The notes below the pieces were generated by a model. The model made no database searches. It saw only the letters and a program-made list of their open reading frames with translations, and had not been told where the DNA came from. A program made the position numbers and the translations under genes. A DNA stretch of 64,000 bases. Origin: Sandaracinus amylolyticus. Its GTDB lineage: Bacteria > Myxococcota_A > Polyangia > Polyangiales > Sandaracinaceae. The stretch covers positions 1,550,001 through 1,614,000 of the forward strand of contig NZ_CP070225.1 in NCBI RefSeq assembly GCF_021631985.1, in the 5' to 3' direction. Shown here one piece after another: positions 1 through 64,000 of the stretch (positions within the stretch are counted from its first letter, which is position 1; every line of letters starts with the position of its first letter).

Positions 1-514
1 ACCCGGAGTCGTCGCCGCGCTCGCGGCCCCACGTCGCGTAGAGCACGACGCGCGCGCCGCGTGCGCGCGCGAGCGCTGCGAGCTCCGAGGCCGCGCCGAT
101 CGACGCGACGCGAACGGGCTCGTATGCGTAGTAGCCGCCGATCTGGCTCTGCTCCTGGAGCACGACGACGTCGAACGCGCCGTCGTCGCCGAGCGCGCGC
201 GCGAGCTCGGTGCCCGCGGTGCGCGCGTCCACGGCGTGCTGCGCGAACGTGTATCCGCCCTCCGTCACTTCTTCGACGCGGCCTCCGGGCACCAGCGCGC
301 CGTAGTGGCCGGCGACGTCGTTCACGAAGACGTAGCTGTTGCCGACGAAGAGCACGTCGGGAGGCCCGGCGTCGGGCGGTGCGTCGGGCGCGTCGCTCTG
401 CGCGACGGCGTCGGGGAGCTCGGTGCCGCCGTCGCTCGGTGCCGCTGGGTCGTCGCACGCGGCGACGACGACGAGCCACACGAGGAGCGAGACGCGCGAG
501 GAGAACGGCCGCAC
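1..514 (-). CDS. SGNH/GDSL-like (DUF4886-type) hydrolase lipoprotein, 3' end outside window
   Basis: Partial gene running off the left edge; 171 residues are visible. A GTG start at 512-514 gives a short hydrophobic leader ending in a lipobox-like VVAAC (Cys about 20), then an Asp/Pro-rich linker (about 21-52). The mature part begins LFVGNSYVFVND, with the block-I Ser at about residue 60, and later has VVVLQEQSQIGGYY. Both are typical of the SGNH/DUF4886 group, whose members cleave esters or acyl groups on carbohydrates or lipids. The C-terminal catalytic Asp/His block is not in the window. It is probably an outer-surface or periplasmic lipoprotein. The gene follows the peptidase gene on the same strand but is separated from it by a 36-bp palindrome, so independent transcription is likely. 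Substrate unknown. Confidence 0.75.
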   Translation of the reverse strand, partial: MRPFSSRVSLLVWLVVVAACDDPAAPSDGGTELPDAVAQSDAPDAPPDAGPPDVLFVGNSYVFVNDVAGHYGALVPGGRVEEVTEGGYTFAQHAVDARTAGTELARALGDDGAFDVVVLQEQSQIGGYYAYEPVRVASIGAASELAALARARGARVVLYATWGRERGDDSG

Positions 515-536
515 GCGCGCAGGATAGCTCGACGGG

Positions 537-572
537 TGCTACGGAATGCGTAGCGCTACGCATTCCGTAGCA
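537..572. repeat. 36-bp perfect palindrome with nested hairpins
   Basis: Bases 537-572 equal their own reverse complement, with no loop. The arms contain ctacggaatgcgtag, itself an imperfect palindrome, so the DNA or RNA can fold as one long hairpin or as two adjacent short ones. It lies 8 bases after the stop of the peptidase gene and upstream of the SGNH gene. A near-identical element is at 60872-60905. A run of T on either strand is absent, so it is a REP-like element or an attenuating hairpin rather than a textbook intrinsic terminator. Confidence 0.8.
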
Positions 573-579
573 GCCGCGC

Positions 580-2871
580 TCATCGCACCAGGTTGCGCCG
601 GAAGAACTCGATCATGCGGGTCTGGAGTCGACGCGTGACGAGCGGCTCGGGGACCATGTGCGTGAGCCCGGCGAGCGGCAGGAACTCGTGATCGCGCCCG
701 GCGCGGAACATCGCGTCGCTCAGCTTGATCGCGTGGCTGAAGTAGACGTTGTCGTCCGCGGTGCCGTGCACGATCAGGAGCGGGCGCTGATCGCCCTCGC
801 TGCGCGCGGCGTAGGTGAGCACCGAGCTCTGCGCGTACGCGCCCTGCTGGCCTTCGGCCTCGGGCAGGCCGAGGTAGCGCTCCGTGTAGTGCGTGTCGTA
901 GTCGCGCCACTCGCTCACCGGCGCGCCTGCGATGCCCGCGCGGAACACGTCGGGGCGTCGCAGCACCGCCATCGCCGAGAAGTAGCCGCCGAACGACCAC
1001 CCGTAGATCCCGACGTGCTCGAGATCCATCTCGGGATGCGCCGCGCCCGCCGCCTGCAGCGCCGCGACCTGATCCTCGAGCGGCACCGTGATGAAGTCCC
1101 CGCGGATGGCGCGCTCCCACTCGCGACCGCGGCCCGGCGTGCCGCGACCGTCGAACGTCACGACGATGAAGCCGTGATCCGCGAACCACTGGTTGAGCAT
1201 CCAGCGATCACGATCCGCGCTCACGTAGCGCACACCCGGACCCGCGTAGACGTGCACGAGCACCGGATAGCGGCGGCCTTCCTCGAAGTTGCGAGGACGC
1301 ACGATCGCCGCGCGCCATGCGCGCGCGCCGACGTTCTCGATCGTCACGTTCGGCGCGAACGGCGCCTCCTCCGCGTACGAACGCACCACACCGGCCTCGG
1401 CGCCGTCGGCGCGCTTCACCGTGCTCGTGCGCGGGCCCTCGAGCGTGCGCGCGGTGTGGACCCACGCGCTGCCGTTCCGCGCGACGACCGCTTCGTGCAT
1501 CGCGCGCCCCGAGGTCATCTGCTCGGGCTCTCCGGTGCCGTCGAGCGACACGCGGTACACGTGCATCTCGCTCGGCTCGTTCGACGCGCTCAGCCAGATC
1601 TTGCCGCTCGCCTCGTCGACCGCGACGAGCCCGTGGTAGCCGAGCTCCTGCGGCGTGAGCTCGCGGATCAGCGCGCCGTCCGCGGTGTTGCGTACCTCGA
1701 GGCGCCACTCGCCCGAGCGCTCGCTCGTCCACAGGAACTGCGCGCCGTTCGCGATGAAGCGCGGCACGTCCTGATCGAGGTTGAGCCACGCGTCGTCGCG
1801 CTCGGTGAGCAGCGTGCGCTGCTCGAGCGAGCTCGGATCGATCGCGAGCAGCGCCTCCTCCTGCTGCGCGCGATCCTGCACGAGGATCGTGATCGGCGCG
1901 TTCTGCGCCCAGCGCACGGTGGCGAGGTACGGGTAGCGCTCGCGGTCCCAGTCGACGTAGCGGAGCGCGCCGCCGTTCGCCGAGACGAGCGCGAGGCGCA
2001 CGCTCGCGTTGGGCATGCCGGGGCGCGGGTAGGGCGACTCGTGCGCGGACTGCTCGGGGTGCGAGGGATCGAGGATGTGCATCCGCTCGACGCCGCTGGT
2101 GTCGGTCTCCTGCACCAGCAGCGAGCGCGAGTCGGGCGACCACCAGTAGCCCTCGTAGCGGCTCATCTCTTCCTGCGCGACGAACTCCGCGCTGCCGTAC
2201 TCGACGTGCTCGTTGGGGCGCGTCGTGATGCGGCGCTCGCGCCCGCTCGCGACGTCGATCACGTAGAGATCGCCCTCGCGCACCACCGCGATCTTCGAGC
2301 CGTCGGGCGAGAAGCGCGCGTCGACGGGGAAGCCCGCGCTCGAGGTCAGCTCGCGCACCGAGCCCTGCTCACCGGCGTGTGCGCGATCGACGAGGAAGAG
2401 GCGTCCCGAGAGCGGCACCAGCAACGTGCGCGCGTCGGGCGAGAGATCGAACCCCGCGATGCCGCGCGAGGTCATGCGCATGCGCTCGCGGCGCGCGCGC
2501 TCCTCGGCGGAGAGCTCTTCCTCCGCGCCGTTGAGCACCTGATCCGCGGTGAGCAGCACGCGCTCGGTGCCGCCTGCGACGTCGAACGTCCAGAGGTCGT
2601 TCACGAACGATCGCGGGCCCGATCGCAGGAAGAGCAGCGCGTCACCCTCGGGCGTGAGCCGGAACCCACCGGGATGACCGTGGTTGAAGCGGTAGGTCAC
2701 GGCGTACTGCTCCAGGAAGTCGGGGTCGGCGATCGAAGCGGGCGGCGTCGGCGCCGCTTCGATCGGAGGTGCGGTCGTCGGATCCGCGCCGGTCTCTTCT
2801 TCGCTCGCATTCGAACCGCAGCCGATCACCATCGCTGCCACCGCCGCGCTCGCCCAGGGCCTTCTGAACAT
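580..2871 (-). CDS. S9B prolyl oligopeptidase (dipeptidyl-peptidase IV-like) lipoprotein
   Basis: A 763-residue exopeptidase of the DPP-IV family, expected to remove X-Pro or X-Ala dipeptides from peptide N-termini outside the cytoplasm. I start at the second Met because it begins a clean lipoprotein signal (MFRRPWASAAVAAMVIGC). The N-terminal half is a beta-propeller with the paired-Glu aminopeptidase motif in EFVAQEEMSRYEGYWWSPD, as in DPP8/9 and Xanthomonas DPP-IV. The C-terminal alpha/beta hydrolase domain has GWSFGG (Ser about 626), HGTADD (Asp about 706) and LTHMV (His about 738), a complete triad in the usual order. It is divergent from the MATE exporter gene, with 50 bases between the starts. 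Family assignment is firm; the natural substrate is not visible. Confidence 0.93.
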   Translation of the reverse strand: MFRRPWASAAVAAMVIGCGSNASEEETGADPTTAPPIEAAPTPPASIADPDFLEQYAVTYRFNHGHPGGFRLTPEGDALLFLRSGPRSFVNDLWTFDVAGGTERVLLTADQVLNGAEEELSAEERARRERMRMTSRGIAGFDLSPDARTLLVPLSGRLFLVDRAHAGEQGSVRELTSSAGFPVDARFSPDGSKIAVVREGDLYVIDVASGRERRITTRPNEHVEYGSAEFVAQEEMSRYEGYWWSPDSRSLLVQETDTSGVERMHILDPSHPEQSAHESPYPRPGMPNASVRLALVSANGGALRYVDWDRERYPYLATVRWAQNAPITILVQDRAQQEEALLAIDPSSLEQRTLLTERDDAWLNLDQDVPRFIANGAQFLWTSERSGEWRLEVRNTADGALIRELTPQELGYHGLVAVDEASGKIWLSASNEPSEMHVYRVSLDGTGEPEQMTSGRAMHEAVVARNGSAWVHTARTLEGPRTSTVKRADGAEAGVVRSYAEEAPFAPNVTIENVGARAWRAAIVRPRNFEEGRRYPVLVHVYAGPGVRYVSADRDRWMLNQWFADHGFIVVTFDGRGTPGRGREWERAIRGDFITVPLEDQVAALQAAGAAHPEMDLEHVGIYGWSFGGYFSAMAVLRRPDVFRAGIAGAPVSEWRDYDTHYTERYLGLPEAEGQQGAYAQSSVLTYAARSEGDQRPLLIVHGTADDNVYFSHAIKLSDAMFRAGRDHEFLPLAGLTHMVPEPLVTRRLQTRMIEFFRRNLVR

Positions 2872-2921
2872 GGGTCGCGGAGCATAGCCGATCACGATCG
2901 CGTGCTAGAGCACCGACCCTC

Positions 2922-4265
2922 GTGCGCCGTGCGATCGAACAGGAGCTCGGGGAGCTCGGGCGTCTCGCGACGCCGCTGGTGCTGACGAACCTCGGCAACA
3001 TGGCGCTGAGCCTCGTCGACATCGCGATCGTCGGGCGGCTCGGCGCGCCCGAGCTCGCGGCGGCGGGGCTCGGAAACGCGATCTTCTTCCTGCTCGCGGT
3101 GTTCGGGATGGGCCTGATGTTCGGGCTCGATCCGCTGATCGCGCAGGCGGTGGGCGCGGGCGAGGGGCGCACCGCGCGGCGCATCCTGTGGCAGGGCGTG
3201 TGGCTCTCGATCGCGGTGACGGTGCCGCTCTCGGCGATCGTGATCGCGGTCGGCGAGCAGCTGCATCGCTTCGACGCGGCGCCCGAGGTGCTCTCGCTCA
3301 CGCGCACCTATCTCCATGCCCGCCTGCCCAGCCTCTTGCCCTTCCTGGTGCTCGCGGCGTCGCGCGCGTACCTGCAGGCGCTCGGTCACACGCGCTCGCT
3401 GCTCATCGCGGTGGTGGTCGCGAACGTGGTGAACGTGCCGGTCGCGACCGGTCTCTCGTTCGGCTACGCACCGCTCGGCGTGCCGGCGTTCGGCATCGCG
3501 GGCGCGGGCTACGCGACGGCGGTCGCGACGATGGTGCAGCTCGTGATCGCGGCGGCGCCGATCGCGGTCCTCGAGGTGCCTGCCGGCGAGTCCTCGCTGC
3601 GCGCGCCCGATCGTGTGCTGCTCGCGCGGGCGCTGCGGATCGGCGGCGCGATCGCGGTGCAGTTCCTGATCGAGGCGGGCTCGTTCTCGCTGGTGACGAT
3701 GCTGATGACCCGCTTCGGCACCGAGGTGATGGGCGGGCACCAGGTCGCGCTCTCGCTGGTGTCGACGACGTTCCAGATCGCGCTCGGCGTGGGCGCGGCG
3801 ACCAGCGTTCGGGTGGGCCACGCGATCGGGCGCGACGACGCGATCGCGACGCGGCGCGCGGGGCTCGTCGGCATCGTATCGGGCACCGCGATCATGACGA
3901 TCGGTGCGCTCGTGCTGCTCGCGATCCCCGAGCACCTCGCGTCGCTCTTCACGCTCGAGCCCGCGGTGATCCGCACCGCGGTGCCCCTGCTCTTCGTCGC
4001 GGCGTGCTTCCAGCTGAGCGACGGCGCGCAGACGATCGCGCAGGGCGCGCTGCGCGGCGCGGGCGACACGTTCTGGCCGCTCGTGATCAACCTGAGCGGG
4101 CACTACGCGGTCGGACTGCCGCTGGGGATCGCGCTCGCGTGGGGAGTGCTCGACCTCGGCGCGGCAGGCCTCTGGTGGGGGCTCTCCGCGGGGCTCACCT
4201 ACGTCGCGATCGCGATGACGGTGCGCTTCGTGCGGCTCAGCCGGCGCGCGATCGCCCGCGTGTAG
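2922..4265 (+). CDS. MATE-family multidrug/organic cation efflux protein
   Basis: A 447-residue inner-membrane antiporter with about 12 hydrophobic segments in two similar halves, the fold of MATE (NorM/DinF) exporters that expel drugs or metabolites with Na+ or H+ entry. The N-terminal LVDIAIVGRLGAPELAAAGL and the mid-protein GIAGAGYATAVATM are family-typical. The start is GTG at 2922; an upstream in-frame start is unlikely given the short intergenic gap to the divergent peptidase gene. No regulator sits next to it, so the exported compound cannot be inferred. The downstream lipoprotein begins 45 bases later and could be cotranscribed. Confidence 0.92.
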   Translation: MRRAIEQELGELGRLATPLVLTNLGNMALSLVDIAIVGRLGAPELAAAGLGNAIFFLLAVFGMGLMFGLDPLIAQAVGAGEGRTARRILWQGVWLSIAVTVPLSAIVIAVGEQLHRFDAAPEVLSLTRTYLHARLPSLLPFLVLAASRAYLQALGHTRSLLIAVVVANVVNVPVATGLSFGYAPLGVPAFGIAGAGYATAVATMVQLVIAAAPIAVLEVPAGESSLRAPDRVLLARALRIGGAIAVQFLIEAGSFSLVTMLMTRFGTEVMGGHQVALSLVSTTFQIALGVGAATSVRVGHAIGRDDAIATRRAGLVGIVSGTAIMTIGALVLLAIPEHLASLFTLEPAVIRTAVPLLFVAACFQLSDGAQTIAQGALRGAGDTFWPLVINLSGHYAVGLPLGIALAWGVLDLGAAGLWWGLSAGLTYVAIAMTVRFVRLSRRAIARV

Positions 4266-4310
4266 GGCCCGTCTCGACGCATCCATCGCGTGCATGCGAG
4301 CCTCGCAGGC

Positions 4311-6395
4311 ATGCACGCGCGCTCATGCATCGTCGCGCTCTCGCTCGTGCTCGTCGCGTGCGGATCGAGCACCGGCGTCGACTTCCCACCACGACGCGGG
4401 ATCGATGCGGGCATGCGCCCCACGCTCGACGCCGGTCGCGTCGACGCGGCGATCCCACCGTGCCCCGCGTGCGACGACGGCGTCTTCTGCAACGGCGCCG
4501 AGGGATGCGCGCCCGACGGCACCTGCATCGTCGCGCCGCAGCCGAGCTGCGACGACGCAGACGAGTGCACGATCGATCGCTGCGACCTCGCGCGCGACGC
4601 CTGCACCCACGTCGCCGAGGATCGCGACCTCGACGGCGACGGATTCTCCGCGTGCGCGGGGGACTGCGACGACCGCGACGCGAACGTCGCGCCCGATCGC
4701 CTCGAGGTGTGCGACGGCCGCGATCAGGACTGCGACGGGAGCAGCGACGAAGGCGCGCTCTCGGAGTGCCTCGACTGTCGCCCCGGATGTCGCCGCGTGC
4801 CGGTGCCCGGCGAGACCGGATGGGATCTCGAGGGCGACACCGCGGGCGTGACGATCGATCCCTCGGGCGAGCTCACGCTGAGCACCTCGCGCACCGAGAC
4901 GTTCTTCGCGTGGATCGCGAACACCGCGTTCGCGACGATCACGCGGCTCGACACGCGCGACGGACGACAGGCCGCGGAGTACGACTCGGTGCTGCGCGAC
5001 GGCAGCAATCACGCGTCGCCCACCGGCGAGGAGTGCGAGACCGAGCGACGCGGCGGCAATTGTCCCTCGCGCACCGCGGTCGATCTGCGCGGCGCGGTGT
5101 ACGTCGCGAACCGTGCGTTCTTCGCGCAGGGCACGGTCACGAAGATCGCGGGCATCGAGAGCGACTGCATCGATCGCAACGGCAACGGAGTGATCGACAC
5201 CTCGCGCGATCGCGACGGCGATGGAGTCATCGAGCGCACGGTGCCCGGCGAGTTCCTCGGGCAGACCGACGAGTGCCTGCTCTGGACCGTCGACGTCGGT
5301 GGGATCAACGGCGTGCCCCGCGCGATCGCGGTCGACGCGGCGGGCACGGTGTGGGTCGGGCTCTTCAACGAGCGGCGCGCGGTGCAGCTCGATCCCGACG
5401 ATGGTCGCGTGATCCGCAGCGTCGATCTTCCGCGCACCACGATCGGCGGCTTCTATCCGTACGGCGCGGCCGCCGACGGACGCGGTCAGGTGTGGTTCGT
5501 CGAGATCTCGACCGCGACCATCGTCGCGATCGACACCGCGACCGGTCGCCTGGCGCGCATGGACACCGCGCCGGGGCGCGTCGCGGGATGCACCGGCTCG
5601 TACGGCATCGCCGTCGACGCGGACGATCGCGTGTGGCTCGCGGGCTTCACCTGCGGCGCGGTGTTCCGCTTCGATCAGACCACGCGCACGTGGAGCGAAT
5701 TCCCGCTGCCCGATTCCGGCGTGACGCGCGGCATCGCGGCGGACGCGAGCGGTCGTGTGTACGTCGCGTCGTCGCACGAGTACTACCGCGTGCTGCCGAG
5801 CGGCAGCGTCGAGGCGAGCCCGCCGATCTCGCGCGTGACGATCCTCGATGCGAACCGCGGCGTCGTGCAGCGCATCTGGGGCACGACGCTCGATCCGCTG
5901 CCGGGGCGCGGCACGACCGGCGTCGGGCTCGACTCCGCGGGAATGGTTTGGTTGGTCAACCAAGAATCGGCGACCGCGACGCGCGTCGATCCGCGCACCG
6001 GCCTCTCGCGCGAATTCCCGACCGGCATCGGGCCCTACACGTACAGCGACTTCACGGGCTACGCGCTGCGCACGTTCACCGCGCCGAACGGCTACTACCG
6101 CACGATCGTGCCCGGCTGCGCGGTGGGCCCGACCGAGTGGGAGCACGTGACGTGGGACGCGACGGTGCCCGCCGGCACGCGGCTCGAGCTGCGCGCGCGC
6201 ACCGCCGACGACGTCGCCGATCTCGGGAGCGCGACGTGGGTCGGACCGTTCATCGCGCGGCCCACCGATCTCGTCGCGATGCCCGGGCCCGTGGGCACGG
6301 GACGTCACCTCGAGCTCGAGATCCAGCTCTTCAGCGACGGAGGCACGCGCGCTCCGTCGATCGAGGATCTCGTCGTGCAGTACAACTGCCCGTGA
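4311..6395 (+). CDS. Cys/Asp-rich MopE-motif lipoprotein with Vgb/NHL-like propeller
   Basis: A 694-residue exported protein. The ATG at 4311 gives the lipobox leader MHARSCIVALSLVLVAC. Residues about 45-160 are Cys- and Asp-rich and include DCDDRDANVAPDRLEVCDG followed by DQDCDGSSDEG, the putative metal-binding motif named after MopE. Further Asp-rich stretches (DRNGNGVIDTSRDRDGDGVI) look like calcium loops. From about 280 on, repeated units of the type AIAVDAAGTVWVG, GAAADGRGQVWFV and GIAVDADDRVWLA form a streptogramin-lyase/NHL-type beta-propeller. The C-terminus has a short beta-rich domain. Such proteins are common on myxobacterial surfaces. The role is unknown; binding rather than catalysis seems likely. 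Its stop shares one base with the next start (TGATG). Confidence 0.85.
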   Translation: MHARSCIVALSLVLVACGSSTGVDFPPRRGIDAGMRPTLDAGRVDAAIPPCPACDDGVFCNGAEGCAPDGTCIVAPQPSCDDADECTIDRCDLARDACTHVAEDRDLDGDGFSACAGDCDDRDANVAPDRLEVCDGRDQDCDGSSDEGALSECLDCRPGCRRVPVPGETGWDLEGDTAGVTIDPSGELTLSTSRTETFFAWIANTAFATITRLDTRDGRQAAEYDSVLRDGSNHASPTGEECETERRGGNCPSRTAVDLRGAVYVANRAFFAQGTVTKIAGIESDCIDRNGNGVIDTSRDRDGDGVIERTVPGEFLGQTDECLLWTVDVGGINGVPRAIAVDAAGTVWVGLFNERRAVQLDPDDGRVIRSVDLPRTTIGGFYPYGAAADGRGQVWFVEISTATIVAIDTATGRLARMDTAPGRVAGCTGSYGIAVDADDRVWLAGFTCGAVFRFDQTTRTWSEFPLPDSGVTRGIAADASGRVYVASSHEYYRVLPSGSVEASPPISRVTILDANRGVVQRIWGTTLDPLPGRGTTGVGLDSAGMVWLVNQESATATRVDPRTGLSREFPTGIGPYTYSDFTGYALRTFTAPNGYYRTIVPGCAVGPTEWEHVTWDATVPAGTRLELRARTADDVADLGSATWVGPFIARPTDLVAMPGPVGTGRHLELEIQLFSDGGTRAPSIEDLVVQYNCP

Positions 6396-7399
6396 TGACG
6401 AGCACCATCAAGACACGCGCGGTGGTCTTCACCGGCGCGGGCGATGTCGACGTCCTCTCGATCGCCGAGCGAGCGATCCACGCGCCGGGCCCCGGCGAGA
6501 TCCTCGTGCGCGTCGCGGCAGCGGGGCTCAACCGCGCCGATCTCCTCCAGCGCCGCGGGCTCTATCCCGCACCACCGGGCGCGCCCGCCGACGTGCCGGG
6601 GCTCGAGTACGCGGGCCACGTCGAGGCGCTCGGCGAGGGTGTCATCGACTGGAAGATCGGCGATCGCGTGATGGGCATCGTCGCGGGCGGCGGCATGAGC
6701 ACGCACCTCGTGGTGCACGCGCGCGAAGCGATCCCGGTGCCGAACGGCATGGCGATCGAGGACGCGGCCGCGATCCCCGAGGTGTTCCTCACGACGTGGG
6801 ACGCGCTGTTCCTGCAGGCGGAGATGCGCGCCGGTCAGATCGTGCTGGTGCACGCTGCGGGCAGCGGGATCGGCACCGCCGCGATCCAGCTCGCGCGCGC
6901 GGTGAGCGCGATCCCGGTGGGTACGTCGCGCACGCGCGAGAAGCTCGAGCGCTGCAAGGCGCTCGGTCTCGCCCACGCGATCGAGGTGCCGCCGAAGACC
7001 GAGCCGGCGTTCGCGGTCGCGCTCGAGCGGGAGGTCGGTCGCGGTGCCGACGTCATCCTCGACTCGGTCGGCGCGTCGTACCTCGGAGAGAACGTCCGCG
7101 CGCTCGCGACGAAGGGCACGATCGTCGTGATCGGCATGCTCGGCGGAGTGAACGGAGCGCTGCCGATGGCGGTGCTGCTCGCGCGCCGTGCGCGGGTGAT
7201 CGGCACCGTGCTGCGCGCGCGTCCGCTCGAGGAGAAGGCCACCCTCGCGCGCATCTTCGCGCGCGAGGCGGTGCCGCTCTTCGAGCGCGGCGTGCTGAAG
7301 CCCGTCGTCGGCGAGGTCATGCCGATGGACCGGATCGCCGATGCGCACCGCGCGATGGAGCGAGACGAGACGTTCGGGAAGATCGTGATGCGCTGGTGA
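6395..7399 (+). CDS. Zinc-free quinone oxidoreductase (PIG3/QorB-like MDR family)
   Basis: A 334-residue NADPH-dependent oxidoreductase. The N-terminal GroES-like domain contains AGLNRADLLQRRGLYPAPPGAP, the hallmark of the TP53I3 (PIG3)/NAD(P)H quinone oxidoreductase group. The Rossmann part has LVHAAGSGIGTAAIQLA around residue 150-165 and GADVILDSVGASYLGEN. The catalytic-zinc ligands of alcohol dehydrogenases are absent, as expected. It would reduce quinones or alpha,beta-unsaturated carbonyls in the cytosol. The ATG overlaps the preceding stop by one base, so translation is likely coupled although the two products have no obvious functional link. Confidence 0.93.
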   Translation: MTSTIKTRAVVFTGAGDVDVLSIAERAIHAPGPGEILVRVAAAGLNRADLLQRRGLYPAPPGAPADVPGLEYAGHVEALGEGVIDWKIGDRVMGIVAGGGMSTHLVVHAREAIPVPNGMAIEDAAAIPEVFLTTWDALFLQAEMRAGQIVLVHAAGSGIGTAAIQLARAVSAIPVGTSRTREKLERCKALGLAHAIEVPPKTEPAFAVALEREVGRGADVILDSVGASYLGENVRALATKGTIVVIGMLGGVNGALPMAVLLARRARVIGTVLRARPLEEKATLARIFAREAVPLFERGVLKPVVGEVMPMDRIADAHRAMERDETFGKIVMRW

Positions 7400-7657
7400 G
7401 CGTCAGCGCGGACTCGGGATCGTGATCGCGACCGGACGCTCGCGGGCGAGAACACGGTCGCGAGCTGGATGTGCTCGAAGATCGTCCCCCGAGTGTCCTC
7501 CACGGTCCCGCCCTCCCGCTGCGACGCAGATCTTGGCGGCCCCCCCCGCGGGCCCGAGCTATGGGCAATTTGCCCGCATTCGACGCTCGCTCGCATCGCG
7601 CGATCGAACGCGCAGCCTCGAGAAGATCGTGCTGCGGTGGTGAGCTAGCCTTTCGTC
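7400..7657. other. 258-bp non-coding stretch with gene-end remnants
   Basis: No convincing gene. Near its right end, 7620-7645 closely repeats the last 25 bases of the oxidoreductase gene just upstream (KIVMRW stop versus KIVLRW stop), which suggests a small duplication or a decayed paralogue tail. On the minus strand around 7440-7500 a short stretch reads GTIFEHIQLATVFSPASVRS with G/C at nearly every third position, like part of a lost gene. Poly-C/poly-G tracts occur around 7540-7550. Confidence 0.4.
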
Positions 7658-8242
7658 ATGGTCGAAGCGCACGGGCAGCGAGTCTCGGAATCGGAGTACC
7701 TCGCGCTCGAGCGCACGAGCGTCGAGAAGCACGAGTACGTGAACGGCGAGATGTTCGCGATGGCCGGCGGCACCCCGCTGCACGCCGCCATCGCCGCGAA
7801 CCTCGCCGGCGCGCTGCGCAACGCGCTCCGCGGGAAGCCGTGCGGCGTCGCATCGAGCGACCTCCGCGTGCACGTCCGCTCCACTGGCCTCTACACCTAT
7901 CCGGACCTCACCGTGGTGTGTGGCCGCGTCGAGCTGCACCCCGAGGACGACACGGTCATCACGAACCCGACGCTGATCGTCGAGGTCCTTTCGAAGACGA
8001 CCGAGGCCTACGATCGCGGAGCGAAGTTCGCGCACTACGAGCACATCCCTTCGCTCGCGGAGTACCTCCTGGTGTCCGCCGACGCGCGCCGTCTCGAGCA
8101 CTACCGCCGCCTCGACACGGGCCAGTGGCTGCGCACGGTCGTCGATGCGAACGACACCCCCGAAGGCACCCTCGAGCTCCCCACGCTCGCGGCACGCATC
8201 GCGATCGCCGACATCCTCGAGGGCCTCGCGATCTTCGCCTGA
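7658..8242 (+). CDS. Uma2-family (DUF820) putative restriction endonuclease-fold protein
   Basis: A 194-residue Uma2 family protein, a PD-(D/E)XK nuclease-like fold that is greatly expanded in myxobacteria and cyanobacteria and still lacks a firm cellular role. The N-terminus VSESEYLALERTSVEKHEYVNGEMFAMAGG matches the family start. The core has YPDLTVVCGR (Asp), then PTLIVEVLSKTTEAYDRGAKFAHYEHI, giving the Asp...Glu-x-Leu/Ser arrangement and a conserved Lys/Tyr. The start ATG follows soon after the remnant region. A second, divergent Uma2 gene is at 11030-11632. No partner toxin, methylase or antitoxin is adjacent. Confidence 0.85.
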   Translation: MVEAHGQRVSESEYLALERTSVEKHEYVNGEMFAMAGGTPLHAAIAANLAGALRNALRGKPCGVASSDLRVHVRSTGLYTYPDLTVVCGRVELHPEDDTVITNPTLIVEVLSKTTEAYDRGAKFAHYEHIPSLAEYLLVSADARRLEHYRRLDTGQWLRTVVDANDTPEGTLELPTLAARIAIADILEGLAIFA

Positions 8243-8580
8243 CCCCACCTCGCGCTCATCCTTCGCGGGGCGAATGCGCAGCGGAGCCCGTCTCGCGAGC
8301 GTCTGGGCCGCGGCGAAGCGCGGACCAGTCGCGAGCCATCTCCACCAACCCAACGAGGCGGCAGAACCGCGGTACCGGCGCGAGGGGGTGGGTCCGGCGG
8401 CCTCGTGCGACGGGGCCTCGCAGACGTCGACCACAGACTGATCGTAGCGTCGCGGCAGAGCGCGAAGCGCGCGCCGCGATGCGCCCACTGCCTCCCGACG
8501 CTCGCGGCCTTCCGTCCAGCAGCCCGCGAGCACCTCAGGCCGCCGGACCCACCCCCTCGCGCCTCACGCCGAAGCCCTGC
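8243..8580. repeat. Intergenic stretch containing a 187-bp element bounded by 27-bp inverted repeats
   Basis: This 338-bp gap between convergent genes has no gene that I can support. Bases 8377-8403 and 8537-8563 are perfect inverted copies of each other (27 bp, core gagggggtgggtccggcgg), enclosing 133 bases. The inside is GC-rich and has no reading frame with normal codon use. No flanking target duplication is evident. It could be a small non-autonomous element (MITE-like) or a very long hairpin that ends transcription from both sides. Confidence 0.6.
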
Positions 8581-9867
8581 CTACCGTCGAACCCAGCCCA
8601 CGATCCGCTCCACAGCCTCGACCACCCGAGCGCAATGGCGCCTCAGGAACGTCTCGTCGAGCGGCTGCTCGCGCGGGATCACGCTCACCGCCGAGAGCGC
8701 GCGCGGCCCGTCGAAGTCGACGTACGCGAGGCGCGCGGTGAGCTCCTCCTCGGGTCGACCGAACACCGACCCCGGCAGCAGCGCGACGCCCGTGTCGTCG
8801 AGCAGCGCCTCGCACAGCGCGGTGCTCGTCGTGAGCCCCCGTGCGCGCATCGCGGCGCCGACGCCGCCGAAGTCCGGGAACACGTAGAACGCACCGACCG
8901 GCTGCGCGCAGTCGATGCCCGCCGCGACGAGCCTCCGCGCGCTCCATCGTCCGAGCGCCGCGAGCACGCGCCGCACCTGCTGCAGGTAACGATCGATGTC
9001 CTCGCCGCCCTCGAACGCGACGATCGCCGCGTGCTGCACCGGCGACGACGTCGACGTGTACGTCTCGCTCGCGACGCACGCCATCGCGTCGAGCAGCCCG
9101 CGCAGCTCCTGCGGGAACACGAACGCGCCGAGCCTCCATCCGCCCGCGCCGATCCACTTCGAGATCCCGGTCGAGAGGATCGTGCCCTCGGGATACCAGC
9201 GCGCGATCGACGCGTGCTGACCCTTGTGGTGCAGCTCCGCGTAGATCTCGTCGGCGAGCAGCAGCACGCCGTACTTCTGCGCGACGCGCGCGAGCTCGCG
9301 CAGCTCGTCCGCGCGATAGGTGAGGCCCGTCGGGTTGCTCGGATAGTTGAGCACGAGCAGGCGCGATCGATCCCCGCCGCGCTCGCACACCGCCGCGAGA
9401 TCGTCGGGGCGCAGCAGGTACTGATCCTCGCGCCGCGTCGGCAGCATCACGACCTCGCGCCCGAGCACGCGCGCCTGCGGCACGTACGAGACCCAGGACG
9501 GCGTCGGGATCAACAGGTCGCCGCTGAACGCGATCTGCAGCAGGAACACGAGCTCCTTGCTGCCCGGCCCCACGAGCACGTCCTCACCGGTGCGATCGAC
9601 GCCGAGCCTTCGCTCCACGTGCGCCGCGATCGCGCGACGCAGCGCGGGAAGACCCTGCGCCGGCAGGTACTCCTTCTCCGCCGCGGCCGCGCGCAGCGCG
9701 TCGACCATGCGATCGGGGATCGGGAACGGCGACTGCCCGAGCACGAGCTTGTAGACGTTGTCGCCGCGCGCGCGCATCGCGTCGCAGCGCTCCGCGATGC
9801 GCACGGCGGGCGAGGTCATCATCCCGCGCACGTGCGGGCTCAGCGTCGAATCGAGCGGACGTCTCAT
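8581..9867 (-). CDS. Class I/II pyridoxal-phosphate aminotransferase
   Basis: A 428-residue fold-type I aminotransferase. VLNYPSNPTGLTYRADEL carries the PLP-site Asn, LADEIYAEL the Asp and Tyr that contact the pyridine ring, and STGISKWIGAGGWRLG the Schiff-base Lys about 15 residues before a substrate-binding Arg. The final third has the expected small domain. It resembles aspartate/aromatic/branched-chain aminotransferases rather than a single well-defined enzyme. The gene faces away from mtnB-mtnD with about 90 bases between, so a role in the last salvage step (transamination of 2-oxo-4-methylthiobutanoate to methionine) is attractive but is inference. The start could instead be the ATG at 9885; neither has a strong ribosome site. 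Confidence 0.88.
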   Translation of the reverse strand: MRRPLDSTLSPHVRGMMTSPAVRIAERCDAMRARGDNVYKLVLGQSPFPIPDRMVDALRAAAAEKEYLPAQGLPALRRAIAAHVERRLGVDRTGEDVLVGPGSKELVFLLQIAFSGDLLIPTPSWVSYVPQARVLGREVVMLPTRREDQYLLRPDDLAAVCERGGDRSRLLVLNYPSNPTGLTYRADELRELARVAQKYGVLLLADEIYAELHHKGQHASIARWYPEGTILSTGISKWIGAGGWRLGAFVFPQELRGLLDAMACVASETYTSTSSPVQHAAIVAFEGGEDIDRYLQQVRRVLAALGRWSARRLVAAGIDCAQPVGAFYVFPDFGGVGAAMRARGLTTSTALCEALLDDTGVALLPGSVFGRPEEELTARLAYVDFDGPRALSAVSVIPREQPLDETFLRRHCARVVEAVERIVGWVRR

Positions 9868-9956
9868 TCGAAGGGGCGGCAGCATAGCAGCAGCCGTCGC
9901 ACGCTCGTCACCCGCCCGGTTGAACGGCATCACCGGGATGCGACAAGGTCACGACG

Positions 9957-10598
9957 ATGCGAACGAGCGACGAGATCCTGCGCGACGGCACCGACGTGCG
10001 CGCGGTGCTCTGCGAGCTGTGCCGGCGCTTCCACGCGCTCGGATGGGCATCGGGCACGGGCGGCGGCATCAGCATCCGCGAGGGCGCGCGGGTGTGGGTC
10101 GCGCCGAGCGGCGTGCACAAGGAGCTGATCGCGGAGGACGATCTCTTCGCGATCGACCTCGAGGGCACGCTCGTCGCCCCACCGCGCGATCCCGCGCTGC
10201 GCCCGAGCGCGTGCACGCCGCTCTTCCTGCACGCGTACCGACTGCGCGATGCCGGCGCGGTGATCCACTCGCACAGCAAGAGCGCGATGCTCGCGACGCT
10301 GCTCGCGGGCGACACGCTGCGCGTCTCGCGCCTCGAGATGATCAAAGGGCTCGCGGGGCACGGCTACCGCGACGAGGTCGTGGTGCCGATCCTCGAGAAC
10401 ACCGATCACGAGGAGCAGCTCGCGGACGGGCTCGAGGCCGCGATCCGCGCGTTCCCGCGCACCCACGCCGTGCTGGTGCGCGCGCACGGCGTCTACGTGT
10501 GGGGCCGCGACTGGCGCCAGGCGAAGGCGCACGCCGAGGTCTACGACTACCTGTTCGACGTCTACGTGCGCATGCGCCAGCTCGGGGTGACGCGATGA
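9957..10598 (+). CDS. mtnB: Methylthioribulose-1-phosphate dehydratase
   Basis: A 213-residue class II aldolase/adducin-fold zinc enzyme, the usual length for MtnB. It dehydrates 5-methylthioribulose 1-phosphate to 2,3-diketo-5-methylthiopentyl 1-phosphate in the methionine salvage pathway. Visible signatures are the N-terminal GWASGTGGGISIRE, WVAPSGVHKE, the metal-binding VIHSHSKSAM and a later His in VLVRAHGVYVWG. The gene overlaps mtnD by four bases (ATGA), a strong operon sign. No mtnC (enolase-phosphatase), mtnA or mtnK is in the window, so the intermediate step must be encoded elsewhere. Confidence 0.93.
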   Translation: MRTSDEILRDGTDVRAVLCELCRRFHALGWASGTGGGISIREGARVWVAPSGVHKELIAEDDLFAIDLEGTLVAPPRDPALRPSACTPLFLHAYRLRDAGAVIHSHSKSAMLATLLAGDTLRVSRLEMIKGLAGHGYRDEVVVPILENTDHEEQLADGLEAAIRAFPRTHAVLVRAHGVYVWGRDWRQAKAHAEVYDYLFDVYVRMRQLGVTR

Positions 10599-11029
10599 AG
10601 GCGTTCTGGCTCGACGATCACACCGCGATCGACGGCGACACGCTGCGCGCCGAGGGCGTGCACCACGATCACCACGAGGTCGGCGCGCACGACGGGCCGC
10701 TCGCCGCGCTGATGCGCGCGCAGGGCTACGTCGAGCGCGACGAGGTCGAGCTGCGTCCGACGACGCCCGAGCTCGACGTGCTGCTCGCGAAGTTCGATCG
10801 CGAGCACACGCACGACGAGGACGAAGTGCGCTTCGTGCTCGAGGGCGAAGCGGTGTTCGACATCCGCTCGCGCGACGATCGCTGGATGCGCGTCGTCGTG
10901 CGCGAGGGCGACCTCATCGTGGTCCCGAAGGATCGCAATCATCGCTTCGAGCTCACGGAGACGCGCACCGTGCGCGCCGTGCGGCTGTTCCGAGACCGCA
11001 AGGGCTGGGTCCCGCGCTATCGCGCGTGA
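10595..11029 (+). CDS. mtnD: Acireductone dioxygenase
   Basis: A 144-residue cupin. It oxidises the acireductone 1,2-dihydroxy-5-(methylthio)pent-1-en-3-one; with Fe2+ bound it yields formate and the 2-oxo acid precursor of methionine. The metal ligands are visible in FDREHTHDEDEVRFVLEG (two His and a Glu) and in KDRNHRFEL (third His). The protein is somewhat shorter than the roughly 180-residue bacterial enzymes, ending GWVPRY. It is translationally coupled to mtnB through an ATGA overlap. Its stop directly abuts the stop of the convergent Uma2 gene, with no bases between. Confidence 0.93.
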   Translation: MKAFWLDDHTAIDGDTLRAEGVHHDHHEVGAHDGPLAALMRAQGYVERDEVELRPTTPELDVLLAKFDREHTHDEDEVRFVLEGEAVFDIRSRDDRWMRVVVREGDLIVVPKDRNHRFELTETRTVRAVRLFRDRKGWVPRYRA

Positions 11030-11632
11030 TCAATCCTCGTCGAGGACTTCGTTCGGGTCGCGCGGCAGGAACAGGCGGCCCACCGGCAGCTCGATCGCCT
11101 CGAAGGGCGCGACCCGTACGACGTCGTTCTCGTCATAGGTGCCGACCTCGAGCCAGCGGCCGTGGTCGCGATCGAGCGCGAGCGCCTCGAGCGTGCGCGC
11201 TTCGGGATCGACGATCCAATAGTAGGAGACCTCGTGACGCGCGTAGAGGCGGCGCTTGGTCACGCGGTCCCGCACGCGGGTCGACGGTGAGAGGATCTCG
11301 CAAACCCAATCGGGCGCGATCGAGAGAGGACGCTGATCGGGTCGCGCCAAGCGCGAGCGGCGCCAGCCCGAGACGTCCGGACGCACCACGTCGTGCGGGC
11401 CGAGTGCGATGTCGACCTCGACGAAGATCCACCAGCCACCCGGTCCGCCGTGCCCGTCGTCGTCGTGGAAGGGCCCGCCCACGAAGCGCCCGAGCGCGCG
11501 CTGTACGTTCGAATGGCGCGGGCGAGGCGCCGGGAGAAGCTCCAGCGCGCCGCCGATCACCTCCGCGCGCACGTCGTCGGGCAGCCGGAGCAGATCCTCG
11601 TACGTCGCGAGCTTCTGCGCAGCGTTCGCCAT
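11030..11632 (-). CDS. Uma2-family (DUF820) putative nuclease-fold protein
   Basis: A 200-residue Uma2 protein. MANAAQKLATYEDLLRLPDD is a classic family N-terminus. It is followed by the core DVVRPDVSGWRRSR (Asp), DWVCEILSPSTRVRDRVTKRRLYARHEVSYYWIVDP (Glu, Lys, Tyr) and a beta-rich tail. The active-site pattern is complete, unlike many decayed copies. The gene converges on mtnD with abutting stops. Its 5' side is the 41-bp tandem repeat array at 11704-11908, which would lie in its promoter or leader region. The biological role of the family is unknown. Confidence 0.87.
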   Translation of the reverse strand: MANAAQKLATYEDLLRLPDDVRAEVIGGALELLPAPRPRHSNVQRALGRFVGGPFHDDDGHGGPGGWWIFVEVDIALGPHDVVRPDVSGWRRSRLARPDQRPLSIAPDWVCEILSPSTRVRDRVTKRRLYARHEVSYYWIVDPEARTLEALALDRDHGRWLEVGTYDENDVVRVAPFEAIELPVGRLFLPRDPNEVLDED

Positions 11633-11703
11633 GAACCGAAGCGTACCATCGGCTTCCGGGCGCGCTCGGAAGCGAATTCCGCGCGAAAGAAGGGTGCCGA
11701 GAA

Positions 11704-11908
11704 TCCTCGGACGCGAGATCCGGCCGCCCGAAGGGGCTCGGGGATCCTCGGACGCGAGCGCCGGCTGCCGGAAGGGCTCCGAGGGTCCTCGGATGCGAGC
11801 GCCGGCTGCCGGCGAGGCTGCGGCGATGCTCGGATGCGAGCGTCGGTCGCCGAAGAGGCTCCGATGGTCCTCGGACCGGCTCTCGGCCGTCCAGGAGGTC
11901 GTCCGAGG
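11704..11908. repeat. Five imperfect 41-bp tandem repeats
   Basis: The 343-bp gap 11633-11975 carries an array with exact 41-base phasing: units begin at 11704, 11745, 11786, 11827 and 11868. The best-kept part of each unit is tcctcggaygcgagcg, followed by a ccggctgccggaaggg-like block. The fifth unit is degenerate. Since 41 is not a multiple of three, the array is not protein-coding repetition. It lies between two divergent genes (Uma2 on the left, a hypothetical on the right), where it could host regulators or be a passive minisatellite. Confidence 0.8.
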
Positions 11909-11975
11909 AATTCCGCGCAGCGTCCCGGGCTTGCCCGAGCCGTCCGCGGCTACCATCCGGCGCAGGAGGTGCCGA

Positions 11976-12722
11976 ATGGCAGACGAGACCAAGCTGGTGG
12001 CGAACCGACAAGCGGCGGCGCGCGCCGTCGTGAGCGCGCTGGCGGTGCACGCGCGGGGCAAGGCCGACATGATCGAGGAGGCGCTCTTCCCAGGCGGCGT
12101 GCCCCGCGCGCTGACGATCGGCGGTTTGATCGACGCCCTGGGCGACGCGCTCGAGCGCCGCGCGCAGGCGATCGGTGACGCCGAGCGCGCGCTGGTTGCG
12201 GAGCACGCCGACGACGAGCCGGCGCGCACCGAGCGGGACGAGGCCGCGGCGGCGCTGCGCGACGCGATCACCGGCATCGCGCACTCGGTCAGCGGCGCGT
12301 ACGGCGACGCGATGCTCGGACGCTATCGCCTCGCGGGCGCGCCGCCCGACGGAGGTGATCTGCTGATCAACCGCGCGGGCATCATCCTCGGCAGGCTCGA
12401 GGCGGGCGCGCCTCGCGAGCCGGCGAGGAGGGGGCGGCGCGTCGACTTCGGCGATCTCGCCGAGGAGCTGCGCGAGGCGCTCGAGCGCCTCCAGCGCGCG
12501 CTCGGCGACGTGAAGCGCGAGGAGCGCGAGCTGCAGGGCGCGCAGTCGGCGCGCGACGCGCAGCTCCCGGAGTTCGAGCGGGTGTACGGTGGCGTCGCGA
12601 GCATCGCGTCGGGCCTGCTCGAGCTCGCGGGCGAAGCGGACCTCGCGGAGCGCGTGAAGCCGACGGTGCGCCGGCGCGCGGGGCTGGAGCCCGCCGCGCC
12701 CGAGGGTCCGAAGGAGGAGTGA
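11976..12722 (+). CDS. Hypothetical helical protein
   Basis: A 248-residue protein that I do not recognise. The ATG is fixed by a perfect AGGAGGT ribosome site at 11964-11970, six bases upstream. The sequence is Ala/Glu/Arg-rich and predicted largely alpha-helical, with heptad-like stretches at about 150-195 (DFGDLAEELREALERLQRALGD and on) that could form a coiled coil. There is no signal peptide, membrane segment or Cys. A short region near residue 110 (DAITGIAHSVSGAYGDAMLGRYRLAG) may be a conserved core. It is bounded by the tandem repeat array upstream and gene debris downstream, so no neighbour suggests a role. Confidence 0.75.
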   Translation: MADETKLVANRQAAARAVVSALAVHARGKADMIEEALFPGGVPRALTIGGLIDALGDALERRAQAIGDAERALVAEHADDEPARTERDEAAAALRDAITGIAHSVSGAYGDAMLGRYRLAGAPPDGGDLLINRAGIILGRLEAGAPREPARRGRRVDFGDLAEELREALERLQRALGDVKREERELQGAQSARDAQLPEFERVYGGVASIASGLLELAGEADLAERVKPTVRRRAGLEPAAPEGPKEE

Positions 12723-12875
12723 CGCGCGAGAGCGCGAGCTGACTACGCGACGGCGGTACGTGCCGGCGATCGCGTGCTCCTGGCGGGCCACGTCGATGGG
12801 CAATTCACGGCGGCCGGTACGACGATCGAAGCGACGTCTCGGACTGCGTTCGTGCTCTCCGCGCGTGTCGATTGA
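12723..12875 (+). pseudogene. Decayed 3' fragment of a repeat/propeller-type protein
   Basis: Directly after, and in frame with, the stop of the preceding gene, about 45 codons read RAGDRVLLAGHVDGQFTA and then end LSARVD before a TGA at 12873. The pattern (hydrophobic pair, AG, Gly-rich turn, FV...ARVD) resembles the last blade of SBBP/delta-60-like propeller repeats common in this group. Third positions are mostly G/C but less strictly than in intact genes. There is no start codon or ribosome site of its own, so I read it as a remnant. Confidence 0.3.
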
Positions 12876-12908
12876 TCGCGTCGTTGTGCGAGCGAACTCG
12901 AGACGGAT

Positions 12909-12942
12909 GAAGGGCGACTCGGCTCCGACCGAGTCGCCCTTC
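12909..12942. terminator. Strong hairpin between convergent genes
   Basis: A 14-bp perfect stem (gaagggcgactcgg and its complement) with a 6-base loop. It lies after the hypothetical gene and just downstream of the convergent lipoprotein gene ending at 12965. No clear T run follows, so it may act as an imperfect bidirectional terminator. Confidence 0.6.
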
Positions 12943-12964
12943 GTCGCTCACCATTTCGCGCGAA

Positions 12965-13525
12965 TCAGGTGGGCCCAGGCGCGCCTGCGTTGATCCAGTC
13001 CTCGATCAGCTGCCGCTGCGCCGCGTTCGCCGGCATCATGTTCCCGCACGTCGTGCCGTGCGTCTTCAGGTAGAGCACCGACATCGACGTGTTCCCGGGC
13101 ACGACCCGGCGGGTGTTCGCCGAGCAGTTCGCGCTCGCGCGGGCCTCTTCAGTGAGCTCCGCGTACACGGCGGCGTCGGTTCCCACGAGGCTGAAACCGC
13201 CCATCGCGGCGGCGCCATGGCACCCTCCGCCCCCGCAGGTGGGCATCAGCGACGCGCGCAGCTCCGCGAACGTCGGCTCGTCATCCCCACCACCACCATC
13301 CACACCGGCGTCCGTCCCGCCGCCTCCGCCCGAGTCCGCGCGGCCTGCGTCCACCGGCGGCGTGCCCGAGTCCTCGTCCGTGCCGGAGTCGGTCATCGCC
13401 TGCATGCCGGAATCACTGCCGCCTGTACCAGCGTCGTCCATCGAGTCGTCGCCGTCGTCGCCTCCGCATCCCAGCATCGCCAAAGCACACACGCACGCAC
13501 CCAGCACCAAGCGCCAGTCCCTCAT
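12965..13525 (-). CDS. Lipoprotein with C-x4-C-H cytochrome-like motif
   Basis: A 186-residue exported protein. ATG at 13525 is preceded by a GGAGGGA ribosome site. The leader ends in LAMLGC (Cys 20). Residues about 22-85 are a low-complexity linker (DDAG, DSG, GGGG) usual in this organism. The folded part (about 90-186) has MPTCGGGGCHGAAAMGGFSL and, near the end, CGNMMPANAAQRQLIEDWINAGA. This layout matches planctomycete/myxobacterial cytochrome c-like (PSCyt/DUF1588-neighbour) modules, but the spacing is C-x4-C-H rather than the usual C-x2-C-H, so heme attachment is uncertain. It is divergent from the DUF1592/DUF1552 pair, 273 bases away, and may belong to the same surface system. That 273-bp gap otherwise shows only GC-rich sequence with short hairpins. 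Confidence 0.8.
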   Translation of the reverse strand: MRDWRLVLGACVCALAMLGCGGDDGDDSMDDAGTGGSDSGMQAMTDSGTDEDSGTPPVDAGRADSGGGGGTDAGVDGGGGDDEPTFAELRASLMPTCGGGGCHGAAAMGGFSLVGTDAAVYAELTEEARASANCSANTRRVVPGNTSMSVLYLKTHGTTCGNMMPANAAQRQLIEDWINAGAPGPT

Positions 13526-13798
13526 TCGATCCCTCCGGTCCCCGTCCCCCAGGGCGGGGCGCCGCGAGCATAGATGGTGCCGAGGTCGCACCCGACGTTT
13601 CCGCACCGGCGTTTCCGCCGTGCGCGTACTGCGGGGGCCGGCGACCACGGCCCGCTCGGAACATCGGGGGCTCCAGCCCCGCGGCGCACGGAGCGCTCCA
13701 CGCTCCGCGATCGCGCCCGAAGCGCGCTGGAGACAGGCGATCCCATTGGCTCCATGTCCGCGTGACCCGCGGCCCATCACTTGCGAAGCGACGCGCGC

Positions 13799-15502
13799 AT
13801 GAACGCGCTCGCGCGACGCACGCTCTCACCAACGCCGCTGCTCGCCGCGCTCGCCCTACCTGTGGTCCTCTCGGGCTGCCAGGGCGAGCTCTTCGACGGT
13901 CCGGCGGGCCCTGGTGGACGCGACAACCCGATCTGTCGACAGGCGGAGGGCTGCGCTCCCGCGGAAGAGCTGCCCTCTCCCGCATCGCGCTTCCCGCGCC
14001 TCAGCCACCATCAGTACGAGAACACCGTCCGCGACCTCCTGCGCATCGACGCGACGGACGGCATCACCGACGCGTATCTCGGTGACGCGACCTCGACGAC
14101 CTTCGACAACAACGGCAACGAGCTGTACGTCGGAGAGGCGCTCTGGGGCGATTACCAACGCGGCGCAGAATCGCTCGCCGAGCGAGTGACGACCGACGCG
14201 ACCGCGCTCGCGCGCATCGTGCCGGAAGGCGCCGGCACCGACGCGCGGCGCTTCGTCGAGGGCTTCGGTCTCCGCGCGCATCGCCGGCCGCTCACCGCCG
14301 ACGAGGTCGACGGCTACGTCGCGCTCTTCGCGCGCGGCGCGACGGCTTACCCGGAGATGGACACCTTCGCGGGCGGCGTGCGCGTCGTGCTCGAGGCGAT
14401 GCTCCAGTCGCCGTACTTCCTCTATCGCGTCGAGCTCTCGACCGAGCGCGACGGCGACGTCATCCCGCTGAGCTCGTACGAGATCGCGTCGCGCCTCTCC
14501 TATGCGCTCTGGGACACGATGCCCGACGACGCGCTCTTCGAGGCGGCGCGCGGCGACTCGCTGCGCGGTGAAGAAGGCATCCGCGAGCAGGCTGCGCGTC
14601 TGCTCGCCGACGACAACGCGGCCGACACCGTCGCGGCGTTCCACTACCAGCTCCTCGACATGACGAAGTACGAGGACGTCTCGCGCTCGACGATGCTCTT
14701 CCCCGAGTTCACCGAGTCGATGCGCGCCTCGATGGTGAACGAGACGCAGTCGTTCGTGCGCCACGTGATCTTCGAGGAGAACGGCGGCTTCTCGCGCCTG
14801 ATGACGGCGCCGTACACGTTCGTCGACGCGGAGCTCGCGACGGTCTACGGCCTCGACGGCACCTACGACGACGCGATGGAGCGCGTCGATCTCGACCCCG
14901 CGCAGCGCGGCGGTCTGCTCACGCAGATCGGGTTCCTCGCGGCGCACTCGTCGTCGACCGATCCCGACGCGATCCACCGCGGCGTGTTCGTGAACCACCG
15001 CATCCTCTGCGCGCCGCTGCCGCCGCCGCCGATGATGGTGCCCCCGCTCCCCGCCGACGAGACGGGCGCGCTCACGATGCGCGAGCGCATCGACGCGCAC
15101 ACCGGCCCGGGCACCTGCGGCGCGGGCTGCCACGGCACGATGATCAACCCGATCGGCTTCGCGTTCGAGCACTACGACGCGCTCGGCCGCTGGCGCGACC
15201 AGGACCACGGTCAGCCGGTCGACGCGAGCGCGGAGTACACGTTCGACGGCACGATCGTCGACTACGAAGACGCGGTCGCGCTCTCGGGCGTGATCGCCGA
15301 GCAGCCGATGGCCCACCGCTGCTACGTGCGGCACTGGCTCGAGTACGCGTACGGTCGTCCGCCCTCGGCGCGCGACAATCCCGTGCTCTCGCGCGTGGGC
15401 AGCGCGTCGATCCAGGACGATCTCTCCGTGCAGGAGATCCTCGTCGAGCTCGTCGCGAGCCAGGGCTTCCGCACCCGTTCCACCACCGAGCTCGAGGACT
15501 GA
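13799..15502 (+). CDS. DUF1587/1595/1592/1588/1585 multidomain lipoprotein
   Basis: A 567-residue lipoprotein (leader ends VVLSGC, Cys about 27). It carries the whole domain series in order: DUF1587 (FPRLSHHQYENTVRDLLRI), DUF1595 (RRFVEGFGLRAHRRPLTADE), DUF1592 (SPYFLYRVELS to YEIASRLSYALWDTMPDD), DUF1588 (RGGLLTQIGFLAAHSSSTDP, then CGAGCHG) and DUF1585 (C-terminal, SIQDDLSVQEILVELVASQGFR). The C-x3-C-H in DUF1588 is a cytochrome-like motif with non-standard spacing. The family is abundant in Planctomycetota and Myxococcota and always travels with DUF1552 proteins; a role in extracellular polymer degradation or electron transfer has been suggested but is unproven. The next gene begins 5 bases after its stop. 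Confidence 0.9.
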   Translation: MNALARRTLSPTPLLAALALPVVLSGCQGELFDGPAGPGGRDNPICRQAEGCAPAEELPSPASRFPRLSHHQYENTVRDLLRIDATDGITDAYLGDATSTTFDNNGNELYVGEALWGDYQRGAESLAERVTTDATALARIVPEGAGTDARRFVEGFGLRAHRRPLTADEVDGYVALFARGATAYPEMDTFAGGVRVVLEAMLQSPYFLYRVELSTERDGDVIPLSSYEIASRLSYALWDTMPDDALFEAARGDSLRGEEGIREQAARLLADDNAADTVAAFHYQLLDMTKYEDVSRSTMLFPEFTESMRASMVNETQSFVRHVIFEENGGFSRLMTAPYTFVDAELATVYGLDGTYDDAMERVDLDPAQRGGLLTQIGFLAAHSSSTDPDAIHRGVFVNHRILCAPLPPPPMMVPPLPADETGALTMRERIDAHTGPGTCGAGCHGTMINPIGFAFEHYDALGRWRDQDHGQPVDASAEYTFDGTIVDYEDAVALSGVIAEQPMAHRCYVRHWLEYAYGRPPSARDNPVLSRVGSASIQDDLSVQEILVELVASQGFRTRSTTELED

Positions 15503-15507
15503 GCACG

Positions 15508-16896
15508 ATGCGCATCAATCGCAGAAAGTTCCTGGTCGGCGCGGCCGGCGCGACGGTCGCGCTCCCCGCGCTGGAGTCGTGGTTCGGCAATCGTGCGATG
15601 GCGGGCGGCGAGGATCGCGCGCGCTTCGCGGTGTTCGTGCGCGCCGGCAACGGCGTCGCGCAGCAGTGGAACGACGAGCCCGAGCAGTTCTGGCCGCGCG
15701 CGACCGGCGCGATCACCGCGGCGACGCTGCGTGATCAGAACGCCGATCGCGCGACGACCGAGCTCGCCGACTACGCGCCGCGCCTGAACCTGCTGAAGGG
15801 CATCCACCGCCCGTTCAGCACGCCGACCTGCGGTCACTCCGACTCGATCGTGCAGTGCCTCACGGCGGCGCAGATCAACGCGGGCGCGGGCAACGCGGCG
15901 CAGGCGCGCGGTGAGTCGGCGGACTGGCGCATCGCGCGGGCGATGAACCCGAGCGGGCGCGAGCCGCTGACGCTGATGGCGGGCCCGGGCTCGGCGTACA
16001 TCGCCGAGGGCCTGTCGTGGAGCGCGGCGGGCGTGCGCACGTCGGCCGAGCGATCGCCGCTCAACGCGTACATGCGCATGATGGGCCTCTCGTCGGCGCC
16101 GCCGGAGATCCAGGTGCGCATCGCCGAGCGCCGCATGAGCGTGAACGACCTCGTGCGCGATCAGATGCAGTCGGTGCTCGGGCGCACCGACATCAGCGCG
16201 CGCGATCGCCGCCGGCTCCAGCAGCACTTCGACGCGATCCGCGACACCGAGATCCGCATGAGCTGCGATCTCGACGAGAGCCTCGTCGACGCGATCAGCG
16301 CGATCGACAACCCGCAGGCGAACGACGTGCGACCCGACGTCGTGCGCCGCCACATGGACCTCGTCGCGTTCGCGTTCAGCTGCGACATCAACCGCGCCGC
16401 GACGATCCAGGTCGGCGAAGGCAACGATCAGACGCAGTACGAGATCGGCGGATCGCGCCTGCCGCGCTTCCACTGGATCTCGCACCGCATCTACTCGGAC
16501 GGCTCGGACGGCGAGACGATCCCGAACGCGGTCACGCTGCACCACCAGGTCGACCGGCTGCACCTGCAGATGTTCAAGTACCTGCTCGACCGTCTCGACG
16601 CGTATCCGTCGGCGTACGGCGGCACGCTGCTCGACGACTCGGTCGCGGTGTGGCTGAACGACCTCGGCAACGGCCCGCCGCACAGCGGAGACAAGGTGCC
16701 GTGGCTCCTCGCGGGCAGCGCGGGCGGGTTCCTCCGCACCGGTCAGTACCTCGACCTCGGTCGCGTGACGATCAACCGCGTGCTCAACACGATCATCAGC
16801 GCGGTCGGCGTCCGGAAGGACGACGGCTCGCTGGTCGACGACTTCGGTGACTCGAGCCTGACCGGCGGCCTGATCGATCAGATCGTGGCGACGTGA
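15508..16896 (+). CDS. DUF1552 protein with Tat signal
   Basis: A 462-residue protein beginning MRINRRKFLVGAAGATVALPA, a twin-arginine signal, so it is exported folded, probably with a bound cofactor or metal. The rest matches the DUF1552 family: RFAVFVRAGNGVAQQWNDEP near the N-terminus, STPTCGHSDSIVQCLTA, and the C-terminal IPNAVTLHHQVDRLHLQMFKYLLDRLDAYP followed by LLDDSVAVWLNDLGNGPPHSGDKVPWLLAG. The last part resembles the alkaline-phosphatase-like DUF1501 fold with its His pairs, suggesting metal-dependent chemistry. It is in a two-gene operon with the DUF1592 protein and converges on the NYN gene with abutting stops. Confidence 0.9.
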   Translation: MRINRRKFLVGAAGATVALPALESWFGNRAMAGGEDRARFAVFVRAGNGVAQQWNDEPEQFWPRATGAITAATLRDQNADRATTELADYAPRLNLLKGIHRPFSTPTCGHSDSIVQCLTAAQINAGAGNAAQARGESADWRIARAMNPSGREPLTLMAGPGSAYIAEGLSWSAAGVRTSAERSPLNAYMRMMGLSSAPPEIQVRIAERRMSVNDLVRDQMQSVLGRTDISARDRRRLQQHFDAIRDTEIRMSCDLDESLVDAISAIDNPQANDVRPDVVRRHMDLVAFAFSCDINRAATIQVGEGNDQTQYEIGGSRLPRFHWISHRIYSDGSDGETIPNAVTLHHQVDRLHLQMFKYLLDRLDAYPSAYGGTLLDDSVAVWLNDLGNGPPHSGDKVPWLLAGSAGGFLRTGQYLDLGRVTINRVLNTIISAVGVRKDDGSLVDDFGDSSLTGGLIDQIVAT

Positions 16897-17793
16897 TCAG
16901 GCGTTGGGGCCGAACGCGGTGATGAGATAGCCGCCGGACTTCTCGTCGAAGTGTGCGTCGAGGAGCCCGCGGCGCACCGCGTCCTCGAGCAGATCGTTGA
17001 AGGTGCGATAGCCGTGGAAGCGCTCGGAGAAATTCGGGCGCTTCCGCTTCATCGTCTGCTTCACCATCGAGCCCCAGAGCGCGCCCTCGCGATCCGTGAA
17101 GAGCGCCTCGACGATCTCGAGGACCATCTCCATCGCCTCGAGCTGTCGCTGCTCCGGCGTCTTCTCGCCGTGATCGGACGAGGTCGTGCTCGACGTGCTG
17201 GTCGCGGCCGTCGCGGGCGCGGCCTGGGCCGGCGGCGCAGAGACCCGCGGCGCCTGGCTGGGCGCGGGCTTCGCGGGGCGTGCGGACTTCTGCTTCGCCT
17301 TCGCGTCGCGACGCGCGCGCACGAGGTCGTCGTAGTAGATGAACTCGTCGCAGTTCTCGATCAGCAGATCGCTCGACGAGTTCTTCACGCCGAGCCCGAT
17401 CACGCGCTTGTTGTTCTCGCGCAGCTTGCTGACGAGCGGCGAGAAGTCGCTGTCGCCGGAGACGATCACGAACACGTCGACGTGCTGCTTGACGTAACAG
17501 AGGTCGAGCGCGTCCACGACGAGGCGGATGTCGGCCGAGTTCTTCCCCGAGTACGAGACGTGCGGGATCTCGATCATCTCGAAGGACGCCTCGTGCATGG
17601 CGCGCTTCGCGGACTTGTATCGCTCCCAGTCGGCGTAGGCTTTCTTGACGACGATCTTGCCCTTGTCGAGAAGGCGCTCGAGCACGAGGTCGATGTCGAA
17701 CTCGTCGTACTTCGCGTCGCGCACGCCGATCGCGACGTTCTCGAAATCGCAGAAGATCGCCATGTTCGGCGCGTCGTCGAAGCGGTCGGTCAC
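16897..17793 (-). CDS. NYN-domain (DUF88/LabA-like) putative ribonuclease with C-terminal OST-HTH-like domain
   Basis: A 298-residue protein. The N-terminal 165 residues are a NYN/PIN-like nuclease: MAIFCDFENVAIGVRDAKYD, SADIRLVVDALDL and VIVSGDSDFSPLVSKLRENNK supply the acidic metal-binding residues. A Lys/Ala/Pro/Ser-rich linker (about 175-225) follows. The C-terminal 70 residues (QLEAMEMVLEIVEALF to the end, GGYLITAFGP) look like an OST-HTH/LOTUS RNA-binding domain. The combination suggests a cytosolic RNA-processing enzyme. I prefer the GTG start at 17793 (VTDRFDDAPNMAIFCDFENV) since homologues tend to have this short lead-in; ATG at 17763 is the alternative. Confidence 0.85.
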   Translation of the reverse strand: MTDRFDDAPNMAIFCDFENVAIGVRDAKYDEFDIDLVLERLLDKGKIVVKKAYADWERYKSAKRAMHEASFEMIEIPHVSYSGKNSADIRLVVDALDLCYVKQHVDVFVIVSGDSDFSPLVSKLRENNKRVIGLGVKNSSSDLLIENCDEFIYYDDLVRARRDAKAKQKSARPAKPAPSQAPRVSAPPAQAAPATAATSTSSTTSSDHGEKTPEQRQLEAMEMVLEIVEALFTDREGALWGSMVKQTMKRKRPNFSERFHGYRTFNDLLEDAVRRGLLDAHFDEKSGGYLITAFGPNA

Positions 17794-17896
17794 GGAACGA
17801 CCGTAGCGCGAAACGGCGGTCCAGCGCGCATTCGCTGCAGCGCCTGGAACTTCCGCGGTCCGCCGTTGTCCGAGCCCGTTCGCCGCGGAGGACGCG

Positions 17897-19414
17897 TTGG
17901 CGCGAGGGCAGCCATTCGACGGGGACATCGATCGCGAGATCGAGTCGTGGCGCTCGGACGAGCGCGGGCGGATGCGACGCGGGGTGTCGATCGCGTCGAT
18001 GCTGCTCGCGATGGCGTGCCTCGTCGGGGCGCGCTTCGAGTGGATCGACGCGTGGTACCGAGGCGAGATCGATCTGCGCGGGCGGCCGCGCTTCGAGCCG
18101 TGGTTCCCGATCGACCGCGACGCGCTCGCCCGCGTCGATCTCGAGCGCGTGCACGCGATCGCGATCCCCGAGTGGATCGAGCGCACCAGCGAGGCGAGGA
18201 CGCGTGACGATCGACGGCGCGCCGAGCTCGCCTGGCTCGAGCTGCGCGACGCGGTCGCGCCCGATCGCAACCTCGCGCGCATCTGGGGCGAGCTCCACGA
18301 GCGCATGACGCTCTCGCCGATCGCGAGCGCGCGCCGGATCGATTGGTTGCTCTGGGCACACGATCGCTACGTCGACCGGATCGGGGCGCCGTATCGCATC
18401 GAGGCGTCGATGCACGTGCGTGGTCGTCGCGCCCACGTGGTCGCGCTCGGGTATCGCGTGCTCGCGGAGACGCGGAGCGCGGAGGGCGCGCGGGTGCGGG
18501 TCATGCGGCGCATCGATCGCAGCCGCGTCGTGGAGGGCTGGCTCGGGCACACGCCGCGCGAAGACGACGGTGCGCTCGTGGTCGCGGATCGTGTGCTGCA
18601 CTTCGCGGTGCGCCACGTGTGGCCGGCGCTCAATCCCGCGCTCGATGGGCGCCGACCCGCGGCCGAGCGCGGCCTGCTGCCCTGGGTGCGAGAGGAAGCG
18701 GAGGACGCGATCCCGTCCGAGCACCTCGCGCTGCTGCGCGAGACCGCCGAGGACGAGCAGGTGCTGATCGAGGTCGCGCACGCGATCCGATCGCGGCACG
18801 CGTGCGGCAGCCGGTTCCAGGTGTTCGATCTTCCGTACAAGGGGCTCTCGATCTCGAGCCACCAGGCGCTCCGGCGCGCGCTCTTCGCGAGCCGCTTCTC
18901 GCGCTGTCCCGACATCACGGTCTCGGAAGCGGCGCTCCTCGTCGGTGCATCGGAGCGACTGCGGAGCACCGAGGGCCTCGATCCCGCGCTCGAGTCGATG
19001 CTCGGCTGGGTCGCGCGCAGCGTCGCGGTGCACGAAGCGCGTCACGTGCTCGACGGGCCGAGCGACGACGTCGCGTGCGCCGCGTGTGATCCGCTCGCGA
19101 CGCGCACCGTGCGCGCCGAGCTCTCGGCGTACCTCACGGCGATGGCGACACCGGGCGTCGGCTATCTCGCGACGCTCCATGCGTGCGCGACGCCGGAGCA
19201 CACGCGCGGTGATCACGCGCGTGCGATCGATCTCGCAGTGCACGCGGCGGCGCCTGGCGGGTGTGGAGAAGACCCGGGGCTCGGGCTCTACGCACGCGCA
19301 CACGCCGCGGAGGAACGTCTCTTCGGCGAGCGTGCGCCGATCACGCTGCCGGAGGGATTCCCCGGTGCGCTCGCGTTCTTCCCGCGCTCGCGCGCGGCCG
19401 TCGCGGAGCAGTGA
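17897..19414 (+). CDS. Membrane-anchored putative zinc metallopeptidase (HEARH motif)
   Basis: A 505-residue protein of no family that I recognise. The TTG start is supported by GGAGG five bases upstream. A single membrane segment lies near residues 31-48 (GVSIASMLLAMACLVGARF), preceded by an Arg/Asp-rich cytoplasmic tail, so the bulk is probably periplasmic. Around residue 379 it has VAVHEARHVLDG, an HExxH zinc-protease motif. About 30 residues on, RTVRAELSAYLTAM offers a Glu as third ligand (gluzincin-like). Pairs of Cys nearby (CAAC, HACATPEH) may form disulfides. Neighbours, a NYN nuclease (divergent) and a helicase (43 bases downstream), give no clue to the substrate. Peptidase activity is an inference from the motif. 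Confidence 0.65.
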   Translation: MARGQPFDGDIDREIESWRSDERGRMRRGVSIASMLLAMACLVGARFEWIDAWYRGEIDLRGRPRFEPWFPIDRDALARVDLERVHAIAIPEWIERTSEARTRDDRRRAELAWLELRDAVAPDRNLARIWGELHERMTLSPIASARRIDWLLWAHDRYVDRIGAPYRIEASMHVRGRRAHVVALGYRVLAETRSAEGARVRVMRRIDRSRVVEGWLGHTPREDDGALVVADRVLHFAVRHVWPALNPALDGRRPAAERGLLPWVREEAEDAIPSEHLALLRETAEDEQVLIEVAHAIRSRHACGSRFQVFDLPYKGLSISSHQALRRALFASRFSRCPDITVSEAALLVGASERLRSTEGLDPALESMLGWVARSVAVHEARHVLDGPSDDVACAACDPLATRTVRAELSAYLTAMATPGVGYLATLHACATPEHTRGDHARAIDLAVHAAAPGGCGEDPGLGLYARAHAAEERLFGERAPITLPEGFPGALAFFPRSRAAVAEQ

Positions 19415-19457
19415 ACGAAGCGCGCAACCGCGCGCAGCACACGTCGATGGTGGCGCC

Positions 19458-20819
19458 GTGCGCATCGACTACGACCGCGGCACCTTGCTCCTCACCGCCG
19501 AGCCGGACCAGGCCGCGGCGCTCCCCCACGTGCGATGGGACCCGCGGGTCGGTCGTCATCGTGCGCCCGCTTCGGCGTACGCCGAGATCGTCGCCGCGCT
19601 GCGCGACGTGCGCTTCGAGGATCGCGCCCGCGCGCCCGCGCCAGCTCCACCGCCCGATCTCGTCTTGCCCGAGCTGCGGCCTTATCAGCAAGCCGCGCTC
19701 GATGCGTGGGAGGCCGCGGGTCGGCGCGGCATCGTCGTGCTCCCGACCGGCGCGGGCAAGACGCGCCTGGGTGCTGCGGCGATCGCGCGCGTGTCGGCGC
19801 GCACGTTGGTGCTCGCGCCCACACGGGTGCTCGTGGAGCAGTGGCTGCGGACGCTCGCCGAGCTCGGCCTCGGGCCGCTGGGACAGTGGGGCGACGGCAA
19901 GCACGAGCTCGCGCCGATCACGGTCGCGACCTACGAGGGCGCGCTCCGCGCCGCGCCTCGCCTCGGCGCGTGCTTCGAGCTCCTGGTGATCGACGAGGTG
20001 CACCACTTCGGTCACGGCGCGCGCGACGAGCTGCTCGAGATGTCGATCGCGCCCGCGCGCATCGGGCTCACCGCGACGATGAGCGAGGACGAGCGCGCGC
20101 GCGTGCGCCTCGAGGAGCGCGTCGGCCCGGTGGTCGCGCGCTCGACCACGGCCGAGCTCACCGGGCGATGGCTCGCCGAGCTCCAGCACGTCGTGCTGCA
20201 CCTGCGGCTCACCCGCGACGAGCAGCATGCGTACGACGCGGAGAAACAGACGTTCCACGCCGTCGTCGACCCGATCCTGCAGGCGCGTCCGGGCGCGAGC
20301 TGGCCCGAGATCGTCGCGCTCGCCCGGCAGACCGATGCGGGTGTGCGCGCGCTCGCGGCGCTTCGCGCGGCACGCCGGATCACCACGCACGCGGAGGCGA
20401 AGCGGCACGCGCTCGCGACCCTGATCGAGCGGCATCGATCCGAACGAACGCTGGTGTTCACCGAGGACAACGCGTCGGCGTACGACGTCGCGCGACGGCA
20501 CCTGATCATGCCGATCACGTGCGACATCGGCCGCCGCGAGCGCGAGCGTGCGATCGCCGCGCTGCGCGAGGGGCACCTGCGCGCGCTCGTGTCGGCGCGC
20601 GTGCTCAACGAGGGCGTCGACGTGCCCGCCGCAGAGGTCGCGATCATCGCGGGCGGTGCGCTCGGTGCGCGCGAGCACGTGCAGCGGGTCGGGCGCGTGT
20701 TGCGCCCTGCGCCGGGAAAGATCGCGATCGTCTACGAGCTCGTCGTCGTGGGCACGTCGGAGCGCCGTCGCGCGGCGCGGCGCATCGCCGCGCTCGGGCT
20801 CTCGGAGGAGCGGCCGTGA
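19458..20819 (+). CDS. XPB/Ssl2-like superfamily 2 helicase
   Basis: A 453-residue DNA helicase of the XPB group. The short N-terminal part (VRIDYDRGTLLLTAEPDQA, LPHVRWDPRVGRHRAPASAY) matches the damage-recognition-like domain of bacterial and archaeal XPB. The core has LRPYQQAALDAWEAAG (Q-like motif), VLPTGAGKTRLG (Walker A), LLVIDEVHHFG (DEVH box), GLTATM, LVFTEDNASA, LVSARVLNEGVDVPAA and QRVGRVLRP (motif VI). It unwinds or remodels DNA using ATP, probably in excision repair. The GTG start is chosen as the first start before the conserved N-terminus. Its stop overlaps the next start (GTGA), tying it to a Bax1-like nuclease. Confidence 0.9.
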   Translation: MRIDYDRGTLLLTAEPDQAAALPHVRWDPRVGRHRAPASAYAEIVAALRDVRFEDRARAPAPAPPPDLVLPELRPYQQAALDAWEAAGRRGIVVLPTGAGKTRLGAAAIARVSARTLVLAPTRVLVEQWLRTLAELGLGPLGQWGDGKHELAPITVATYEGALRAAPRLGACFELLVIDEVHHFGHGARDELLEMSIAPARIGLTATMSEDERARVRLEERVGPVVARSTTAELTGRWLAELQHVVLHLRLTRDEQHAYDAEKQTFHAVVDPILQARPGASWPEIVALARQTDAGVRALAALRAARRITTHAEAKRHALATLIERHRSERTLVFTEDNASAYDVARRHLIMPITCDIGRRERERAIAALREGHLRALVSARVLNEGVDVPAAEVAIIAGGALGAREHVQRVGRVLRPAPGKIAIVYELVVVGTSERRRAARRIAALGLSEERP

Positions 20820-21946
20820 GCGATCTCGAGGCCTCTCCGCGCTGGCTCGGCCCGCGCGATCATCGTTGGCTCGCCGCGTTGCTCGCGGCCTACCAGCGCG
20901 CGGAAGGACGCCCGGTGCGCGAGCTCGACGAGATGCTCGCGACGCCTCTCGCGCCGCCACGACGCGTGAAGCTCGCGCGTGCCGTGCTCGACGATCTCTG
21001 GTCGGATCGTGTCGGCGGCGAGCACGATCCCGAGCACGTTCGTGCGGTCGTGTTCCGATGCGCGACGCTCGAGCCATCGCGTGAGGCAGCGCTCGAGGCC
21101 GCGTCGCGCGAGCTCGCGCTGCCGATCGCGGCGCTCGAAGGAGCGCTCTTCGCCGACCTGCCGAGCGAACGTCTGCTCACGGCACCGCGCACCGTGCCGA
21201 GCCCGGCCGATCTCGCGGTGCGCTGCAACCACGCGCTCGCGCGAGGCCTGCTCGCGCGCGCATCGAGCGTGCGCCTCGACGTCGAGGGCGATCCGCGCGA
21301 CGTGGTCCGGGCGTGCAAGCGCCGCGGCCTCGTGTGCGTCGTGCATCCCGAGGAGCACGGTGCACGGCTCGAGATCTCGGGGCCGCTCGCGCTCTTCCGG
21401 GCGACGCGCGTGTACGGCCGCGCGCTCGCGTCGCTGCTCGCTGCGCTCGCGGCGGTGCGTCGCTTTCGTCTGCGCGCGCTCGTCGCCGATGAGTCGGGCC
21501 CGCGGAGCTGGATCGTGCGGGATCGTGATCCGGTGTTCGTCGACGGGATGCGCGCGCCCGCGCTCGACAGCGAGGTCGAGGACGCGTTCGCGAAGCGCTT
21601 CGCGCGCCTCACCGTCGAATGGGATCTGGTGCGCGATCCCGAGCCGATCCGCGCGGGCGACGTGCTCGTGCATCCCGACTTCGCGCTGGTGCATCGGCAC
21701 GATCCGCGGCGGCGCTGGCTCGTGGAGATCGTGGGCTACTGGACCCCGGAGTACCTGCGCGCGAAGGTCGATCGGCTGCGCGACGCAGGCATCACCCAGC
21801 TCGTGCTGTGCGTGAGCGATCGGCTCGCGTGCGCGGCCGACGAGGTGCCCGAGGGCGCTGCGATCGTCCGCTTCGCGACGCGCGTGGATCCCCGCGTGGT
21901 GCTCGCGACGATGGGCGACCCGGTCGTGAAGAAGAGGAAGCGGTGA
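20816..21946 (+). CDS. DUF790/Bax1-like nuclease partner of XPB
   Basis: A 376-residue protein of the DUF790 (Bax1, binder of archaeal XPB) family. Bax1 is a structure-specific nuclease that forms a complex with XPB in archaea. N-terminal residues 1-110 are helical (PRWLGPRDHRWLAALLAAYQRAEG). A middle part includes DLAVRCNHALARGLLARASSVRL, the family signature. The C-terminal third contains VHPDFALVHRHDPRRRWLVEIVGYWTPEYLRAKVDRLR, with the Asp and Glu-x-Val expected of a PD-(D/E)XK-like active site, followed by TQLVLCVSD. Coupled translation with the helicase through a GTGA overlap makes a joint role in DNA repair very likely. Confidence 0.88.
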   Translation: MSDLEASPRWLGPRDHRWLAALLAAYQRAEGRPVRELDEMLATPLAPPRRVKLARAVLDDLWSDRVGGEHDPEHVRAVVFRCATLEPSREAALEAASRELALPIAALEGALFADLPSERLLTAPRTVPSPADLAVRCNHALARGLLARASSVRLDVEGDPRDVVRACKRRGLVCVVHPEEHGARLEISGPLALFRATRVYGRALASLLAALAAVRRFRLRALVADESGPRSWIVRDRDPVFVDGMRAPALDSEVEDAFAKRFARLTVEWDLVRDPEPIRAGDVLVHPDFALVHRHDPRRRWLVEIVGYWTPEYLRAKVDRLRDAGITQLVLCVSDRLACAADEVPEGAAIVRFATRVDPRVVLATMGDPVVKKRKR

Positions 21947-21951
21947 CGCTC

Positions 21952-22899
21952 TCAGGCGCGCAGGAACGCGCCGATCGTCGCGATCGCGGCGCGCCCCTCG
22001 GGCAGCGCGCCGGCGAATGCCTGGAACACGTGGAAGAGGTCGTCGAAGATCTCGAGCGTCACCTCGACGCCGGCCTCTCTCGCGCGCGCGGCGAGACGCA
22101 CCGAGTCGTCGAGCAGCACTTCCGCATCGCCCACCTGCAGCAGCAGCGGAGGCAGCCCGCGCAGGTCCGCGTGGATCGGCGAGGCGAGCGGATGCCGGGG
22201 ATCGACGTCGCCGAGGTAGTGGCGACACCAGCCCTTGAGGAGCGATGCGGGCAACATCGGATCGACGCCCGCGCGCGACACCACCGACTCGCCGCATGCC
22301 TCGAGATCGGCCCACGCGGAGAGCGCCGCGGCGCGCGCGGGAAGGCGCTCTCCGGCATCACGCGCAGCGACGAGCGTCGCGATCGCGAGCCCGCCGCCCG
22401 CGGAGTCCCCGGCGAGCACGACGCGCGTCGCGGCCTGCTCTCCGTCGGGGCCGCGATCGAAGGCGTGCGCCAGGGCGAGCCGTGCATCGTCGAGCGCTGC
22501 CGGGAAGCGATGCTCGGGCGCGAGGCGGTAGTCGGGCACCAGCGCGACCATGTTCGCGGCGCGCGCGATGCGCGTGACCAGGCCGCGATGGGTGCGCGGC
22601 GAGCCGGCGACGTAGCCGCCGCCGTGCAGATAGACGAGGCGCTGCGTCGGGTCCGCGCCGCGGGGCACGATCCACTCGGCGGGCATGAACACCGCGTCCT
22701 CGTCGTGGTAGCGCGGATCGTCGGGCGCGAGCTCGCGCATGAGATCGACCTCGCGCACGTCGAGACCCGGGGTGACCGCGGCGGAGAACGTCTCGAGAGC
22801 GAGCCGGACCTGGAGCGGGTCGAGGCCGCGGGTCTCCAGATCCGGCGGTCGCAGGGCGCGGAGTTGGGCGATGAGCTGTTCGAGCGCAGGAGAAGGCAT
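21952..22899 (-). CDS. HSL-family alpha/beta hydrolase (esterase/lipase)
   Basis: A 315-residue carboxylesterase of the hormone-sensitive lipase group. The oxyanion motif is in LVYLHGGGYVAGSPRTH, the nucleophile in VLAGDSAGGGLAIAT, the acid in LQVGDAEVLLDDS and the catalytic His in IFDDLFHVFQAF. The order and spacing are those of class IV esterases, which favour short-chain esters. There is no signal peptide, so it is probably cytosolic. The start Met is followed at once by a helical cap (PSPALEQLIAQLRALRPP), as in relatives. It converges on the nuclease gene with a 5-base gap. Confidence 0.92.
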   Translation of the reverse strand: MPSPALEQLIAQLRALRPPDLETRGLDPLQVRLALETFSAAVTPGLDVREVDLMRELAPDDPRYHDEDAVFMPAEWIVPRGADPTQRLVYLHGGGYVAGSPRTHRGLVTRIARAANMVALVPDYRLAPEHRFPAALDDARLALAHAFDRGPDGEQAATRVVLAGDSAGGGLAIATLVAARDAGERLPARAAALSAWADLEACGESVVSRAGVDPMLPASLLKGWCRHYLGDVDPRHPLASPIHADLRGLPPLLLQVGDAEVLLDDSVRLAARAREAGVEVTLEIFDDLFHVFQAFAGALPEGRAAIATIGAFLRA

Positions 22900-23008
22900 G
22901 GTGCAGCCGCAGGAGGAGGGTGAAGTGCAGCGCAGCGAAGGGGAAGGGCGGGGAGCGCCCTCGCCGCCGGCTTGCCCGTGGTCGGGGCGCGCCGCTACAC
23001 TGGCGCTC

Positions 23009-23884
23009 GTGCGCTCACCTTTTCGTTCGACGCTGGCGCTGATCGTCGCGCTCGCGGGCGTCGGCTGCGGTGCCGACCCGGTCGGTGTGACTCCGGCGTC
23101 GGCGACCGAAGGCTCCGTGGGCGTGCTGCACGTCGAGCGCTTCGCGGGCGAGGGCGAGCTCGAGGCGGGACCGACCGTGCTCAGCGCGGCGTTCGCGCGG
23201 TACCGCGGGCTCGACGGCCCATCGGTGCTGGGGCTGCTCGGAAGCGGCGCCGCGGCGTCGCCCGAGAGCTGTGCGTTCGTCGGCGCGGACGACGCGCTCG
23301 GCGCCGATCCGTTGGGGGTCGGGAGCGCGGAGGTCGAGCTGCTCGACGTCGGCACGATCCAGGTGCGCGTGGCGGGCACCGAGGCGCGCCTCTCGCCGCG
23401 CGCGTTCCCCGACCTCGCGAGCGTGCTCGCGGGCGTGTTCTACGCGGGCGACGCCGAGCTCGCGGTGCCGCGCGCCGACCTCGACGAGTACGCGTTCCGC
23501 GCCGCGGGCAGCGACGAGATCGCGGCGTTCGACGCGGTCGTGCCGGCGCCGGCGGAGCCCGCCGAGCTGCGCATCGACGGCTCGCTGGCGAGCATGGTCG
23601 GCTCGCTCTCGCGCGACGCGGGCGTCGACGTGGTGTGGGCCGCGGGTGATCCCCGCGACACGATCGAGATCGAGGTGCGCGCGCACGGCGACGTGCTGGC
23701 GTGCGCGGCGAACGACGACGGCTCGTTCCGCGTGGACGCGGAGTCGCTCGCGATCCTCGCGCCCGACGCCGGCGCGATGCTGCGTGTGCGCCGCGTGCGG
23801 GTGACGCCGGTGGACGTGCCCGGGCTCGACGACGCGTACGCGCGCGTGACCGTCACGCGCACCGTCGACGTCGACCTCCGCTAG
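23009..23884 (+). CDS. Hypothetical lipoprotein
   Basis: A 291-residue exported protein. The GTG start at 23009 gives MRSPFRSTLALIVALAGVGC, a clear lipobox (Cys 20). The mature sequence is acidic and beta-rich, with no Cys-rich linker, unlike its neighbours. Two similar blocks (AELRIDGSLASMVGSLSRD and IEIEVRAHGDVLACAANDDGSF) may be Ig-like or beta-sandwich domains. I recognise no enzyme motif. It ends overlapping the stop of the convergent J-domain gene by four bases (CTAG shared on both strands). Confidence 0.75.
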   Translation: MRSPFRSTLALIVALAGVGCGADPVGVTPASATEGSVGVLHVERFAGEGELEAGPTVLSAAFARYRGLDGPSVLGLLGSGAAASPESCAFVGADDALGADPLGVGSAEVELLDVGTIQVRVAGTEARLSPRAFPDLASVLAGVFYAGDAELAVPRADLDEYAFRAAGSDEIAAFDAVVPAPAEPAELRIDGSLASMVGSLSRDAGVDVVWAAGDPRDTIEIEVRAHGDVLACAANDDGSFRVDAESLAILAPDAGAMLRVRRVRVTPVDVPGLDDAYARVTVTRTVDVDLR

Positions 23885-25461
23885 TCCTTCTTTCCGAAGA
23901 TCTTCGAGAAGAGGCCCGCGCCGCTCTGCGTCGCGGGCTTCTGCGTCTTGGCCGCCTCGGGGCGCATGGACGGGCCGCTCTTCTGCGCGTCGGGGATCTT
24001 GCCGCCGCCGCGCATCTGGGCGAGGCGCACCTCGCGCACCGCGTCGAGGTTCTTCGGGTTCAGCGCCGCGGCCTGGGCGAACGCGGCGACCGCCTCGTTC
24101 TCGCGGCCGAGGCGACGGAGGATCATCGCGCGGTAGAAGTGCCCACGATCGCTCTGGGAGTTCAGCGCGAGCGCGGTGTCGACCGACGCGAGCATCTCGG
24201 GCGCGCGCTCGACCCCGGGCTCGGCCTGGAACATCGCCCAGCCGAGCGTGGCGTGCGCATCCGCGTCCTCGGGGCTCATCACGATCGCGCCGCGGAGCAG
24301 CTCGATCGCGCCCACGAAGTCGCGACGGCGGATCAACACCTCCGCCTTCTGGTGGTCCATCGCGGCCTGGAGGACGGCCGCGAGCTTGCGCTCCGACTCC
24401 GGCGTGCCTCCGCCCTCCGAGAGCACGCGCGTGTAGTTGCCGCGCTTCTTGTCGTCGCAGAGCGTGTCCTGCGCCGACGTGAGCTGGTGGAAGATGCGCT
24501 CGACGAACGGCTTCAGCGTCGCGAGCTCGCCCGGCACCCGATCGGGGTGCCACTTCTTGACGAGACCGAAGTACGCCTTGCGCACCGCCTCCGCGCCGGC
24601 GTCCTTCGTGATGCCGAGCATCTCGAAGTAGCTCTGACGATCGATCTCGCCGAGCACGCGCGTGACGTCGCGCCAGAGCGCGAGGTGCTCGGGCGCGAGG
24701 CCCGCGGGAGGCTCGGGCGGGAGCTCGAGCTCGAGCATCTTCCGCGCGCGCGCCGCCGACGAGCTCGCGCTCGCGGGGGGCACCGGGGTGCGCGGTCGCT
24801 CACTCGCGGGCGCGTTGGGCATCGAGGGGCGCAGCGAGCTCGGTGACGACGTCGTGCTCGTCGTGGCGCCGCCGTACGGCTCGAGGCTCTTGGTGACCGC
24901 GAACAGATAGAGCAGGCGCTTGCCGAGCGTCTCGCCGAGCTCGCACTGCGCCGCGAGCTCACGCACCGGCGCCGGTGCGGCGCGGATCACCTCGACGAAC
25001 GCGCTCTCCTTCGGCAGCAGCTCGAAGCGCCTGAGATCGACGCCGGGCTTCAAACGCACCGGGATGTCGCCGAAGCCTGCGAGCACCGACTCGACCACGT
25101 CGTCGCGCGACGGCCCGCGCAGCGACGCCGCGAGCAGCACCATCGGATCGACGCGCCCGGTGCGCACCGCGTCGCCGCTGCCCACGAGATCGACGTCCGC
25201 GTAGAACGCGTAGGGTCCCGACGCGCGCGAGAAGAGCGGCAGGAGCCCGCGATCGAGCGCGCCCGCGCGCTGCGTGAGGCGCGCCGCGACCAGCGCGCCC
25301 TTCTCGAAGCGGATGCGCTCCTGGCCCGGCGGCGACTCCGCGCTCTCGGGCCACACCACGAGCGTGCCCGTCAGCTCGCGCTGATGGCAGTAGAGCACCG
25401 CGTGCGCGAAGGGCGTCTTCGCGAGATCGCCCTGGGCCATCGGTGCCGGCAGCTCGCTCAT
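23881..25461 (-). CDS. DUF4388 (PATAN-like) - J-domain - TPR protein
   Basis: A 526-residue cytosolic protein. The N-terminal 110 residues (PFAHAVLYCHQRELTGTLVV, IRFEKGALVAARLT) resemble DUF4388/PATAN, a domain of delta-proteobacterial and cyanobacterial signalling proteins. After a Ser/Pro-rich linker (about 205-250) there is a J-like domain, DRQSYFEMLGITKDAGAEAV then VKKWHPDRVP; the HPD at about 306-308 is the part that stimulates Hsp70 ATPase. Two to three TPR units follow (about 380-470). The C-terminus ends FSKIFGKKD. It is likely a co-chaperone or scaffold in a regulatory pathway. Gene order places it just downstream of cysS on the same strand, 35 bases away. Confidence 0.85.
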   Translation of the reverse strand: MSELPAPMAQGDLAKTPFAHAVLYCHQRELTGTLVVWPESAESPPGQERIRFEKGALVAARLTQRAGALDRGLLPLFSRASGPYAFYADVDLVGSGDAVRTGRVDPMVLLAASLRGPSRDDVVESVLAGFGDIPVRLKPGVDLRRFELLPKESAFVEVIRAAPAPVRELAAQCELGETLGKRLLYLFAVTKSLEPYGGATTSTTSSPSSLRPSMPNAPASERPRTPVPPASASSSAARARKMLELELPPEPPAGLAPEHLALWRDVTRVLGEIDRQSYFEMLGITKDAGAEAVRKAYFGLVKKWHPDRVPGELATLKPFVERIFHQLTSAQDTLCDDKKRGNYTRVLSEGGGTPESERKLAAVLQAAMDHQKAEVLIRRRDFVGAIELLRGAIVMSPEDADAHATLGWAMFQAEPGVERAPEMLASVDTALALNSQSDRGHFYRAMILRRLGRENEAVAAFAQAAALNPKNLDAVREVRLAQMRGGGKIPDAQKSGPSMRPEAAKTQKPATQSGAGLFSKIFGKKD

Positions 25462-25496
25462 CGAGCTCCGAGTCTACTCGCTCCGCGCGGGTGCGA

Positions 25497-26990
25497 TCAG
25501 GGGATGCGCCAGGTCGTCCCCGTCGGGCCGTCCATGAGCTCGACCCCCATCGTCACGAGCTCGTCGCGGAGGGCATCGGCGCGCGCGAAGTCCTTCGCGT
25601 CACGCGCCGCGCGGCGGTCGCGGATCTTCTCCTCGACCTGCGCCTCGGTGATCCCGCGCGCGTTCGCGCGGCGCTGGCGGATGCGCAGCAGGACAGCGTT
25701 CGCGTCCTGACCGCCGATGCCGAGCTCGGTGTCGAGCGCGGCGAGCGCACGCTCCGCGGCCTCGATTGCGCCACGCGCAACCGTGCCCTTCTTGCGTTTG
25801 CTCTGCTCGACGAGCTCGTTGACCTGCTTGAGCATCTCGCTCGCGGTCGCGATCGCGATCGCGCTGTTCAGATCGTCGTCGAGCGCGCCCGCGAGCTCCT
25901 GCGGGAAGCGCGCGATCGCCTCGGGGATCTCGCCGGTCGCGACGATGCGCGCGGGGTCGATCGACGCGAGCCGCTGCCGCGTCGTGTACACGTACTCGAC
26001 GCGCTTCTCCGCGTCCTCGAAGAGCGGGAAGCCGGTGACGTTCCCCGCGTCGTCGAGCGTCCAGTCGAGGTTCAGCGGGCTGCGGTAGTGCACCGTCAGC
26101 ATCGCGAAGCGGATCGCCTCGGGCTCGTGCCGCTCGAAGAGCGTGCGCGCCGTGAAGAAGTTGCCGAGGCTCTTGCTCATCTTGGTCTTCTCGACCTCGA
26201 CGAAGCCGTTGTGCATCCAGTGCTTCGCGAACGGCTTGTGGGTCGCGGCCTCGCTCTGCGCGATCTCGTTCTCGTGGTGCGGGAACACGAGATCGAGCCC
26301 GCCGCCGTGGAGATCGAGCGTCTCGCCGAGGTGCTTCATCGACATCGCGGAACACTCGATGTGCCAGCCCGGACGGCCGTGGCCCCACGGGCTCGACCAG
26401 CCCCACTCGTCGTCGGGCGCGCCCTTCCACAGCGCGAAGTCCGCCGGGTCTTCCTTCTTGCGCGTCTCGCTCTCGTCGACGCGGCCGCTCGCGCCCGACG
26501 CGAGCGCTTCGAGCGAGCGGTGCGAGAGCTTGCCGTACTCGGGGAACGCATGGACGCGGAAGTAGACGTCGCCGTCCTTCGCGTACGCGGCGCCCTTCTC
26601 GATGAGCTTCTCGATCAGCGCGACGATCTCGGTGAGGTGCTCGCTGACCCGCGGCTCGATGTCGGGGCGCACGTTGCGCAGCGCGTCCATGTCCTCGAGG
26701 AACGCATCGGTCATGCGCGCGCTGAGCGTCGCGGGCGTCTCGCCGTTCTGGCGGCTGCGCGCGAGGATCTTGTCGTCGATGTCGGTGACGTTGCGGACGT
26801 AGGTGAGGGTCTGTCCGCGCGCGCGCAGGTGACGCACGAGCACGTCGTAGACGACGTAGCAGCGAGCGTGGCCCAGGTGCGAGAGATCGTAGACGGTCGG
26901 GCCGCACACGTAGATCCGCGCGTTCGACGGATCCTGGGGAGCGAAGGGCTCCTTCTTCGACGTGAGCGTGTTGTAGAGGACGAGGGCCAT
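25497..26990 (-). CDS. cysS: Cysteinyl-tRNA synthetase
   Basis: A 497-residue class Ia synthetase that charges tRNA-Cys. YVCGPTVYDLSHLGHARCYV holds both the first zinc-binding Cys and the HIGH-type signature (HLGH). WHIECSAMSM and LVFPHHENEIAQSE supply the remaining zinc ligands, and EKTKMSKSLGNF is the KMSKS loop. The C-terminal helical anticodon-binding part (AIERALAALDTELG region to DRRAARDAKDFARADALRDEL) is present, so the protein is full length. The start ATG gives MALVLYNTLTSKKEPF, the normal N-terminus. It lies 50 bases downstream of a Ser/Thr kinase gene on the same strand and may be cotranscribed with it. Confidence 0.97.
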   Translation of the reverse strand: MALVLYNTLTSKKEPFAPQDPSNARIYVCGPTVYDLSHLGHARCYVVYDVLVRHLRARGQTLTYVRNVTDIDDKILARSRQNGETPATLSARMTDAFLEDMDALRNVRPDIEPRVSEHLTEIVALIEKLIEKGAAYAKDGDVYFRVHAFPEYGKLSHRSLEALASGASGRVDESETRKKEDPADFALWKGAPDDEWGWSSPWGHGRPGWHIECSAMSMKHLGETLDLHGGGLDLVFPHHENEIAQSEAATHKPFAKHWMHNGFVEVEKTKMSKSLGNFFTARTLFERHEPEAIRFAMLTVHYRSPLNLDWTLDDAGNVTGFPLFEDAEKRVEYVYTTRQRLASIDPARIVATGEIPEAIARFPQELAGALDDDLNSAIAIATASEMLKQVNELVEQSKRKKGTVARGAIEAAERALAALDTELGIGGQDANAVLLRIRQRRANARGITEAQVEEKIRDRRAARDAKDFARADALRDELVTMGVELMDGPTGTTWRIP

Positions 26991-27040
26991 GCGCCGGGGG
27001 TGTACCCGTACGGCCGGATCGTCGCAATGATCTCGGAAAA

Positions 27041-28816
27041 TCAGTCCGCCGGGCGCGCGGAGACGCGACCACCGTCGCTCTGGGATCGACCGCTGATCGC
27101 GCCGCTCGCGGCGATGCGGAGATCGTAGTGATCGGTCGAGACCAGCGTGGGATCGGAGGTCTGGTACCCGGCGAGGTCGAGGGCGCCGGTGGCCTCGTCG
27201 TAGTGGCCGTCGACGAATTCCTCGGCCTGGTGCCCGATGCGCGACTGGAAGTCCGGCCTGGGGCTCTCGAGCAGGCGCCATTCGATGGTGCCCGACGCGT
27301 CGCGACCATCGCGGCGCAGGGCGATCGTGATCGCGTAGCGCCAGCCCTGGCCGCTCCAGGTGCCGCGCCAGCGACGCCGCGCGCCATCGGCCCACGCGAA
27401 CCGCGCGACCTCGTCGCTCGGCGGCTGGGGATCGCGCGGGGCTTCGGTGCGGGCGCGCGACGCGTCGCTGCCCGCGTCGTGGGCGGGCGGGGCGACGATC
27501 GCGGGGCCCGAGTCGGGGAGCGCGATCGCCGCATCGACACGCGCGAGCTGCGCGCCCGCATCGAGCTGGACGTGCGCGACGAGGCGGGGCGGAGGAGGCA
27601 CCTCGCGCTGCGAGAAGCGCTGCCACAGGACGAGCCCACCGAACGCGCTGAGGCCTGCTCCGACGAGCGTCGCGACGAGGCCCAGCGCGAGCGCGATGTG
27701 GCGGGTCGCGCTCGATCGCGGCGCGCCCACCGGACCGGTCGCGGTCGAGGGGCCGTGCACCGCGTAGGGCGTGCTCGCTCGTGGGTGCGGCGTCCAACCC
27801 TGCGGCGCATAGGGCGTCGGCGCGTGGGGCTGCACCGACGAGGGCGTCATCGCGACCGTCGGCGGCACCACGCGACGATGCTCGTGCGTCATCGGCACGT
27901 GGGGCGCGTCCTCGCGCAGCGAGAGACCGGGCGAGAGCGACGCGAGCGCGACGCGCGCGTCGGGGAAGCGACGATCGGGATCGCGATCGAGGCAGCGTGC
28001 GAGCCACGCATCGAAGCCCGCAGGCACGAGGTGGCCGACGCCGAGCTGCGCCGCGCGCACCGAGCCCGGCTCGAGCGGCGTGACGAGCACCTCGGTGAAG
28101 AGCGCGGTGAGGCGCACCTCGGGGTGGTTCGCGACGCGCCAGTAGGAACGACCGGTGATCAGGTAGAACGCGACGAGGCCGAGCGCCCAGACGTCGGTCG
28201 CGGGGCGGATGCGCGCGTGCGCCTCGGTCTGCTCGGGCGCCATCCACATCGGCGAGCCCACGGCTGCGGTGGTCGATGCGGTCGCGCGCGACTCCTGCGT
28301 GAGCTTCGCGATGCCGAAGTCGAGGATCTTGAGGGTGAAGGGCACGCCGCGACGGCGGCTGATCGCGACGAACAGGTTCTCGGGCTTGAGGTCGCGATGG
28401 ACGATGCCCTTCGCGTGCGCCGCGCCGAGGCCGTCGCCGAGCTGCTGCAGGATCTCGTACACCTCGCTCGGGGGCAGCGCGCCGCGCTCGCGCAGCGCGT
28501 GCGAGAGGTCGCGCCCTTCGAGCAGCTCCATCGCGAGCCACGGAAGGCCGGTGGGATCGTCGATGCCCGCGGCGACGGTCTCGACCACGTGCTCGCTCTC
28601 GATGTGCGCGGCGATGCGCGCCTCTTGCGCGAAGCGCTCGCGGGCGCGCGCGTCGACGACGAGCTGCGGGAGCATGACCTTCAGCGCGCGACGTTTGCCC
28701 GTGGAGAGCTGCTCCACGACGTACACCGCGCCCATGCCGCCTTCGGCGAGCAGGTGCAGGATGCGGAAGTCCCTTGCGAAGACGTGTCCGGGGACGAGCT
28801 GGGGCAGGGCGGGCAC
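27041..28816 (-). CDS. Membrane Ser/Thr protein kinase (PknB-like)
   Basis: A 591-residue eukaryotic-like kinase. The catalytic domain (about 15-280) has LLAEGGMGAVYVV (Gly loop), ALKVML (Lys), IVHRDLKPENLF (catalytic Asp), ILDFGIAKL (metal-binding Asp) and MWMAPEQ. A Pro/Thr-rich linker (about 300-385) contains several TPY sites that could be autophosphorylated. One membrane segment lies at about 385-410 (ALALGLVATLVGAGLSAFGGLVLW). The external part is an Ala/Asp-rich linker and a roughly 110-residue beta domain (WRGTWSGQGWRYAITIALRRDG...GTIEWRLL). The start is GTG at 28816, immediately before PALPQLVPGHVFARDFRIL. The ligand of the external domain is unknown. Confidence 0.93.
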   Translation of the reverse strand: MPALPQLVPGHVFARDFRILHLLAEGGMGAVYVVEQLSTGKRRALKVMLPQLVVDARARERFAQEARIAAHIESEHVVETVAAGIDDPTGLPWLAMELLEGRDLSHALRERGALPPSEVYEILQQLGDGLGAAHAKGIVHRDLKPENLFVAISRRRGVPFTLKILDFGIAKLTQESRATASTTAAVGSPMWMAPEQTEAHARIRPATDVWALGLVAFYLITGRSYWRVANHPEVRLTALFTEVLVTPLEPGSVRAAQLGVGHLVPAGFDAWLARCLDRDPDRRFPDARVALASLSPGLSLREDAPHVPMTHEHRRVVPPTVAMTPSSVQPHAPTPYAPQGWTPHPRASTPYAVHGPSTATGPVGAPRSSATRHIALALGLVATLVGAGLSAFGGLVLWQRFSQREVPPPPRLVAHVQLDAGAQLARVDAAIALPDSGPAIVAPPAHDAGSDASRARTEAPRDPQPPSDEVARFAWADGARRRWRGTWSGQGWRYAITIALRRDGRDASGTIEWRLLESPRPDFQSRIGHQAEEFVDGHYDEATGALDLAGYQTSDPTLVSTDHYDLRIAASGAISGRSQSDGGRVSARPAD

Positions 28817-28827
28817 GTGAGTCGAGC

Positions 28828-29835
28828 TTAGTCGCAAACCTGTGGCGCGGGCTTGGATCGTCGGCGGCGGATCGCGCGCACGATCGTGGCGACGACGAGG
28901 ACGAACGTGACCGGCGACGCGCGGGTGCGCGCACCCACGCGACATCCACAGCCGCCCGAGATGCGCGGCATCTCGCGAGGACCGGCGTCGAGCGTGTTGC
29001 CACCATCGTCACCCGCGGTCGCGCCGTCGAGACCGGCGTCGGGCGGGGGCGCGCACTCGTCGTCGGTGCCCGCGGGCATGCTCGCGCAGCCCCACGGGCA
29101 CGGCTCGGTCGTGTCGGCTCCGTCGATGCAGCGACGGCGCGCGGTGCCCGCTTCGTCGCAGGTCCAGAGCGCGAACGTTCCGTCGGGGCACGAGGTCGCG
29201 GTGCCGCACGTCGCGCCCGGGATGCCGCGATGGATGCCTTGCTCGGCCCAGCGCGACGGCGCGGTCGGCGAGCACGTGCCCGCGAAGGGATCGAACGCGG
29301 TGGTCGATGCGCCGCCGAGTGGTCGGGTCTCGAAGTGCAGGTGCGCGCCGGTGCTGCATCCCGAGCTGCCGATCTGTCCGAGCACTTGCCCGCACGTGAC
29401 GCGATCGCCGGGCGCCACGCGCACGCTGCCGTTTCGCAAGTGCGCGTAGACCACGCGGGTGTCGCCGTGATCGACGACGACGTGGTTGCCGTAGCCGAAC
29501 CCGAACGCGGTGCCGCAGTTGTCGCCGCCACATGCGGTGCAGCGATCGAAGAAGCCGTCCTGCGCGCGCACCACCTCACCGTCGGCCGCGGCGACGACGT
29601 CGTGGCCCGCGTCGATCGCGGCGAGGCCTCCGCGCAGCGAGAAGTCGGTGCCGCGATGCCCGTCGTAGGTCGACGTCGCGCAGCTCCAGTCCTGCGTGCC
29701 CGCCGTCTCGCCGGTGTGATCGAAGTAGAACCAGTTCGCGATGCACGTGTCGCACGCGAACGGGCGGCGGAAGGTCTGCGCCTCGGCGCGCGACGCGACG
29801 AGGAGCACGAGCGCCGCGAGCACGACGTGCTTCAT
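28828..29835 (-). CDS. M23 (LytM-type) metallopeptidase with MYXO-CTERM-like tail
   Basis: A 335-residue secreted peptidase. After a signal peptide (MKHVVLAALVLLVASRAEAQ) comes a Cys-rich M23 domain. GHRGTDFS gives the first His (60) and Asp (64) zinc ligands, and GAHLHFETRPL (about 165) the HxH. These enzymes cut peptidoglycan cross-bridges or glycine-rich peptides. Extra Cys pairs (CDTC, CTACGGDNC) suggest disulfides. The C-terminal 130 residues include a DAG linker, then GGCGCRVGARTR, a hydrophobic segment and RRRR, the layout of MYXO-CTERM surface-sorting signals. It overlaps the upstream lipoprotein gene by four bases (ATGA), so the two form an operon. Confidence 0.9.
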   Translation of the reverse strand: MKHVVLAALVLLVASRAEAQTFRRPFACDTCIANWFYFDHTGETAGTQDWSCATSTYDGHRGTDFSLRGGLAAIDAGHDVVAAADGEVVRAQDGFFDRCTACGGDNCGTAFGFGYGNHVVVDHGDTRVVYAHLRNGSVRVAPGDRVTCGQVLGQIGSSGCSTGAHLHFETRPLGGASTTAFDPFAGTCSPTAPSRWAEQGIHRGIPGATCGTATSCPDGTFALWTCDEAGTARRRCIDGADTTEPCPWGCASMPAGTDDECAPPPDAGLDGATAGDDGGNTLDAGPREMPRISGGCGCRVGARTRASPVTFVLVVATIVRAIRRRRSKPAPQVCD

Positions 29836-30407
29836 CGCGGCACCCGGTGCGTGGCGCCATCGGCACCGACGAACACGACGTGCGCGCCCTCCAGATGGAT
29901 CGACGCTCCCGCGGGCGGAGGCGTGTACGCGTCGCCCCACGGCCGTCCCACGCGCAGCGCGCAGTTGGTGAGGCAGCGGAGCTCGTCGTCGAAGAGCCAG
30001 AGCCCCGCGACGCCGCCGTTCGTGCTGCCGACGAGCGCGATCGAGCCGTCCTCGAGGATCGCGAGCGGCGCCATCGGCCCGGGCGCGTGCGCGAGCGCGA
30101 TCGGCTGGGCGTCGCGCAGCTCGAAGATCGTCGCTCGTTCATCGCACCAGACGAGGCGAGCGCCGTCGGTGATCGGTGGTGCGAGCACCTCGTCGCCGAT
30201 CGCGTGCTCGCGTCCTTCGCCATCGATCACGACGAGACGCGCATCGCGATCGACGTACGCGACGCCCTCGCGCAGGCGCAGCGCGACGTCGTTCGTCGGT
30301 CGCTCGTCGGTGCCCACCGTCGTCGCGGTCGCGAGCTCCGACGCGCGCAGCGATGGATCCGGAGCGCACGCGCCGAGGCACGTCACGAGCGCGAGCAGCC
30401 GACGCAT
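29832..30407 (-). CDS. Hypothetical lipoprotein with WD/propeller-like repeats
   Basis: A 191-residue exported protein. MRRLLALVTCLGAC ends in a plausible lipobox (Cys 14). The rest has short repeated beta units (LREGVAYVDRDARLVVIDGEGREH, DGARLVWCDERATIFELRDAQPI, AILEDGSIALVGSTNGGVAGLWLFD) like part of a beta-propeller, with only about four blades. The gene is the first of an operon with the M23 peptidase (4-base overlap) and is divergent from the cysteine-synthase-like gene with 57 bases between. It could be an accessory or inhibitor of the peptidase, but that is only inferred from the overlap. Confidence 0.78.
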   Translation of the reverse strand: MRRLLALVTCLGACAPDPSLRASELATATTVGTDERPTNDVALRLREGVAYVDRDARLVVIDGEGREHAIGDEVLAPPITDGARLVWCDERATIFELRDAQPIALAHAPGPMAPLAILEDGSIALVGSTNGGVAGLWLFDDELRCLTNCALRVGRPWGDAYTPPPAGASIHLEGAHVVFVGADGATHRVPR

Positions 30408-30464
30408 CGAACCGTGAGCATACCGGAGCCCCGGGCGCGCTGGTTCGCGTCTAGACTGCGCCGC

Positions 30465-31415
<951 letters not shown>

Positions 31416-31421
31416 CGGAAC

Positions 31422-31451
31422 GAAGAAGGCCGCCCGGAGGCGGCCTTCTTC
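31422..31451. terminator. Bidirectional terminator hairpin
   Basis: A 13-bp perfect stem (gaagaaggccgcc with its complement) and a cgga loop lie between the convergent cysteine-synthase-like and sodB genes. The arms begin with GAAGAA and end with TTCTTC, so each strand has a T-containing run at the 3' side and both genes can use it. Confidence 0.85.
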
Positions 31452-31461
31452 TCGTGCGCGA

Positions 31462-32037
31462 TCAGAGCTGGCTGTTCGCGTGGTCCCAGCTCACCAGGTT
31501 CCACCACGACTCGACGTACTTCGCGCGCGCGTTGCGATAGTCGATGTAGTACGCGTGCTCCCAGACGTCGCACGTGAGGATCGGCTTGCGATCCATCGTG
31601 AGCGGCGACCCCGCGTCGTGGGTGTCGATGATCTCGAGCTTGTCGCCGTTCTTCACGAGCCACGCCCAGCCGCTCGCGAAGTGGCCGACGGCCTTCGCGC
31701 TGAACTGCTCCTTGAACGTCGCGAACGAGCCGAAGCTCTTGTCGATCGCGGCCTTGATCGCGCCCGTCGGCTCACCGCCGCCGCCCGGCCGCATCGACTG
31801 CCAGTAGAACGTGTGGTTCCACACCTGCGCCGCGTTGTTGAACACGGGGCCCTTCGCGGTGCGGATGATGTCCTCGAGGCTCTTGCCCTGGAGCGAGGGA
31901 TCCTGGTCCACGAACTTGTTCAGGTTCGTGACGTACGTCGCGTGGTGCTTGCCGTGATGGAACTCGAGCGTCTCGGCCGAGATGTGCGGCGCGAGCGCGT
32001 CCTTCGCGTAGGGGAGCTCGGGGAGCGTGAAGGCCAT
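31462..32037 (-). CDS. sodB: Superoxide dismutase (Fe type)
   Basis: A 191-residue Fe/Mn superoxide dismutase that converts superoxide to oxygen and hydrogen peroxide. It has the metal ligands in LEFHHGKHHATYV (His), QVWNHTFYWQSM (His) and CDVWEHAYYIDYRN (Asp and His). The Gln in AAQVWNHTFYW is the placement seen in iron enzymes, so I favour Fe. No signal peptide, so cytosolic. A strong GGAGGAAG ribosome site precedes the ATG. Its upstream region faces the putative peptide-modification cluster. Confidence 0.95.
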   Translation of the reverse strand: MAFTLPELPYAKDALAPHISAETLEFHHGKHHATYVTNLNKFVDQDPSLQGKSLEDIIRTAKGPVFNNAAQVWNHTFYWQSMRPGGGGEPTGAIKAAIDKSFGSFATFKEQFSAKAVGHFASGWAWLVKNGDKLEIIDTHDAGSPLTMDRKPILTCDVWEHAYYIDYRNARAKYVESWWNLVSWDHANSQL

Positions 32038-32369
32038 GATCTTCCTCCGGGGTCTCTGCTGAGATGCGGCGTCGGGGCCTTCTAGGACCCGAGGCGCGCA
32101 TCGAAAGAGGTCCTCGCGACCGCCGCGCCGGATGGCGCGCGCGAGGGACCGCAGTGCCCGCACGTGCGGGAGACCGGAGCCTAGGAGGAACGCACCGCGT
32201 GAGTAAAGGCCCGCTCCCGTGCGCTGGCGCGCTGCCAACCGGTTGGCGTCGTGCGCGCACGCGGTGCGCACCGTTCGCGCACGCGCTCGTCGAGCACGCG
32301 ATCGCGAGATCTCGAACGAACGCTCACGATCGCGCGGTGGCACCTCGGTTGCTCTAGCCGCGGTCCACG
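32038..32369. promoter_or_regulatory. Divergent promoter region with a 14-bp palindrome
   Basis: This 332-bp gap separates sodB from the gene at 32370. It holds a perfect palindrome gccaaccggttggc (32234-32247), unlike the surrounding sequence and a reasonable operator candidate. No gene is supported: a possible 52-codon frame at 32199-32357 has poor third-position G/C. Confidence 0.45.
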
Positions 32370-33176
32370 ATGAACGCGACGATCGAATGGGCGCAGCTCA
32401 CACCGCAGCTCCGCGTGATGGCCACCGAGGAGCGCGCGCTGATCGTGCGCGCCGACGTGCAGCAGGACGCGCCGACGCTGCGCTTCGCGAGCGACGACGA
32501 TCACGAGCGCGCGACGCGCTGGCTGCTCGACGGTGCGATCCGCGCGGCGTTCTCCGCGGCGCGCGAGGAGCTCGTGCCCGCGATCACCCCGGTTCGCTGG
32601 GCCTGGCGCCTGGTGGGCCTCTATCACCTCACGCACTCGACGCCGCGCTTGCTCGAGGAGGCGGCGGCGCGCTTCGAGGCGAGCGGGCGCGGCGCGCTCG
32701 CGGAGTGGGCGCGCGAGCGAGCGCGCGAAGAGACGTTCCACGATCGGCTCGCGCTGCGTGATCTCGCGGCGATGGGCTACGACGCCGAGCGCGTGGTCGC
32801 GTCGGTGACCCCGCCGATCGCGGCCCGGCTCGTCGAGATCTTCACGCGCTACGCGATCGCGCCCGATCCCATCCGCTGCGTCGGCTACGCGTACGCGCTC
32901 GAGCGCCTCGCGACGACGGTGCGCGCGGAGGACGTGAAGCGCATCGAGGCGATCCTCCCGGATGGCATGCGCGCGACGCGCTGCCTGCGCGTGCACAGCG
33001 CGATCGGCAGCGACGGCGATCACGTCGCAGAGACGGTGCGCGTGGTCGCGCGCTGCAGCGGGAGCGAGCGCCGCGAGGTCGCCACGGCGGTGCACGAGAC
33101 GGCGCGCCTCTGCTTCGCGCCGCCGCCCGGCGGACATCCGACGGACGACGAGATCGCAGCGCTGCTCACGCGCTGA
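32370..33176 (+). CDS. Putative iron-containing redox enzyme (heme-oxygenase-like fold)
   Basis: A 268-residue, mostly helical cytosolic protein. REETFHDRLALRDLAAMGYD (about 117-136) has the acid/His pattern of the heme-oxygenase-like diiron oxidase (TenA/PqqC/HDO) superfamily. A late helix, RVHSAIGSDGDHVAETVRVV (about 209-228), offers His, Asp and His ligands, with two residues more than the usual H-x3-D-x2-H. Members include oxidases that cut, desaturate or decarboxylate small molecules and peptide-derived substrates. The N-terminal 50 residues (ALIVRADVQQDAPTLRF) are beta-like and less typical. It leads a + strand run with a tiny peptide gene, a halogenase and a peptidase/hydroxylase frame, so a role as a tailoring oxygenase is plausible. 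Exact reaction unknown. Confidence 0.55.
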   Translation: MNATIEWAQLTPQLRVMATEERALIVRADVQQDAPTLRFASDDDHERATRWLLDGAIRAAFSAAREELVPAITPVRWAWRLVGLYHLTHSTPRLLEEAAARFEASGRGALAEWARERAREETFHDRLALRDLAAMGYDAERVVASVTPPIAARLVEIFTRYAIAPDPIRCVGYAYALERLATTVRAEDVKRIEAILPDGMRATRCLRVHSAIGSDGDHVAETVRVVARCSGSERREVATAVHETARLCFAPPPGGHPTDDEIAALLTR

Positions 33177-33281
33177 GCGCGATCACCGCGAGACGAAAGA
33201 GCACGCGCGGGCCCGAGGGCTCGACGCGCGAACGGACGACGTGTGTCCACGACCCCCCAACCACTGCAGGAGAGAGAGCAC

Positions 33282-33437
33282 ATGGAGCGCAACGACAGCC
33301 AGCAGCAGCACGACGCGACGATCGACATGGAGACCCGCGAGGCGCGCGAGCGCTTCGAGGTGAAGGAGAGCGCGGAGACGCTCGAGGTCGTCGAGCTCGA
33401 GAGCGCGCCCCTCACCGACGTGAACTTCGGCTTCTGA
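33282..33437 (+). CDS. 51-residue peptide, candidate RiPP precursor
   Basis: A small gene with a good CAGGAG ribosome site nine bases before ATG 33282. The peptide is strongly acidic and helical through about residue 40 (leader-like, rich in Glu, Gln, Arg), then turns to LEVVELESAPLTDVNFGF at the C-terminus. It has no Cys, Trp, Tyr, Ser-rich or Gly-rich tail. The end supplies Asp, Asn and two Phe. Immediately downstream is a strong intrinsic terminator, and the next gene is a halogenase 72 bases away. Being short, having its own ribosome site and terminator, and sitting beside modification enzymes and a peptidase fit a precursor peptide. A plain regulatory or structural peptide cannot be excluded. 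Confidence 0.65.
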   Translation: MERNDSQQQHDATIDMETREARERFEVKESAETLEVVELESAPLTDVNFGF

Positions 33438-33445
33438 GACGCACT

Positions 33446-33490
33446 GCCCTCGGGCTCGTCGCGCACGAGCCCGAGGGCGCTGCCCCTTTT
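33446..33490 (+). terminator. Intrinsic terminator after the precursor gene
   Basis: A perfect 14-bp stem (gccctcgggctcgt, 33446-33459, with complement 33465-33478) and a 5-base loop are followed by gctgcccctttt. It sits between the peptide gene and the halogenase. Partial read-through would give much more peptide mRNA than enzyme mRNA, the usual arrangement in precursor-peptide operons. Confidence 0.85.
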
Positions 33491-33509
33491 CGATCACCGG
33501 AGGCGAGAG

Positions 33510-35330
33510 ATGACGTCGAGCGTGGAGATGGTGGACTGCGTCGTGCTCGGGGGTGGGCCCGCGGGCAGCACCTTCGCGGCGATCGCGAAGAAGTACGCGC
33601 CCGAGGCGCGCGTCGTCGTGCTCGAGAAGGAGCGCTTTCCACGCTGGCGCATCGGCGAGTCGACGATCCCCGCCGCGAACGGCGTGTTCAAGGATCTCGG
33701 CGTGTACGACACGCTGCTCGCGTCGCCCTTCGTGAAGAAGATGGGCGTGACGTTCGTGTGGGGCCGCGATCGTCAGCCGTGGAACGCGGACTACCTCACG
33801 CTGCGCACCACGACGAAGCACGAAGGCGCGGAGATCATCGAGGTCACGGGGCAGGACTTCGAGGCGCTGCTCGGCGACGGCAACAAGCGCGACACGCCGT
33901 ACTCCGCGTTCAACGTCGAGCGCTCGAAGTTCGACGACATCCTGCTGCGCAACGCGGAGCGACTCGGCGTCGAGGTGCGCGAGGGCACGCGCGCGACCGC
34001 GGTGACGCGCGTCGACGGAACGAGCGCGCACGTGATCGCGTGGGAGGACGATCAGGGCGCGCGGGGCACGATCCGCACCGAGTTCGTGATGGACGCGAGC
34101 GGGCTCTCGAGCCTGCTGACGCGCGGCCAGCGAGTTCATGACGAGTCGCTCAACAACTTCGCGGTCTACGGATATCTGCGCAACGCGGAGTGGAAGGTCA
34201 CGTACAGCGGCACGAAGGATCGCTCGACGGTCTTCATCGCTGCGGTCGAGAAGGGATGGATCTGGTACTTCCCGCTCGGCGAGGACCTGATGACGGTCGG
34301 CGCGGTGACCAACACGCGCCACTTCAAGGATCGCTTGAAGGACGTCGATCTCGAGACGTTCTTCTGGGAGATGCTGCGCTCGTGCCCCGAGGTCGCGGGG
34401 CTCGTCGAGAGCGCGACGCTCCGCGACGACATCCTTCCGGGCAACGCGCGCGTCGGTGCCTGCCGCGACTGGTCCTCGTGGGCGCGCGAGCCGATCGGCG
34501 AGGGCTGGGCCGCGGCGGGGGATGCGGCGATGTTCGTCGATCCGATCCTCTCGACCGGCGTGACGCTCGCGCTGCAGACCGGACATCGCGCGGCGTACAC
34601 GTGGCTCACCGCGCGTCGTCGTCCCGATCTCCCGGCAGGCTCGTTGTGGCGCGCGTACGCGGACTATCTGCGCGGCGAGTACGGCGCGTTCCTGCGGCTC
34701 GCGCGCTACTTCTACGGCAACAACAAGGCCGCGCCCTCGTGGTGGTGGGAGGCGCAGCAGCTCGTGAACGCGTCGGGGCGCCTCGCGCTCAGCGATCGAC
34801 AGGCGTTCACGATGGCGACCGCGGGGTTCTTCCCGGTGCCGCGCGCGCTCGGTGCCGCGGCCGAGGTCGTGGTGCCGCTGCTGCAGGGCATCACCGGCGG
34901 TGCGCGCGGTCTCGAGCGCATCTACCAGGTGCCGGGCGTGCCCTCGCACGACGCGCTACCCGCGTGCGCGCTCGAGCTCGTCGCGCCGTTCCGCGTCGAC
35001 CTGCGCACCGAGCCGAACCTCGAGCGCGGCGTGATCGGATCGCTCGAGGTCTATCACGACCTCGTCACCGAAGAGCCCGACATGACGCACCGGCTCGCGG
35101 CGGTCCCGGCGCGCATCGATGCAGCGCTCGCGCCGATCGTCGAGGTGCTGCAGCGCTGTCGCACGGTGAGCGAGCTGCTCGAGCGCGCGCCGAGCGTGAT
35201 GCCCGCGAGCACCGATCCGAGCGTGGTGCGCAAGGCGGCCCTCGATCTCGTGCGCATCGCCGCGCTGAAGGGCTTCGTGCGCATCGTCGAGCCGCGCGTG
35301 TCGGTGACCGAGAGCGCGCCGTGCGGCTGA
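33510..35330 (+). CDS. Flavin-dependent halogenase-like protein with C-terminal helical (PqqD-like?) domain
   Basis: A 606-residue FAD enzyme. The nucleotide fold is at VVLGGGPAGST (12-22). FPRWRIGESTIP (43-54) and the Lys pair in FVKKMGVTFVWGR (74-86) match the halogenase GES region and catalytic Lys. GWIWYFPLG (249-257) is the WxWxIP halogenase motif with Phe for Ile. GDAAMFVDPILSTGVTLA (338-354) is the second FAD contact. Such enzymes chlorinate or brominate aromatic rings using reduced flavin. Beyond the usual fold, residues about 530-595 (IDAALAPIVEVLQRCRTVSELL to LDLVRIAALKGFVRIVE) look like a small winged-helix unit reminiscent of PqqD-type peptide-recognition domains. A GGAGG site precedes the ATG. 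The stop lies inside the next gene. A monooxygenase activity remains possible. Confidence 0.82.
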   Translation: MTSSVEMVDCVVLGGGPAGSTFAAIAKKYAPEARVVVLEKERFPRWRIGESTIPAANGVFKDLGVYDTLLASPFVKKMGVTFVWGRDRQPWNADYLTLRTTTKHEGAEIIEVTGQDFEALLGDGNKRDTPYSAFNVERSKFDDILLRNAERLGVEVREGTRATAVTRVDGTSAHVIAWEDDQGARGTIRTEFVMDASGLSSLLTRGQRVHDESLNNFAVYGYLRNAEWKVTYSGTKDRSTVFIAAVEKGWIWYFPLGEDLMTVGAVTNTRHFKDRLKDVDLETFFWEMLRSCPEVAGLVESATLRDDILPGNARVGACRDWSSWAREPIGEGWAAAGDAAMFVDPILSTGVTLALQTGHRAAYTWLTARRRPDLPAGSLWRAYADYLRGEYGAFLRLARYFYGNNKAAPSWWWEAQQLVNASGRLALSDRQAFTMATAGFFPVPRALGAAAEVVVPLLQGITGGARGLERIYQVPGVPSHDALPACALELVAPFRVDLRTEPNLERGVIGSLEVYHDLVTEEPDMTHRLAAVPARIDAALAPIVEVLQRCRTVSELLERAPSVMPASTDPSVVRKAALDLVRIAALKGFVRIVEPRVSVTESAPCG

Positions 35331-37669
35331 CGATCGAGCTCGTGCCGCGGGATCCGATCGCGCTGCGCGAGCTCGCGGACGCGGTATCGGATCCCAAGGC
35401 CGCGCAGTACGGCGCGTACCTCGATCGCGCTGCGCTCGAGCGTCGGATCGCGATCGATCCACGAGAGCGCGCCTCGATGCGCGCGTGGCTCGGGCGTCAC
35501 GGTGCCTCGCGCGCGCCGCGCGCGATCGACGGCCCTCGCTCGATCGTCGTGTCGATCGATGCCGCGGGTCTCGCAGCGATGCTCGGTGCGCCGACGGCGC
35601 GCGTGCTCGTGGGCGAGCGACGCCTCGGCCCCGAGCTCGCGCTCTCGCTCCCCGATCCATTGCGCGGACGCGTGCGAGCGCTCGCGCTCTCGAACGATCA
35701 CGTGACGCCCTCGTCGTCGCGACCGAGCGCGCCCGATCGTGTGGTCGCTCCGCCCGAGCGCGGCCTCGCGCCCGCCGACGTGCGTCGCGGCTATCGCTTC
35801 GATCCGAGCGTGCGTGGTGGGGGCGAGACCATCGCGGTGATGGCGCTCGGTGGCCTGCCGCGCGCCGAGGATCTCGACGGGTTCTGGCGCGCGCACGACG
35901 TGCCGCTGCCCGAGGTCGATCTCGTGCCGCTCACGGCGCTCGGTGCGTGTGCGAGCGATCCCAGCGCACGCTTCGAGACCACGATGAGCGTGCAGTGGAT
36001 CGGCGCGCTCGCGCCCGCCGCGCGCATCGTCGTCTACGTCATCGATCCCGCGCTGGTCGCCGATCCGTGGAGCACGTTCCTCGAGGCCGTGCTCGACGAC
36101 GCGGCGCGTGCGCCGACGATCGCGGTCACGAGCTGGAGCACGCCCGAGCGACAACATCGTCGCGTGCACGGTCGCGAGGGCTTCGCCGCGCTCCTCGATC
36201 AAGCAGCAGTCCTCGGCGTCAGCGTCGTCGCGGCGAGCGGGGACTGGGGCGCGTGCGGCGGGTTCCCGCGGGTGATGACGCCGGATGGACCGGTGTCGCC
36301 GTCGATCGCGCCGCACGCGACGTTCCCGGGCTGCGAGCCTCGCGTGCTCAGCGTCGGCGGCACCCAGGTGATCGACGTCGAGCGCTGGCGCGAGCGCGCG
36401 TGGAACGCGCCCGTCTCCGATGCGATCCGCGATGCAGTGCATCTTCCGCGGCTCGCGAGCGGCGGCGGCTTCAGCGAGACCGTCGCGATCCCCGCGTGGC
36501 AGCGCGACGTGCTCGCCAGGTCGTACGCGCGCAGCGACGGCACCGCGATCGTCCCGCAGGGTCGTGCGCAGCCCGACGTCGCGCTCGCCGCGTGGGGCCC
36601 CGATCACGCGTTTCGCGCGCTCCTCGACGGCACGTGGCGCGACGACGCGGGCGGCACCAGCCTCGCCGCGCCGATCTGGGCTGCCATCCTCGCGTGCGCG
36701 AACGAAGCGCGACGTCGCGTCGATCGACCGCGCGTCGGACACGTCGCGCCGCTGCTCTATGCGACCCCGGCGTTGCGCCCGATCACCGAGGGCGCGACCG
36801 ACCTCGATCTCCCCACGCTCGACCCGCACGGCCGTCGCACGTTCCTGCGTGTGCCCGGCTACGTCGCGACGAGCGCGTGGAGCCCCGCGACCGGCCTCGG
36901 CGTGCCCGACGTCGGCGCCCTGATCACCGCGATTGCTCGTAGAGAGGAGCCTCCGATGCGCGCCGCCATGTACCAGCGCAAGCACGTCCGCAGCGCGAAC
37001 GCCGCCGCCAAGGACTACGACTTCATCCGCCTCCCGACGCAGATCGACATCGCGCCGCTCGTCGACGAGCTCGAGCGCGCCGGCGCGCTGCCCTACGTGG
37101 CGAGCCTGTGGAAGTGGCACCGCGGCACGAAGTTCTGCGTGCTGCGCGCGGGCCCGCCGGGCGCGCTCCCCGGCGACGAGCTGATCACCGGCAAGGACGT
37201 CGATGCGCCGATCCTCGCGACGCTCCCGCGCTTCCGCGCGCTGCTCGACGAGATGTTCCCGGTGCGCGCTCCGCTCGCGTGGATCGGTCTCTCGCCCGCT
37301 CGCTCGCAGATCCGCATGCACGTCGACAACACGCAGCACTGGGACGAGCACCACCGCATCCACGTGCCGCTCGTCACCACGCCGGGCGCGCGCCTCATGG
37401 TGTCGGGTGGCTTCGTGCACATGCCCGCGGGCAGCGTCTGGGCGTTCAACAACAGCCGCCCACACGGCGCGATCAACACCGGCCCCGATCGACTGCACCT
37501 CGTGATCGATCTCGCGTCGACGCCCGAGGTCGAGGCGATGCTCGCGCGCGGCGAACGGGTGCGCGGAGAGCGCGATCGCGACGCGGTGATGGTGCTCTCC
37601 CGAGATCCGCTGGGCGACGGCGGCGCGGGAGAGCGCCCGGACGTGCTCGCGCGCATGCGAATGCAGTGA
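35321..37669 (+). CDS. Pro-S53 (sedolisin) peptidase fused in frame to an Asp/Asn beta-hydroxylase
   Basis: One open frame of 782 codons starting GTG, overlapping the halogenase by 10 bases. Residues 1-95 match the pro-kumamolisin activation domain (LVPRDPIALRELADAVSDP, QYGAYLDRAALERR). Residues about 145-538 are an S53 peptidase: Glu219 in RFETTMSVQWIGALAP, oxyanion Asp308 in AASGDWG, Ser447 in GGTSLAAP. The usual Asp four residues after the Glu is Ser223, so activity may be altered. Residues about 550-782 match aspartyl/asparaginyl beta-hydroxylases: MHVDN (His667, Asp669), NSRPHG (His715), Arg724 for 2-oxoglutarate. There is no signal peptide. At Met546 (36956) an internal AGAGGAG ribosome site could also start the hydroxylase alone. 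Proposed roles: leader removal and Asp/Asn hydroxylation of the upstream peptide. Confidence 0.8.
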   Translation: MRLTIELVPRDPIALRELADAVSDPKAAQYGAYLDRAALERRIAIDPRERASMRAWLGRHGASRAPRAIDGPRSIVVSIDAAGLAAMLGAPTARVLVGERRLGPELALSLPDPLRGRVRALALSNDHVTPSSSRPSAPDRVVAPPERGLAPADVRRGYRFDPSVRGGGETIAVMALGGLPRAEDLDGFWRAHDVPLPEVDLVPLTALGACASDPSARFETTMSVQWIGALAPAARIVVYVIDPALVADPWSTFLEAVLDDAARAPTIAVTSWSTPERQHRRVHGREGFAALLDQAAVLGVSVVAASGDWGACGGFPRVMTPDGPVSPSIAPHATFPGCEPRVLSVGGTQVIDVERWRERAWNAPVSDAIRDAVHLPRLASGGGFSETVAIPAWQRDVLARSYARSDGTAIVPQGRAQPDVALAAWGPDHAFRALLDGTWRDDAGGTSLAAPIWAAILACANEARRRVDRPRVGHVAPLLYATPALRPITEGATDLDLPTLDPHGRRTFLRVPGYVATSAWSPATGLGVPDVGALITAIARREEPPMRAAMYQRKHVRSANAAAKDYDFIRLPTQIDIAPLVDELERAGALPYVASLWKWHRGTKFCVLRAGPPGALPGDELITGKDVDAPILATLPRFRALLDEMFPVRAPLAWIGLSPARSQIRMHVDNTQHWDEHHRIHVPLVTTPGARLMVSGGFVHMPAGSVWAFNNSRPHGAINTGPDRLHLVIDLASTPEVEAMLARGERVRGERDRDAVMVLSRDPLGDGGAGERPDVLARMRMQ

Positions 37670-37688
37670 GAACCGTTCGATTTACACG

Positions 37689-37717
37689 TTGACCAATCTC
37701 ATTGCCGCGCGTTTACA
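37689..37717 (+). promoter_or_regulatory. Candidate promoter with repeated TTTACA element
   Basis: TTGACC (37689-37694) and TTTACA (37712-37717) are 17 bases apart, a plausible -35/-10 pair ahead of ATG 37738. TTTACAcG at 37681 and TTTACAaG at 37712 form a direct repeat that could be an operator for the regulator encoded downstream (autoregulation). The sequence is notably richer in A+T than its surroundings. Confidence 0.4.
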
Positions 37718-37737
37718 AGCGTGGCATCCCGCTGCCC

Positions 37738-39294
37738 ATGCGCGACGCGCACGAGGCGATGGGGCGACGGCTGCGCGAGCTGCGGCTCGAGCGTGATCTG
37801 CAACAGGCGGACGTCGCGCGCCGTCTCGGCGTGTCGCCCGCGTACCTCTCGCTGATCGAGAAGGGCAAGCGCGCGGTGCAGCTCCCGCTGCTCTTCCAGG
37901 CGCTCGAGCTCTACGGCGTCGGCATGGAGGACTTCATGTCGTCGCTCGGCGAGCCGCGCGTCGACGACGGGCTCGCGCGCCTCCTCGACGAGCCGCTCTT
38001 CCGCACGCTCAACCTCTCGCGCGAGGACCTCGCGACGCTCGGCGCGGAGCCCAAGGTCGCGACGACGATCACCGCGCTCTTCAACCTCTACAAGAACACG
38101 CGCTCGCAGCTCGATCATCTGCTGCGCGATCTCGCGAAGCAGGAGCGCGACGCGGGCGTCGTCGCGGTGCCCGTGGGCGGCGAGCGCGACGAGCCCTACG
38201 GCTTCGACTACTCGCCCTTCGACGAGGTGACCGACTTCCTCGAGGAGGTCGGCAACTGGTTCCCGTCGCTCGAGGAGCGCGCCGATCAATGGCGTCGCGA
38301 TCACGGCCTCGCGGAGGTGGAGCGCGTCACCGCCGACGCGCTCACGCGCGCGCTGCGCGAGCAGGACGTGCACGTGCAGCTCGTGCGCGGCGAGACGAGC
38401 TCGGTCATCCGCCGTCTCGATCGCGAGGGCGGCGTGCTGCGCATCTCGCGCGACGTGCCCGAGCACCGTCGTCTCTTCCAGCTCGCGCACGCGATCGGCC
38501 TGCGCCTGCTCGACGACGAGAAGCTGCACGAGCCGATCATCGCGGAGACCAGCGCGGGCCACTCGCAGACCGCGCGCCTGCTGAAGATCCACCTCGCGAA
38601 CTACTTCGCGGGCGCGGTGCTGCTCCCGTACGAGACGTTCTTCCGCGAGGCGCAGCGACTGCGCTACGACGTCGAGCGTCTCGCGCACGTGTTCGACGCG
38701 TCGTACGAGACCGTCGCGCACCGGCTCTGCAACCTGAGCGATCCCAAGCGACGCGCGGTGCCGTTCCACTTCCAGCGCGTCGACGTCGCGGGGAACATCT
38801 CGAAGAGGTACAGCGCGACCGGCCTTAAATTCCCGCACGGCACGGGCAGCTGTCCGAAGTGGATCGTCCACACCGCGTTCCTCACGCCGCACGCGATCGC
38901 GAAGCAGTACTCGCTCTTCCCCGACGGCTCGATCTACTTCTGCTTCGCGAAGGTGATCGCGGAGCCGATCGGCGGATCGCTCGCGAAGGGCACGTGTTAC
39001 GCGATCGGCCTCGGCACCCACGCCGACAACGCGAAGCACCTCGCGTACGCCGACGAGATGCCCTTCGTCGATCCGCAGAAGATGGTCGTGCCGGTGGGCA
39101 CGACGTGCCGCTTCTGCGAGCGCACCGACTGCAACCAGCGCGCAGCGCCGAGCTACAAGTTCGCGTTCCGCGTCGACGAGTACATCAAGAAGGACAACTT
39201 CTTCTCGCCCTTGGTCGTCGAGGACGAGCTCACGCCCGCGCAGGGCGAGCCCGAGCCCGACGTGGCGCTCGCAAAGCTGCGAAGAAGGCGTTGA
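37738..39294 (+). CDS. XRE/ScfR-RamB-like transcriptional regulator with IrrE-like domain
   Basis: A 518-residue regulator. The N-terminal helix-turn-helix (about 7-62: MGRRLRELRLERDLQQADVARRLGVSPAYLSLIEKGKRA) is of the XRE type. The middle (about 225-330) has the IrrE/ImmA-like fold (FQLAHAIGLRLL, HLANYFAGAVLLPYETFFREA), in which the HExxH protease motif is replaced. The C-terminal part (SKRYSATGLKFPHGTGSCPKW, TTCRFCERTDCNQRAAP) matches the short-chain fatty acyl regulator domain, with a C-x2-C...C cluster. Relatives (RamB, ScfR) control acetate, propionate and glyoxylate-shunt genes. An upstream TTG in frame (37702) is possible, but the promoter elements argue for the ATG. Whether it controls the preceding cluster is unknown. 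Confidence 0.88.
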   Translation: MRDAHEAMGRRLRELRLERDLQQADVARRLGVSPAYLSLIEKGKRAVQLPLLFQALELYGVGMEDFMSSLGEPRVDDGLARLLDEPLFRTLNLSREDLATLGAEPKVATTITALFNLYKNTRSQLDHLLRDLAKQERDAGVVAVPVGGERDEPYGFDYSPFDEVTDFLEEVGNWFPSLEERADQWRRDHGLAEVERVTADALTRALREQDVHVQLVRGETSSVIRRLDREGGVLRISRDVPEHRRLFQLAHAIGLRLLDDEKLHEPIIAETSAGHSQTARLLKIHLANYFAGAVLLPYETFFREAQRLRYDVERLAHVFDASYETVAHRLCNLSDPKRRAVPFHFQRVDVAGNISKRYSATGLKFPHGTGSCPKWIVHTAFLTPHAIAKQYSLFPDGSIYFCFAKVIAEPIGGSLAKGTCYAIGLGTHADNAKHLAYADEMPFVDPQKMVVPVGTTCRFCERTDCNQRAAPSYKFAFRVDEYIKKDNFFSPLVVEDELTPAQGEPEPDVALAKLRRRR

Positions 39295-39347
39295 GCAACG
39301 GCGCGCGTCGAGCGTCGATGTGGCGGCTTTCACTCGGGAGGGAGACC

Positions 39348-41246
39348 GTGAGACCAGTCATTCTGTTGTCGTCGTGTGTGCTCGTCGCGATGCTCTCCGG
39401 ATGCGAGCGCGATCTCGCATGCGGCACCGACCTCCGATACGACCGCGGGCGTCACCGGTGCATCTGCCCCAACGGCGGCGAGTGGCGCGCCGAAGATCGA
39501 ACGTGCGTGTTGCCCGACGGATCGGTGACGCCGCTCGACGACGCGGGCATGGGTGACGGCGGGATGCCCTGCGAGCCGCAGGTCTTCCATCGCGACGCCG
39601 ACGGCGACGGATTCGGCGATCCGACGCAGACGACGCAGGCGTGCGAGAGGCCGAGCGGATACGTCGACGACGCGAGCGATTGCGACGATGCATGCGAGTC
39701 GTGCCGACCCGGCGGCAGCGAGGTCTGCGACGCCGAAGCGCGCGACGAGGACTGCGAGGGCGGCTCGAACGAGGGCTGTGCGTGCACCGGCACCGGCACA
39801 CGAGCGTGCTCGGGAGGAACGGAAGAGGGCGAGTGCACCGCAGGCACGCAGTCGTGCGTCGACGGCGTGTTGAGCGAGTGCGTGGGCGCAGTCGGACCCG
39901 TCGCCGAGGTGTGCAACGGTCGCGACGACGATTGCGATTCGGCGATCGATGGGCCGATTGCCACGCTCGCATGCGGCAGCGCGACGCGGGCGAGCGCCGT
40001 GGGGTGCAGCGCCGGCGAGTGCAGAGTGACCGCGTGCACGACTGGCTATCGAGACTGCAACGAGCAGTTCGAGGACGGATGCGAGGTGCAACTCGGGACG
40101 GCGAGCGACTGCCTCTCTTGCGGAGATTCGTGCGCGTTCAGCTGCAACGACGAAGGTTGTGACGACGTCGTGCAGGTCGCGACGGGCGCGTTTCATACGT
40201 GTGCTCTCCGAGCGGGCGGCAGCATCGTCTGCTGGGGCTCGAACGATCGCGGCCAATTGGGCGACGGCACGACGGCTGCGCGGAGCACGATTCAACCCGT
40301 CGTCGGCATCACCAACGCGCGATCCGTGGCGGCCGGCACGTACCACACGTGCGCCGGGCTGGCTGACGGTACGGTGCGTTGCTGGGGATGGAATGGTTGG
40401 GGGCAAATTGGTGATGCGACGACGCAAGATCGCCCCCTCCCGACCAGCGTTGCCGGGCTGACTGATGTAGCGACGGTCACGGCAGGCGGACACCATGCAT
40501 GCGCGCTCGGAAACGACCGGCGTGTGCGGTGTTGGGGCGCTGGTAACGGTGGGGATGGCTCGACCGCGGAACGTCAGACCCGACCGGTGCTCGCGGCGGG
40601 ACTCGCGGATGTCGTGAGCGTTTCGGCAGGCGGCGGGTACACGTGCGCCGCGCGCGGTGCCGAACACTCGGCGTGGTGCTGGGGAGGCAACATCTACGGA
40701 CAGCTCGGTGATGGCACGCAGACGAGCCGCGCCACGCCGACGCGGGTCAGTGGGCTCACGAACGTCGCCCGAGTTCATGCTGGCGACCGCCACGCGTGTG
40801 CGGTGCGGACGGATGGAACTGTCGCGTGCTGGGGGGACAATGCGTGGTCGCAGCTCGGTGACCGCACCACCACGACGCGCCTGACCGCCGTCGCGGTGCT
40901 CGGCGTCAGCGACGCCGCCGACTTGGCGCTCGGATACGGACACACGTGCGCTCGTCTCGGCAGTGGTGTCGTGACGTGCTGGGGGCGTAACGCGCACGGC
41001 CAGCTGGGTGACGGGACCACGGCGCCTCGCGCGACGCCTGCGGTGATCGATGGCCTCGATGGAGTCGTGTCGCTCAGCGCAGACCACTATGGGTTCGTCG
41101 ATATCTACGGGGGCGTGGGCGATGACAACCAAGTCTGCGCGGTGACGAACGGTGGGCTCCGATGCTGGGGTTCGAACCTCGTCGGCAAGATCGGAGGCGG
41201 AACGACGGCGGACAGGCCGAGCCCGGTCACAATCGTGGTGCGCTGA
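39348..41246 (+). CDS. RCC1-repeat lipoprotein with MopE-like Asp/Cys region
   Basis: A 632-residue surface lipoprotein (leader ends LVAMLSGC, Cys 19). The GTG start has a GGAGGGAG ribosome site. Residues about 20-275 are Cys/Asp-rich with DRDADGDGFGDPTQTTQACE and EVCNGRDDDCDSAIDG, the MopE-type putative metal-binding motif. Residues 280-632 hold seven RCC1-like units, each with the pattern HTCAL...G.V.CWG.N..GQLGDGTT, forming a beta-propeller. Codon use in the RCC1 part (from about 40200) is visibly less GC-strict than in neighbours, hinting at recent expansion or transfer. Such proteins are common in myxobacteria; ligands are unknown. A strong bidirectional hairpin follows. Confidence 0.9.
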   Translation: MRPVILLSSCVLVAMLSGCERDLACGTDLRYDRGRHRCICPNGGEWRAEDRTCVLPDGSVTPLDDAGMGDGGMPCEPQVFHRDADGDGFGDPTQTTQACERPSGYVDDASDCDDACESCRPGGSEVCDAEARDEDCEGGSNEGCACTGTGTRACSGGTEEGECTAGTQSCVDGVLSECVGAVGPVAEVCNGRDDDCDSAIDGPIATLACGSATRASAVGCSAGECRVTACTTGYRDCNEQFEDGCEVQLGTASDCLSCGDSCAFSCNDEGCDDVVQVATGAFHTCALRAGGSIVCWGSNDRGQLGDGTTAARSTIQPVVGITNARSVAAGTYHTCAGLADGTVRCWGWNGWGQIGDATTQDRPLPTSVAGLTDVATVTAGGHHACALGNDRRVRCWGAGNGGDGSTAERQTRPVLAAGLADVVSVSAGGGYTCAARGAEHSAWCWGGNIYGQLGDGTQTSRATPTRVSGLTNVARVHAGDRHACAVRTDGTVACWGDNAWSQLGDRTTTTRLTAVAVLGVSDAADLALGYGHTCARLGSGVVTCWGRNAHGQLGDGTTAPRATPAVIDGLDGVVSLSADHYGFVDIYGGVGDDNQVCAVTNGGLRCWGSNLVGKIGGGTTADRPSPVTIVVR

Positions 41247-41285
41247 GCTCATCTCGCCCGCTGAGCGGCCATCGGCCAAAAGACG

Positions 41286-41318
41286 GAAGGCCCGCGATGC
41301 ATCGCATCGCGGGCCTTC
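41286..41318. terminator. Bidirectional terminator hairpin
   Basis: A 14-bp perfect stem (gaaggcccgcgatg and its complement) with a 5-base loop lies between the RCC1 gene and the convergent DUF4397 gene. CTTCTCGTT follows on the + strand. Confidence 0.8.
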
Positions 41319-41353
41319 TCGTTCGTCATCGCGCGCTCAGCGCGCGGCGGTTG

Positions 41354-42556
41354 TCACGGCGTGTAGTTGTCGACCCACGGAACGACCGTCGGGCCGCGCG
41401 GGTGCTGGCAGACGTGGGCGACGGGGTTGCAGCCCTGGCCTGCGGGAAGCGCCGCAGTGCAGTCGGCGTCCGTCGCGCAGGTAGTCGTGGCGGCGGGCGT
41501 GAACGTCACGTCACCCACCGCGAAGATCGAGACGATCTCGCCGTCGTCGAAGGTCGCGCCCGCCGAGATGTTCCCGGGGATGTTGGGCGTTCCCGCGGGC
41601 GGCACCGGCAGCGGGACGGGGATGCGGATCACGCCGGGAGAGAGCGGGTTCGCAGTCGCGCAATCCGTCGCGCCCGCGGCCCGCGGGAAGACCGCGATCA
41701 GACCGCCCGTGATCGGCGTCCGGCTCACGTAGTCGATCGTGCGCACCATCGCGACGGGCGGATCCGAGAGCGCCGCACCGATGTAGCTCTGGTTCGCGAA
41801 CAGCGAGACGGCCTCCATCGGGCCGGGCGTCGGAACTCCCCCGGGGAACGTGTAGTCGGGGTCGTAACAGACGTCGACGGGCACCGGGATGTTCGGGATC
41901 GCGTGGACGAGACGCACGCGCGTCTGGCCGTCGGCCGGCTCGGTGCGATCGTCTTCGATGATCACGAACTGCGGTGCTTGCGCACCCGAACCGGCGAGGA
42001 GGCCGGTCGCGGCGATCGTGTAGTAGTTGCCCGGCATCAGGTCGGTCGTATCGACGCCGATCGAGAAGAGCGCCGTATCGGTCGCCGGGCAGGTGCTGCC
42101 CGCGAACACCGGGTACACGTGCACCGTGTACTCGAGGGGCAGAAGGTTCAGCGGCGCCGTGCTGATGTAGTCGGACACCCCGCGGTAGGGGATCGGGAAC
42201 GGCGTCGGCGTGCCGCTCACGACGCGCTGGGTGAGCAGCGACTGCGCGCCACCAGTCGGCGCCTCGAGGCAGACGTGAACGAAGCCGTTCGGGTTCTCCG
42301 CGGTCACCGCGTCCGAGATGAGATGCGCGAGTCGGATCGACGCCGCCGGAAGGCCCGCATCGCTGCCCGAGTCGACGGTGTCGCCGCCGCCGTCGGTGCC
42401 CGAGTCCATGTCACCGGTCGTTCCTGAATCACGGCCGGCATCGGCGCGGCCCGCATCGGTGCCGCCGCCGTCATCATCGTCTCCGCAGGCTGCGGTCATT
42501 CCGCCCAGGGCGAGCAGCGCCGCACAGATCGCGACCCTCTTCGTGGTTCCGATCAT
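41354..42556 (-). CDS. DUF4397-repeat lipoprotein
   Basis: A 400-residue lipoprotein. A textbook AGGAGG site precedes the ATG at 42556, and the leader ends GGMTAAC (Cys 24). An Asp/Gly/Ser linker (about 25-70) follows. Two DUF4397-like beta domains are visible: IRLAHLISDAVTAENPNGFV at about 75 and TRVRLVHAIPNIPVPVDVCY at about 215. DUF4397 is an Ig-like fold of extracellular proteins without known catalysis. The C-terminus has a Cys-rich knot (TTTCATDADCTAALPAGQGC). A structural or adhesive surface protein is most likely. Confidence 0.87.
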   Translation of the reverse strand: MIGTTKRVAICAALLALGGMTAACGDDDDGGGTDAGRADAGRDSGTTGDMDSGTDGGGDTVDSGSDAGLPAASIRLAHLISDAVTAENPNGFVHVCLEAPTGGAQSLLTQRVVSGTPTPFPIPYRGVSDYISTAPLNLLPLEYTVHVYPVFAGSTCPATDTALFSIGVDTTDLMPGNYYTIAATGLLAGSGAQAPQFVIIEDDRTEPADGQTRVRLVHAIPNIPVPVDVCYDPDYTFPGGVPTPGPMEAVSLFANQSYIGAALSDPPVAMVRTIDYVSRTPITGGLIAVFPRAAGATDCATANPLSPGVIRIPVPLPVPPAGTPNIPGNISAGATFDDGEIVSIFAVGDVTFTPAATTTCATDADCTAALPAGQGCNPVAHVCQHPRGPTVVPWVDNYTP

Positions 42557-42742
42557 TCCATTCCTCCTGAAGTTACGCCGGGCCGGTCTCACCCCTCGGT
42601 TCGCCGCAGAAGCGAGGCGAGCCGTCGGCCGATCCAAGCGTGGTGCGCCCCCACGCGCGCACTCCGTGAGCTTACACCAACCCGATCGGGGAGTGACAAG
42701 ACCCTGACGAGTAATCCAACGTCGCTGGATCCATCGGGCTCG

Positions 42743-42770
42743 TTGGAATCGTGGCCGCGCCCGCTATAGA
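42743..42770 (+). promoter_or_regulatory. Candidate promoter upstream of the zinc-ribbon gene
   Basis: TTGGAA (42743-42748) and TATAGA (42765-42770) are 16 bases apart and end 11 bases before ATG 42782. If used, the mRNA would have almost no leader. The match is fair, not strong. Confidence 0.35.
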
Positions 42771-42781
42771 GTGCGCGCGAC

Positions 42782-44737
42782 ATGAGCGTCGCTCCCAAGG
42801 TCTGCACGGCCTGCGGGCACACGATCTCGTCGGACGCGCGGTTCTGTGGACGTTGCGGCGCACCGGTGACCCCCGAGGCCCCTGCGCCGATCGCTGCGCC
42901 CCCGCCCGCACGTGCGGGTCACGGGACGATGATCGGCGCGTCGCTCGACGACCTGCCTGGTGCGCCTCCGAAGGAGCACGCGCGCACGTTGATCGACGCA
43001 CCGCTCGCGCCCCCGCCCGGTGCTGCGCCGCTGCCCAGCTCGCCGTTCGCACCGAGCGCACCCGCGCCGGCGATGAACAAGACGATGCTCGGCGTCGCCC
43101 TCCAGGCGCCGGACACGCTGCGCGATCTCCCGCAGCAGCAGAGCGAGCCGGTCGCACGCGCTGCGCAGAACCGCACGATGCTCGGGATGCCCGCGATCGA
43201 CGCCGCGACGATCGCCGCAGCCGCGCAGCGCGCGAGCGCACCGCCCGCACCGCCCGCGCCCGCTGCTCCGCCTGCGCACATCGAGCCCGCTGCTCCGCCC
43301 GCGCAATTCGCGCCCACCGCGCCCGAGCCCGCGGCTGCCTCGAAGCGTGCTGCGCTCGGACCTTCGAACCGCACGATGCTCGGCGTCGTCGTGCCCACGG
43401 TCGACCCCGCGCGCGCCTCGATGCCGCAGGCACCTGCCGCCGCGCCTGCGCCTGCGGCGCCTCCCGCGCCTGCCTACGCCGCGCCCGATCCGATCGACAA
43501 CACCGGCGACATGTCGATCGCAGGTCTGCCCTCGCCTGCGAAGCGCGGACGCGGGCTCCTCCTCGCGATGCTCGCGATCGGCGTGCTCGTGATGCTCGGC
43601 GTCGTCGGCGGGCTCGCGTGGTGGCGCTTCGGTCCGCGCGACACGCCGATCCGCGCGACCGTCGCACAGGGCGAGCAGGGCGAGGTCCTCGACGTCGAGG
43701 TCCCCGGCGCGCCCGAAGGATCGCGCGTTCGCTTCGCGGGTGCCGAGCAGCCGCTCGCATCCGGCCGCGCGCGCCTGCCGCTCTCCGCAGAGGCGCTCCA
43801 CGTCGGCGACAACCCGCTCTCGATCGACGTCGTCGCGCCGAGCGGTGCGGTCACCACGCATCGCGTGACGCTCACGCTCGAGCTCCGCGTGCGCGCCGAT
43901 CTCTCGACGCTCGATGCCGCGGATCCCGCGATCACCGTGGTCGTCGAGGCGCTTCCGGGCTCGACCGCGACCCTCGACGGACAGCCGCTCGCGCTCGACG
44001 CGCAGGGGCGCGGCTCGCGTGCGTACCCGATCGCCGCGATCACGCCCGGCGCCGACGGCTCGCTCGCGCACCAAGCGCGGTGGACGGTGCAGCCGCCGAG
44101 CGGCGAGGCCGCCGAGGGCACGCTCGACACGCGCGTGCCGCTCACGACGATCCAGATCGATCGCCCCGGCGATCAGATCGTGACCGATCGCGATCGCATC
44201 GAGATCGCGGGCGCGGTCCCGCCCCAGGCGACGGTGACGATCGACGGCCAGACCGTCTCGGTGAACGAGGGCCGCTTCCTCCACGTGTACCCGCTCGCGC
44301 AGGTCGGCGATGCGACGCCGCGCATCGTCGCGCGCGCGCCCGGTCGCGCGCCGGTCACGCGCACGATCACCATCCGTCGGGTCGCGGATCTCGCGCGCGA
44401 GGCAGCCAGCTTCGAATTCGATCGCGCGCTCACCTACGCGCGCATCGCGCAGGCGCCCGCGCACTTCCAGGGGCAGCGCGTCGCGCTCGAAGGGCGCGTC
44501 TACAACGTCGACGTGCAGAGCGGGCGCAGCGTGCTGCAGATGCTCGTGCGCGACTGTCCCGCGGGGCAGCGCTGCCCGCTCTGGGTCACGTACCCCGCGG
44601 CGACCGAGGTGACCGTCGAGAGCTGGGTGCGCGTGCTCGGCACCGTCGCGGGCGAGCAGCAGTTCCGCAGCGAGTCGGGGCAGGTCCGCACCGTGCCGCG
44701 CGTCGACGCGACGTACGTGCTCCCCGCGAGCCCCTGA
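42782..44737 (+). CDS. Zinc-ribbon membrane protein with TMLG motifs
   Basis: A 651-residue protein. A zinc ribbon lies at the N-terminus (Cys 8, 11, 22, 25: CTACGH and FCGRCG). Residues 45-245 are a Pro/Ala-rich linker with repeated NKTMLG/NRTMLG and GTMIG motifs, five in all. These are evenly spaced Thr sites, likely targets for Ser/Thr kinases and FHA-type readers (inference from kinase linkage). A single membrane segment (about 260-284) is followed by roughly 365 residues of beta-rich periplasmic domains, including Ig-like blocks and a C-terminal OB-like part (FQGQRVALEGRVYNVDVQ ... LWVTYPAATEVTVESWVRVLG). It sits 38 bases before a kinase that shares the zinc ribbon, so the two probably act together. 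Confidence 0.82.
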   Translation: MSVAPKVCTACGHTISSDARFCGRCGAPVTPEAPAPIAAPPPARAGHGTMIGASLDDLPGAPPKEHARTLIDAPLAPPPGAAPLPSSPFAPSAPAPAMNKTMLGVALQAPDTLRDLPQQQSEPVARAAQNRTMLGMPAIDAATIAAAAQRASAPPAPPAPAAPPAHIEPAAPPAQFAPTAPEPAAASKRAALGPSNRTMLGVVVPTVDPARASMPQAPAAAPAPAAPPAPAYAAPDPIDNTGDMSIAGLPSPAKRGRGLLLAMLAIGVLVMLGVVGGLAWWRFGPRDTPIRATVAQGEQGEVLDVEVPGAPEGSRVRFAGAEQPLASGRARLPLSAEALHVGDNPLSIDVVAPSGAVTTHRVTLTLELRVRADLSTLDAADPAITVVVEALPGSTATLDGQPLALDAQGRGSRAYPIAAITPGADGSLAHQARWTVQPPSGEAAEGTLDTRVPLTTIQIDRPGDQIVTDRDRIEIAGAVPPQATVTIDGQTVSVNEGRFLHVYPLAQVGDATPRIVARAPGRAPVTRTITIRRVADLAREAASFEFDRALTYARIAQAPAHFQGQRVALEGRVYNVDVQSGRSVLQMLVRDCPAGQRCPLWVTYPAATEVTVESWVRVLGTVAGEQQFRSESGQVRTVPRVDATYVLPASP

Positions 44738-44775
44738 TTGCGCGTGGGCGCGCTCCTCGGTGATCCTCTCGGCAC

Positions 44776-46791
44776 GTGGACGCTGCGGCCGAGCCCGACG
44801 TGATCGCGCACGAGCGCGCATGCCCGAGCTGCGCGCGCGTGAACCCGCCCGACGCGCGCTTCTGCGCCGGGTGCGGCCATCGCTTCCTCGGTGACGACGC
44901 GGATCTCGGGCCGATCGCCGATCCGCTCGTCGGGCGCACGATCGCGGATCGCTATCGCATCGAGCAGATGATCGGCCGCGGCGGCATGGGCGTCGTGTAC
45001 CGCGTCGAGCACGTGCGCATCGGCAAGCTGATGGCGATGAAGCTCCTGCACGGCGAGCTGTCGCGCGAGAAGGACGTGATGCGTCGCTTCCGCCGCGAGG
45101 CCGAGGCGGCGAGCAAGCTCGATCACCCGAGCACGGTGCAGGTGTTCGACTTCGGCCACGCCGACGGGCTCACGTACCTCGTGATGGAGCTGCTCGGCGG
45201 CAAGGATCTCGGCGCGATCGTCGAGCTCGAGGGGCCGCTTCCGTTCGCGCGCGTCGCGCGCATCGCCGCGCAGATCGCGGGCTCGGTCGCGCAGGCCCAC
45301 GCACGCGGGATCGTGCATCGCGATCTCAAGCCCGAGAACGTGCGCGTGCTGCAGGAGGCGGGCGAGGGCGACTTCGTGAAGGTGATGGACTTCGGCCTCG
45401 CGAAGCTGCGCGACCACGACGAGGCCGCGGGCGCGAGCATCACGCGCGCGGGGCTGATCGTCGGCACGCCGTACTACATGGCGCCCGAGCAGATCCGCGG
45501 CGATGGCGCGGAGCCGCGCAGCGACGTCTACGCGCTCGGCGCGCTCATGTACAAGTGCCTCACCGGCGTCCCGCCGTTCCACGCGCCGACGCCGGTCGGC
45601 GTGCTCACGAAGCACCTCACCGAGCCCGTGGTGGCGCCGAGCACGCGCAGCCCGCGGCGTGATCTCCCACCCGACGCCGATGCGATCGTGATGCGCGCGC
45701 TCGCGAAGGAGCCGGGCGATCGACAGGCGAGCATGGAGGCGCTGCGCGACGAGCTGCTCGCGTGGCTCCGCGCGGAGGGCGAGGACACCGGCGCGTTCGC
45801 GGAGCGCGCGACGCTGCCCGCGATCGAGACCGACTCGGGCCGCAGGGTGCAGGTCGCGACGCGCTCCGACGTCGATCGCTACGAGCGCTCGCTGCGCGCG
45901 CAGAGCTGGGCGTTCCAGGCGATCGGCATCGCCGCGATCGCGGCGGTGATCACCGGCGCCGCGTTCGCGTATCGGTCCGCGTCGGCGACCGTCGCGACGA
46001 CGTCGCGCGCGACGAGCGAGCACGAGCCCAACGACGGACCCGCGCAGGCGAACGAGCTGCCCGAGGGGCGCGAGCTCGCGGGGCACCTCGGTCGTCGCAT
46101 GGACGCCGAGCACAGCGACGCCGACGTGTGGTCGCTGGAGAATGCCGCAGGGCGCGGTCGCGCCGTCGCGATCGACTTCTCCGGTCTGCCCAACATGGAC
46201 ACCGTGCTCGAGGTGTTCGGCGCCGCGCAGAGCGAACCGCTGCTCGTCGTCGATGGAGCGGGCGTGGGCGGTGCGGAGCGCGTCCCGAACCTCGTGCTCG
46301 TCGATCCGCGCTATTTCGTTCGTGTGCGAGAGCAGTGGCTGCCGGGGCGTCATCCCACCGAGAACGTGTCCGACGCGTACCGGCTGCGATGGAGCTACGT
46401 CGAGCCCGCGCCGGGCGACGAGCGCGAGGTGAACGACACCGTCTCGCTCGCCGAGCGACTTCCGCTCGGCAGCGCACGCCAGGGCTTCATCGGGTGGAGC
46501 GGCGACACCGACGTGTTCTGCATCGATGCCGACGCGCAGGACGCGCTCGCGATCCTCGAGCCGGTGCCGCGCCTCGATCTGGCGCTGCGCGTCGAGGAGC
46601 GGCACCTCGGCACCTCGCGCACCATCGACGTGAATCGCGTCGGGGGTGGCGAGCAGATCGCGCTCACCGACGTGCGGCGTGGATCGACGTGCCTCGTGGT
46701 CTCGGCGCGCGAAGGAGAGGGCGCGGCGTCGAGCGATCCGCGCGAGCGCTGGTCGCTGCGCGTGATGCAGGGATCGAGTGCGACGCCGTGA
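44776..46791 (+). CDS. Zinc-ribbon Ser/Thr protein kinase, membrane-bound
   Basis: A 671-residue kinase. A zinc ribbon (Cys 16, 19, 30, 33) is followed by a full eukaryotic-like kinase domain (about 58-330): MIGRGGMGVVYRVEH, MAMKLL (Lys), IVHRDLKPENVRV (Asp), VMDFGLAKL and YYMAPEQIRG. A membrane segment (about 383-402) leads to an external region of about 265 residues with two pre-peptidase-like beta domains (EPNDGPAQANELPEG...DADVWSLEN and EVNDTVSLAERLPLG...DTDVFCIDA), which resemble the PPC fold. The start is GTG 44776. It overlaps the propeller gene downstream by 14 bases. Likely partner of the preceding TMLG protein. Confidence 0.92.
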   Translation: MDAAAEPDVIAHERACPSCARVNPPDARFCAGCGHRFLGDDADLGPIADPLVGRTIADRYRIEQMIGRGGMGVVYRVEHVRIGKLMAMKLLHGELSREKDVMRRFRREAEAASKLDHPSTVQVFDFGHADGLTYLVMELLGGKDLGAIVELEGPLPFARVARIAAQIAGSVAQAHARGIVHRDLKPENVRVLQEAGEGDFVKVMDFGLAKLRDHDEAAGASITRAGLIVGTPYYMAPEQIRGDGAEPRSDVYALGALMYKCLTGVPPFHAPTPVGVLTKHLTEPVVAPSTRSPRRDLPPDADAIVMRALAKEPGDRQASMEALRDELLAWLRAEGEDTGAFAERATLPAIETDSGRRVQVATRSDVDRYERSLRAQSWAFQAIGIAAIAAVITGAAFAYRSASATVATTSRATSEHEPNDGPAQANELPEGRELAGHLGRRMDAEHSDADVWSLENAAGRGRAVAIDFSGLPNMDTVLEVFGAAQSEPLLVVDGAGVGGAERVPNLVLVDPRYFVRVREQWLPGRHPTENVSDAYRLRWSYVEPAPGDEREVNDTVSLAERLPLGSARQGFIGWSGDTDVFCIDADAQDALAILEPVPRLDLALRVEERHLGTSRTIDVNRVGGGEQIALTDVRRGSTCLVVSAREGEGAASSDPRERWSLRVMQGSSATP

Positions 46792-47920
46792 TGCGCTCGC
46801 CGCGCTCGGCGTGATCGCGGTGTCGAGCCGCGCGCACGCCTGGCCGGTGCGCACCGGGCGCTACGCGGAGCTCGCGCACGGCATCGATCCCACGCACCCC
46901 GAGCCCGGGGAGCACGGCGGCGCGTCGCGCGCGGGGCAGCTGATCGGCGACGTGCCGATGCACGAGCCGCGCATCGTGTGGACGCGCGACAGCGATCCGG
47001 CGGCCCGCGCGCGCTCGCGAGAGCCGATCGTCGCGAGCGACGGGACGATCGCGGTGGGCACCGGGCAGGGCCTCTCGGTGATCGGCATGGACGGCGCGGA
47101 GCGCTTCGCGATCGCGCTCGGTCCGCTCGACGGCGCGCCCGCGCTGATGCCCGGCGACGGCATCGTCGCGATCTCGCGCGGCGGGCGCGCGGTGGTCGTC
47201 TCGCGCGCGGGCAGCGTGCGCGCGCAGGCCGAGCTCGGCTTCGGCGTGTCGGAGTCGCCGCTCGTGCTCGACGACGGATCGATGATCGTCGCGGGCACCG
47301 ATCGCTCGCTGCGCCGGATCGATCCTTCGCTCTCCGAGCGATGGCGGGTCGAGCTCCCGAACGGGATCGGCAAGGCGCCGACGCGCGACGGCGATCGTGT
47401 GATCGTCGTCGCGGGCGAGGACCTCGTCGTCGTCTCGTTCGACGGAGAGACCGAGCGCGTGATCCCGCTCGGAGGTCGCGCCCACGCGTCGGCCTCGCGC
47501 GCCGAGTCGGGGCGGCTCTGGGTGCCGCTCGTCGAAGGCGAGCTCGTCGCGATCGACGAGCGCCGTCGCGTCGCGCAGCGGATCGCGCTCGGCGCGCGGA
47601 TGGGCACGGCGGAGCGCGTCGCGATCGCGCCCGACGGATCGCTCCGCGTGCCGAAGCGACAGCACGGCCTCGCCGCGATCGGAGCGAGCGGGACGTGGCC
47701 GGTGCCCGCAGAGTTCGCGTTCGACTTCCCGGCGCGCGTCGATCGTCACGGCGTGACGCTGGCCGCGGATCGCGGGCCGCGCCTCGTCGCGATCGAGAGC
47801 GACGGCACGGTGCGATGGCGCGCGCGCCTGCCGATGCACGTGATGAGCGGCGCGATCGTCACCCGCGACGGCGCGATCGTGTGCGTGGGGATGGAGGGCT
47901 CGGTCTTCGTGATGCGCTGA
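46778..47920 (+). CDS. PQQ-like beta-propeller protein, exported
   Basis: A 380-residue protein. MRRRDALAALGVIAVSSRAHA looks like a twin-arginine or Sec signal (RRRDAL before a hydrophobic stretch, AHA cleavage). The rest has about eight propeller blades of the PQQ/BamB-like type (REPIVASDGTIAVGTGQGLSVIGMDG, APTRDGDRVIVVAGEDLVVVSFDG, AIVTRDGAIVCVGMEGSVFVMR). Metal or PQQ ligands are not obvious. Its GTG start is inside the kinase gene (14-base overlap), so it is cotranslated with the kinase. It may be a sensor or substrate for that kinase's external part. It converges on the UreH-like gene with a 2-base gap. Confidence 0.82.
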   Translation: MRRRDALAALGVIAVSSRAHAWPVRTGRYAELAHGIDPTHPEPGEHGGASRAGQLIGDVPMHEPRIVWTRDSDPAARARSREPIVASDGTIAVGTGQGLSVIGMDGAERFAIALGPLDGAPALMPGDGIVAISRGGRAVVVSRAGSVRAQAELGFGVSESPLVLDDGSMIVAGTDRSLRRIDPSLSERWRVELPNGIGKAPTRDGDRVIVVAGEDLVVVSFDGETERVIPLGGRAHASASRAESGRLWVPLVEGELVAIDERRRVAQRIALGARMGTAERVAIAPDGSLRVPKRQHGLAAIGASGTWPVPAEFAFDFPARVDRHGVTLAADRGPRLVAIESDGTVRWRARLPMHVMSGAIVTRDGAIVCVGMEGSVFVMR

Positions 47921-47922
47921 CG

Positions 47923-48633
47923 TCACTCGACGTGACAGCTCGCATGGGTCGACGCGCCATCGCGAAGGCTCGGCAGCGGGCGCAGCACGGTGATCAGCGC
48001 GCCCACCGCGAGCACCGCTGCGAGCGAGCGACGGAACGCGAGCGACGTCTGGGCGCGCGCGCCGATCGCACCGGCGAACGCGAGGGCGGCGCCGCTCGCC
48101 GACGCGAAGCCGATCATCGCGACCGCGCCCGCGGCGATCGATCCCGCGCCGGCCGCGACGATCGCGCCCGACCACAACGCTCCGCACGGCAGGAGCGCGC
48201 TGATCGCGCCGAGCACGAAGGGCTCGCGGGGCGCGCGCGCCAACAGCCGCGAGGTCAGCGAAGGGTTCGCGCGACCACGCGTCAGGCGCGCCGCGCCGAC
48301 ATCGACGCTGCGTGCCCACCATCGCGGCGCCCACAAACGCACCGCGCTCAGCAAGAGCGCCGCGGCGAGCGTGAAGGACAGCGCTGCGCCCGCCCACGAC
48401 GAGGGCGCGAGCGCGCGCAACGCTTGCGCGCCGAGCGCACCCGCTGCGCCGCCGACCATCGCGTACGCGGCGAGACGTCCGAGCTGCCATCGCAGCGGAC
48501 GCCACGCGCTCGTCGTCGTCGACGCGCCGGGCGGCGGCATCGCGGCGAACGCAGCGAGAGGGCCGCACATGCCGAGGCAGTGCGGGGCCGAGACGACGCC
48601 GAGAGCGAGGCCTGCGAGCAGCGCGGCGATCAT
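47923..48633 (-). CDS. UreH-like/TauE-SafE-type membrane protein of cbb3 loci
   Basis: A 236-residue polytopic membrane protein with six hydrophobic segments. The first, GLALGVVSAPHCLGMCGPLAAF, carries the conserved HC(L/I)GMCG motif of the UreH_2 (cytochrome c biogenesis-like transmembrane) family. A matching LGAISALLPCGALWSGAIVAA starts the second half. Genes of this kind sit next to ccoI/ccoS in many bacteria and are thought to help copper or heme delivery to cbb3 oxidase; CcoA-like copper import is carried out by a different family. Here it is divergent from ccoI, with 173 bases between, which supports the same role. Confidence 0.8.
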   Translation of the reverse strand: MIAALLAGLALGVVSAPHCLGMCGPLAAFAAMPPPGASTTTSAWRPLRWQLGRLAAYAMVGGAAGALGAQALRALAPSSWAGAALSFTLAAALLLSAVRLWAPRWWARSVDVGAARLTRGRANPSLTSRLLARAPREPFVLGAISALLPCGALWSGAIVAAGAGSIAAGAVAMIGFASASGAALAFAGAIGARAQTSLAFRRSLAAVLAVGALITVLRPLPSLRDGASTHASCHVE

Positions 48634-48806
48634 GCGCGAGCGCTCTCGCAAGCGAGGTGCCGCGTGGGATCGGATGCGTTCTCGGCGAGGCGCGCATCGG
48701 TTGCGCGCAGCGCCGGCGCGGCCGCGAAAAGGATGCGCGGAGGCGCGATTCCCACGAGAAAACCGGGCGAGAGCAGGGTGGCCCACGCGATGCACAGGGG
48801 CGCCGC

Positions 48807-51236
48807 GTGGCCCTCGCCGACGCACTCTCGATGCCGCACGCCGAAGCCCTCGGCGCGACGACCTGCGCGCACTGCGGCTCCGCGCTCGGCCCGGGCGCGA
48901 TCGACGCCTACTGCTGCGCGGGATGTCGAGCGGTCGCCGAGCTCCTGCGCGCGAGCGGCATGGAGCGCTTCTACGATCTGCGCGGCGGTGCGGGCGCGCC
49001 GGTCGCGCTCGCCGATCCGGCGCGTCGTGATCTCGGCTGGCTCGCGCCGATCGAGACGCAGCGCGCGGATACGAACGGCGCGTGCCGCGTCGCGCTCGAC
49101 GCGCAGGGCATGCACTGCGCGGGCTGCGTGTGGCTCGTCGATCGACTCTTCGAGCAGCACGACGACGCGATCCGCGTGATCTCGAATCCGTCGCTCGGCC
49201 GCATCGAGCTGTGGGTCGGTCCGCGCTTCGATCTCGAGGTGTTCGTGCGCGAGGTCGAGCGCTTCGGATACCTGCTCGGCCCTGCGCTCAAGAAGGGCGC
49301 GCCGCGCGAGGACGCGCTCCTCGTGCGCACCGGCGTCGCGGTCGCGCTCGCGGCGAACGCGATGATGTTCGCGCTCGCGATCTATCTCGGGCTGCGCGAG
49401 GGGCCGCTCTTCGAGCTGATGCGCACGCTCGAGGTGGTGCTCGCTGCCGCGACCGTCGCGGTGGGCGCGCCGATCTTCGCGCGTGGTGCGATCGAAGGGC
49501 TGCGCCGCCGCGTGCTGCACCTCGACCTGCCGATCGCGCTCGGCATGTTCCTCGCGCTCGCGGGCACGATCTGGGCGTACTTGGCCCGGCCGCACGCGTC
49601 GTACGGCGACACCGTCGCGATCTTCGTCGCGCTCATGCTGCTCGGCCGCTGGCTCCAGCAGCGCGTCGTCGCGCGCAACCGCGATCGACTCCTCGAGAGC
49701 GAGGGCGCGGACGGGCTCTTCACGCGTCGGGTCGAGGACGGGCGCATGGCGATGGTGCGCTGCGCCGAGGTCCGCCGCGGCGACGTGCTCCTCATCGCGC
49801 CGGGCGAGCTCGTGCCCGTCGATGCGCGCCTCGAGGGCGCGGAGCCGGTGCGCGTGTCGCTCGACTGGATCAACGGCGAGAGCGCGCCGCGCAGCGTCGA
49901 GCCGGGCGCGGTGATCGCCGCGGGCGCGTTCTCGGCGGGAACGCGCGCGTTCCGGGTGCGCAGCGAGAGCGCGTTCGCCGACTCGCCGCTCGTGTCGCTG
50001 CTCGGTCGTCCGGTGCCCGAGGCCGACGCGCGCAGCGCGAGCCCGTGGTGGGATCTCGTCTCGCGCGTCTACGTCGTCGCGGTCCTCGTCGTCGCGTCGC
50101 TCTCGTTCGCGGCGTGGTACCTCGCGACCGGCGATCTCTCGCGCGCGCTCGAGGTGACGACGGCGGTGCTCGTCGTGACGTGCCCGTGCGGCATCGGCAT
50201 CGCGACGCCGCTCGCCTACGAGCTCGCGGGCTCGGGCCTGCGCCGCCTCGGGCTCTACGTGCGGCGAGAGCGACTGCTCGATCGTGTCCCCGCGATCCGC
50301 CGCGTGGTGTTCGACAAGACCGGCACGCTCACCACCGGCGCGCCCGAGCTCGCCGAGGTCGCCGCGCTCGCGGCGCTCTCGGACGAAGCGCGCGATGCGC
50401 TCGCGGATCTCGTCGCGCGCAGCACGCACCCCAAGAGCCTCGCGGTGCGCAGCGCGCTCGGCGAGTCGGTCGCGGTTCGTGAGGACGTGATCGTCGAGGA
50501 GCACGCGGGCCGGGGGCTCGAGGCGCGCATCGACGGCGTCACCTGGCGGCTCGGTCGTGCGGGTTGGGCGGGCGAGGGCGACGGCGAGATGCTGCTCGCG
50601 AAGGACGGCGAGGTGCTCGCGACGCTGCGCACCCGCGAGGCGATCCGACCCGACGCGCGCGAGGAGATCGCGGCGCTCGCCGCCGAGGGGCACGAGGTCT
50701 GGATCCTCAGCGGTGACGAGCCGGCGCGCGTGCGCGTGCTCGCGGCGCAGCTCGGGATCCCCGGCGAGCGCGCGATCGGCGGTTGCTCGCCCGAGGGCAA
50801 GGCCGCGTGGATCCGCGAGCACGATCGCGGCGACACGCTCTTCGTCGGCGACGGGATCAACGACGGACCGGCGGCGGAGATCGCGTTCGTCTCGGGCACG
50901 CCCGCGGTCGATCGCCCGTTCCTCCCGTCGCGCGCCGACTTCTGGTTCACCACCCCGGGCCTCGGCCCGATCCGCGCGCTGCTCCACGTCGGCTCGCGGA
51001 TGCGCCGCATCGCGCGCCGCAACCTCGTGATCGCGGTCGCCTACAACACGATCGCGGTCTCGCTCTGCGTCGCCGGGCACATGCAGCCGTGGCTCGCGGC
51101 GGTGATGATGCCGGCGAGCTCGCTGGTCGTGATCGGCGCGACTGCATTCTCGCTCTCGCGCGGCGCAGCGTGGCAGTCGGGCTCGCGTGCATCGCAGTCC
51201 GAGCTGCGAGACGCGACTCGAACCGTGTGTACCTGA
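48807..51236 (+). CDS. ccoI: Copper-exporting P1B-ATPase CcoI/FixI
   Basis: An 809-residue P-type ATPase that moves copper for cbb3 oxidase assembly. An N-terminal Cys-rich metal-binding ribbon (CAHCG at 20-24, CCAGC at 36-40), then an HMA domain (GMHCAGC at 101-107). The membrane CPC motif is at 459-461 (VVTCPCGIG), the phosphorylated Asp in FDKTGTLT (503), and the hinge in GDGINDGPAAE. The TGES-type motif reads NGES. I use GTG 48807 because it follows an AGGGG site; ATG 48831 would drop eight residues without harm. It leads the ccoI-S-NO-Q-P-G run with 11-base and shorter gaps up to ccoO. Confidence 0.93.
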   Translation: MALADALSMPHAEALGATTCAHCGSALGPGAIDAYCCAGCRAVAELLRASGMERFYDLRGGAGAPVALADPARRDLGWLAPIETQRADTNGACRVALDAQGMHCAGCVWLVDRLFEQHDDAIRVISNPSLGRIELWVGPRFDLEVFVREVERFGYLLGPALKKGAPREDALLVRTGVAVALAANAMMFALAIYLGLREGPLFELMRTLEVVLAAATVAVGAPIFARGAIEGLRRRVLHLDLPIALGMFLALAGTIWAYLARPHASYGDTVAIFVALMLLGRWLQQRVVARNRDRLLESEGADGLFTRRVEDGRMAMVRCAEVRRGDVLLIAPGELVPVDARLEGAEPVRVSLDWINGESAPRSVEPGAVIAAGAFSAGTRAFRVRSESAFADSPLVSLLGRPVPEADARSASPWWDLVSRVYVVAVLVVASLSFAAWYLATGDLSRALEVTTAVLVVTCPCGIGIATPLAYELAGSGLRRLGLYVRRERLLDRVPAIRRVVFDKTGTLTTGAPELAEVAALAALSDEARDALADLVARSTHPKSLAVRSALGESVAVREDVIVEEHAGRGLEARIDGVTWRLGRAGWAGEGDGEMLLAKDGEVLATLRTREAIRPDAREEIAALAAEGHEVWILSGDEPARVRVLAAQLGIPGERAIGGCSPEGKAAWIREHDRGDTLFVGDGINDGPAAEIAFVSGTPAVDRPFLPSRADFWFTTPGLGPIRALLHVGSRMRRIARRNLVIAVAYNTIAVSLCVAGHMQPWLAAVMMPASSLVVIGATAFSLSRGAAWQSGSRASQSELRDATRTVCT

Positions 51237-51247
51237 GGAGACGCCGG

Positions 51248-51418
51248 ATGGACGTTCTCATCCTGCTCGTGTTCGTGAGCCTGACGCTCGCTGCCTCCGC
51301 GGTGGGCTTCTTCGCGTGGCTCGTTCGGCAGCGCACGTTCCAGCACGCCGACCGCCTCGCGCTGCTCGCGATCGAAGAAGACGCGCGGCCCACTCGGCGC
51401 GCCTCGAAGGTGGAGTGA
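51248..51418 (+). CDS. ccoS: Cbb3 oxidase assembly protein CcoS
   Basis: A 56-residue single-pass membrane protein. A hydrophobic N-terminal helix (MDVLILLVFVSLTLAASAVGFFAWLVRQR) is followed by the short acidic tail typical of CcoS (LALLAIEEDARP), needed for cofactor insertion into CcoN. GAGGAG lies nine bases upstream of the ATG. It is 11 bases after ccoI and 6 before ccoNO. The small size matches the family (45-70 residues). Confidence 0.87.
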   Translation: MDVLILLVFVSLTLAASAVGFFAWLVRQRTFQHADRLALLAIEEDARPTRRASKVE

Positions 51419-51424
51419 AAGAGA

Positions 51425-53758
51425 ATGGAAACGAAGAGGATCGTCTACGACGACAAGGTCGTCCGCGCGTTCATCCTCGCGTCGGTCGTCTGGGGTGTCG
51501 TCGGGATGTTGGTGGGCGTGATCGTCGCCCTCCAGCTCGCGTGGTGGCCGGCGAACGTGCACGAGATGCTCTCGTTCGGTCGACTGCGCCCGCTGCACAC
51601 GAACGCAGTCATCTTCGCGTTCGTCGGCAACATGATCTTCGCCGGCGTCTATCACTCCACGCAGCGCCTGCTCAAGGCACGCACCTGGAGTGACAAGCTC
51701 ACCTGGGCGCATTTCTGGGGCTGGCAGGCGATCATCGTCGCAGCCGCGATCACGCTCCCGCTCGGCCTCACGCAGGGCAAGGAGTACGCGGAGCTCATCT
51801 GGCCGATCGACGTCGCGGTCGCGGTGGTGTGGCTCGTCTTCGCGACCAACTTCTTCATGACGCTCAAGGAGCGGAACGAGAAGCACCTCTATGTCGCGAT
51901 CTGGTTCTACATCGCGACGATCGTCACGATCACCGTCCTCTACGTCGTCAACAACCTGCAGCTGCCGACGTCGCTGGGGCACAGCTACGGTGTCTTCGCC
52001 GGTGTCCAGGACGCGCTGGTGCAGTGGTGGTACGGCCACAACGCAGTCGCGTTCTTCCTGACGACTCCGATCCTCGGGATCATGTACTACTACCTGCCGA
52101 AGGCGGCAGAGCGGCCCGTTTATTCGTATCGACTCTCGATCATCCACTTCTGGTCGCTGGTCTTCATCTACATCTGGGCGGGCCCGCACCACCTGCTGAA
52201 CACCGCGCTGCCCGACTGGGCGCAGACGCTCGGCATGATCTTCTCGGTCATGCTCTGGGCGCCGAGCTGGGGCGGCATGCTCAATGGCCTCCTCACGCTG
52301 CGCGGCGCGTGGGACAAGCTCCGTGACGATCCGGTCCTGAAGTTCTTCGCGGCGGCTGTGACGTTCTACGGCATGGCGACGTTCGAGGGCCCGATGCTCT
52401 CGATTCGCTCGGTCAGCTCGCTCGCGCACTACACCGACTGGATCATCGGCCACGTCCACGCGGGCGCGCTGGGCTGGAACGGCTTCATGGCCGCCGGCAT
52501 GTTCTATTGGCTCGTTCCCCGTCTCTACGGCCGAGAGCTGTACTCGAAGACTGCCGCCAACTGGCACTTCTGGATCGGCACGTTCGGAATCCTCCTCTAC
52601 ATCGTCGCGATGTACATCAGCGGCGTCACGCAGGGCCTGATGTGGCGCGCGGAGGCGGACGGCGGCGGTCTGCTCTATCCGAACTTCGTCGAGACGGTGA
52701 CTGCCATCGTCCCGATGTACTGGATGCGTCTCATCGGCGGCTCCGTGTACCTGCTCGGGTTCGTGGTGCTGGGCTGGAACCTCCTGATGACCGCGCGCCA
52801 CGGCAAGCCGGTCGAGACTGCGGTCGAGGTCCCGGTCGAGCCCGCGGAGCCGAAGGCGCCGTGGCAGGAGATCGTGTTCGGCAAGCCGGTGATGCTCACG
52901 TTCGTCGTCGGTGTGCTCGTCGCCGCGATGGCGGTGGTCAACGAGCTCGCGTCGACGGTGATCGCGGTCGTCGCGCTCGCGGTCGCGCTGCTCGGCACCA
53001 TCGCGCTGGGCTTCGGCCAGGCCAAGCACGGCGAGAAGACCTGGCACGGCATGCTCGAGGGACGCGGTCTCCTCTTCACCGTGCTCACCGTGGTCGCGGT
53101 GCTGATCGGCGGAGTCGCGGAGATCCTGCCCTCGGTCGCGATCGGCGTGCACGACCGCAGCACGACGCAGCAGCAGCCCTATACCGCGCTCGAGCTCGAG
53201 GGCCGCGACGTCTACGTCAGCGAGGGTTGTTATACCTGCCACTCGCAGATGATTCGTCCGTTCACCTGGGAGAGCGCCCGATTCGGCGCCATCTCGGACG
53301 ACGACGACAGTCTGTGGGACTACCCCTTCCAGTGGGGCAGCAAGCGGACTGGGCCCGATCTGGCGCGCGAGGGAGGTCGCTATCCGGATCTCTGGCACGT
53401 GAATCACATGCTCGATCCGCGCTCCACCTCGCCGGGGTCGATCATGCCCGCGTACGCGCACCTCGCGACCAACCGCGTCGCGTTCGATCGCAGCCGGGGC
53501 AAGCTGCTCGCGCTGCAGAACCTCGGAGTGCCCTATTCGCACGACCAGGTCGCGCACGCGGCCGACGATGCGCGCGAGCAGGCACGCGGGATCGCAGAGA
53601 GCCTGTCGCGTGACGTCGAGGTCGACTCGGAGTCGGAGCTGATCGCGCTCGTCGCGTACCTGCAGCGGCTCGGGCGCGTGCGCAGCGAGTTCGAGCCCAG
53701 CCGGGCGTCGGACGGCGAGGGTGGTGTGGAGGTCAGTCGGGCCGGAGGTGCGCGATGA
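51425..53758 (+). CDS. ccoNO: Fused cbb3 oxidase subunits I and II (CcoN-CcoO)
   Basis: A 777-residue protein joining two subunits normally made separately. Residues 1-460 are CcoN, the heme-copper catalytic subunit: RPLHTNAVIFAF (heme-b His), WWYGHNAVAF, GPHHLLNTALPDW (Cu-B His pair) and IIGHVHAGALGWNG (heme His) are all present. A linker with extra membrane helices (about 490-590) follows. Then CcoO with one c-type heme site, EGCYTCHSQMIRP (Cys 602, Cys 605, His 606), and a Met ligand in SIMPAYAHL. It reduces oxygen to water with high affinity and pumps protons. Fusions of this type are known in several phyla, including delta-proteobacteria. The stop overlaps ccoQ by four bases. Confidence 0.95.
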   Translation: METKRIVYDDKVVRAFILASVVWGVVGMLVGVIVALQLAWWPANVHEMLSFGRLRPLHTNAVIFAFVGNMIFAGVYHSTQRLLKARTWSDKLTWAHFWGWQAIIVAAAITLPLGLTQGKEYAELIWPIDVAVAVVWLVFATNFFMTLKERNEKHLYVAIWFYIATIVTITVLYVVNNLQLPTSLGHSYGVFAGVQDALVQWWYGHNAVAFFLTTPILGIMYYYLPKAAERPVYSYRLSIIHFWSLVFIYIWAGPHHLLNTALPDWAQTLGMIFSVMLWAPSWGGMLNGLLTLRGAWDKLRDDPVLKFFAAAVTFYGMATFEGPMLSIRSVSSLAHYTDWIIGHVHAGALGWNGFMAAGMFYWLVPRLYGRELYSKTAANWHFWIGTFGILLYIVAMYISGVTQGLMWRAEADGGGLLYPNFVETVTAIVPMYWMRLIGGSVYLLGFVVLGWNLLMTARHGKPVETAVEVPVEPAEPKAPWQEIVFGKPVMLTFVVGVLVAAMAVVNELASTVIAVVALAVALLGTIALGFGQAKHGEKTWHGMLEGRGLLFTVLTVVAVLIGGVAEILPSVAIGVHDRSTTQQQPYTALELEGRDVYVSEGCYTCHSQMIRPFTWESARFGAISDDDDSLWDYPFQWGSKRTGPDLAREGGRYPDLWHVNHMLDPRSTSPGSIMPAYAHLATNRVAFDRSRGKLLALQNLGVPYSHDQVAHAADDAREQARGIAESLSRDVEVDSESELIALVAYLQRLGRVRSEFEPSRASDGEGGVEVSRAGGAR

Positions 53759-53940
53759 GGGCGATTGCGTCGGACTTCTTCGCGACGAGCCCGCTGATGG
53801 CGGGCCCGCAGATCGCGATGCTCATCTTCCTCGCGATCTTCGTGCTCGTCGCGGTCCACATCGCGCGGAGTGGAGCGAAGCAGTGGGACGCGGCGGCGCG
53901 ACTGCCGCTCGAGGACGAGAAGGAGGGCGGTCATGAGTGA
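53755..53940 (+). CDS. ccoQ: Cbb3 oxidase subunit CcoQ
   Basis: A 61-residue single-pass membrane protein (GPQIAMLIFLAIFVLVAVHIAR) with a short charged C-terminus, the size and form of CcoQ/FixQ, which stabilises the oxidase complex. It is tied to ccoNO by an ATGA overlap and overlaps the ccoP start by eight bases. Sequence conservation in this family is low, so the call rests on context and length. Confidence 0.82.
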   Translation: MRAIASDFFATSPLMAGPQIAMLIFLAIFVLVAVHIARSGAKQWDAAARLPLEDEKEGGHE

Positions 53941-54592
53941 GTCGCGCCGGACGGACCCGATCCAGGGCGAGATCGTCCACGAGTACGACGGAATCCTCGA
54001 GGCCGACAATCGCCTTCCGAACTGGTGGCTCGCGACGTTCTTCGGCGCGATCGCGTTCGGAGCGCTCTATTGGTTCGCCTACGAGTCGTGGCACTTCGCG
54101 CAGAGCCCGCGCGAGCAGTACACGGCGGCGATGGAGGCCGCAGCCGAGGCCGGCGGTGAGGTGAGCGACGAGATGCTCGGGCTGATCGCCGAGAACGATC
54201 AGCGCGTGTCCGATGGTCGCAATACCTTCGCGTCGAACTGCGCTGCGTGTCACGGGCAGCGCGGAGAGGGGCAGATCGGTCCGAACCTGACCGACGCGAA
54301 TTGGATCCACGGCGGCGCGCCCACCAGTCTCTACACCACCGTGCGCAACGGCGTGCCGAGCGCGGGAATGCCGGCGTGGGGCCCGGTGCTCGGCGAGCGA
54401 ACGGTCCAGTCGGTCGTCGCGTATCTGATGAGCATCCGCGACACGAACGTGCCGGGACGCGAGCCGCAGGGCGACGTCTGGGTCCCGGGCGCGGCGCCGA
54501 GCGAAGGTGAGCCCGCGGCGCCGAGCGAGCCCGCGGCGCCGGCCGAGGCGCCGAGCGCGGCCGCACCCTCGGCATCGGCACCGAGGATCTGA
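53933..54592 (+). CDS. ccoP: Cbb3 oxidase subunit CcoP, one-heme form
   Basis: A 219-residue membrane cytochrome c. A short N-terminal part (HEYDGILEADNRLPNWWLATFF) is the classic CcoP start, followed by a membrane helix (about 33-52). There is one heme-c motif, CAACHG (Cys 103, Cys 106, His 107), with a Met ligand in AGMPAWGPVL. Standard CcoP has two heme domains; here the second is missing and the tail is an Ala/Pro/Glu-rich stretch. GGAGGG lies before the ATG. Electron input may therefore rely on the single heme plus another cytochrome. Confidence 0.9.
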   Translation: MSESRRTDPIQGEIVHEYDGILEADNRLPNWWLATFFGAIAFGALYWFAYESWHFAQSPREQYTAAMEAAAEAGGEVSDEMLGLIAENDQRVSDGRNTFASNCAACHGQRGEGQIGPNLTDANWIHGGAPTSLYTTVRNGVPSAGMPAWGPVLGERTVQSVVAYLMSIRDTNVPGREPQGDVWVPGAAPSEGEPAAPSEPAAPAEAPSAAAPSASAPRI

Positions 54593-54625
54593 ATCGAGAG
54601 ACGGGGGGCGCAGAGGGTCAGAGTC

Positions 54626-56062
54626 ATGAGCACGCCGATTCGCAGCTCGTCCCCTGGTTCGTCGACTGGCAAGGTCCATCTCCCGGTCGTGAGCTCGCTG
54701 AGGCACGACGGCTCGCGCGACTATCCGTATCCCGCGGACGTCGGCGGTCGATTCACGTGGGCACGGCGCGTGACCTTCGCGGTGCTGATCGCGATCTGGG
54801 CCGCGCTGCCGTGGGTCCACGTGAATGGCCGTCCGGCGATGTTCCTCGACGTGGCGGCGCGCCGATTCTTCCTCTTCGGCGCGTCGTTCAATGCGCAGGA
54901 CTTCTGGCTCGTGTTCTTCGTCACCACGGCGCTGCTCTTCGCGCTCGTCGTGGTGACGACGGTGCTCGGGCGCGCATGGTGCGGATGGACGTGCCCGCAG
55001 ACCGTGTTCCTCGAGGCGCTCTATCGCCCGATCGAGCGCTGGATCGAGGGGCCGCGCAACGAGCGCATGAAGCGCGATCGCGGGCCCTGGGTCTTCGACA
55101 AGGTGTGGCGCAAGGGGCTCAAGCATTTCCTCTACGTGTTCGTGAGCCTCTTCGTCGCGCACGTGTTCCTCGCCTATTTCGTCTCGATTCCCTCCCTCTT
55201 CGAGATGATCACGCGCAGTCCGGCCGAGCACCCCGAGGCGTTCGGCTGGATGATCGCGACGAGCGCGATCTTCTGGCTCGACTTCGGGTGGTTCCGCGAG
55301 CAGCTCTGTCTCGTCATCTGCCCTTATGGCCGACTGCAGTCGGCGATGGTCGACGACGACTCGTTGGTCGTCGGATACGACGTGGGCCGCGGCGAGCCGC
55401 GCGGGAAGGGCAAGCGCAAGGAATCCGACTCCCGCGGTGATTGCGTCGACTGCAATCGCTGCGTGGTGGTCTGTCCGACCGGCATCGACATCCGCAATGG
55501 CCTCCAGGTCGACTGCATCGCGTGCACCCAGTGCATCGACGCGTGCGACGACGTGATGGACAAGATCGGCAAGCCGCGCGGGCTGATCCGATACGACTCG
55601 CTGCGCGGTCTGCGCGGAGAGCCGCGCAAGCTGTGGCGGCCGCGGCTCGCGTTCTACGGCGTGCTCGGTGTGCTCGGGATCGTCGCGGCCTCGCTCGCGC
55701 TGCGCGCGCACGCGCCCTTCGAGGCGAACCTCGTGCGGATGCAGGGCGCGCCCTACGTGGTCGAGCGCGCCGCGGACGCGGCCGACGACGTGATCCGCAA
55801 CCAGTTCCAGATCCACCTCGTGAACAAGCAGGACGAGCCGCGCACGTTCCGCATCGACGTGATCGACGACAGCGGCGCCGAGGTGGTGCTCGCGCTCTCG
55901 GAGGTGACCATCGAGGCGCTGGGCGATCGACGTATCTCGCTCATCGCGCGCGAGCGCCGCGCCGACTTCGCCGCGGGCGAGCGGATGCGGGTGCGGGTGT
56001 CGATGGAGGGCGAGCCCGAGCCGCGCGACATCGAGGCCCCGCTCCTCGGCCCGATCCGCTGA
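54626..56062 (+). CDS. ccoG: Cbb3 oxidase accessory iron-sulfur protein CcoG (RdxA/FixG)
   Basis: A 478-residue polytopic membrane protein. It has five to six membrane helices; GRAWCGWTCPQTVF and LVICPYGRLQSAM are conserved Cys motifs of the FixG family. Two 4Fe-4S clusters are bound by CVDCNRCVVVCP and CIACTQCIDACDD (about 273-315). The C-terminal 110 residues form an Ig-like periplasmic domain. CcoG is a cupric reductase that supplies Cu+ for oxidase assembly. The position at the end of the operon, 33 bases after ccoP and before a strong terminator, is typical. Confidence 0.94.
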   Translation: MSTPIRSSSPGSSTGKVHLPVVSSLRHDGSRDYPYPADVGGRFTWARRVTFAVLIAIWAALPWVHVNGRPAMFLDVAARRFFLFGASFNAQDFWLVFFVTTALLFALVVVTTVLGRAWCGWTCPQTVFLEALYRPIERWIEGPRNERMKRDRGPWVFDKVWRKGLKHFLYVFVSLFVAHVFLAYFVSIPSLFEMITRSPAEHPEAFGWMIATSAIFWLDFGWFREQLCLVICPYGRLQSAMVDDDSLVVGYDVGRGEPRGKGKRKESDSRGDCVDCNRCVVVCPTGIDIRNGLQVDCIACTQCIDACDDVMDKIGKPRGLIRYDSLRGLRGEPRKLWRPRLAFYGVLGVLGIVAASLALRAHAPFEANLVRMQGAPYVVERAADAADDVIRNQFQIHLVNKQDEPRTFRIDVIDDSGAEVVLALSEVTIEALGDRRISLIARERRADFAAGERMRVRVSMEGEPEPRDIEAPLLGPIR

Positions 56063-56099
56063 GAGCACGATTCACTGCGTTGAATCGTGCTCTCTCCTT
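56062..56099 (+). terminator. Intrinsic terminator of the cbb3 operon
   Basis: A 13-bp stem (agagcacgattca and complement, 56062-56093) with a 6-base loop directly follows the ccoG stop. It is followed by ctccttcttt, a T-rich run, so this is a good factor-independent terminator. Confidence 0.88.
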
Positions 56100-56105
56100 C
56101 TTTCC

Positions 56106-56154
56106 GGAGGGTCTGTCCGCAGACCCTCCCTCCGGCCGAGTAAATCGGCCGGAG
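56106..56154. repeat. Two further tandem hairpins after the terminator
   Basis: Right after the terminator are two more perfect inverted repeats with 10-bp arms: 56106-56115/56120-56129 (ggagggtctg, loop tccg) and 56130-56139/56145-56154 (ctccggccga, loop gtaaa). They abut with no gap between them. The role is unknown; REP-like or RNA-stabilising structures are possible. Confidence 0.7.
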
Positions 56155-56229
56155 CCTCCCTCCCACCGACTCGCTCCGCTTCGGAGCGCCACTGGGCATC
56201 CGGGCGGGGCTGCCCCATGTAGCGGCGCC

Positions 56230-56931
56230 ATGACCGATGCGCTGCAGGGCAAGGTCGCCGTCGTCACCGGCGCGACCGGCAACGTGGGGTGGGGCGCGGC
56301 GCGCGCGCTCCTCGATGCCGGCGCGGACGTGATCACGCCCGTGCGATCGGAGTCGGCGCGTGCGCGGCTCGAGCTCTCGGGCCCGCGGCACCACGTGGTG
56401 GTCGCCGACGTCTCGACCGCGCCAGGCAACGCAGCGCTCGCGTCGTTCGTGAAGGAGCGCTTCGCTCGCCCGGATCACGTCGTCGCGTCGATCGGCCCGT
56501 GGTGGCAGAAGGGCCCGGTGATCGAGCAGTCCCTCGAGGAGCTGCGCGACGTGATGACGACATTCGTGGAGAGCCACTTCCTCCTCGCGAGGACGCTGCT
56601 CCCGCTGCAGCGCGACGCGCGCGGCACGAGCTACACGATCGTCACCGGCGCCGCGGGCGAGGGCACGATCCGCGGCGCGGGGCTGCTCGTGACCGCTGCC
56701 GAGGCGCAATTCGGGCTCTCTCGCATGCTGCGTGCAGAGCACGCGGGTGACGCGGTCCGAGTGAACGAGCTGCGCATCCACGTGCGCATCGAGCGCCACG
56801 CGCGTCGCGGCGTCGTTCCTTCGCGCATCGCGGGCGACGCGTTCGTCGCGCTCGCGATCGGCGACGCGCGCAGCGAGCTCGTGCGCTACCGTGGGCCCGA
56901 CGCCGCTCTACGGCCGGAGGTGGAATCGTGA
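56230..56931 (+). CDS. Atypical short-chain dehydrogenase/reductase-family protein
   Basis: A 233-residue Rossmann protein. KVAVVTGATGNVGWGAARALLD is the NAD(P)-binding start, and HHVVVADVS and HVVASIGPWWQKGP fit the SDR core. The usual catalytic Tyr-x-x-x-Lys is not visible; the corresponding helix reads TAAEAQFGLSRML. It may bind NAD(P) without standard SDR chemistry. The gene overlaps the pirin gene by four bases (GTGA), so the two are cotranslated. The C-terminal 40 residues are Arg-rich. Confidence 0.78.
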   Translation: MTDALQGKVAVVTGATGNVGWGAARALLDAGADVITPVRSESARARLELSGPRHHVVVADVSTAPGNAALASFVKERFARPDHVVASIGPWWQKGPVIEQSLEELRDVMTTFVESHFLLARTLLPLQRDARGTSYTIVTGAAGEGTIRGAGLLVTAAEAQFGLSRMLRAEHAGDAVRVNELRIHVRIERHARRGVVPSRIAGDAFVALAIGDARSELVRYRGPDAALRPEVES

Positions 56932-57851
56932 GCACCCTGAACGAGAACGAGCCCGCCTGCATCGAGCGCGATCACGCGCCGCTCGTGATCGCGAGCCGCC
57001 CGCGCGACCTCGGTGGCTTCGCAGTGCGGCGCGTGCTGCCCGCGGCGAAGCGAAGGCTCGTCGGTCCGTTCGTCTTCTTCGACGAGATGGGCCCGGCGCA
57101 CTTCGAGGTCGGGCAGGGCATGGACGTGCGGCCGCACCCGCACATCGGGCTCTCGACGCTGACCTATCTCTTCGAGGGCGAGATCACGCACCGCGACAGC
57201 CTCGGCACGACCCAGGTGATCGTGCCCGGCGAGGTGAACTGGATGACCGCCGGGCGCGGCGTGGTGCACAGCGAGCGCATCGCGCCCGAGGTGCGCGCGC
57301 GCGGCGCGTCGCTGCACGGCATCCAGGTGTGGATCGCGCTGCCTCGCGAGCACGAGGAGATCGATCCTTCGTTCGAGCACCACGCCGCGAGCGCGCTGCC
57401 GCGCTTCACCCACGGCGACGACTCGATCGAGATGACGCTGATCACCGGGCACGCCTACGGGCACAAGTCGCCGGTGAGCACGTACTCCGAGACGTTCTAC
57501 GTCGCAGCCGACGCGCCGCGCGGCGGCACGCTGCGTCTCACCAGCGAGCACGAGGAGCGCGCGCTCTACGTCGTGCGCGGCGAGGCCGCGTGGGGCGAGG
57601 ACGAGGGCATGCGCATCGGCGAGGGCGAGATGGTCGTCATCGACGGCAAGCGCGACGTGCCGATCGAGGTCGCGCCGGGCTCGCGCGTGATGTTGCTCGG
57701 CGGCGCGCACCTGCCGGGTGAGCGCCAGATCTTCTGGAACTTCGTGTCGACGTCGGCAGAGCGCATGGAGCGCGCGAAGGCGGACTGGAAGGCGGAGAAG
57801 TTCCCGAAGGTCCCGGGCGACGAGATCGAGCGCATCCCGCTGCCGGAGTGA
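56928..57851 (+). CDS. Pirin-family bicupin
   Basis: A 307-residue pirin. The metal site is VRPHPHIG (His 70, 72) and VVHSE (His 114, Glu 116), the standard three-His one-Glu set for Fe. Pirins of this kind include quercetin 2,3-dioxygenases and redox-sensitive regulators. The C-terminal cupin (GGTLRLTSEHEERALYVVRGEAAWGEDEG) lacks a metal site. The start GTG overlaps the SDR stop. Physiological substrate unknown; coupling to an odd SDR hints at a shared small-molecule reaction. Confidence 0.92.
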   Translation: MSTLNENEPACIERDHAPLVIASRPRDLGGFAVRRVLPAAKRRLVGPFVFFDEMGPAHFEVGQGMDVRPHPHIGLSTLTYLFEGEITHRDSLGTTQVIVPGEVNWMTAGRGVVHSERIAPEVRARGASLHGIQVWIALPREHEEIDPSFEHHAASALPRFTHGDDSIEMTLITGHAYGHKSPVSTYSETFYVAADAPRGGTLRLTSEHEERALYVVRGEAAWGEDEGMRIGEGEMVVIDGKRDVPIEVAPGSRVMLLGGAHLPGERQIFWNFVSTSAERMERAKADWKAEKFPKVPGDEIERIPLPE

Positions 57852-57903
57852 GCGCTCCGACCCTTGCCACCCGTGGCGGAACGCTTCACATCTGCCGGCT
57901 CCC

Positions 57904-58947
57904 GTGGACGCACGTGAGCTCGACTTCGATCTTCCCGAAGAGCTGATCGCGCAGACGCCGCCGGCGGAGCGCGATGCGGCGCGACTCCTCGTGCTCTCGC
58001 GCGACACCGGCGCGATCGAGCATCGTCGCGTGCTCGATCTGCCCGCGCTGCTCGCGCCCTCGCTGCTCGTGGTGAACGACACGCGCGTGCTGCCGGCGCG
58101 GCTCTTCGCGACCAAGCCCACGGGAGGTCGCGTCGAGATCCTCCTGCTCGAGCGCACCAGCGCGCCCGGCACCCGCGAGACCTGGAACGCGATCGCGCGC
58201 GGCACGAAGTCGCTGCGCGTCGGGATGCACCTCTCGATCGCGAGCGGGTTCGACGCCGAGGTGATCGCGCTGCACGAAGGAGGCGAGCTCGACCTCGCGC
58301 TCTCCGCCTCGCCCTCGGTGCGCGAGGCGCTCGCGGCGCACGGGCACGTGCCGCTGCCGCCGTACATCCGGCGCGCCGACGACGCGAGCGATCTCGAGCG
58401 CTACCAGACCGTGTTCGCGAAGGACGAGGGCTCGGTCGCCGCGCCCACCGCGGGGCTCCACTTCTCGGATCGTCTTCTCGCCGCGCTCGACGCGGCGGGC
58501 CATCGCGTCGCGCGCGTCACGCTGCACGTCGGCCCGGGCACGTTCGCACCGCTGCGCACCGAGACGCTCGACGAGCACGTGATGCACGAGGAGCGCTGGG
58601 AGATCTCGGACGCGACCGCGCGCGCGATCGCCGAGGCGCGCACCGAGGGACGACCCGTCGTCGCGATCGGCACGACGGTCGTGCGCACGCTCGAGTCGGC
58701 CTGCGACGAGCAGGGCATCGTGCACGCGGGCGCGGGACGCACCCGCATCTTCATCCGCCCGCCGTATCCGTTCCGCGCGATCGACGCGCTGTTCACGAAC
58801 TTCCACCTGCCGCGCTCGACCCTGCTCGCGCTCGTGATGGCGTTCGCGGGCATCGAGCCCACGCGACGCGCTTATCGCGAGGCGGTCGATCAGCGCTATC
58901 GATTCTTCAGCTACGGCGACGCGATGTTGATCCGAGGGAAGAAGTGA
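57904..58947 (+). CDS. queA: S-adenosylmethionine:tRNA ribosyltransferase-isomerase
   Basis: A 347-residue QueA, which transfers the ribosyl group of SAM to 7-aminomethyl-deazaguanine in tRNA to make epoxyqueuosine. Family blocks are all visible: FDLPEELIAQTPPAERDAARLLVL, VVNDTRVLPARLF, TKPTGGRVEILLLE, YQTVFAKDEGSVAAPTAGLHFS and FTNFHLPRSTLLALVMAFAG. The start GTG gives VDARELDFDLPEEL, the usual N-terminus. It overlaps tgt by four bases, the well-known queuosine operon order. Confidence 0.96.
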   Translation: MDARELDFDLPEELIAQTPPAERDAARLLVLSRDTGAIEHRRVLDLPALLAPSLLVVNDTRVLPARLFATKPTGGRVEILLLERTSAPGTRETWNAIARGTKSLRVGMHLSIASGFDAEVIALHEGGELDLALSASPSVREALAAHGHVPLPPYIRRADDASDLERYQTVFAKDEGSVAAPTAGLHFSDRLLAALDAAGHRVARVTLHVGPGTFAPLRTETLDEHVMHEERWEISDATARAIAEARTEGRPVVAIGTTVVRTLESACDEQGIVHAGAGRTRIFIRPPYPFRAIDALFTNFHLPRSTLLALVMAFAGIEPTRRAYREAVDQRYRFFSYGDAMLIRGKK

Positions 58948-60146
58948 GAACCGAAGGCTTCTCGTACCGCGAGATCGCGCGCGACGGCGACGCGCGACGT
59001 GGTGTGTTCACGACGCCGCGCGCGGTCGTGCAGACGCCGGTGTTCATGCCGGTGGGCACGCTCGCGACGGTGAAGTCGCAGTCGCCCGACGAGATCGAGG
59101 CGACCGGGGCGCGCCTCATCCTCGCGAACACCTATCACCTGTGGCTGCGCCCCGGCGCCGAGATCGTCGACGCGATGGGCGGCGTGCAGAAGTTCCAGAG
59201 CTGGCCGCACGCCGTGCTCACCGACAGCGGCGGCTTCCAGGTCTTCTCGCTCGCGGATCTGCGCACCATCGACGACGAGGGTGTCTCCTTCAAGTCGCAC
59301 CTCGACGGTCGTCCGCTGCGCCTCACGCCCGAGGAGTCGATGCGCATCCAGGCGCTGCTCGGCTCGGACGTCGCGATGGCGTTCGACGAGTGTCCGCCCG
59401 GCGGCGCGGATCGAGCGATCATCGAGAAGGCACTGCGTCGCACCAGCGCGTGGGCGCGACGCTGCTTGCTCGCGCCGTGGCGCGAAGGACAGGCGCGCTT
59501 CGGCATCGTGCAGGGCGCGACGCACGTCGATCTGCGCCTCTCGCACCTCGACGACATCGCGGGCATGGAGGCCGGCGGGCGCGAGTTCGACGGCATCGCG
59601 CTCGGCGGGTTCTCGGTGGGCGAGCCGATCCCCGAGATGTACCGCGCGCTCACCGAGATCACGCCGAAGATGCCGACCGACAAGCCGCGCTACCTGATGG
59701 GCGTCGGCACGCCCTACGATCTCCTCCACGCGATCGGGTGCGGCATCGATCTCTTCGACTGCGTGCTGCCCACGCGCAACGCGCGCAACGCGCAGGCGCT
59801 CACGTGGTCGGGCCGCGTGAACATGAAGCAGGCGCGGCACAAGCGCGACGAGTCGCCGATCGATCGCGAGTGCGACTGCCCGGTGTGTGCACGTCATTCG
59901 CGCGCCTATCTGCACCACTTGATCCGCGCCGAGGAGATGCTCGGGGCACGGCTGCTCACGCAGCACAACCTGTGGTTCTACGGCGCGCTCACGCGACGCG
60001 CGCGAGAGAAGATCGAAGCCGGCGCCTACCATGCGTGGGCCGCCGAGGCCGCGGCGAAGATGCGCGAGGGCGACGAGGTCGGGAAGGGCGCGCGCGAGAA
60101 GCCGCAGTTCCCGGGCAAGCACGGCCCGGGCGAAGGAGAGGGATGA
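58944..60146 (+). CDS. tgt: Queuine tRNA-ribosyltransferase (tRNA-guanine transglycosylase)
   Basis: A 400-residue enzyme that swaps guanine-34 of certain tRNAs for the queuosine precursor preQ1. ANTYHLWLRPG, VLTDSGGFQVFSL (first catalytic Asp), GGFSVGEP and FDCVLPTRNARNAQAL (nucleophile Asp) are present. Zinc ligands are in CDCPVCARHSRAYLHHL. Length is slightly above the roughly 375-residue norm because of a charged tail. The ATG of the next gene overlaps its stop by four bases. With queA this gives two sequential steps of tRNA modification. Confidence 0.96.
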   Translation: MRTEGFSYREIARDGDARRGVFTTPRAVVQTPVFMPVGTLATVKSQSPDEIEATGARLILANTYHLWLRPGAEIVDAMGGVQKFQSWPHAVLTDSGGFQVFSLADLRTIDDEGVSFKSHLDGRPLRLTPEESMRIQALLGSDVAMAFDECPPGGADRAIIEKALRRTSAWARRCLLAPWREGQARFGIVQGATHVDLRLSHLDDIAGMEAGGREFDGIALGGFSVGEPIPEMYRALTEITPKMPTDKPRYLMGVGTPYDLLHAIGCGIDLFDCVLPTRNARNAQALTWSGRVNMKQARHKRDESPIDRECDCPVCARHSRAYLHHLIRAEEMLGARLLTQHNLWFYGALTRRAREKIEAGAYHAWAAEAAAKMREGDEVGKGAREKPQFPGKHGPGEGEG

Positions 60147-60712
60147 CGATGGACGCGATGGAGCTGCTCCTCTCACGCCGATCGCTCGGCAAGCTCGGTG
60201 AGCCCGCGCCCGAGGGCGAAGCGCTCGATCGCATCCTCCGCGTCGCGCTGCGCGCGCCCGATCACGGCGCGTTGCGCCCGTGGCGCGTGCTGCTGATCCG
60301 CGGCGAGGCGCGCGCGCGCTTCGGCGAGGTGATGGCGGACTCGTTGAAGCGGCGGAAGCCCTCGGTGAGCGACGAAGACCTCGGGCGCGAGCGCGACAAG
60401 GCGCTCCGCGCGCCGCTGCTCGTGATCGTCGCGGCGTCGTACAAGGCGGGCGCGAAGAACATCCCCGAGGTCGAGCAGCTGCTGAGCGCGGGGTGCGTCG
60501 CGTACGGGCTCGAGATCGCGGCGCAGGCCGAGGGCTTCGGCGCGATCTGGAAGACGGGTGACGCGGTCTACGATCGCGGCGTGCACGAGCGCCTGGGCCT
60601 CGGCGCGAACGATCACATCGTGGGCGTGCTCTACGTCGGGACGCCGACGATCGTCCCGCCGGACGGAGCCCGCCCGACGGTCGAGAGCATCGTCGGCGAG
60701 TGGAAGGGCTGA
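60143..60712 (+). CDS. Nitroreductase-family (YdjA-like) FMN oxidoreductase
   Basis: A 189-residue FMN protein. LLLSRRSLGKLGEPAP and RAPDHGALRPWRVLLIRG carry the flavin-binding Arg/Ser and the family-typical PDHG. GCVAYGLEIAAQAEGFGAIWKTGDAVYD matches the YdjA core. These enzymes reduce nitro groups or quinones with NAD(P)H, in vitro at least. The ATG overlaps the tgt stop, with AAGGAGAGGG as ribosome site. The gene ends exactly one base before a duplicated hairpin repeat. Confidence 0.9.
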   Translation: MTMDAMELLLSRRSLGKLGEPAPEGEALDRILRVALRAPDHGALRPWRVLLIRGEARARFGEVMADSLKRRKPSVSDEDLGRERDKALRAPLLVIVAASYKAGAKNIPEVEQLLSAGCVAYGLEIAAQAEGFGAIWKTGDAVYDRGVHERLGLGANDHIVGVLYVGTPTIVPPDGARPTVESIVGEWKG

Positions 60713-60862
60713 GTCCCTGCCGGAGTGCTCGTCCCGCAGGCCCCGGACGGGAGCGCGCGAAGCGCGCGGACGGTAGGGACCGGCGGGCGAGCCGATTTTG
60801 ACAGTCCCTGCCGGAGTGCTCGTCCCGCAGGCCCCGCGCGGACGGAAAGACCGGCGGGCGAG
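60712..60862. repeat. Duplicated hairpin element
   Basis: A 34-base block (agtccctgccggagtgctcg and on) occurs at 60712-60745 and identically at 60803-60836. Each copy is followed by gaccggcgggcgag (60778-60791 and 60849-60862). Within copy 1, gtccctgccg and cggtagggac form a stem with one mismatch, so each copy can fold. Together with the palindrome just downstream, this fills the 177-bp gap between the convergent nitroreductase and repeat-protein genes. Confidence 0.75.
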
Positions 60863-60871
60863 TCTTCGAGC

Positions 60872-60905
60872 GCTACGGAATCCGTAGCGCTACGAATTCC
60901 GTAGC
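60872..60905. repeat. 34-bp palindrome overlapping a gene end, twin of 537-572
   Basis: Inverted arms of 17 bp with one mismatch (gctacggaatccgtagc / gctacgaattccgtagc). It is almost the same element as at 537-572. Here it covers the last codons and the stop of the minus-strand gene, which reads ...KLRNS and then TAG inside the palindrome. Confidence 0.8.
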
Positions 60906-62962
60906 TTCGCCGTGACCAGCGCGCGCCGCGCCTCGAGCTGCGCGCGCGCCGGGCCGTCGCCCACGACCTCGATCGCGCGGTCGATCACCTCGCGCGCCGC
61001 GTCCCACGCCTCGGCCTTCTCGGCGAGCTCGAGCGCAGCGCGCAGCGTGGCCGCGTCGCGGGTGATCGCACCGGCGCGGGCGAGCGCGCGCGCCGCGTCC
61101 CCGAGTCGTCCGCTCGCGCGCAGGCGCTCCGCGATGCTGCGGGCAGCGAGGGCGCGCGCGGTCGGATCGCTGTCGGCGTGCTCCGGGGCGTCGCGCTCCA
61201 GCGCATCGAGCGCGCCCGCATCGAGCGCGTGCTCGAGCGGCGCCACGTCCTCACCGGCGCGCCGGAGCGCATCGATCGCCGCGCGCGCGCGCACCTCGGC
61301 GCGCTCGTCGATCGCGGCGCGCGCGATCGCGTGCAGCGCGCGCGTCAACGTCGTGCCCGCGCCCCGCTCCGCGAGCTCGAGGATGCGCGCATCGGCCTCG
61401 GCCGCGGCATCGCGCGCGCCGCTCGCGCGACGGATCGCGGCGAGCGTCGCGAGGGCCTCGAGCTGGAGCGCCTCGGACTCCGCGTGCTCCGCCGCATCCT
61501 CGAGCCGCGCCGCAGCGCCCCGCAGGTGCCCCGCGATCCGCGCACGCTCGGCCGCGCGCAGGAGCGCGCGTGCGGCCGCATCACCGTCCTCGTGCAGCGC
61601 GGCCGCGCGATCCCACGCGGCGAGCGCTTCGTCGTCCCGCCCACGCCGCGCGAGCGACGACGCGAGGCCCTCGATCGCGACGACGTCGCCGGGATCGAGC
61701 CGCGCGGCCTCGTCCCACGCGCGCGCCGCCTCGTCGATCTCGCCCGCACGGTCCAGCAGCGCCGCGGCTGCGCGCAGCACCTCGCCGCGCCGAGGGCCCG
61801 CGATCGTCGCAGCGAGCGAGCGGACACCACCGACCAGCGCCTCGTTCTCCGGCGAATGGGCGACGCGCTCGAGCCACACCAGGGCGAGCTCGGGATCGCG
61901 AGGACGCCGCGCGAGCGCGCGCGCCGCGAGGTCCGCCGCCGTGCCGGGATCGTCGTCGCGCGCGAGCCGCGACGCGGCGGTGAGGCCCTCGATCGCGAGA
62001 TCGTCGCAGCGCTCGATCGCCGCGAGCGAGCGTGCATGGCGCGCCGCGGCCTCGACGTCGTGGGCCGAGAGCGCCTCGCGCAGCGCGACGGTGGGATCGA
62101 GCTCGTCGCGCCCGCGCTCGAGCTCCGCGCGCAGCGGCTCGACGCACGCGTCGTCGTGGCGGCCCGCGATGGCGTGCAGCTCGCGCCGCGCCACGTCCTC
62201 GCGATCGCTCGCCAGCGCTGCGAGCACCGGCGCCATCACCCGCGCGTCCTCGAGCGCCGCGCGCACCGTGGCGCTCACCTCGCCGCGCTCGCCGAGCCGT
62301 AGCCGCAGGTGACGCCCTTCGAGGCGCGGGGCCTCGCGCCGCGCGCCGCGCACCATCGGGACCCGCTGTCCGTGCGGCACCAGCGCCTCGGTGAGCGCGC
62401 GCCGCAGCGGATCGTCGATGCGCGCCAAGCCGCGCGCCGGATCGAGCGGTGCGCGCATCGAAGCGAGCAGCGCGAGCGCGTCGCCGAAGGTGGTGCGCGG
62501 TCCGTCGATCGCGGCGCGCGCGCTGCGCAGCGCGAGCACGAGATCGTCCCCGTCCCACGCGGGCACCAGCTCGACCAGGAGCGTGCGCGTCGCGTCGTGC
62601 AGCGCGACCGTGAGCGACTCGCTCGTCGTCGCGATCGTGCGCACCTCGATCGCGCTCGTGCTCAGCGCGCCCGCGAGCGCGTCGAGATCGATCCGCACCT
62701 CGACGCGGATCACGTCTCCGCGACGATGGCGGAACCGCGCCGCACCGGCGCGCAGATCGATCGCGCCGCCGAGCCGGCCGAGATCGATCTCGAGCTGCTC
62801 GATCTCGCCCGCGCCGAACGCGAGCGGACGCGCGAGCGCGAGCACGCCGCGGCCCGCCTCGAAGCGCAGCGCGAAGCGCGGACGACCTCGCGGATCGCCG
62901 GCCGAATCGCCCGGAGAGGCTCTGCGCGCCCGCGCGGGCGCGAGCGCGTCGCGCGTGCTCAC
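60890..62962 (-). CDS. Large Ala/Arg-rich TPR-like hypothetical protein
   Basis: A 690-residue cytosolic protein. The start is GTG 62962 (an in-sequence ATG just upstream is in another frame and hits a stop). Residues 1-230 are beta-rich, with no known domain (FALRFEAGRGVLALARPLAFG). From about 300 to the end it is nearly all alpha-helical, with repeated pairs such as EIDEAARAWDEAARLDPGD and RRGRDDEALAAWDRAAALHEDGD, clear TPR-like units. It probably serves as a protein-interaction scaffold. It ends in the palindrome, so its last five residues come from the repeat. Neighbour at 63137 on the same strand is also TPR-like. Confidence 0.8.
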   Translation of the reverse strand: MSTRDALAPARARRASPGDSAGDPRGRPRFALRFEAGRGVLALARPLAFGAGEIEQLEIDLGRLGGAIDLRAGAARFRHRRGDVIRVEVRIDLDALAGALSTSAIEVRTIATTSESLTVALHDATRTLLVELVPAWDGDDLVLALRSARAAIDGPRTTFGDALALLASMRAPLDPARGLARIDDPLRRALTEALVPHGQRVPMVRGARREAPRLEGRHLRLRLGERGEVSATVRAALEDARVMAPVLAALASDREDVARRELHAIAGRHDDACVEPLRAELERGRDELDPTVALREALSAHDVEAAARHARSLAAIERCDDLAIEGLTAASRLARDDDPGTAADLAARALARRPRDPELALVWLERVAHSPENEALVGGVRSLAATIAGPRRGEVLRAAAALLDRAGEIDEAARAWDEAARLDPGDVVAIEGLASSLARRGRDDEALAAWDRAAALHEDGDAAARALLRAAERARIAGHLRGAAARLEDAAEHAESEALQLEALATLAAIRRASGARDAAAEADARILELAERGAGTTLTRALHAIARAAIDERAEVRARAAIDALRRAGEDVAPLEHALDAGALDALERDAPEHADSDPTARALAARSIAERLRASGRLGDAARALARAGAITRDAATLRAALELAEKAEAWDAAREVIDRAIEVVGDGPARAQLEARRALVTAKLRNS

Positions 62963-63136
62963 GGTCGCATTCTACATCGAGGGCGGACTCGGCAACGAGG
63001 GAGTGTCTTCGAACCGGACCGAGCACCGCAAAGAGACGGGGTCGATCGCAAGGCGCCGTGAGGAGTCGTGCGGTAGCACGGCGACGAGCGGCAACGCCGC
63101 GAGCGGGCCCGGATAAGACGCTCCCGAGGCCCGTGA

Positions 63137-64000
63137 TCACCCGACGTACTGGCGGTAGCGCACCCAGGCCTCGCCGAGCGCCCCGATCGCCTCTTCGCGC
63201 AGCTCGCGCACCCGCGTGTCGCTGACGCCCTCTTCCGCGGCCTCGTCGACGCAGGCCATCACCGCGAGGTGCCGCTGTCGCGCCGCGAACGACGATGCCA
63301 GCAGGGGCAGCACGTCCCTCTTCGGCGCGCCGAGCTGGATCGCCCGGCGGAACAGCCCGATCGCCTCGCCGTGCCGATCCCGCGACGCGTGCGCCTCGCC
63401 GAGTCGGCGGAACAGATCGCCCGCCGCCGGCCCGTCCTGGCCCCACTGGATGCCGAGCCGCAGGACCTCCTGCGCCCAGTCCACGCGATCGACCGCGACG
63501 TACGCGCTGCCGAGCACGCCGAGCGCGCGCGCGAGCGTCGCGCGCACCTCGGGCGAGAGCGACTGCCCCTCCGCGGTCCGCAGCAGCAGCGAGAGCGGCC
63601 CCGGCCACGCGCCGATCAGATCGATCACGCGCTCGTGATCGTTCGCGTTCGCCGCCGAGAGCACCGCGGGCACCACGTTGAGATCGATCGCGAACGGCGA
63701 AGGCGGGCGCGCCTTCTGCGACTCGGCGCGGATGCGATCCTTGATCACGTCGCGCAGCTCGCGCACCGGGATCTCGTCGATCGCGCCGCCGAGATCGACG
63801 ACGACGCCATCGCGGCCGTCGTGGTGCACCCGCAGCTCGCGGAGCTTGATCCCGAAGATCGCGCTGAGGAGCACCCAGCGGAACCCGATGAACGCCGTGA
63901 GATCGTCGCTCTTCGGCTTCGCGGGCAGCGGCCGCTGGGGCTCGTCGTCGGCGAGCAGCGCGGACGCGAGGCGCCGCCGGAACTCCCCGAGCTGCAGCCG
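63137..64000 (-). CDS. TPR-like protein, 5' end outside window
   Basis: Partial gene; 287 residues are visible, and the frame is open to the right edge. The visible N-terminal part (LQLGEFRRRLASALLADDEP, LTAFIGFRWVLLSAIFGIK) is followed by a beta segment (LRVHHDGRDGVVVDLGGAID). From about residue 130 there are helical TPR-like repeats (LGVLGSAYVAVDRVDWAQEVLRLG, LFRRLGEAHASRDRHGEAIGLFRRAIQLG). A GTG at 63872-63874 could be an internal start, but the open frame upstream makes a longer protein likely. No enzyme motif is visible. Confidence 0.7.
   Translation of the reverse strand, partial: RLQLGEFRRRLASALLADDEPQRPLPAKPKSDDLTAFIGFRWVLLSAIFGIKLRELRVHHDGRDGVVVDLGGAIDEIPVRELRDVIKDRIRAESQKARPPSPFAIDLNVVPAVLSAANANDHERVIDLIGAWPGPLSLLLRTAEGQSLSPEVRATLARALGVLGSAYVAVDRVDWAQEVLRLGIQWGQDGPAAGDLFRRLGEAHASRDRHGEAIGLFRRAIQLGAPKRDVLPLLASSFAARQRHLAVMACVDEAAEEGVSDTRVRELREEAIGALGEAWVRYRQYVG

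Follow-up and report, generated by a model that had tools for sequence, protein, structure and literature searches.

The question raised by the locus described here, which lies in a stretch of 64,000 nucleotides of Sandaracinus amylolyticus DNA (the window), is whether a 51-residue peptide is the substrate of the oxidative enzymes predicted beside it, and what would be made of it. The locus consists of four forward-strand genes, separated by 105 and then 72 bases and, at the third junction, overlapping by 10 bases (Table 1); these values, as well as the coordinates of a preliminary description made from the DNA letters, were exact on rechecking. We read it, with a probability of roughly 0.8, as a RiPP-type pathway comprising a precursor with a PL-x-D-x-[N/D/E]-x-G-F core, a heme-oxygenase-like dimetal oxidase (HDO) and a CndH/CmlS-type flavin halogenase, whose chemistry we infer.

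Table 1. Features of the locus, in window positions
Feature	Position	Strand	Evidence
HDO-type gene, heme-oxygenase fold, dimetal-oxidase-like	32370..33176	+	PF14518 match, AF2 fold, invariant residues, halogenase co-occurrence
Precursor peptide gene, 51 aa, acidic leader, C-terminal core PLTDVNFGF	33282..33437	+	homologues in 18 genomes, 19 loci
Conserved C-terminal L-T-D-V-N-F-G-F	33411..33434	+	precursor alignment, genome-wide pattern counts
15-bp GC hairpin, terminator/attenuator-like, then TTTT at 33487-33490	33445..33479	+	RNA fold
Flavin-dependent halogenase-type gene (CndH/CmlS/PltA branch)	33510..35330	+	PF04820, solved relatives, aligned motifs
Halogenase C-terminal winged-helix region, RRE-like candidate	34968..35288	+	AF2 of residues 439-606; suggestive only
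Pro-kumamolisin (S53)-type peptidase domain	35321..36949	+	kumamolisin alignment
AspH-type domain (aspartyl/asparaginyl beta-hydroxylase, 2-oxoglutarate/iron)	36956..37669	+	PF05118, in frame with S53 domain

The peptide gene is preceded by a good Shine-Dalgarno sequence (AGGAGAGAGAG), and ribosome sites are conserved at the precursor genes of relatives. In a sister genome (G178) the peptide is 100% identical and a single codon differs, synonymously; the precursor DNA is 99.4% identical between the two, compared with 86-95% for the neighbouring genes, so that no other part of the operon is as well conserved. The halogenase subfamily occurs in 18 genomes, from Sandaracinus-type bacteria, Minicystis, Nannocystis, Polyangium and uncultured Myxococcota, and the core consensus forms the last nine residues before the stop in 18/18 of them. 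Its L, D, G and F are invariant across all precursors, and Phe is the final residue at 19/19 loci. The motif lies at the precursor in every case, once per genome in 17 of the 18; N. exedens, with its two clusters, has it twice. High-GC genomes are rich in spurious frames, and a similar DNA pattern, mostly with TGG at the stop position, occurs in 50/367 halogenase-free genomes, as might be expected if the peptide were a chance open frame among unrelated neighbour genes. The synonymous-only change, the conservation over 18 genomes, the genome-unique motif at the locus and the conserved ribosome sites leave this explanation a negligible probability, and it was rejected; the frame proposed in the preliminary description is real. 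The core-motif matches inspected in five halogenase-free genomes (G112, G156, G360, G066, G315) were not precursor-like.

A conserved leader and a variable core had been anticipated; instead, the core is nearly invariant and the leader changes. Two leader types carry the same core, the short acidic one of the window and a nitrile-hydratase-like (NHLP) one. Against the NHLP model TIGR03793 the Polyangium homologue scores 56.1 bits (cut-off 50.9) and three MAG homologues score 37-45 bits, below the cut-off; the window peptide has no match to this model, which places it outside the proteusin/NHLP group, and a PHROGs search with it returned no match. At the level of sequence the family has the attributes of a RiPP: the precursor is gene-encoded, can be divided into leader and core, and has HDO and/or the halogenase next to it in most genomes. 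The nearly invariant core suggests a single conserved product and not a diversified antibiotic family.

An almost invariant C-terminus also resembles a binding tail more than a variable natural-product core, and the nearest characterised halogenases, CndH and CmlS, use, like PltA, carrier-protein-bound substrates of NRPS/PKS pathways and not a ribosomal precursor. The peptide might accordingly be a small partner, an activator or adaptor subunit, of HDO or of the halogenase acting on another substrate, with Gly-Phe as an unmodified docking tail. We regard this as quite improbable, since RiPP precursors are known to carry the NHLP leader found in part of the family, and every member has oxidative enzymes and most a peptidase-fold protein, while the shared gene set holds no carrier or NRPS genes. 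The hairpin downstream of the precursor (-39.1 kcal/mol, z -3.6) bears on the same point: 7/7 operon-type loci have a GC hairpin between precursor and halogenase, although other genera differ in the sequence of the stem, and this arrangement fits a substrate made in excess. A terminator scan, which demands 5 T, did not list this hairpin with its TTTT. That the peptide is the substrate, as first proposed, is almost certainly right.

By sequence, the constant set is the peptide, HDO and the flavin halogenase; the S53 protein is nearly constant and AspH optional. In a sample of 379 genomes an HDO orthologue was found in 12/12 halogenase genomes and in 1/367 others (Fisher p 8e-22). Some observations count against the pathway: one MAG (G223) has an HDO orthologue but lacks orthologues of the halogenase, the peptide, S53 and AspH; in KLAP118 (G108) an S53 orthologue was not found; and the shared set is without a dedicated transporter or flavin reductase. 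The f36 MAGs have no peptide adjoining the halogenase; in five MAGs the peptide gene lies directly beside HDO on a contig other than that of the halogenase, so the genes are tied by function, not by position alone. Homologous halogenases without a linked peptide had been named as evidence against the pathway: all subfamily genomes do have the peptide, but in these five MAGs it is linked to HDO and not to the halogenase. Distant halogenases with 34-39% identity (L020-L037, L063-L065) have no such peptide alongside and thus represent another subfamily. So far the pathway is confined to Myxococcota. Several groups of predatory soil bacteria share the gene set.

The HDO protein matches Pfam Haem_oxygenas_2 (PF14518) with an E value of 3e-6, just under the cut-off. 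Its AF2 model is confidently heme-oxygenase-like (pLDDT 90.9), with Z scores of 19 to 3dde, 17 to HrmI, 16 to CADD, 15 to UndA and 14.9 to PqqC. Of the six to seven metal ligands that make up a complete HDO set, six candidates, E121xxH124, E178, H209, D215 and H218, are invariant in 17-20 homologues; judged from the spacing, Thr88 seems to stand where UndA/SznF have their first-helix Glu. UndA, CADD, HrmI, SznF and AetD are alike in fold and in the conserved carboxylate/His set with ExxH and DxxH. The substrates of the known HDO enzymes are fatty acids, free amino acids or protein Tyr (reviewed in PMC13108848), whereas the proposed target here is the precursor peptide.

The flavoprotein matches Trp_halogenase (PF04820) with an E value of 4e-30, and its nearest solved structures, CndH (3e1t), 8zop, CmlS (3i3l) and PltA, are all halogenases. 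GGGPAG, Lys77 and W250-x-W252-Y-x-P are invariant in the subfamily, and the Lys and the WxWx(I/F)P motif align with those of CndH and CmlS. With GxGxxG, active-site Lys and WxWxIP-type motif all present, the enzyme is predicted to be of flavin-dependent halogenase type. Phe is a poor halogenation target, and to our knowledge there is no precedent for a flavin halogenase acting directly on unactivated Phe. Of the two substrates first suggested for it, Phe or a product of the iron enzyme, direct use of Phe therefore stands without known precedent; the ring or the C-terminus would need earlier oxidation, or the flavoenzyme would be an oxygenase like QhpG.

In the latter case it would be a peptidyl monooxygenase such as QhpG, LodB and GoxB, and the product, a peptide or protein-derived cofactor, would be oxygenated and free of halogen. 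The core lacks Trp and has Tyr only in Polyangium, and in the NCBIfam ranking of the flavoprotein QhpG comes second, with LodB in fourth and GoxB in fifth place. QhpG, which hydroxylates peptidyl Trp, is itself most similar to CmlS (PMC7876137). These maturases belong to the same flavoprotein superfamily and act on a gene-encoded peptide or protein; they differ in that their target is a Trp of an enzyme subunit, and they have no HDO, S53 or DxNxGF peptide. We consider an oxygenase of this kind possible but rather unlikely, because neither the halogenase Lys nor the WxWxIP-type motif varies, both align with those of CndH, CmlS and PltA-type enzymes, and all the best solved relatives are halogenases.

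Within the halogenase, AF2 modelling of residues 439-606 (pLDDT 73 overall, >90 in helices) gave a C-terminal domain with Z scores of 6.2 to ThcOx, 6.0 to the PbtF RRE, 5.5 to PqqD and 5.0 to TbiB1, as well as 5.6 to CmlS and 7.5 to a methyltransferase. The order of its elements fits an RRE, with Z of 5-6 to four RREs, yet it also resembles CmlS and other winged helices, and it had no Pfam match, no sequence-profile match to solved RREs and no significant Foldseek match. The model is thus only suggestive of an RRE-like tail.

The pro-S53 and AspH halves form a single open frame (35321-37669), as the preliminary description stated; this holds for the window, but AspH is a separate gene in every other genus that has it, and an internal GAGGAG...ATG at 36956 could start AspH separately. 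The S53 domain matches kumamolisin with an E value of 1.5e-24 and keeps Ser447 and Glu219, while the triad Asp is replaced by Ser223; the residue aligned with kumamolisin Asp82 is Ser, Thr, Ala or Gly in 17/17 S53 copies, so the Ser-Glu-Asp triad is incomplete. Peptidase activity is therefore uncertain, and with it the suggested removal of the leader by this protein, which has no signal peptide and no hydrophobic N-terminus. The AspH domain matches PF05118 with an E value of 1e-7, and H122xD124, H170 and R179 (AspH numbering), the candidate iron-binding and 2-oxoglutarate-binding residues, are invariant in 14 homologues. The same core occurs without any AspH orthologue in Minicystis and in two Nannocystis genomes; AspH thus cannot explain the invariant Asp, and its action on Asp or Asn, as first suggested, is ruled out as the reason for conservation.

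In the RiPP-type pathway as we envisage it, the region before the core would bind the enzymes, perhaps via the winged-helix C-terminus of the halogenase. HDO would oxidise the C-terminal Gly-Phe, with oxidative decarboxylation to a styrylamide, N-oxygenation and ring hydroxylation as candidate reactions deduced from the enzyme families. The flavoenzyme would then halogenate, or oxygenate, the activated residue, and AspH, where present, may place a beta-hydroxyl on the core Asp or Asn. The S53 protein, which would be cytosolic and whose triad is altered, may bind or cut the peptide, releasing a short core.

Among known systems, the Srp brominated proteusins (SrpE/SrpI) resemble the Polyangium and MAG loci in combining an NHLP-leader precursor with a flavin halogenase acting on a C-terminal aromatic residue (PMC10858898, PMC12615548). 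The SrpE core, LCCCW, ends in Trp, and that system includes a YcaO; SrpI, which is without an RRE, was identified by way of the Trp-halogenase MibH (PMC10858898, PMC12615548). Here, in contrast, the core ends in Gly-Phe, with no C-terminal Trp at any of the 19 loci, the halogenase is nearest CndH and has a winged-helix tail, and HDO is always present. CndH, CmlS and PltA, the solved relatives closest by sequence, share the catalytic Lys and WxWxIP-type motif with this halogenase, and the C-terminal domain of CmlS is similar as well. Nitrilobacillin (pes) RiPPs are alike in C-terminal modification and Asp beta-hydroxylation of the core, but use an asparagine-synthetase-like enzyme and an MNIO and none of the enzymes of this locus (PMC13060819). 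PQQ and mycofactocin likewise arise from a short precursor whose aromatic C-terminal core is conserved, through dedicated oxidases and a peptidase, and PqqC has the same fold as HDO; they differ in their radical-SAM enzymes and PqqD-type chaperone, neither of which was found among the locus genes, the scanned neighbours or the shared set. A bolder and distinctly unlikely proposal is a new RiPP class in which HDO and a leader-guided, RRE-bearing flavin halogenase convert the invariant C-terminal D-x-N-x-G-F to a single conserved small molecule. Its role would be physiological, as a redox cofactor, a metal ligand or a signal, and not that of an antibiotic, and it would be an analogue, chlorinated or oxidised, of PQQ or mycofactocin.

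The enzyme set had not been recognised as a named class, and we found no such match either: in the open-access full-text literature there was no description of it, nor any previous account of an HDO and a flavin halogenase working as a pair on a ribosomal precursor. If this reading holds, two enzyme chemistries would be new to C-terminal peptide modification, there would be a CndH-type halogenase whose substrates may be peptides in place of carrier proteins, and two unrelated leaders would be seen to bear the same core. A core fixed amid changing leaders and gene order points to one selected product common to far-apart predatory myxobacteria. Strains of Nannocystis exedens, Minicystis and Polyangium are culturable, so direct testing is possible.

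The window genome amounts to 10.96 Mb: its chromosome has 10,754,065 bases and a second contig 209,732. The four genes of the locus lie exactly where the preliminary description placed them; the first two gaps measure 105 and 72 bases, and the last two genes overlap by 10. The final frame is a fusion of a pro-kumamolisin/S53 domain with an AspH domain, for which a GAGGAG...ATG could provide a separate start; the fusion is shared with the sister genome G178, whose halogenase is 95% identical. A ScfR-type regulator with HTH, IrrE-like peptidase and ScfRs domains lies immediately downstream.

Features of the locus and of related loci
Feature	Location	Strand	Remark
Heme-oxygenase-like gene	window:32370-33176	+	
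Precursor	window:33282-33437	+	51 residues
GC-rich hairpin	window:33445-33490		terminator-like; between precursor and halogenase
Halogenase	window:33510-35330	+	
S53/AspH frame	window:35321-37669	+	GTG start
Possible AspH start	window:36956	+	
ScfR-type regulator	window:37738-39294		
Solitary heme-oxygenase-like orthologue (G223)	L085:8283-9110		
Second N. exedens cluster	L053:9016-12564		
DCC-family frame	L112, near 1180	-	in-frame TGA
DCC-family frame	L113, near 1296	-	in-frame TGA

Conservation indicates that the precursor peptide is real. Its gene differs from the G178 counterpart by a single synonymous codon (99.4% DNA identity), against 86-95% identity in the surrounding genes and gaps. 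Relatives were found in every genome with this halogenase subfamily, namely Minicystis rosea, three Nannocystis species (two clusters in N. exedens), the MAG KLAP118, Polyangium species and five more MAGs of one family. The contig scan for relatives used just two peptide patterns, so those outside Myxococcota may be missed. All precursors end in [P/L]L-x-D-x-[N/D/E]-x-G-F-stop, the cores being PLTDVNFGF (window, Minicystis), PLTDINFGF (Nannocystis), PLSDFEPGF (KLAP118), PLHDYDPGF (Polyangium) and PLTDDNAGF, PLTDENAGF, PLSDENPGF and LLGDANPGF (MAGs). Searched with a DNA pattern for L-x-D-x-[N/D/E/K]-x-G-F-stop, 17 halogenase genomes gave one match each and N. exedens gave two, all of them at the precursor; KLAP118 had one additional match, in which TGG replaces the stop. 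Across a sample of 379 genomes of the phylum the pattern occurred in 12/12 halogenase genomes versus 50/367 others, the latter mostly with TGG.

The window-type leader is short and acidic and had no family match in profile searches. Polyangium and MAG precursors carry nitrile-hydratase-like (NHLP) leaders, scoring 56.1 bits (Polyangium) and 37-45 bits (MAGs, below the cut-off of 50.9) with TIGR03793. The alignment is continuous from [L/V]-x-V into the core, and the short form may therefore have arisen from an NHLP precursor by loss of the helical leader. All seven operon-type loci have a GC-rich hairpin between precursor and halogenase (z -2.7 to -4.5), followed in most by a T run and differing in stem sequence between genera, which fits partial termination yielding more precursor than enzyme.

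The halogenase subfamily is present in 12 of the 379 genomes, and the heme-oxygenase-like gene in the same 12 plus G223 (Fisher p 8e-22, kinship of genomes ignored). In the five MAGs, which are incomplete genomes, the halogenase stands beside AspH, with or without S53, and the heme-oxygenase-like gene adjoins the precursor on a different contig; the genes' co-travel thus has causes beyond physical linkage. The G223 orthologue is 50% identical with all putative metal residues kept, and it stands alone in that genome, where searches for orthologues of the halogenase, the peptide, S53 and AspH found none; either the pathway is lost or incomplete there, or the enzyme has another use. AspH orthologues were not found in Minicystis and two Nannocystis genomes, nor an S53 orthologue in KLAP118. 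Judged by gene content, the constant set is the peptide, the heme-oxygenase-like enzyme and the halogenase. In N. exedens, the second cluster has AspH right after the halogenase and no S53; the other (L052) has S53, and one S53 protein may serve both.

The heme-oxygenase-like protein has a confident predicted fold (pLDDT 90.9), matching 3dde (Z 19), HrmI (17), CADD (16), UndA (15) and PqqC (14.9). E121xxH124, E178, H209, D215 and H218 are invariant among homologues; judged by spacing, the first-helix Glu of UndA/SznF is apparently absent. The nearest relatives of the flavoprotein are the CndH, 8zop, CmlS, MPY-type and PltA halogenases; its catalytic Lys and WxWxIP-type motif align with CndH and CmlS and are invariant among homologues. 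Its predicted C-terminal domain can be aligned with the RREs of ThcOx (Z 6.2), PbtF (6.0), PqqD (5.5) and TbiB1 (5.0), but CmlS (5.6) and a methyltransferase (7.5) align with it as well; RRE likeness is a lead, since Z-scores of such size can reflect a common arrangement. The S53 domain resembles kumamolisin (E 1.5e-24) and retains Ser and Glu, but the triad Asp is replaced by Ser, Thr, Ala or Gly in 17/17 copies, and no signal-peptide-like start was found at its N-terminus; it may be a cytosolic Ser-Glu protease or a peptide-binding pseudoenzyme. AspH retains its iron and 2-oxoglutarate residues. Its earlier proposed action on Asp or Asn fails to explain the conserved Asp, because genomes without AspH retain it.

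The core is conserved, its partners are constant and three enzymes have intact catalytic residues; the steps that follow are a proposed mechanism. Relatives of the heme-oxygenase-like enzyme catalyse decarboxylation, N-oxygenation or rearrangement of substrates next to carboxylates, and this one would act at the invariant C-terminal Gly-Phe. The flavoenzyme would next halogenate the activated product, or oxygenate it in the manner of QhpG, which oxygenates a peptidyl Trp (PMC7876137). AspH would be an optional later step, and the S53 protein would release or handle the core. The nearest known system is Srp, where SrpI brominates NHLP peptides at a C-terminal Trp (PMC10858898, PMC12615548); it differs in core, halogenase branch and partner enzymes. 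Full-text searches of open-access literature found no description of this gene set, which we propose as a candidate RiPP class.

As a side observation, two of the compared loci, L112 and L113, and also genomes G022, G307 and G337 have frames for thiol oxidoreductases of the DCC family (DUF393) that contain in-frame TGA, reading LWDGDC-GF-TGA-RRLAAW and LWDGD-TGA-GF-TGA-RKLAAW. Their appearance is that of selenoproteins, and one would have two selenocysteines in its CxxC motif.

Follow-up and report, generated by a model that had tools for sequence, protein, structure and literature searches.

A 51-residue peptide gene beside oxygenase-type enzyme genes in Sandaracinus amylolyticus very probably encodes a RiPP precursor

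The window analysed here is a stretch of 64,000 nucleotides from the 10.96-Mb, two-contig genome of Sandaracinus amylolyticus, whose relatives are myxobacteria, with Minicystis related at the order level and Nannocystis at the phylum level. Inspection of the forward strand reveals a heme-oxygenase-like putative oxidase gene, a small peptide gene, a stable hairpin, a gene for a flavin-dependent halogenase-type enzyme and a fused gene joining an S53 protease-like domain to a 2-oxoglutarate dioxygenase domain. All of these features lie in the same orientation.

The small gene runs from an ATG at 33282 to a TGA at 33437, is preceded by the Shine-Dalgarno sequence AGGAG at 33268-33272 and encodes the product MERNDSQQQHDATIDMETREARERFEVKESAETLEVVELESAPLTDVNFGF. 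Its GC3 is 51/51 (100%), which together with conservation of the protein in other genera provides strong coding evidence. The preliminary description of this DNA had proposed a small 51-codon gene with a good ribosome site, and the reading frame, the AGGAG element and the third-position composition all bear this out. The peptide is identical in G181, the second genome of the genus, where the gene differs at 1 of 153 nucleotides; divergence in the neighbouring genes is higher, at 7.3% for the oxidase and 5.6% for the halogenase. Judged from these comparisons, the small gene is real and under selection. Synonymous change in the precursor gene (33282-33434) is likewise rare: relative to G181, 1 of 51 third positions is altered, compared with 38 of 268 for the oxidase. 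This hints at either a constraint on the RNA or a limit on codon choice.

The window peptide matches no Pfam or NCBIfam family, RiPP family models included, and has no match to the proteusin/NHLP leader models (TIGR03793 / PF02979). Homologues of the peptide are nonetheless encoded directly upstream of the same halogenase in G181, in Minicystis rosea and at four Nannocystis loci, of which N. exedens accounts for two; here the halogenase homologues are 73-77% identical to that of the window (95% within the genus). These short-leader peptides end in PLTD(V/I)NFGF; their last nine residues are constant save for the V/I exchange, and their N-terminal parts vary. A further short precursor, in KLAP118, adjoins the oxidase gene and ends in APLSDFEPGF.

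More distant halogenase homologues, about 53-58% identical, at first appeared to lack a peptide. Searches with the window peptide or with a short-leader profile missed every NHLP-type precursor, and only the oxidase gene led to them. When the upstream oxidase was used as the query, five MAG genomes were found to carry an oxidase gene with an adjoining precursor that has a nitrile-hydratase-like leader and ends in EPLSDENPGF, EPLTDDNAGF, EPLTDENAGF or LLGDANPGF (one full ending being KLLGDANPGF). These MAG precursors match TIGR03793 with E values of 5e-9 to 6e-12, and four of the five pass the PF02979 cut-off; against TIGR03793 the NHLP-type relatives score 36-45 bits, under its cut-off of 50.9. 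Four g77 genomes, all of one genus, encode a precursor ending in SPLHDYDPGF within the cluster, whose leader was judged by eye to be of the NHLP type; an all-against-all BLAST of small ORFs in the g77 loci returned mostly wrong-frame noise. NHLP-type leaders carry the core in nine loci overall.

Alignment of the 17 precursors defines a C-terminal core xPLxDx(N/D/E)xGF, which in the window is APLTDVNFGF (33405-33434), and all 17 keep its L, D, G and F. Unmodified PLTDVNFGF has an [M+H]+ of 1009.50. Since short-leader and NHLP clusters share both this ending and their enzymes, a single core occurs on two leader types in the company of the same enzymes. Every examined genome with a close halogenase (16/16) carries a core-bearing precursor near the oxidase or halogenase gene. 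The core motif was absent from 65 unrelated control loci (227 kb), a degenerate form of the pattern found no match in viral contigs, and LTDxNFGF matched only in G000 and G181 across the order. Because precursors with quite different leaders share this ending, we regard the peptide as very probably the precursor of a RiPP, that is, a ribosomally made, post-translationally modified peptide. What is found is a short encoded precursor whose core adjoins genes for modifying-type enzymes, and the earlier label of "precursor-like" gains strong support from the conserved core, the two alternative leaders and the co-conservation with those enzymes. Counting against such a reading, the five MAG genomes place the oxidase and precursor at one locus and the halogenase at another.

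We also considered whether the short peptides are truncated NHLP leaders, and the profiles do not support this. Full short-leader and NHLP profiles align with a score of 30.8; of 200 column shuffles, 199 stayed at or below 18.8 and one gave an anomalous 133.5. Profiles stripped of their last 10 columns align at noise level (8.15).

The enzyme genes begin with the oxidase (32370-33176), which lies beside a precursor in 13 loci. It falls just below the family cut-off of PF14518 (Pfam E 3e-6). Its AF2 model (pLDDT 87) has the heme-oxygenase-like fold, with Foldseek matches to 3dde, UndA, CADD, PolF and PqqC. Residues E121, H124, H209, D215 and H218 are invariant among homologues and are candidate metal ligands, although the His/Asp spacing, HxxxxxDxxH, is unlike the HxxxDxxH of known heme-oxygenase-like diiron oxidases. 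Among the sampled genomes, those with an oxidase homologue are nearly the same as those with a halogenase homologue. In G370 (C228:83435-84058, L120), an oxidase homologue occurs without a close halogenase and without a recognisable adjoining xPLxDxNxGF precursor.

Downstream, the flavin-dependent halogenase-type enzyme (33510-35330; PF04820, E 4e-30) finds its best sequence and fold matches in CndH of the chondrochloren pathway (3e1t) and CmlS of the chloramphenicol pathway (3i3l). It carries the GxGxxG motif, the lysine, the FxxPxxSxG motif and the fold of the CmlS/CndH type. K77, which occupies the catalytic lysine position, is invariant, as is FxDPxLSxG, and both presumably have the functions known from the family. 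CndH and CmlS act in polyketide or non-ribosomal pathways; in contrast, the window gene adjoins a gene for a precursor peptide. The reaction may be halogenation or a QhpG-like hydroxylation, as far as the sequence indicates. Flavin halogenases usually act on Trp or Tyr, and the core contains neither, which counts against the RiPP reading.

Residues 487-593 or thereabouts (34968-35288) form a putative C-terminal winged-helix-like domain, predicted in the AF2 model as three strands followed by four helices (bbb-aaaa). The domain has no sequence match in Pfam or the PDB, and scores 24.4 against a PqqD profile versus at most 14.3 in 60 column shuffles, with a probability of only 21%. A second look at the flavin enzyme mainly reflects its catalytic domain and bears little on the C-terminal one. 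CmlS also carries a C-terminal winged helix. The strand-helix order bbb-aaa defines RiPP recognition elements (PMC12710340), and QhpG is a CmlS-like flavoprotein with a C-terminal winged helix that acts on a small ribosomal polypeptide (PMC7876137). Because QhpG and CmlS both have a winged helix at this place, the domain in the window need not be a recognition element. Halogenase homologues that accompany short-leader precursors (35288-35327 in the window; L051-L055) have a Cys near the C-terminus (APCG, EPCISV, VACA, EVCR), and the other homologues end before that region. Elsewhere, two PqqD-like proteins are encoded on opposite strands within 1.3 kb (G000:C1:2785266-2786557; L079, L086) and are kept in G181, and they probably belong to another RiPP-type cluster.

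The last gene is an in-frame fusion of an S53 sedolisin-like protease domain (35321-36952; PF09286) and a 2-oxoglutarate dioxygenase domain of the Asp/Asn (or Pro) hydroxylase type (36953-37669; PF05118). The first part has the pro-domain and sequence-family features of S53 proteins, but alignment with kumamolisin reveals an incomplete triad in which Ser and Glu are kept and the catalytic Asp (Asp82, here Ser) is replaced by S, A, G or T in 13/13 homologues. Cleavage by this domain is uncertain because the catalytic Asp is missing. Among the loci seen, the fusion (35321-37669) is confined to this genus and the two domains are separate genes elsewhere; of the two cluster copies in N. exedens (L054, L055), one has an S53 protein without the hydroxylase and the other a hydroxylase without S53.

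Between the precursor and halogenase genes lies a terminator-like or attenuator-like hairpin. Its perfect 14-bp stem, GCCCTCGGGCTCGT/ACGAGCCCGAGGGC, closes a 5-nt CGCGC loop (33446-33478), extends imperfectly to 33441-33483 and is followed by the tail CCCCTTTT (33483-33490), which has four T at 33487-33490. Perfect stems of at least 14 bp with loops of 3-8 nt number 5 in the 64-kb window versus 0.08 expected under a first-order Markov model, and 0 of 300 shuffles of the hairpin's own spacer matched it. Separately, near-perfect palindromes at 533-576 and 60872-60905 share GCTACGGAAT...CGTAGC units and perhaps represent a dispersed repeat family. Rfam gave nothing above threshold, the weaker matches being chance similarity to a microRNA hairpin. 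The perfect stem and tail ahead of the halogenase had been described beforehand and are confirmed; the accompanying claim of a strong intrinsic terminator goes further than the sequence of the window allows. The GC-rich stem is present and the T-tract is weak, and a consensus terminator scan of the window did not list the hairpin, because its T run is short and is preceded by four C.

Comparison across relatives adds to this picture. All seven short-leader clusters contain a long GC stem between precursor and halogenase, where the stems comprise at least four unrelated sequences: GCCCTCGGGCTCGT in the window and G181, GCCGCCGGCCCG in Minicystis, CGCCGCGGAGCCG in three Nannocystis loci and ACGCCGCGGGGC in the second N. 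exedens copy. A simple stem search beat 300/300 dinucleotide shuffles in six of the seven spacers; the Minicystis spacer gave no score there, its loop being too long, and its folding energy beat 200/200 shuffles. A shared position combined with unrelated stem sequences argues for a selected element.

Such an element could instead stabilise the 3' end of the mRNA or mark a processing site. We hold this to be a possible reading and a less likely one, to which the high stability of the stem and the short T-tract after four C lend some weight. Against it, several relatives have good T-tracts immediately 3' of the stem, with tails better than that of the window in Minicystis (TTTTTCTC) and Nannocystis (CTTTTTTT and CCTCTTTT). 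In the window, a promoter 3' of the hairpin would not fit into the 31 nt that separate the stem end at 33478 from the start of the halogenase gene. This makes partial termination with precursor above enzyme likely, and the halogenase would most simply be expressed by read-through or from a promoter inside the small gene. Lasso peptide clusters are described in which a terminator-like repeat follows the precursor gene, ahead of the enzyme genes, and is proposed to be regulatory (PMC5974421). The window hairpin likewise separates a precursor gene from downstream enzymes, in a setting that is unlike lasso clusters in its unrelated precursor and in that no lasso cyclase genes were seen. By this analogy, the hairpin probably attenuates transcription and keeps the precursor above its enzymes. 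Upstream, the oxidase-precursor spacer (33177-33281) includes a GC stretch resembling a hairpin, GCGCGGGCCCGAGGGCTCGACGCGCG, which is unchanged in G181 and has GCCCGAGGGC in common with the terminator stem. An alternative pairing between the two is possible on sequence grounds.

The explanation we favour, and regard as likely, is a RiPP precursor whose core is modified by the neighbouring enzymes and whose hairpin stops part of the transcripts. The core (about PLTDVNFGF) would be oxidatively modified by the heme-oxygenase-like enzyme, the CmlS-like flavin enzyme and the Asp/Asn-hydroxylase domain. For the PF05118 hydroxylase domain, the invariant Asp is the natural candidate target, and either the flavin enzyme or the oxidase may act on the invariant C-terminal Phe, the sole invariant aromatic residue of the core. 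The CmlS-like enzyme may grip the peptide via its winged-helix-like domain. The enzymes would recognise the C-terminal part of the peptide, comprising the hydrophobic LEVVEL-like segment and the core, in place of the leader, where LEVVEL fits the pattern LXXXXL and relatives retain the segment loosely. The sedolisin-like domain may release the core, possibly inefficiently, or may merely bind it. With part of the transcripts stopping at the hairpin, precursor mRNA would exceed enzyme mRNA. Speaking against this explanation, no transporter was found among the adjoining genes examined, in the part of the neighbourhood that was scanned.

Two described systems come closest to the window. SrpI is a flavin-dependent halogenase that brominates Trp, the C-terminal precursor residue; it has no embedded recognition domain and needs only the loose C-terminal part of the leader, guided by an LXXXXL pattern (PMC10858898). 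Relatives of the window cluster resemble the SrpE/SrpI proteusin brominase system in using NHLP leaders. The window itself is unlike SrpE/SrpI in that its core lacks Trp, its precursor lacks an NHLP leader and its flavin enzyme, of the CmlS/CndH type, ends in a winged-helix-like domain. QhpG adds two hydroxyl groups to Trp once radical SAM cross-linking has taken place, and its operon includes a serine protease gene (PMC7876137). In common with QhpG/QhpC, the window pairs a CmlS-like flavin enzyme bearing a winged-helix-like domain with a protease-family gene; in contrast, the surroundings of the precursor showed no radical SAM gene, and Trp is again missing from the core. The window system is thus RiPP-like, nearest to SrpE/SrpI and QhpG/QhpC and a member of neither, and the open literature searched (most subscription journals lay outside its scope) holds no description of this gene combination.

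A different role could attach to the same mechanism, with a conserved product that works as a redox cofactor or signal, following the logic of PQQ and mycofactocin, and not as a defensive natural product. This is compatible with the RiPP explanation as a mechanism and differs in role. In contrast to the cores of antibiotics, this one hardly changes from genus to genus or family to family; almost every enzyme is an oxygenase, and the oxidase has a PqqC-type fold. A short conserved peptide together with an oxidase of heme-oxygenase-like fold also recalls PQQ biosynthesis (PqqA/PqqC), from which the window departs by lacking a Glu-Tyr pair in the core and by drawing its other enzymes from different families. 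The distribution is patchy, however, with the oxidase or close halogenase present in about 11-12 of roughly 360-380 sampled genomes of the phylum, and no dependent dehydrogenase was identified beside the cluster. We regard a cofactor or signal role as conceivable and somewhat doubtful.

It is improbable, in our assessment, that the peptide serves the oxidase or the flavin enzyme as a small partner or activator protein, with its C-terminal tail acting as a docking motif. Conservation of the tail while the remainder drifts would suit a partner, as would the constant proximity to enzyme genes, and the loss of the catalytic Asp from S53 in 13/13 homologues means that a release step may be absent. 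Yet NHLP-type leaders are a known RiPP precursor leader family and bear this tail in nine loci, and a docking tail needs neither a protease nor three oxygenase types nearby. A reading in which the enzymes produce some unrelated small molecule, with the peptide beside them by chance, is barely credible: the CmlS/CndH-like flavin family does act mostly on small molecules or carrier-bound substrates, but the same core lies near the oxidase or halogenase in 16/16 genomes, on two leaders and in several gene orders.

Returning to the RiPP explanation, a bolder form of it would be a new class of Myxococcota RiPP, in which the core PLxDx(N/D/E)xGF rides on two unrelated leaders served by the same processing enzymes, and recognition is placed in the core region for that reason. 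The CmlS-like enzyme would then halogenate or hydroxylate a residue that is not activated, for example the invariant C-terminal Phe, to yield a conserved, cofactor-like product. We put this forward tentatively, as a speculative extension. If the RiPP explanation is true, the locus would represent a coherent and testable family of myxobacterial RiPPs that includes the cultured genera Minicystis and Nannocystis. It would provide a flavin halogenase-type enzyme for peptides without Trp or Tyr, a heme-oxygenase-like oxidase whose substrate is made ribosomally and a natural example of one core borne by different leaders, and the hairpin would allow attenuation between a precursor gene and its enzymes to be studied cleanly by comparison.
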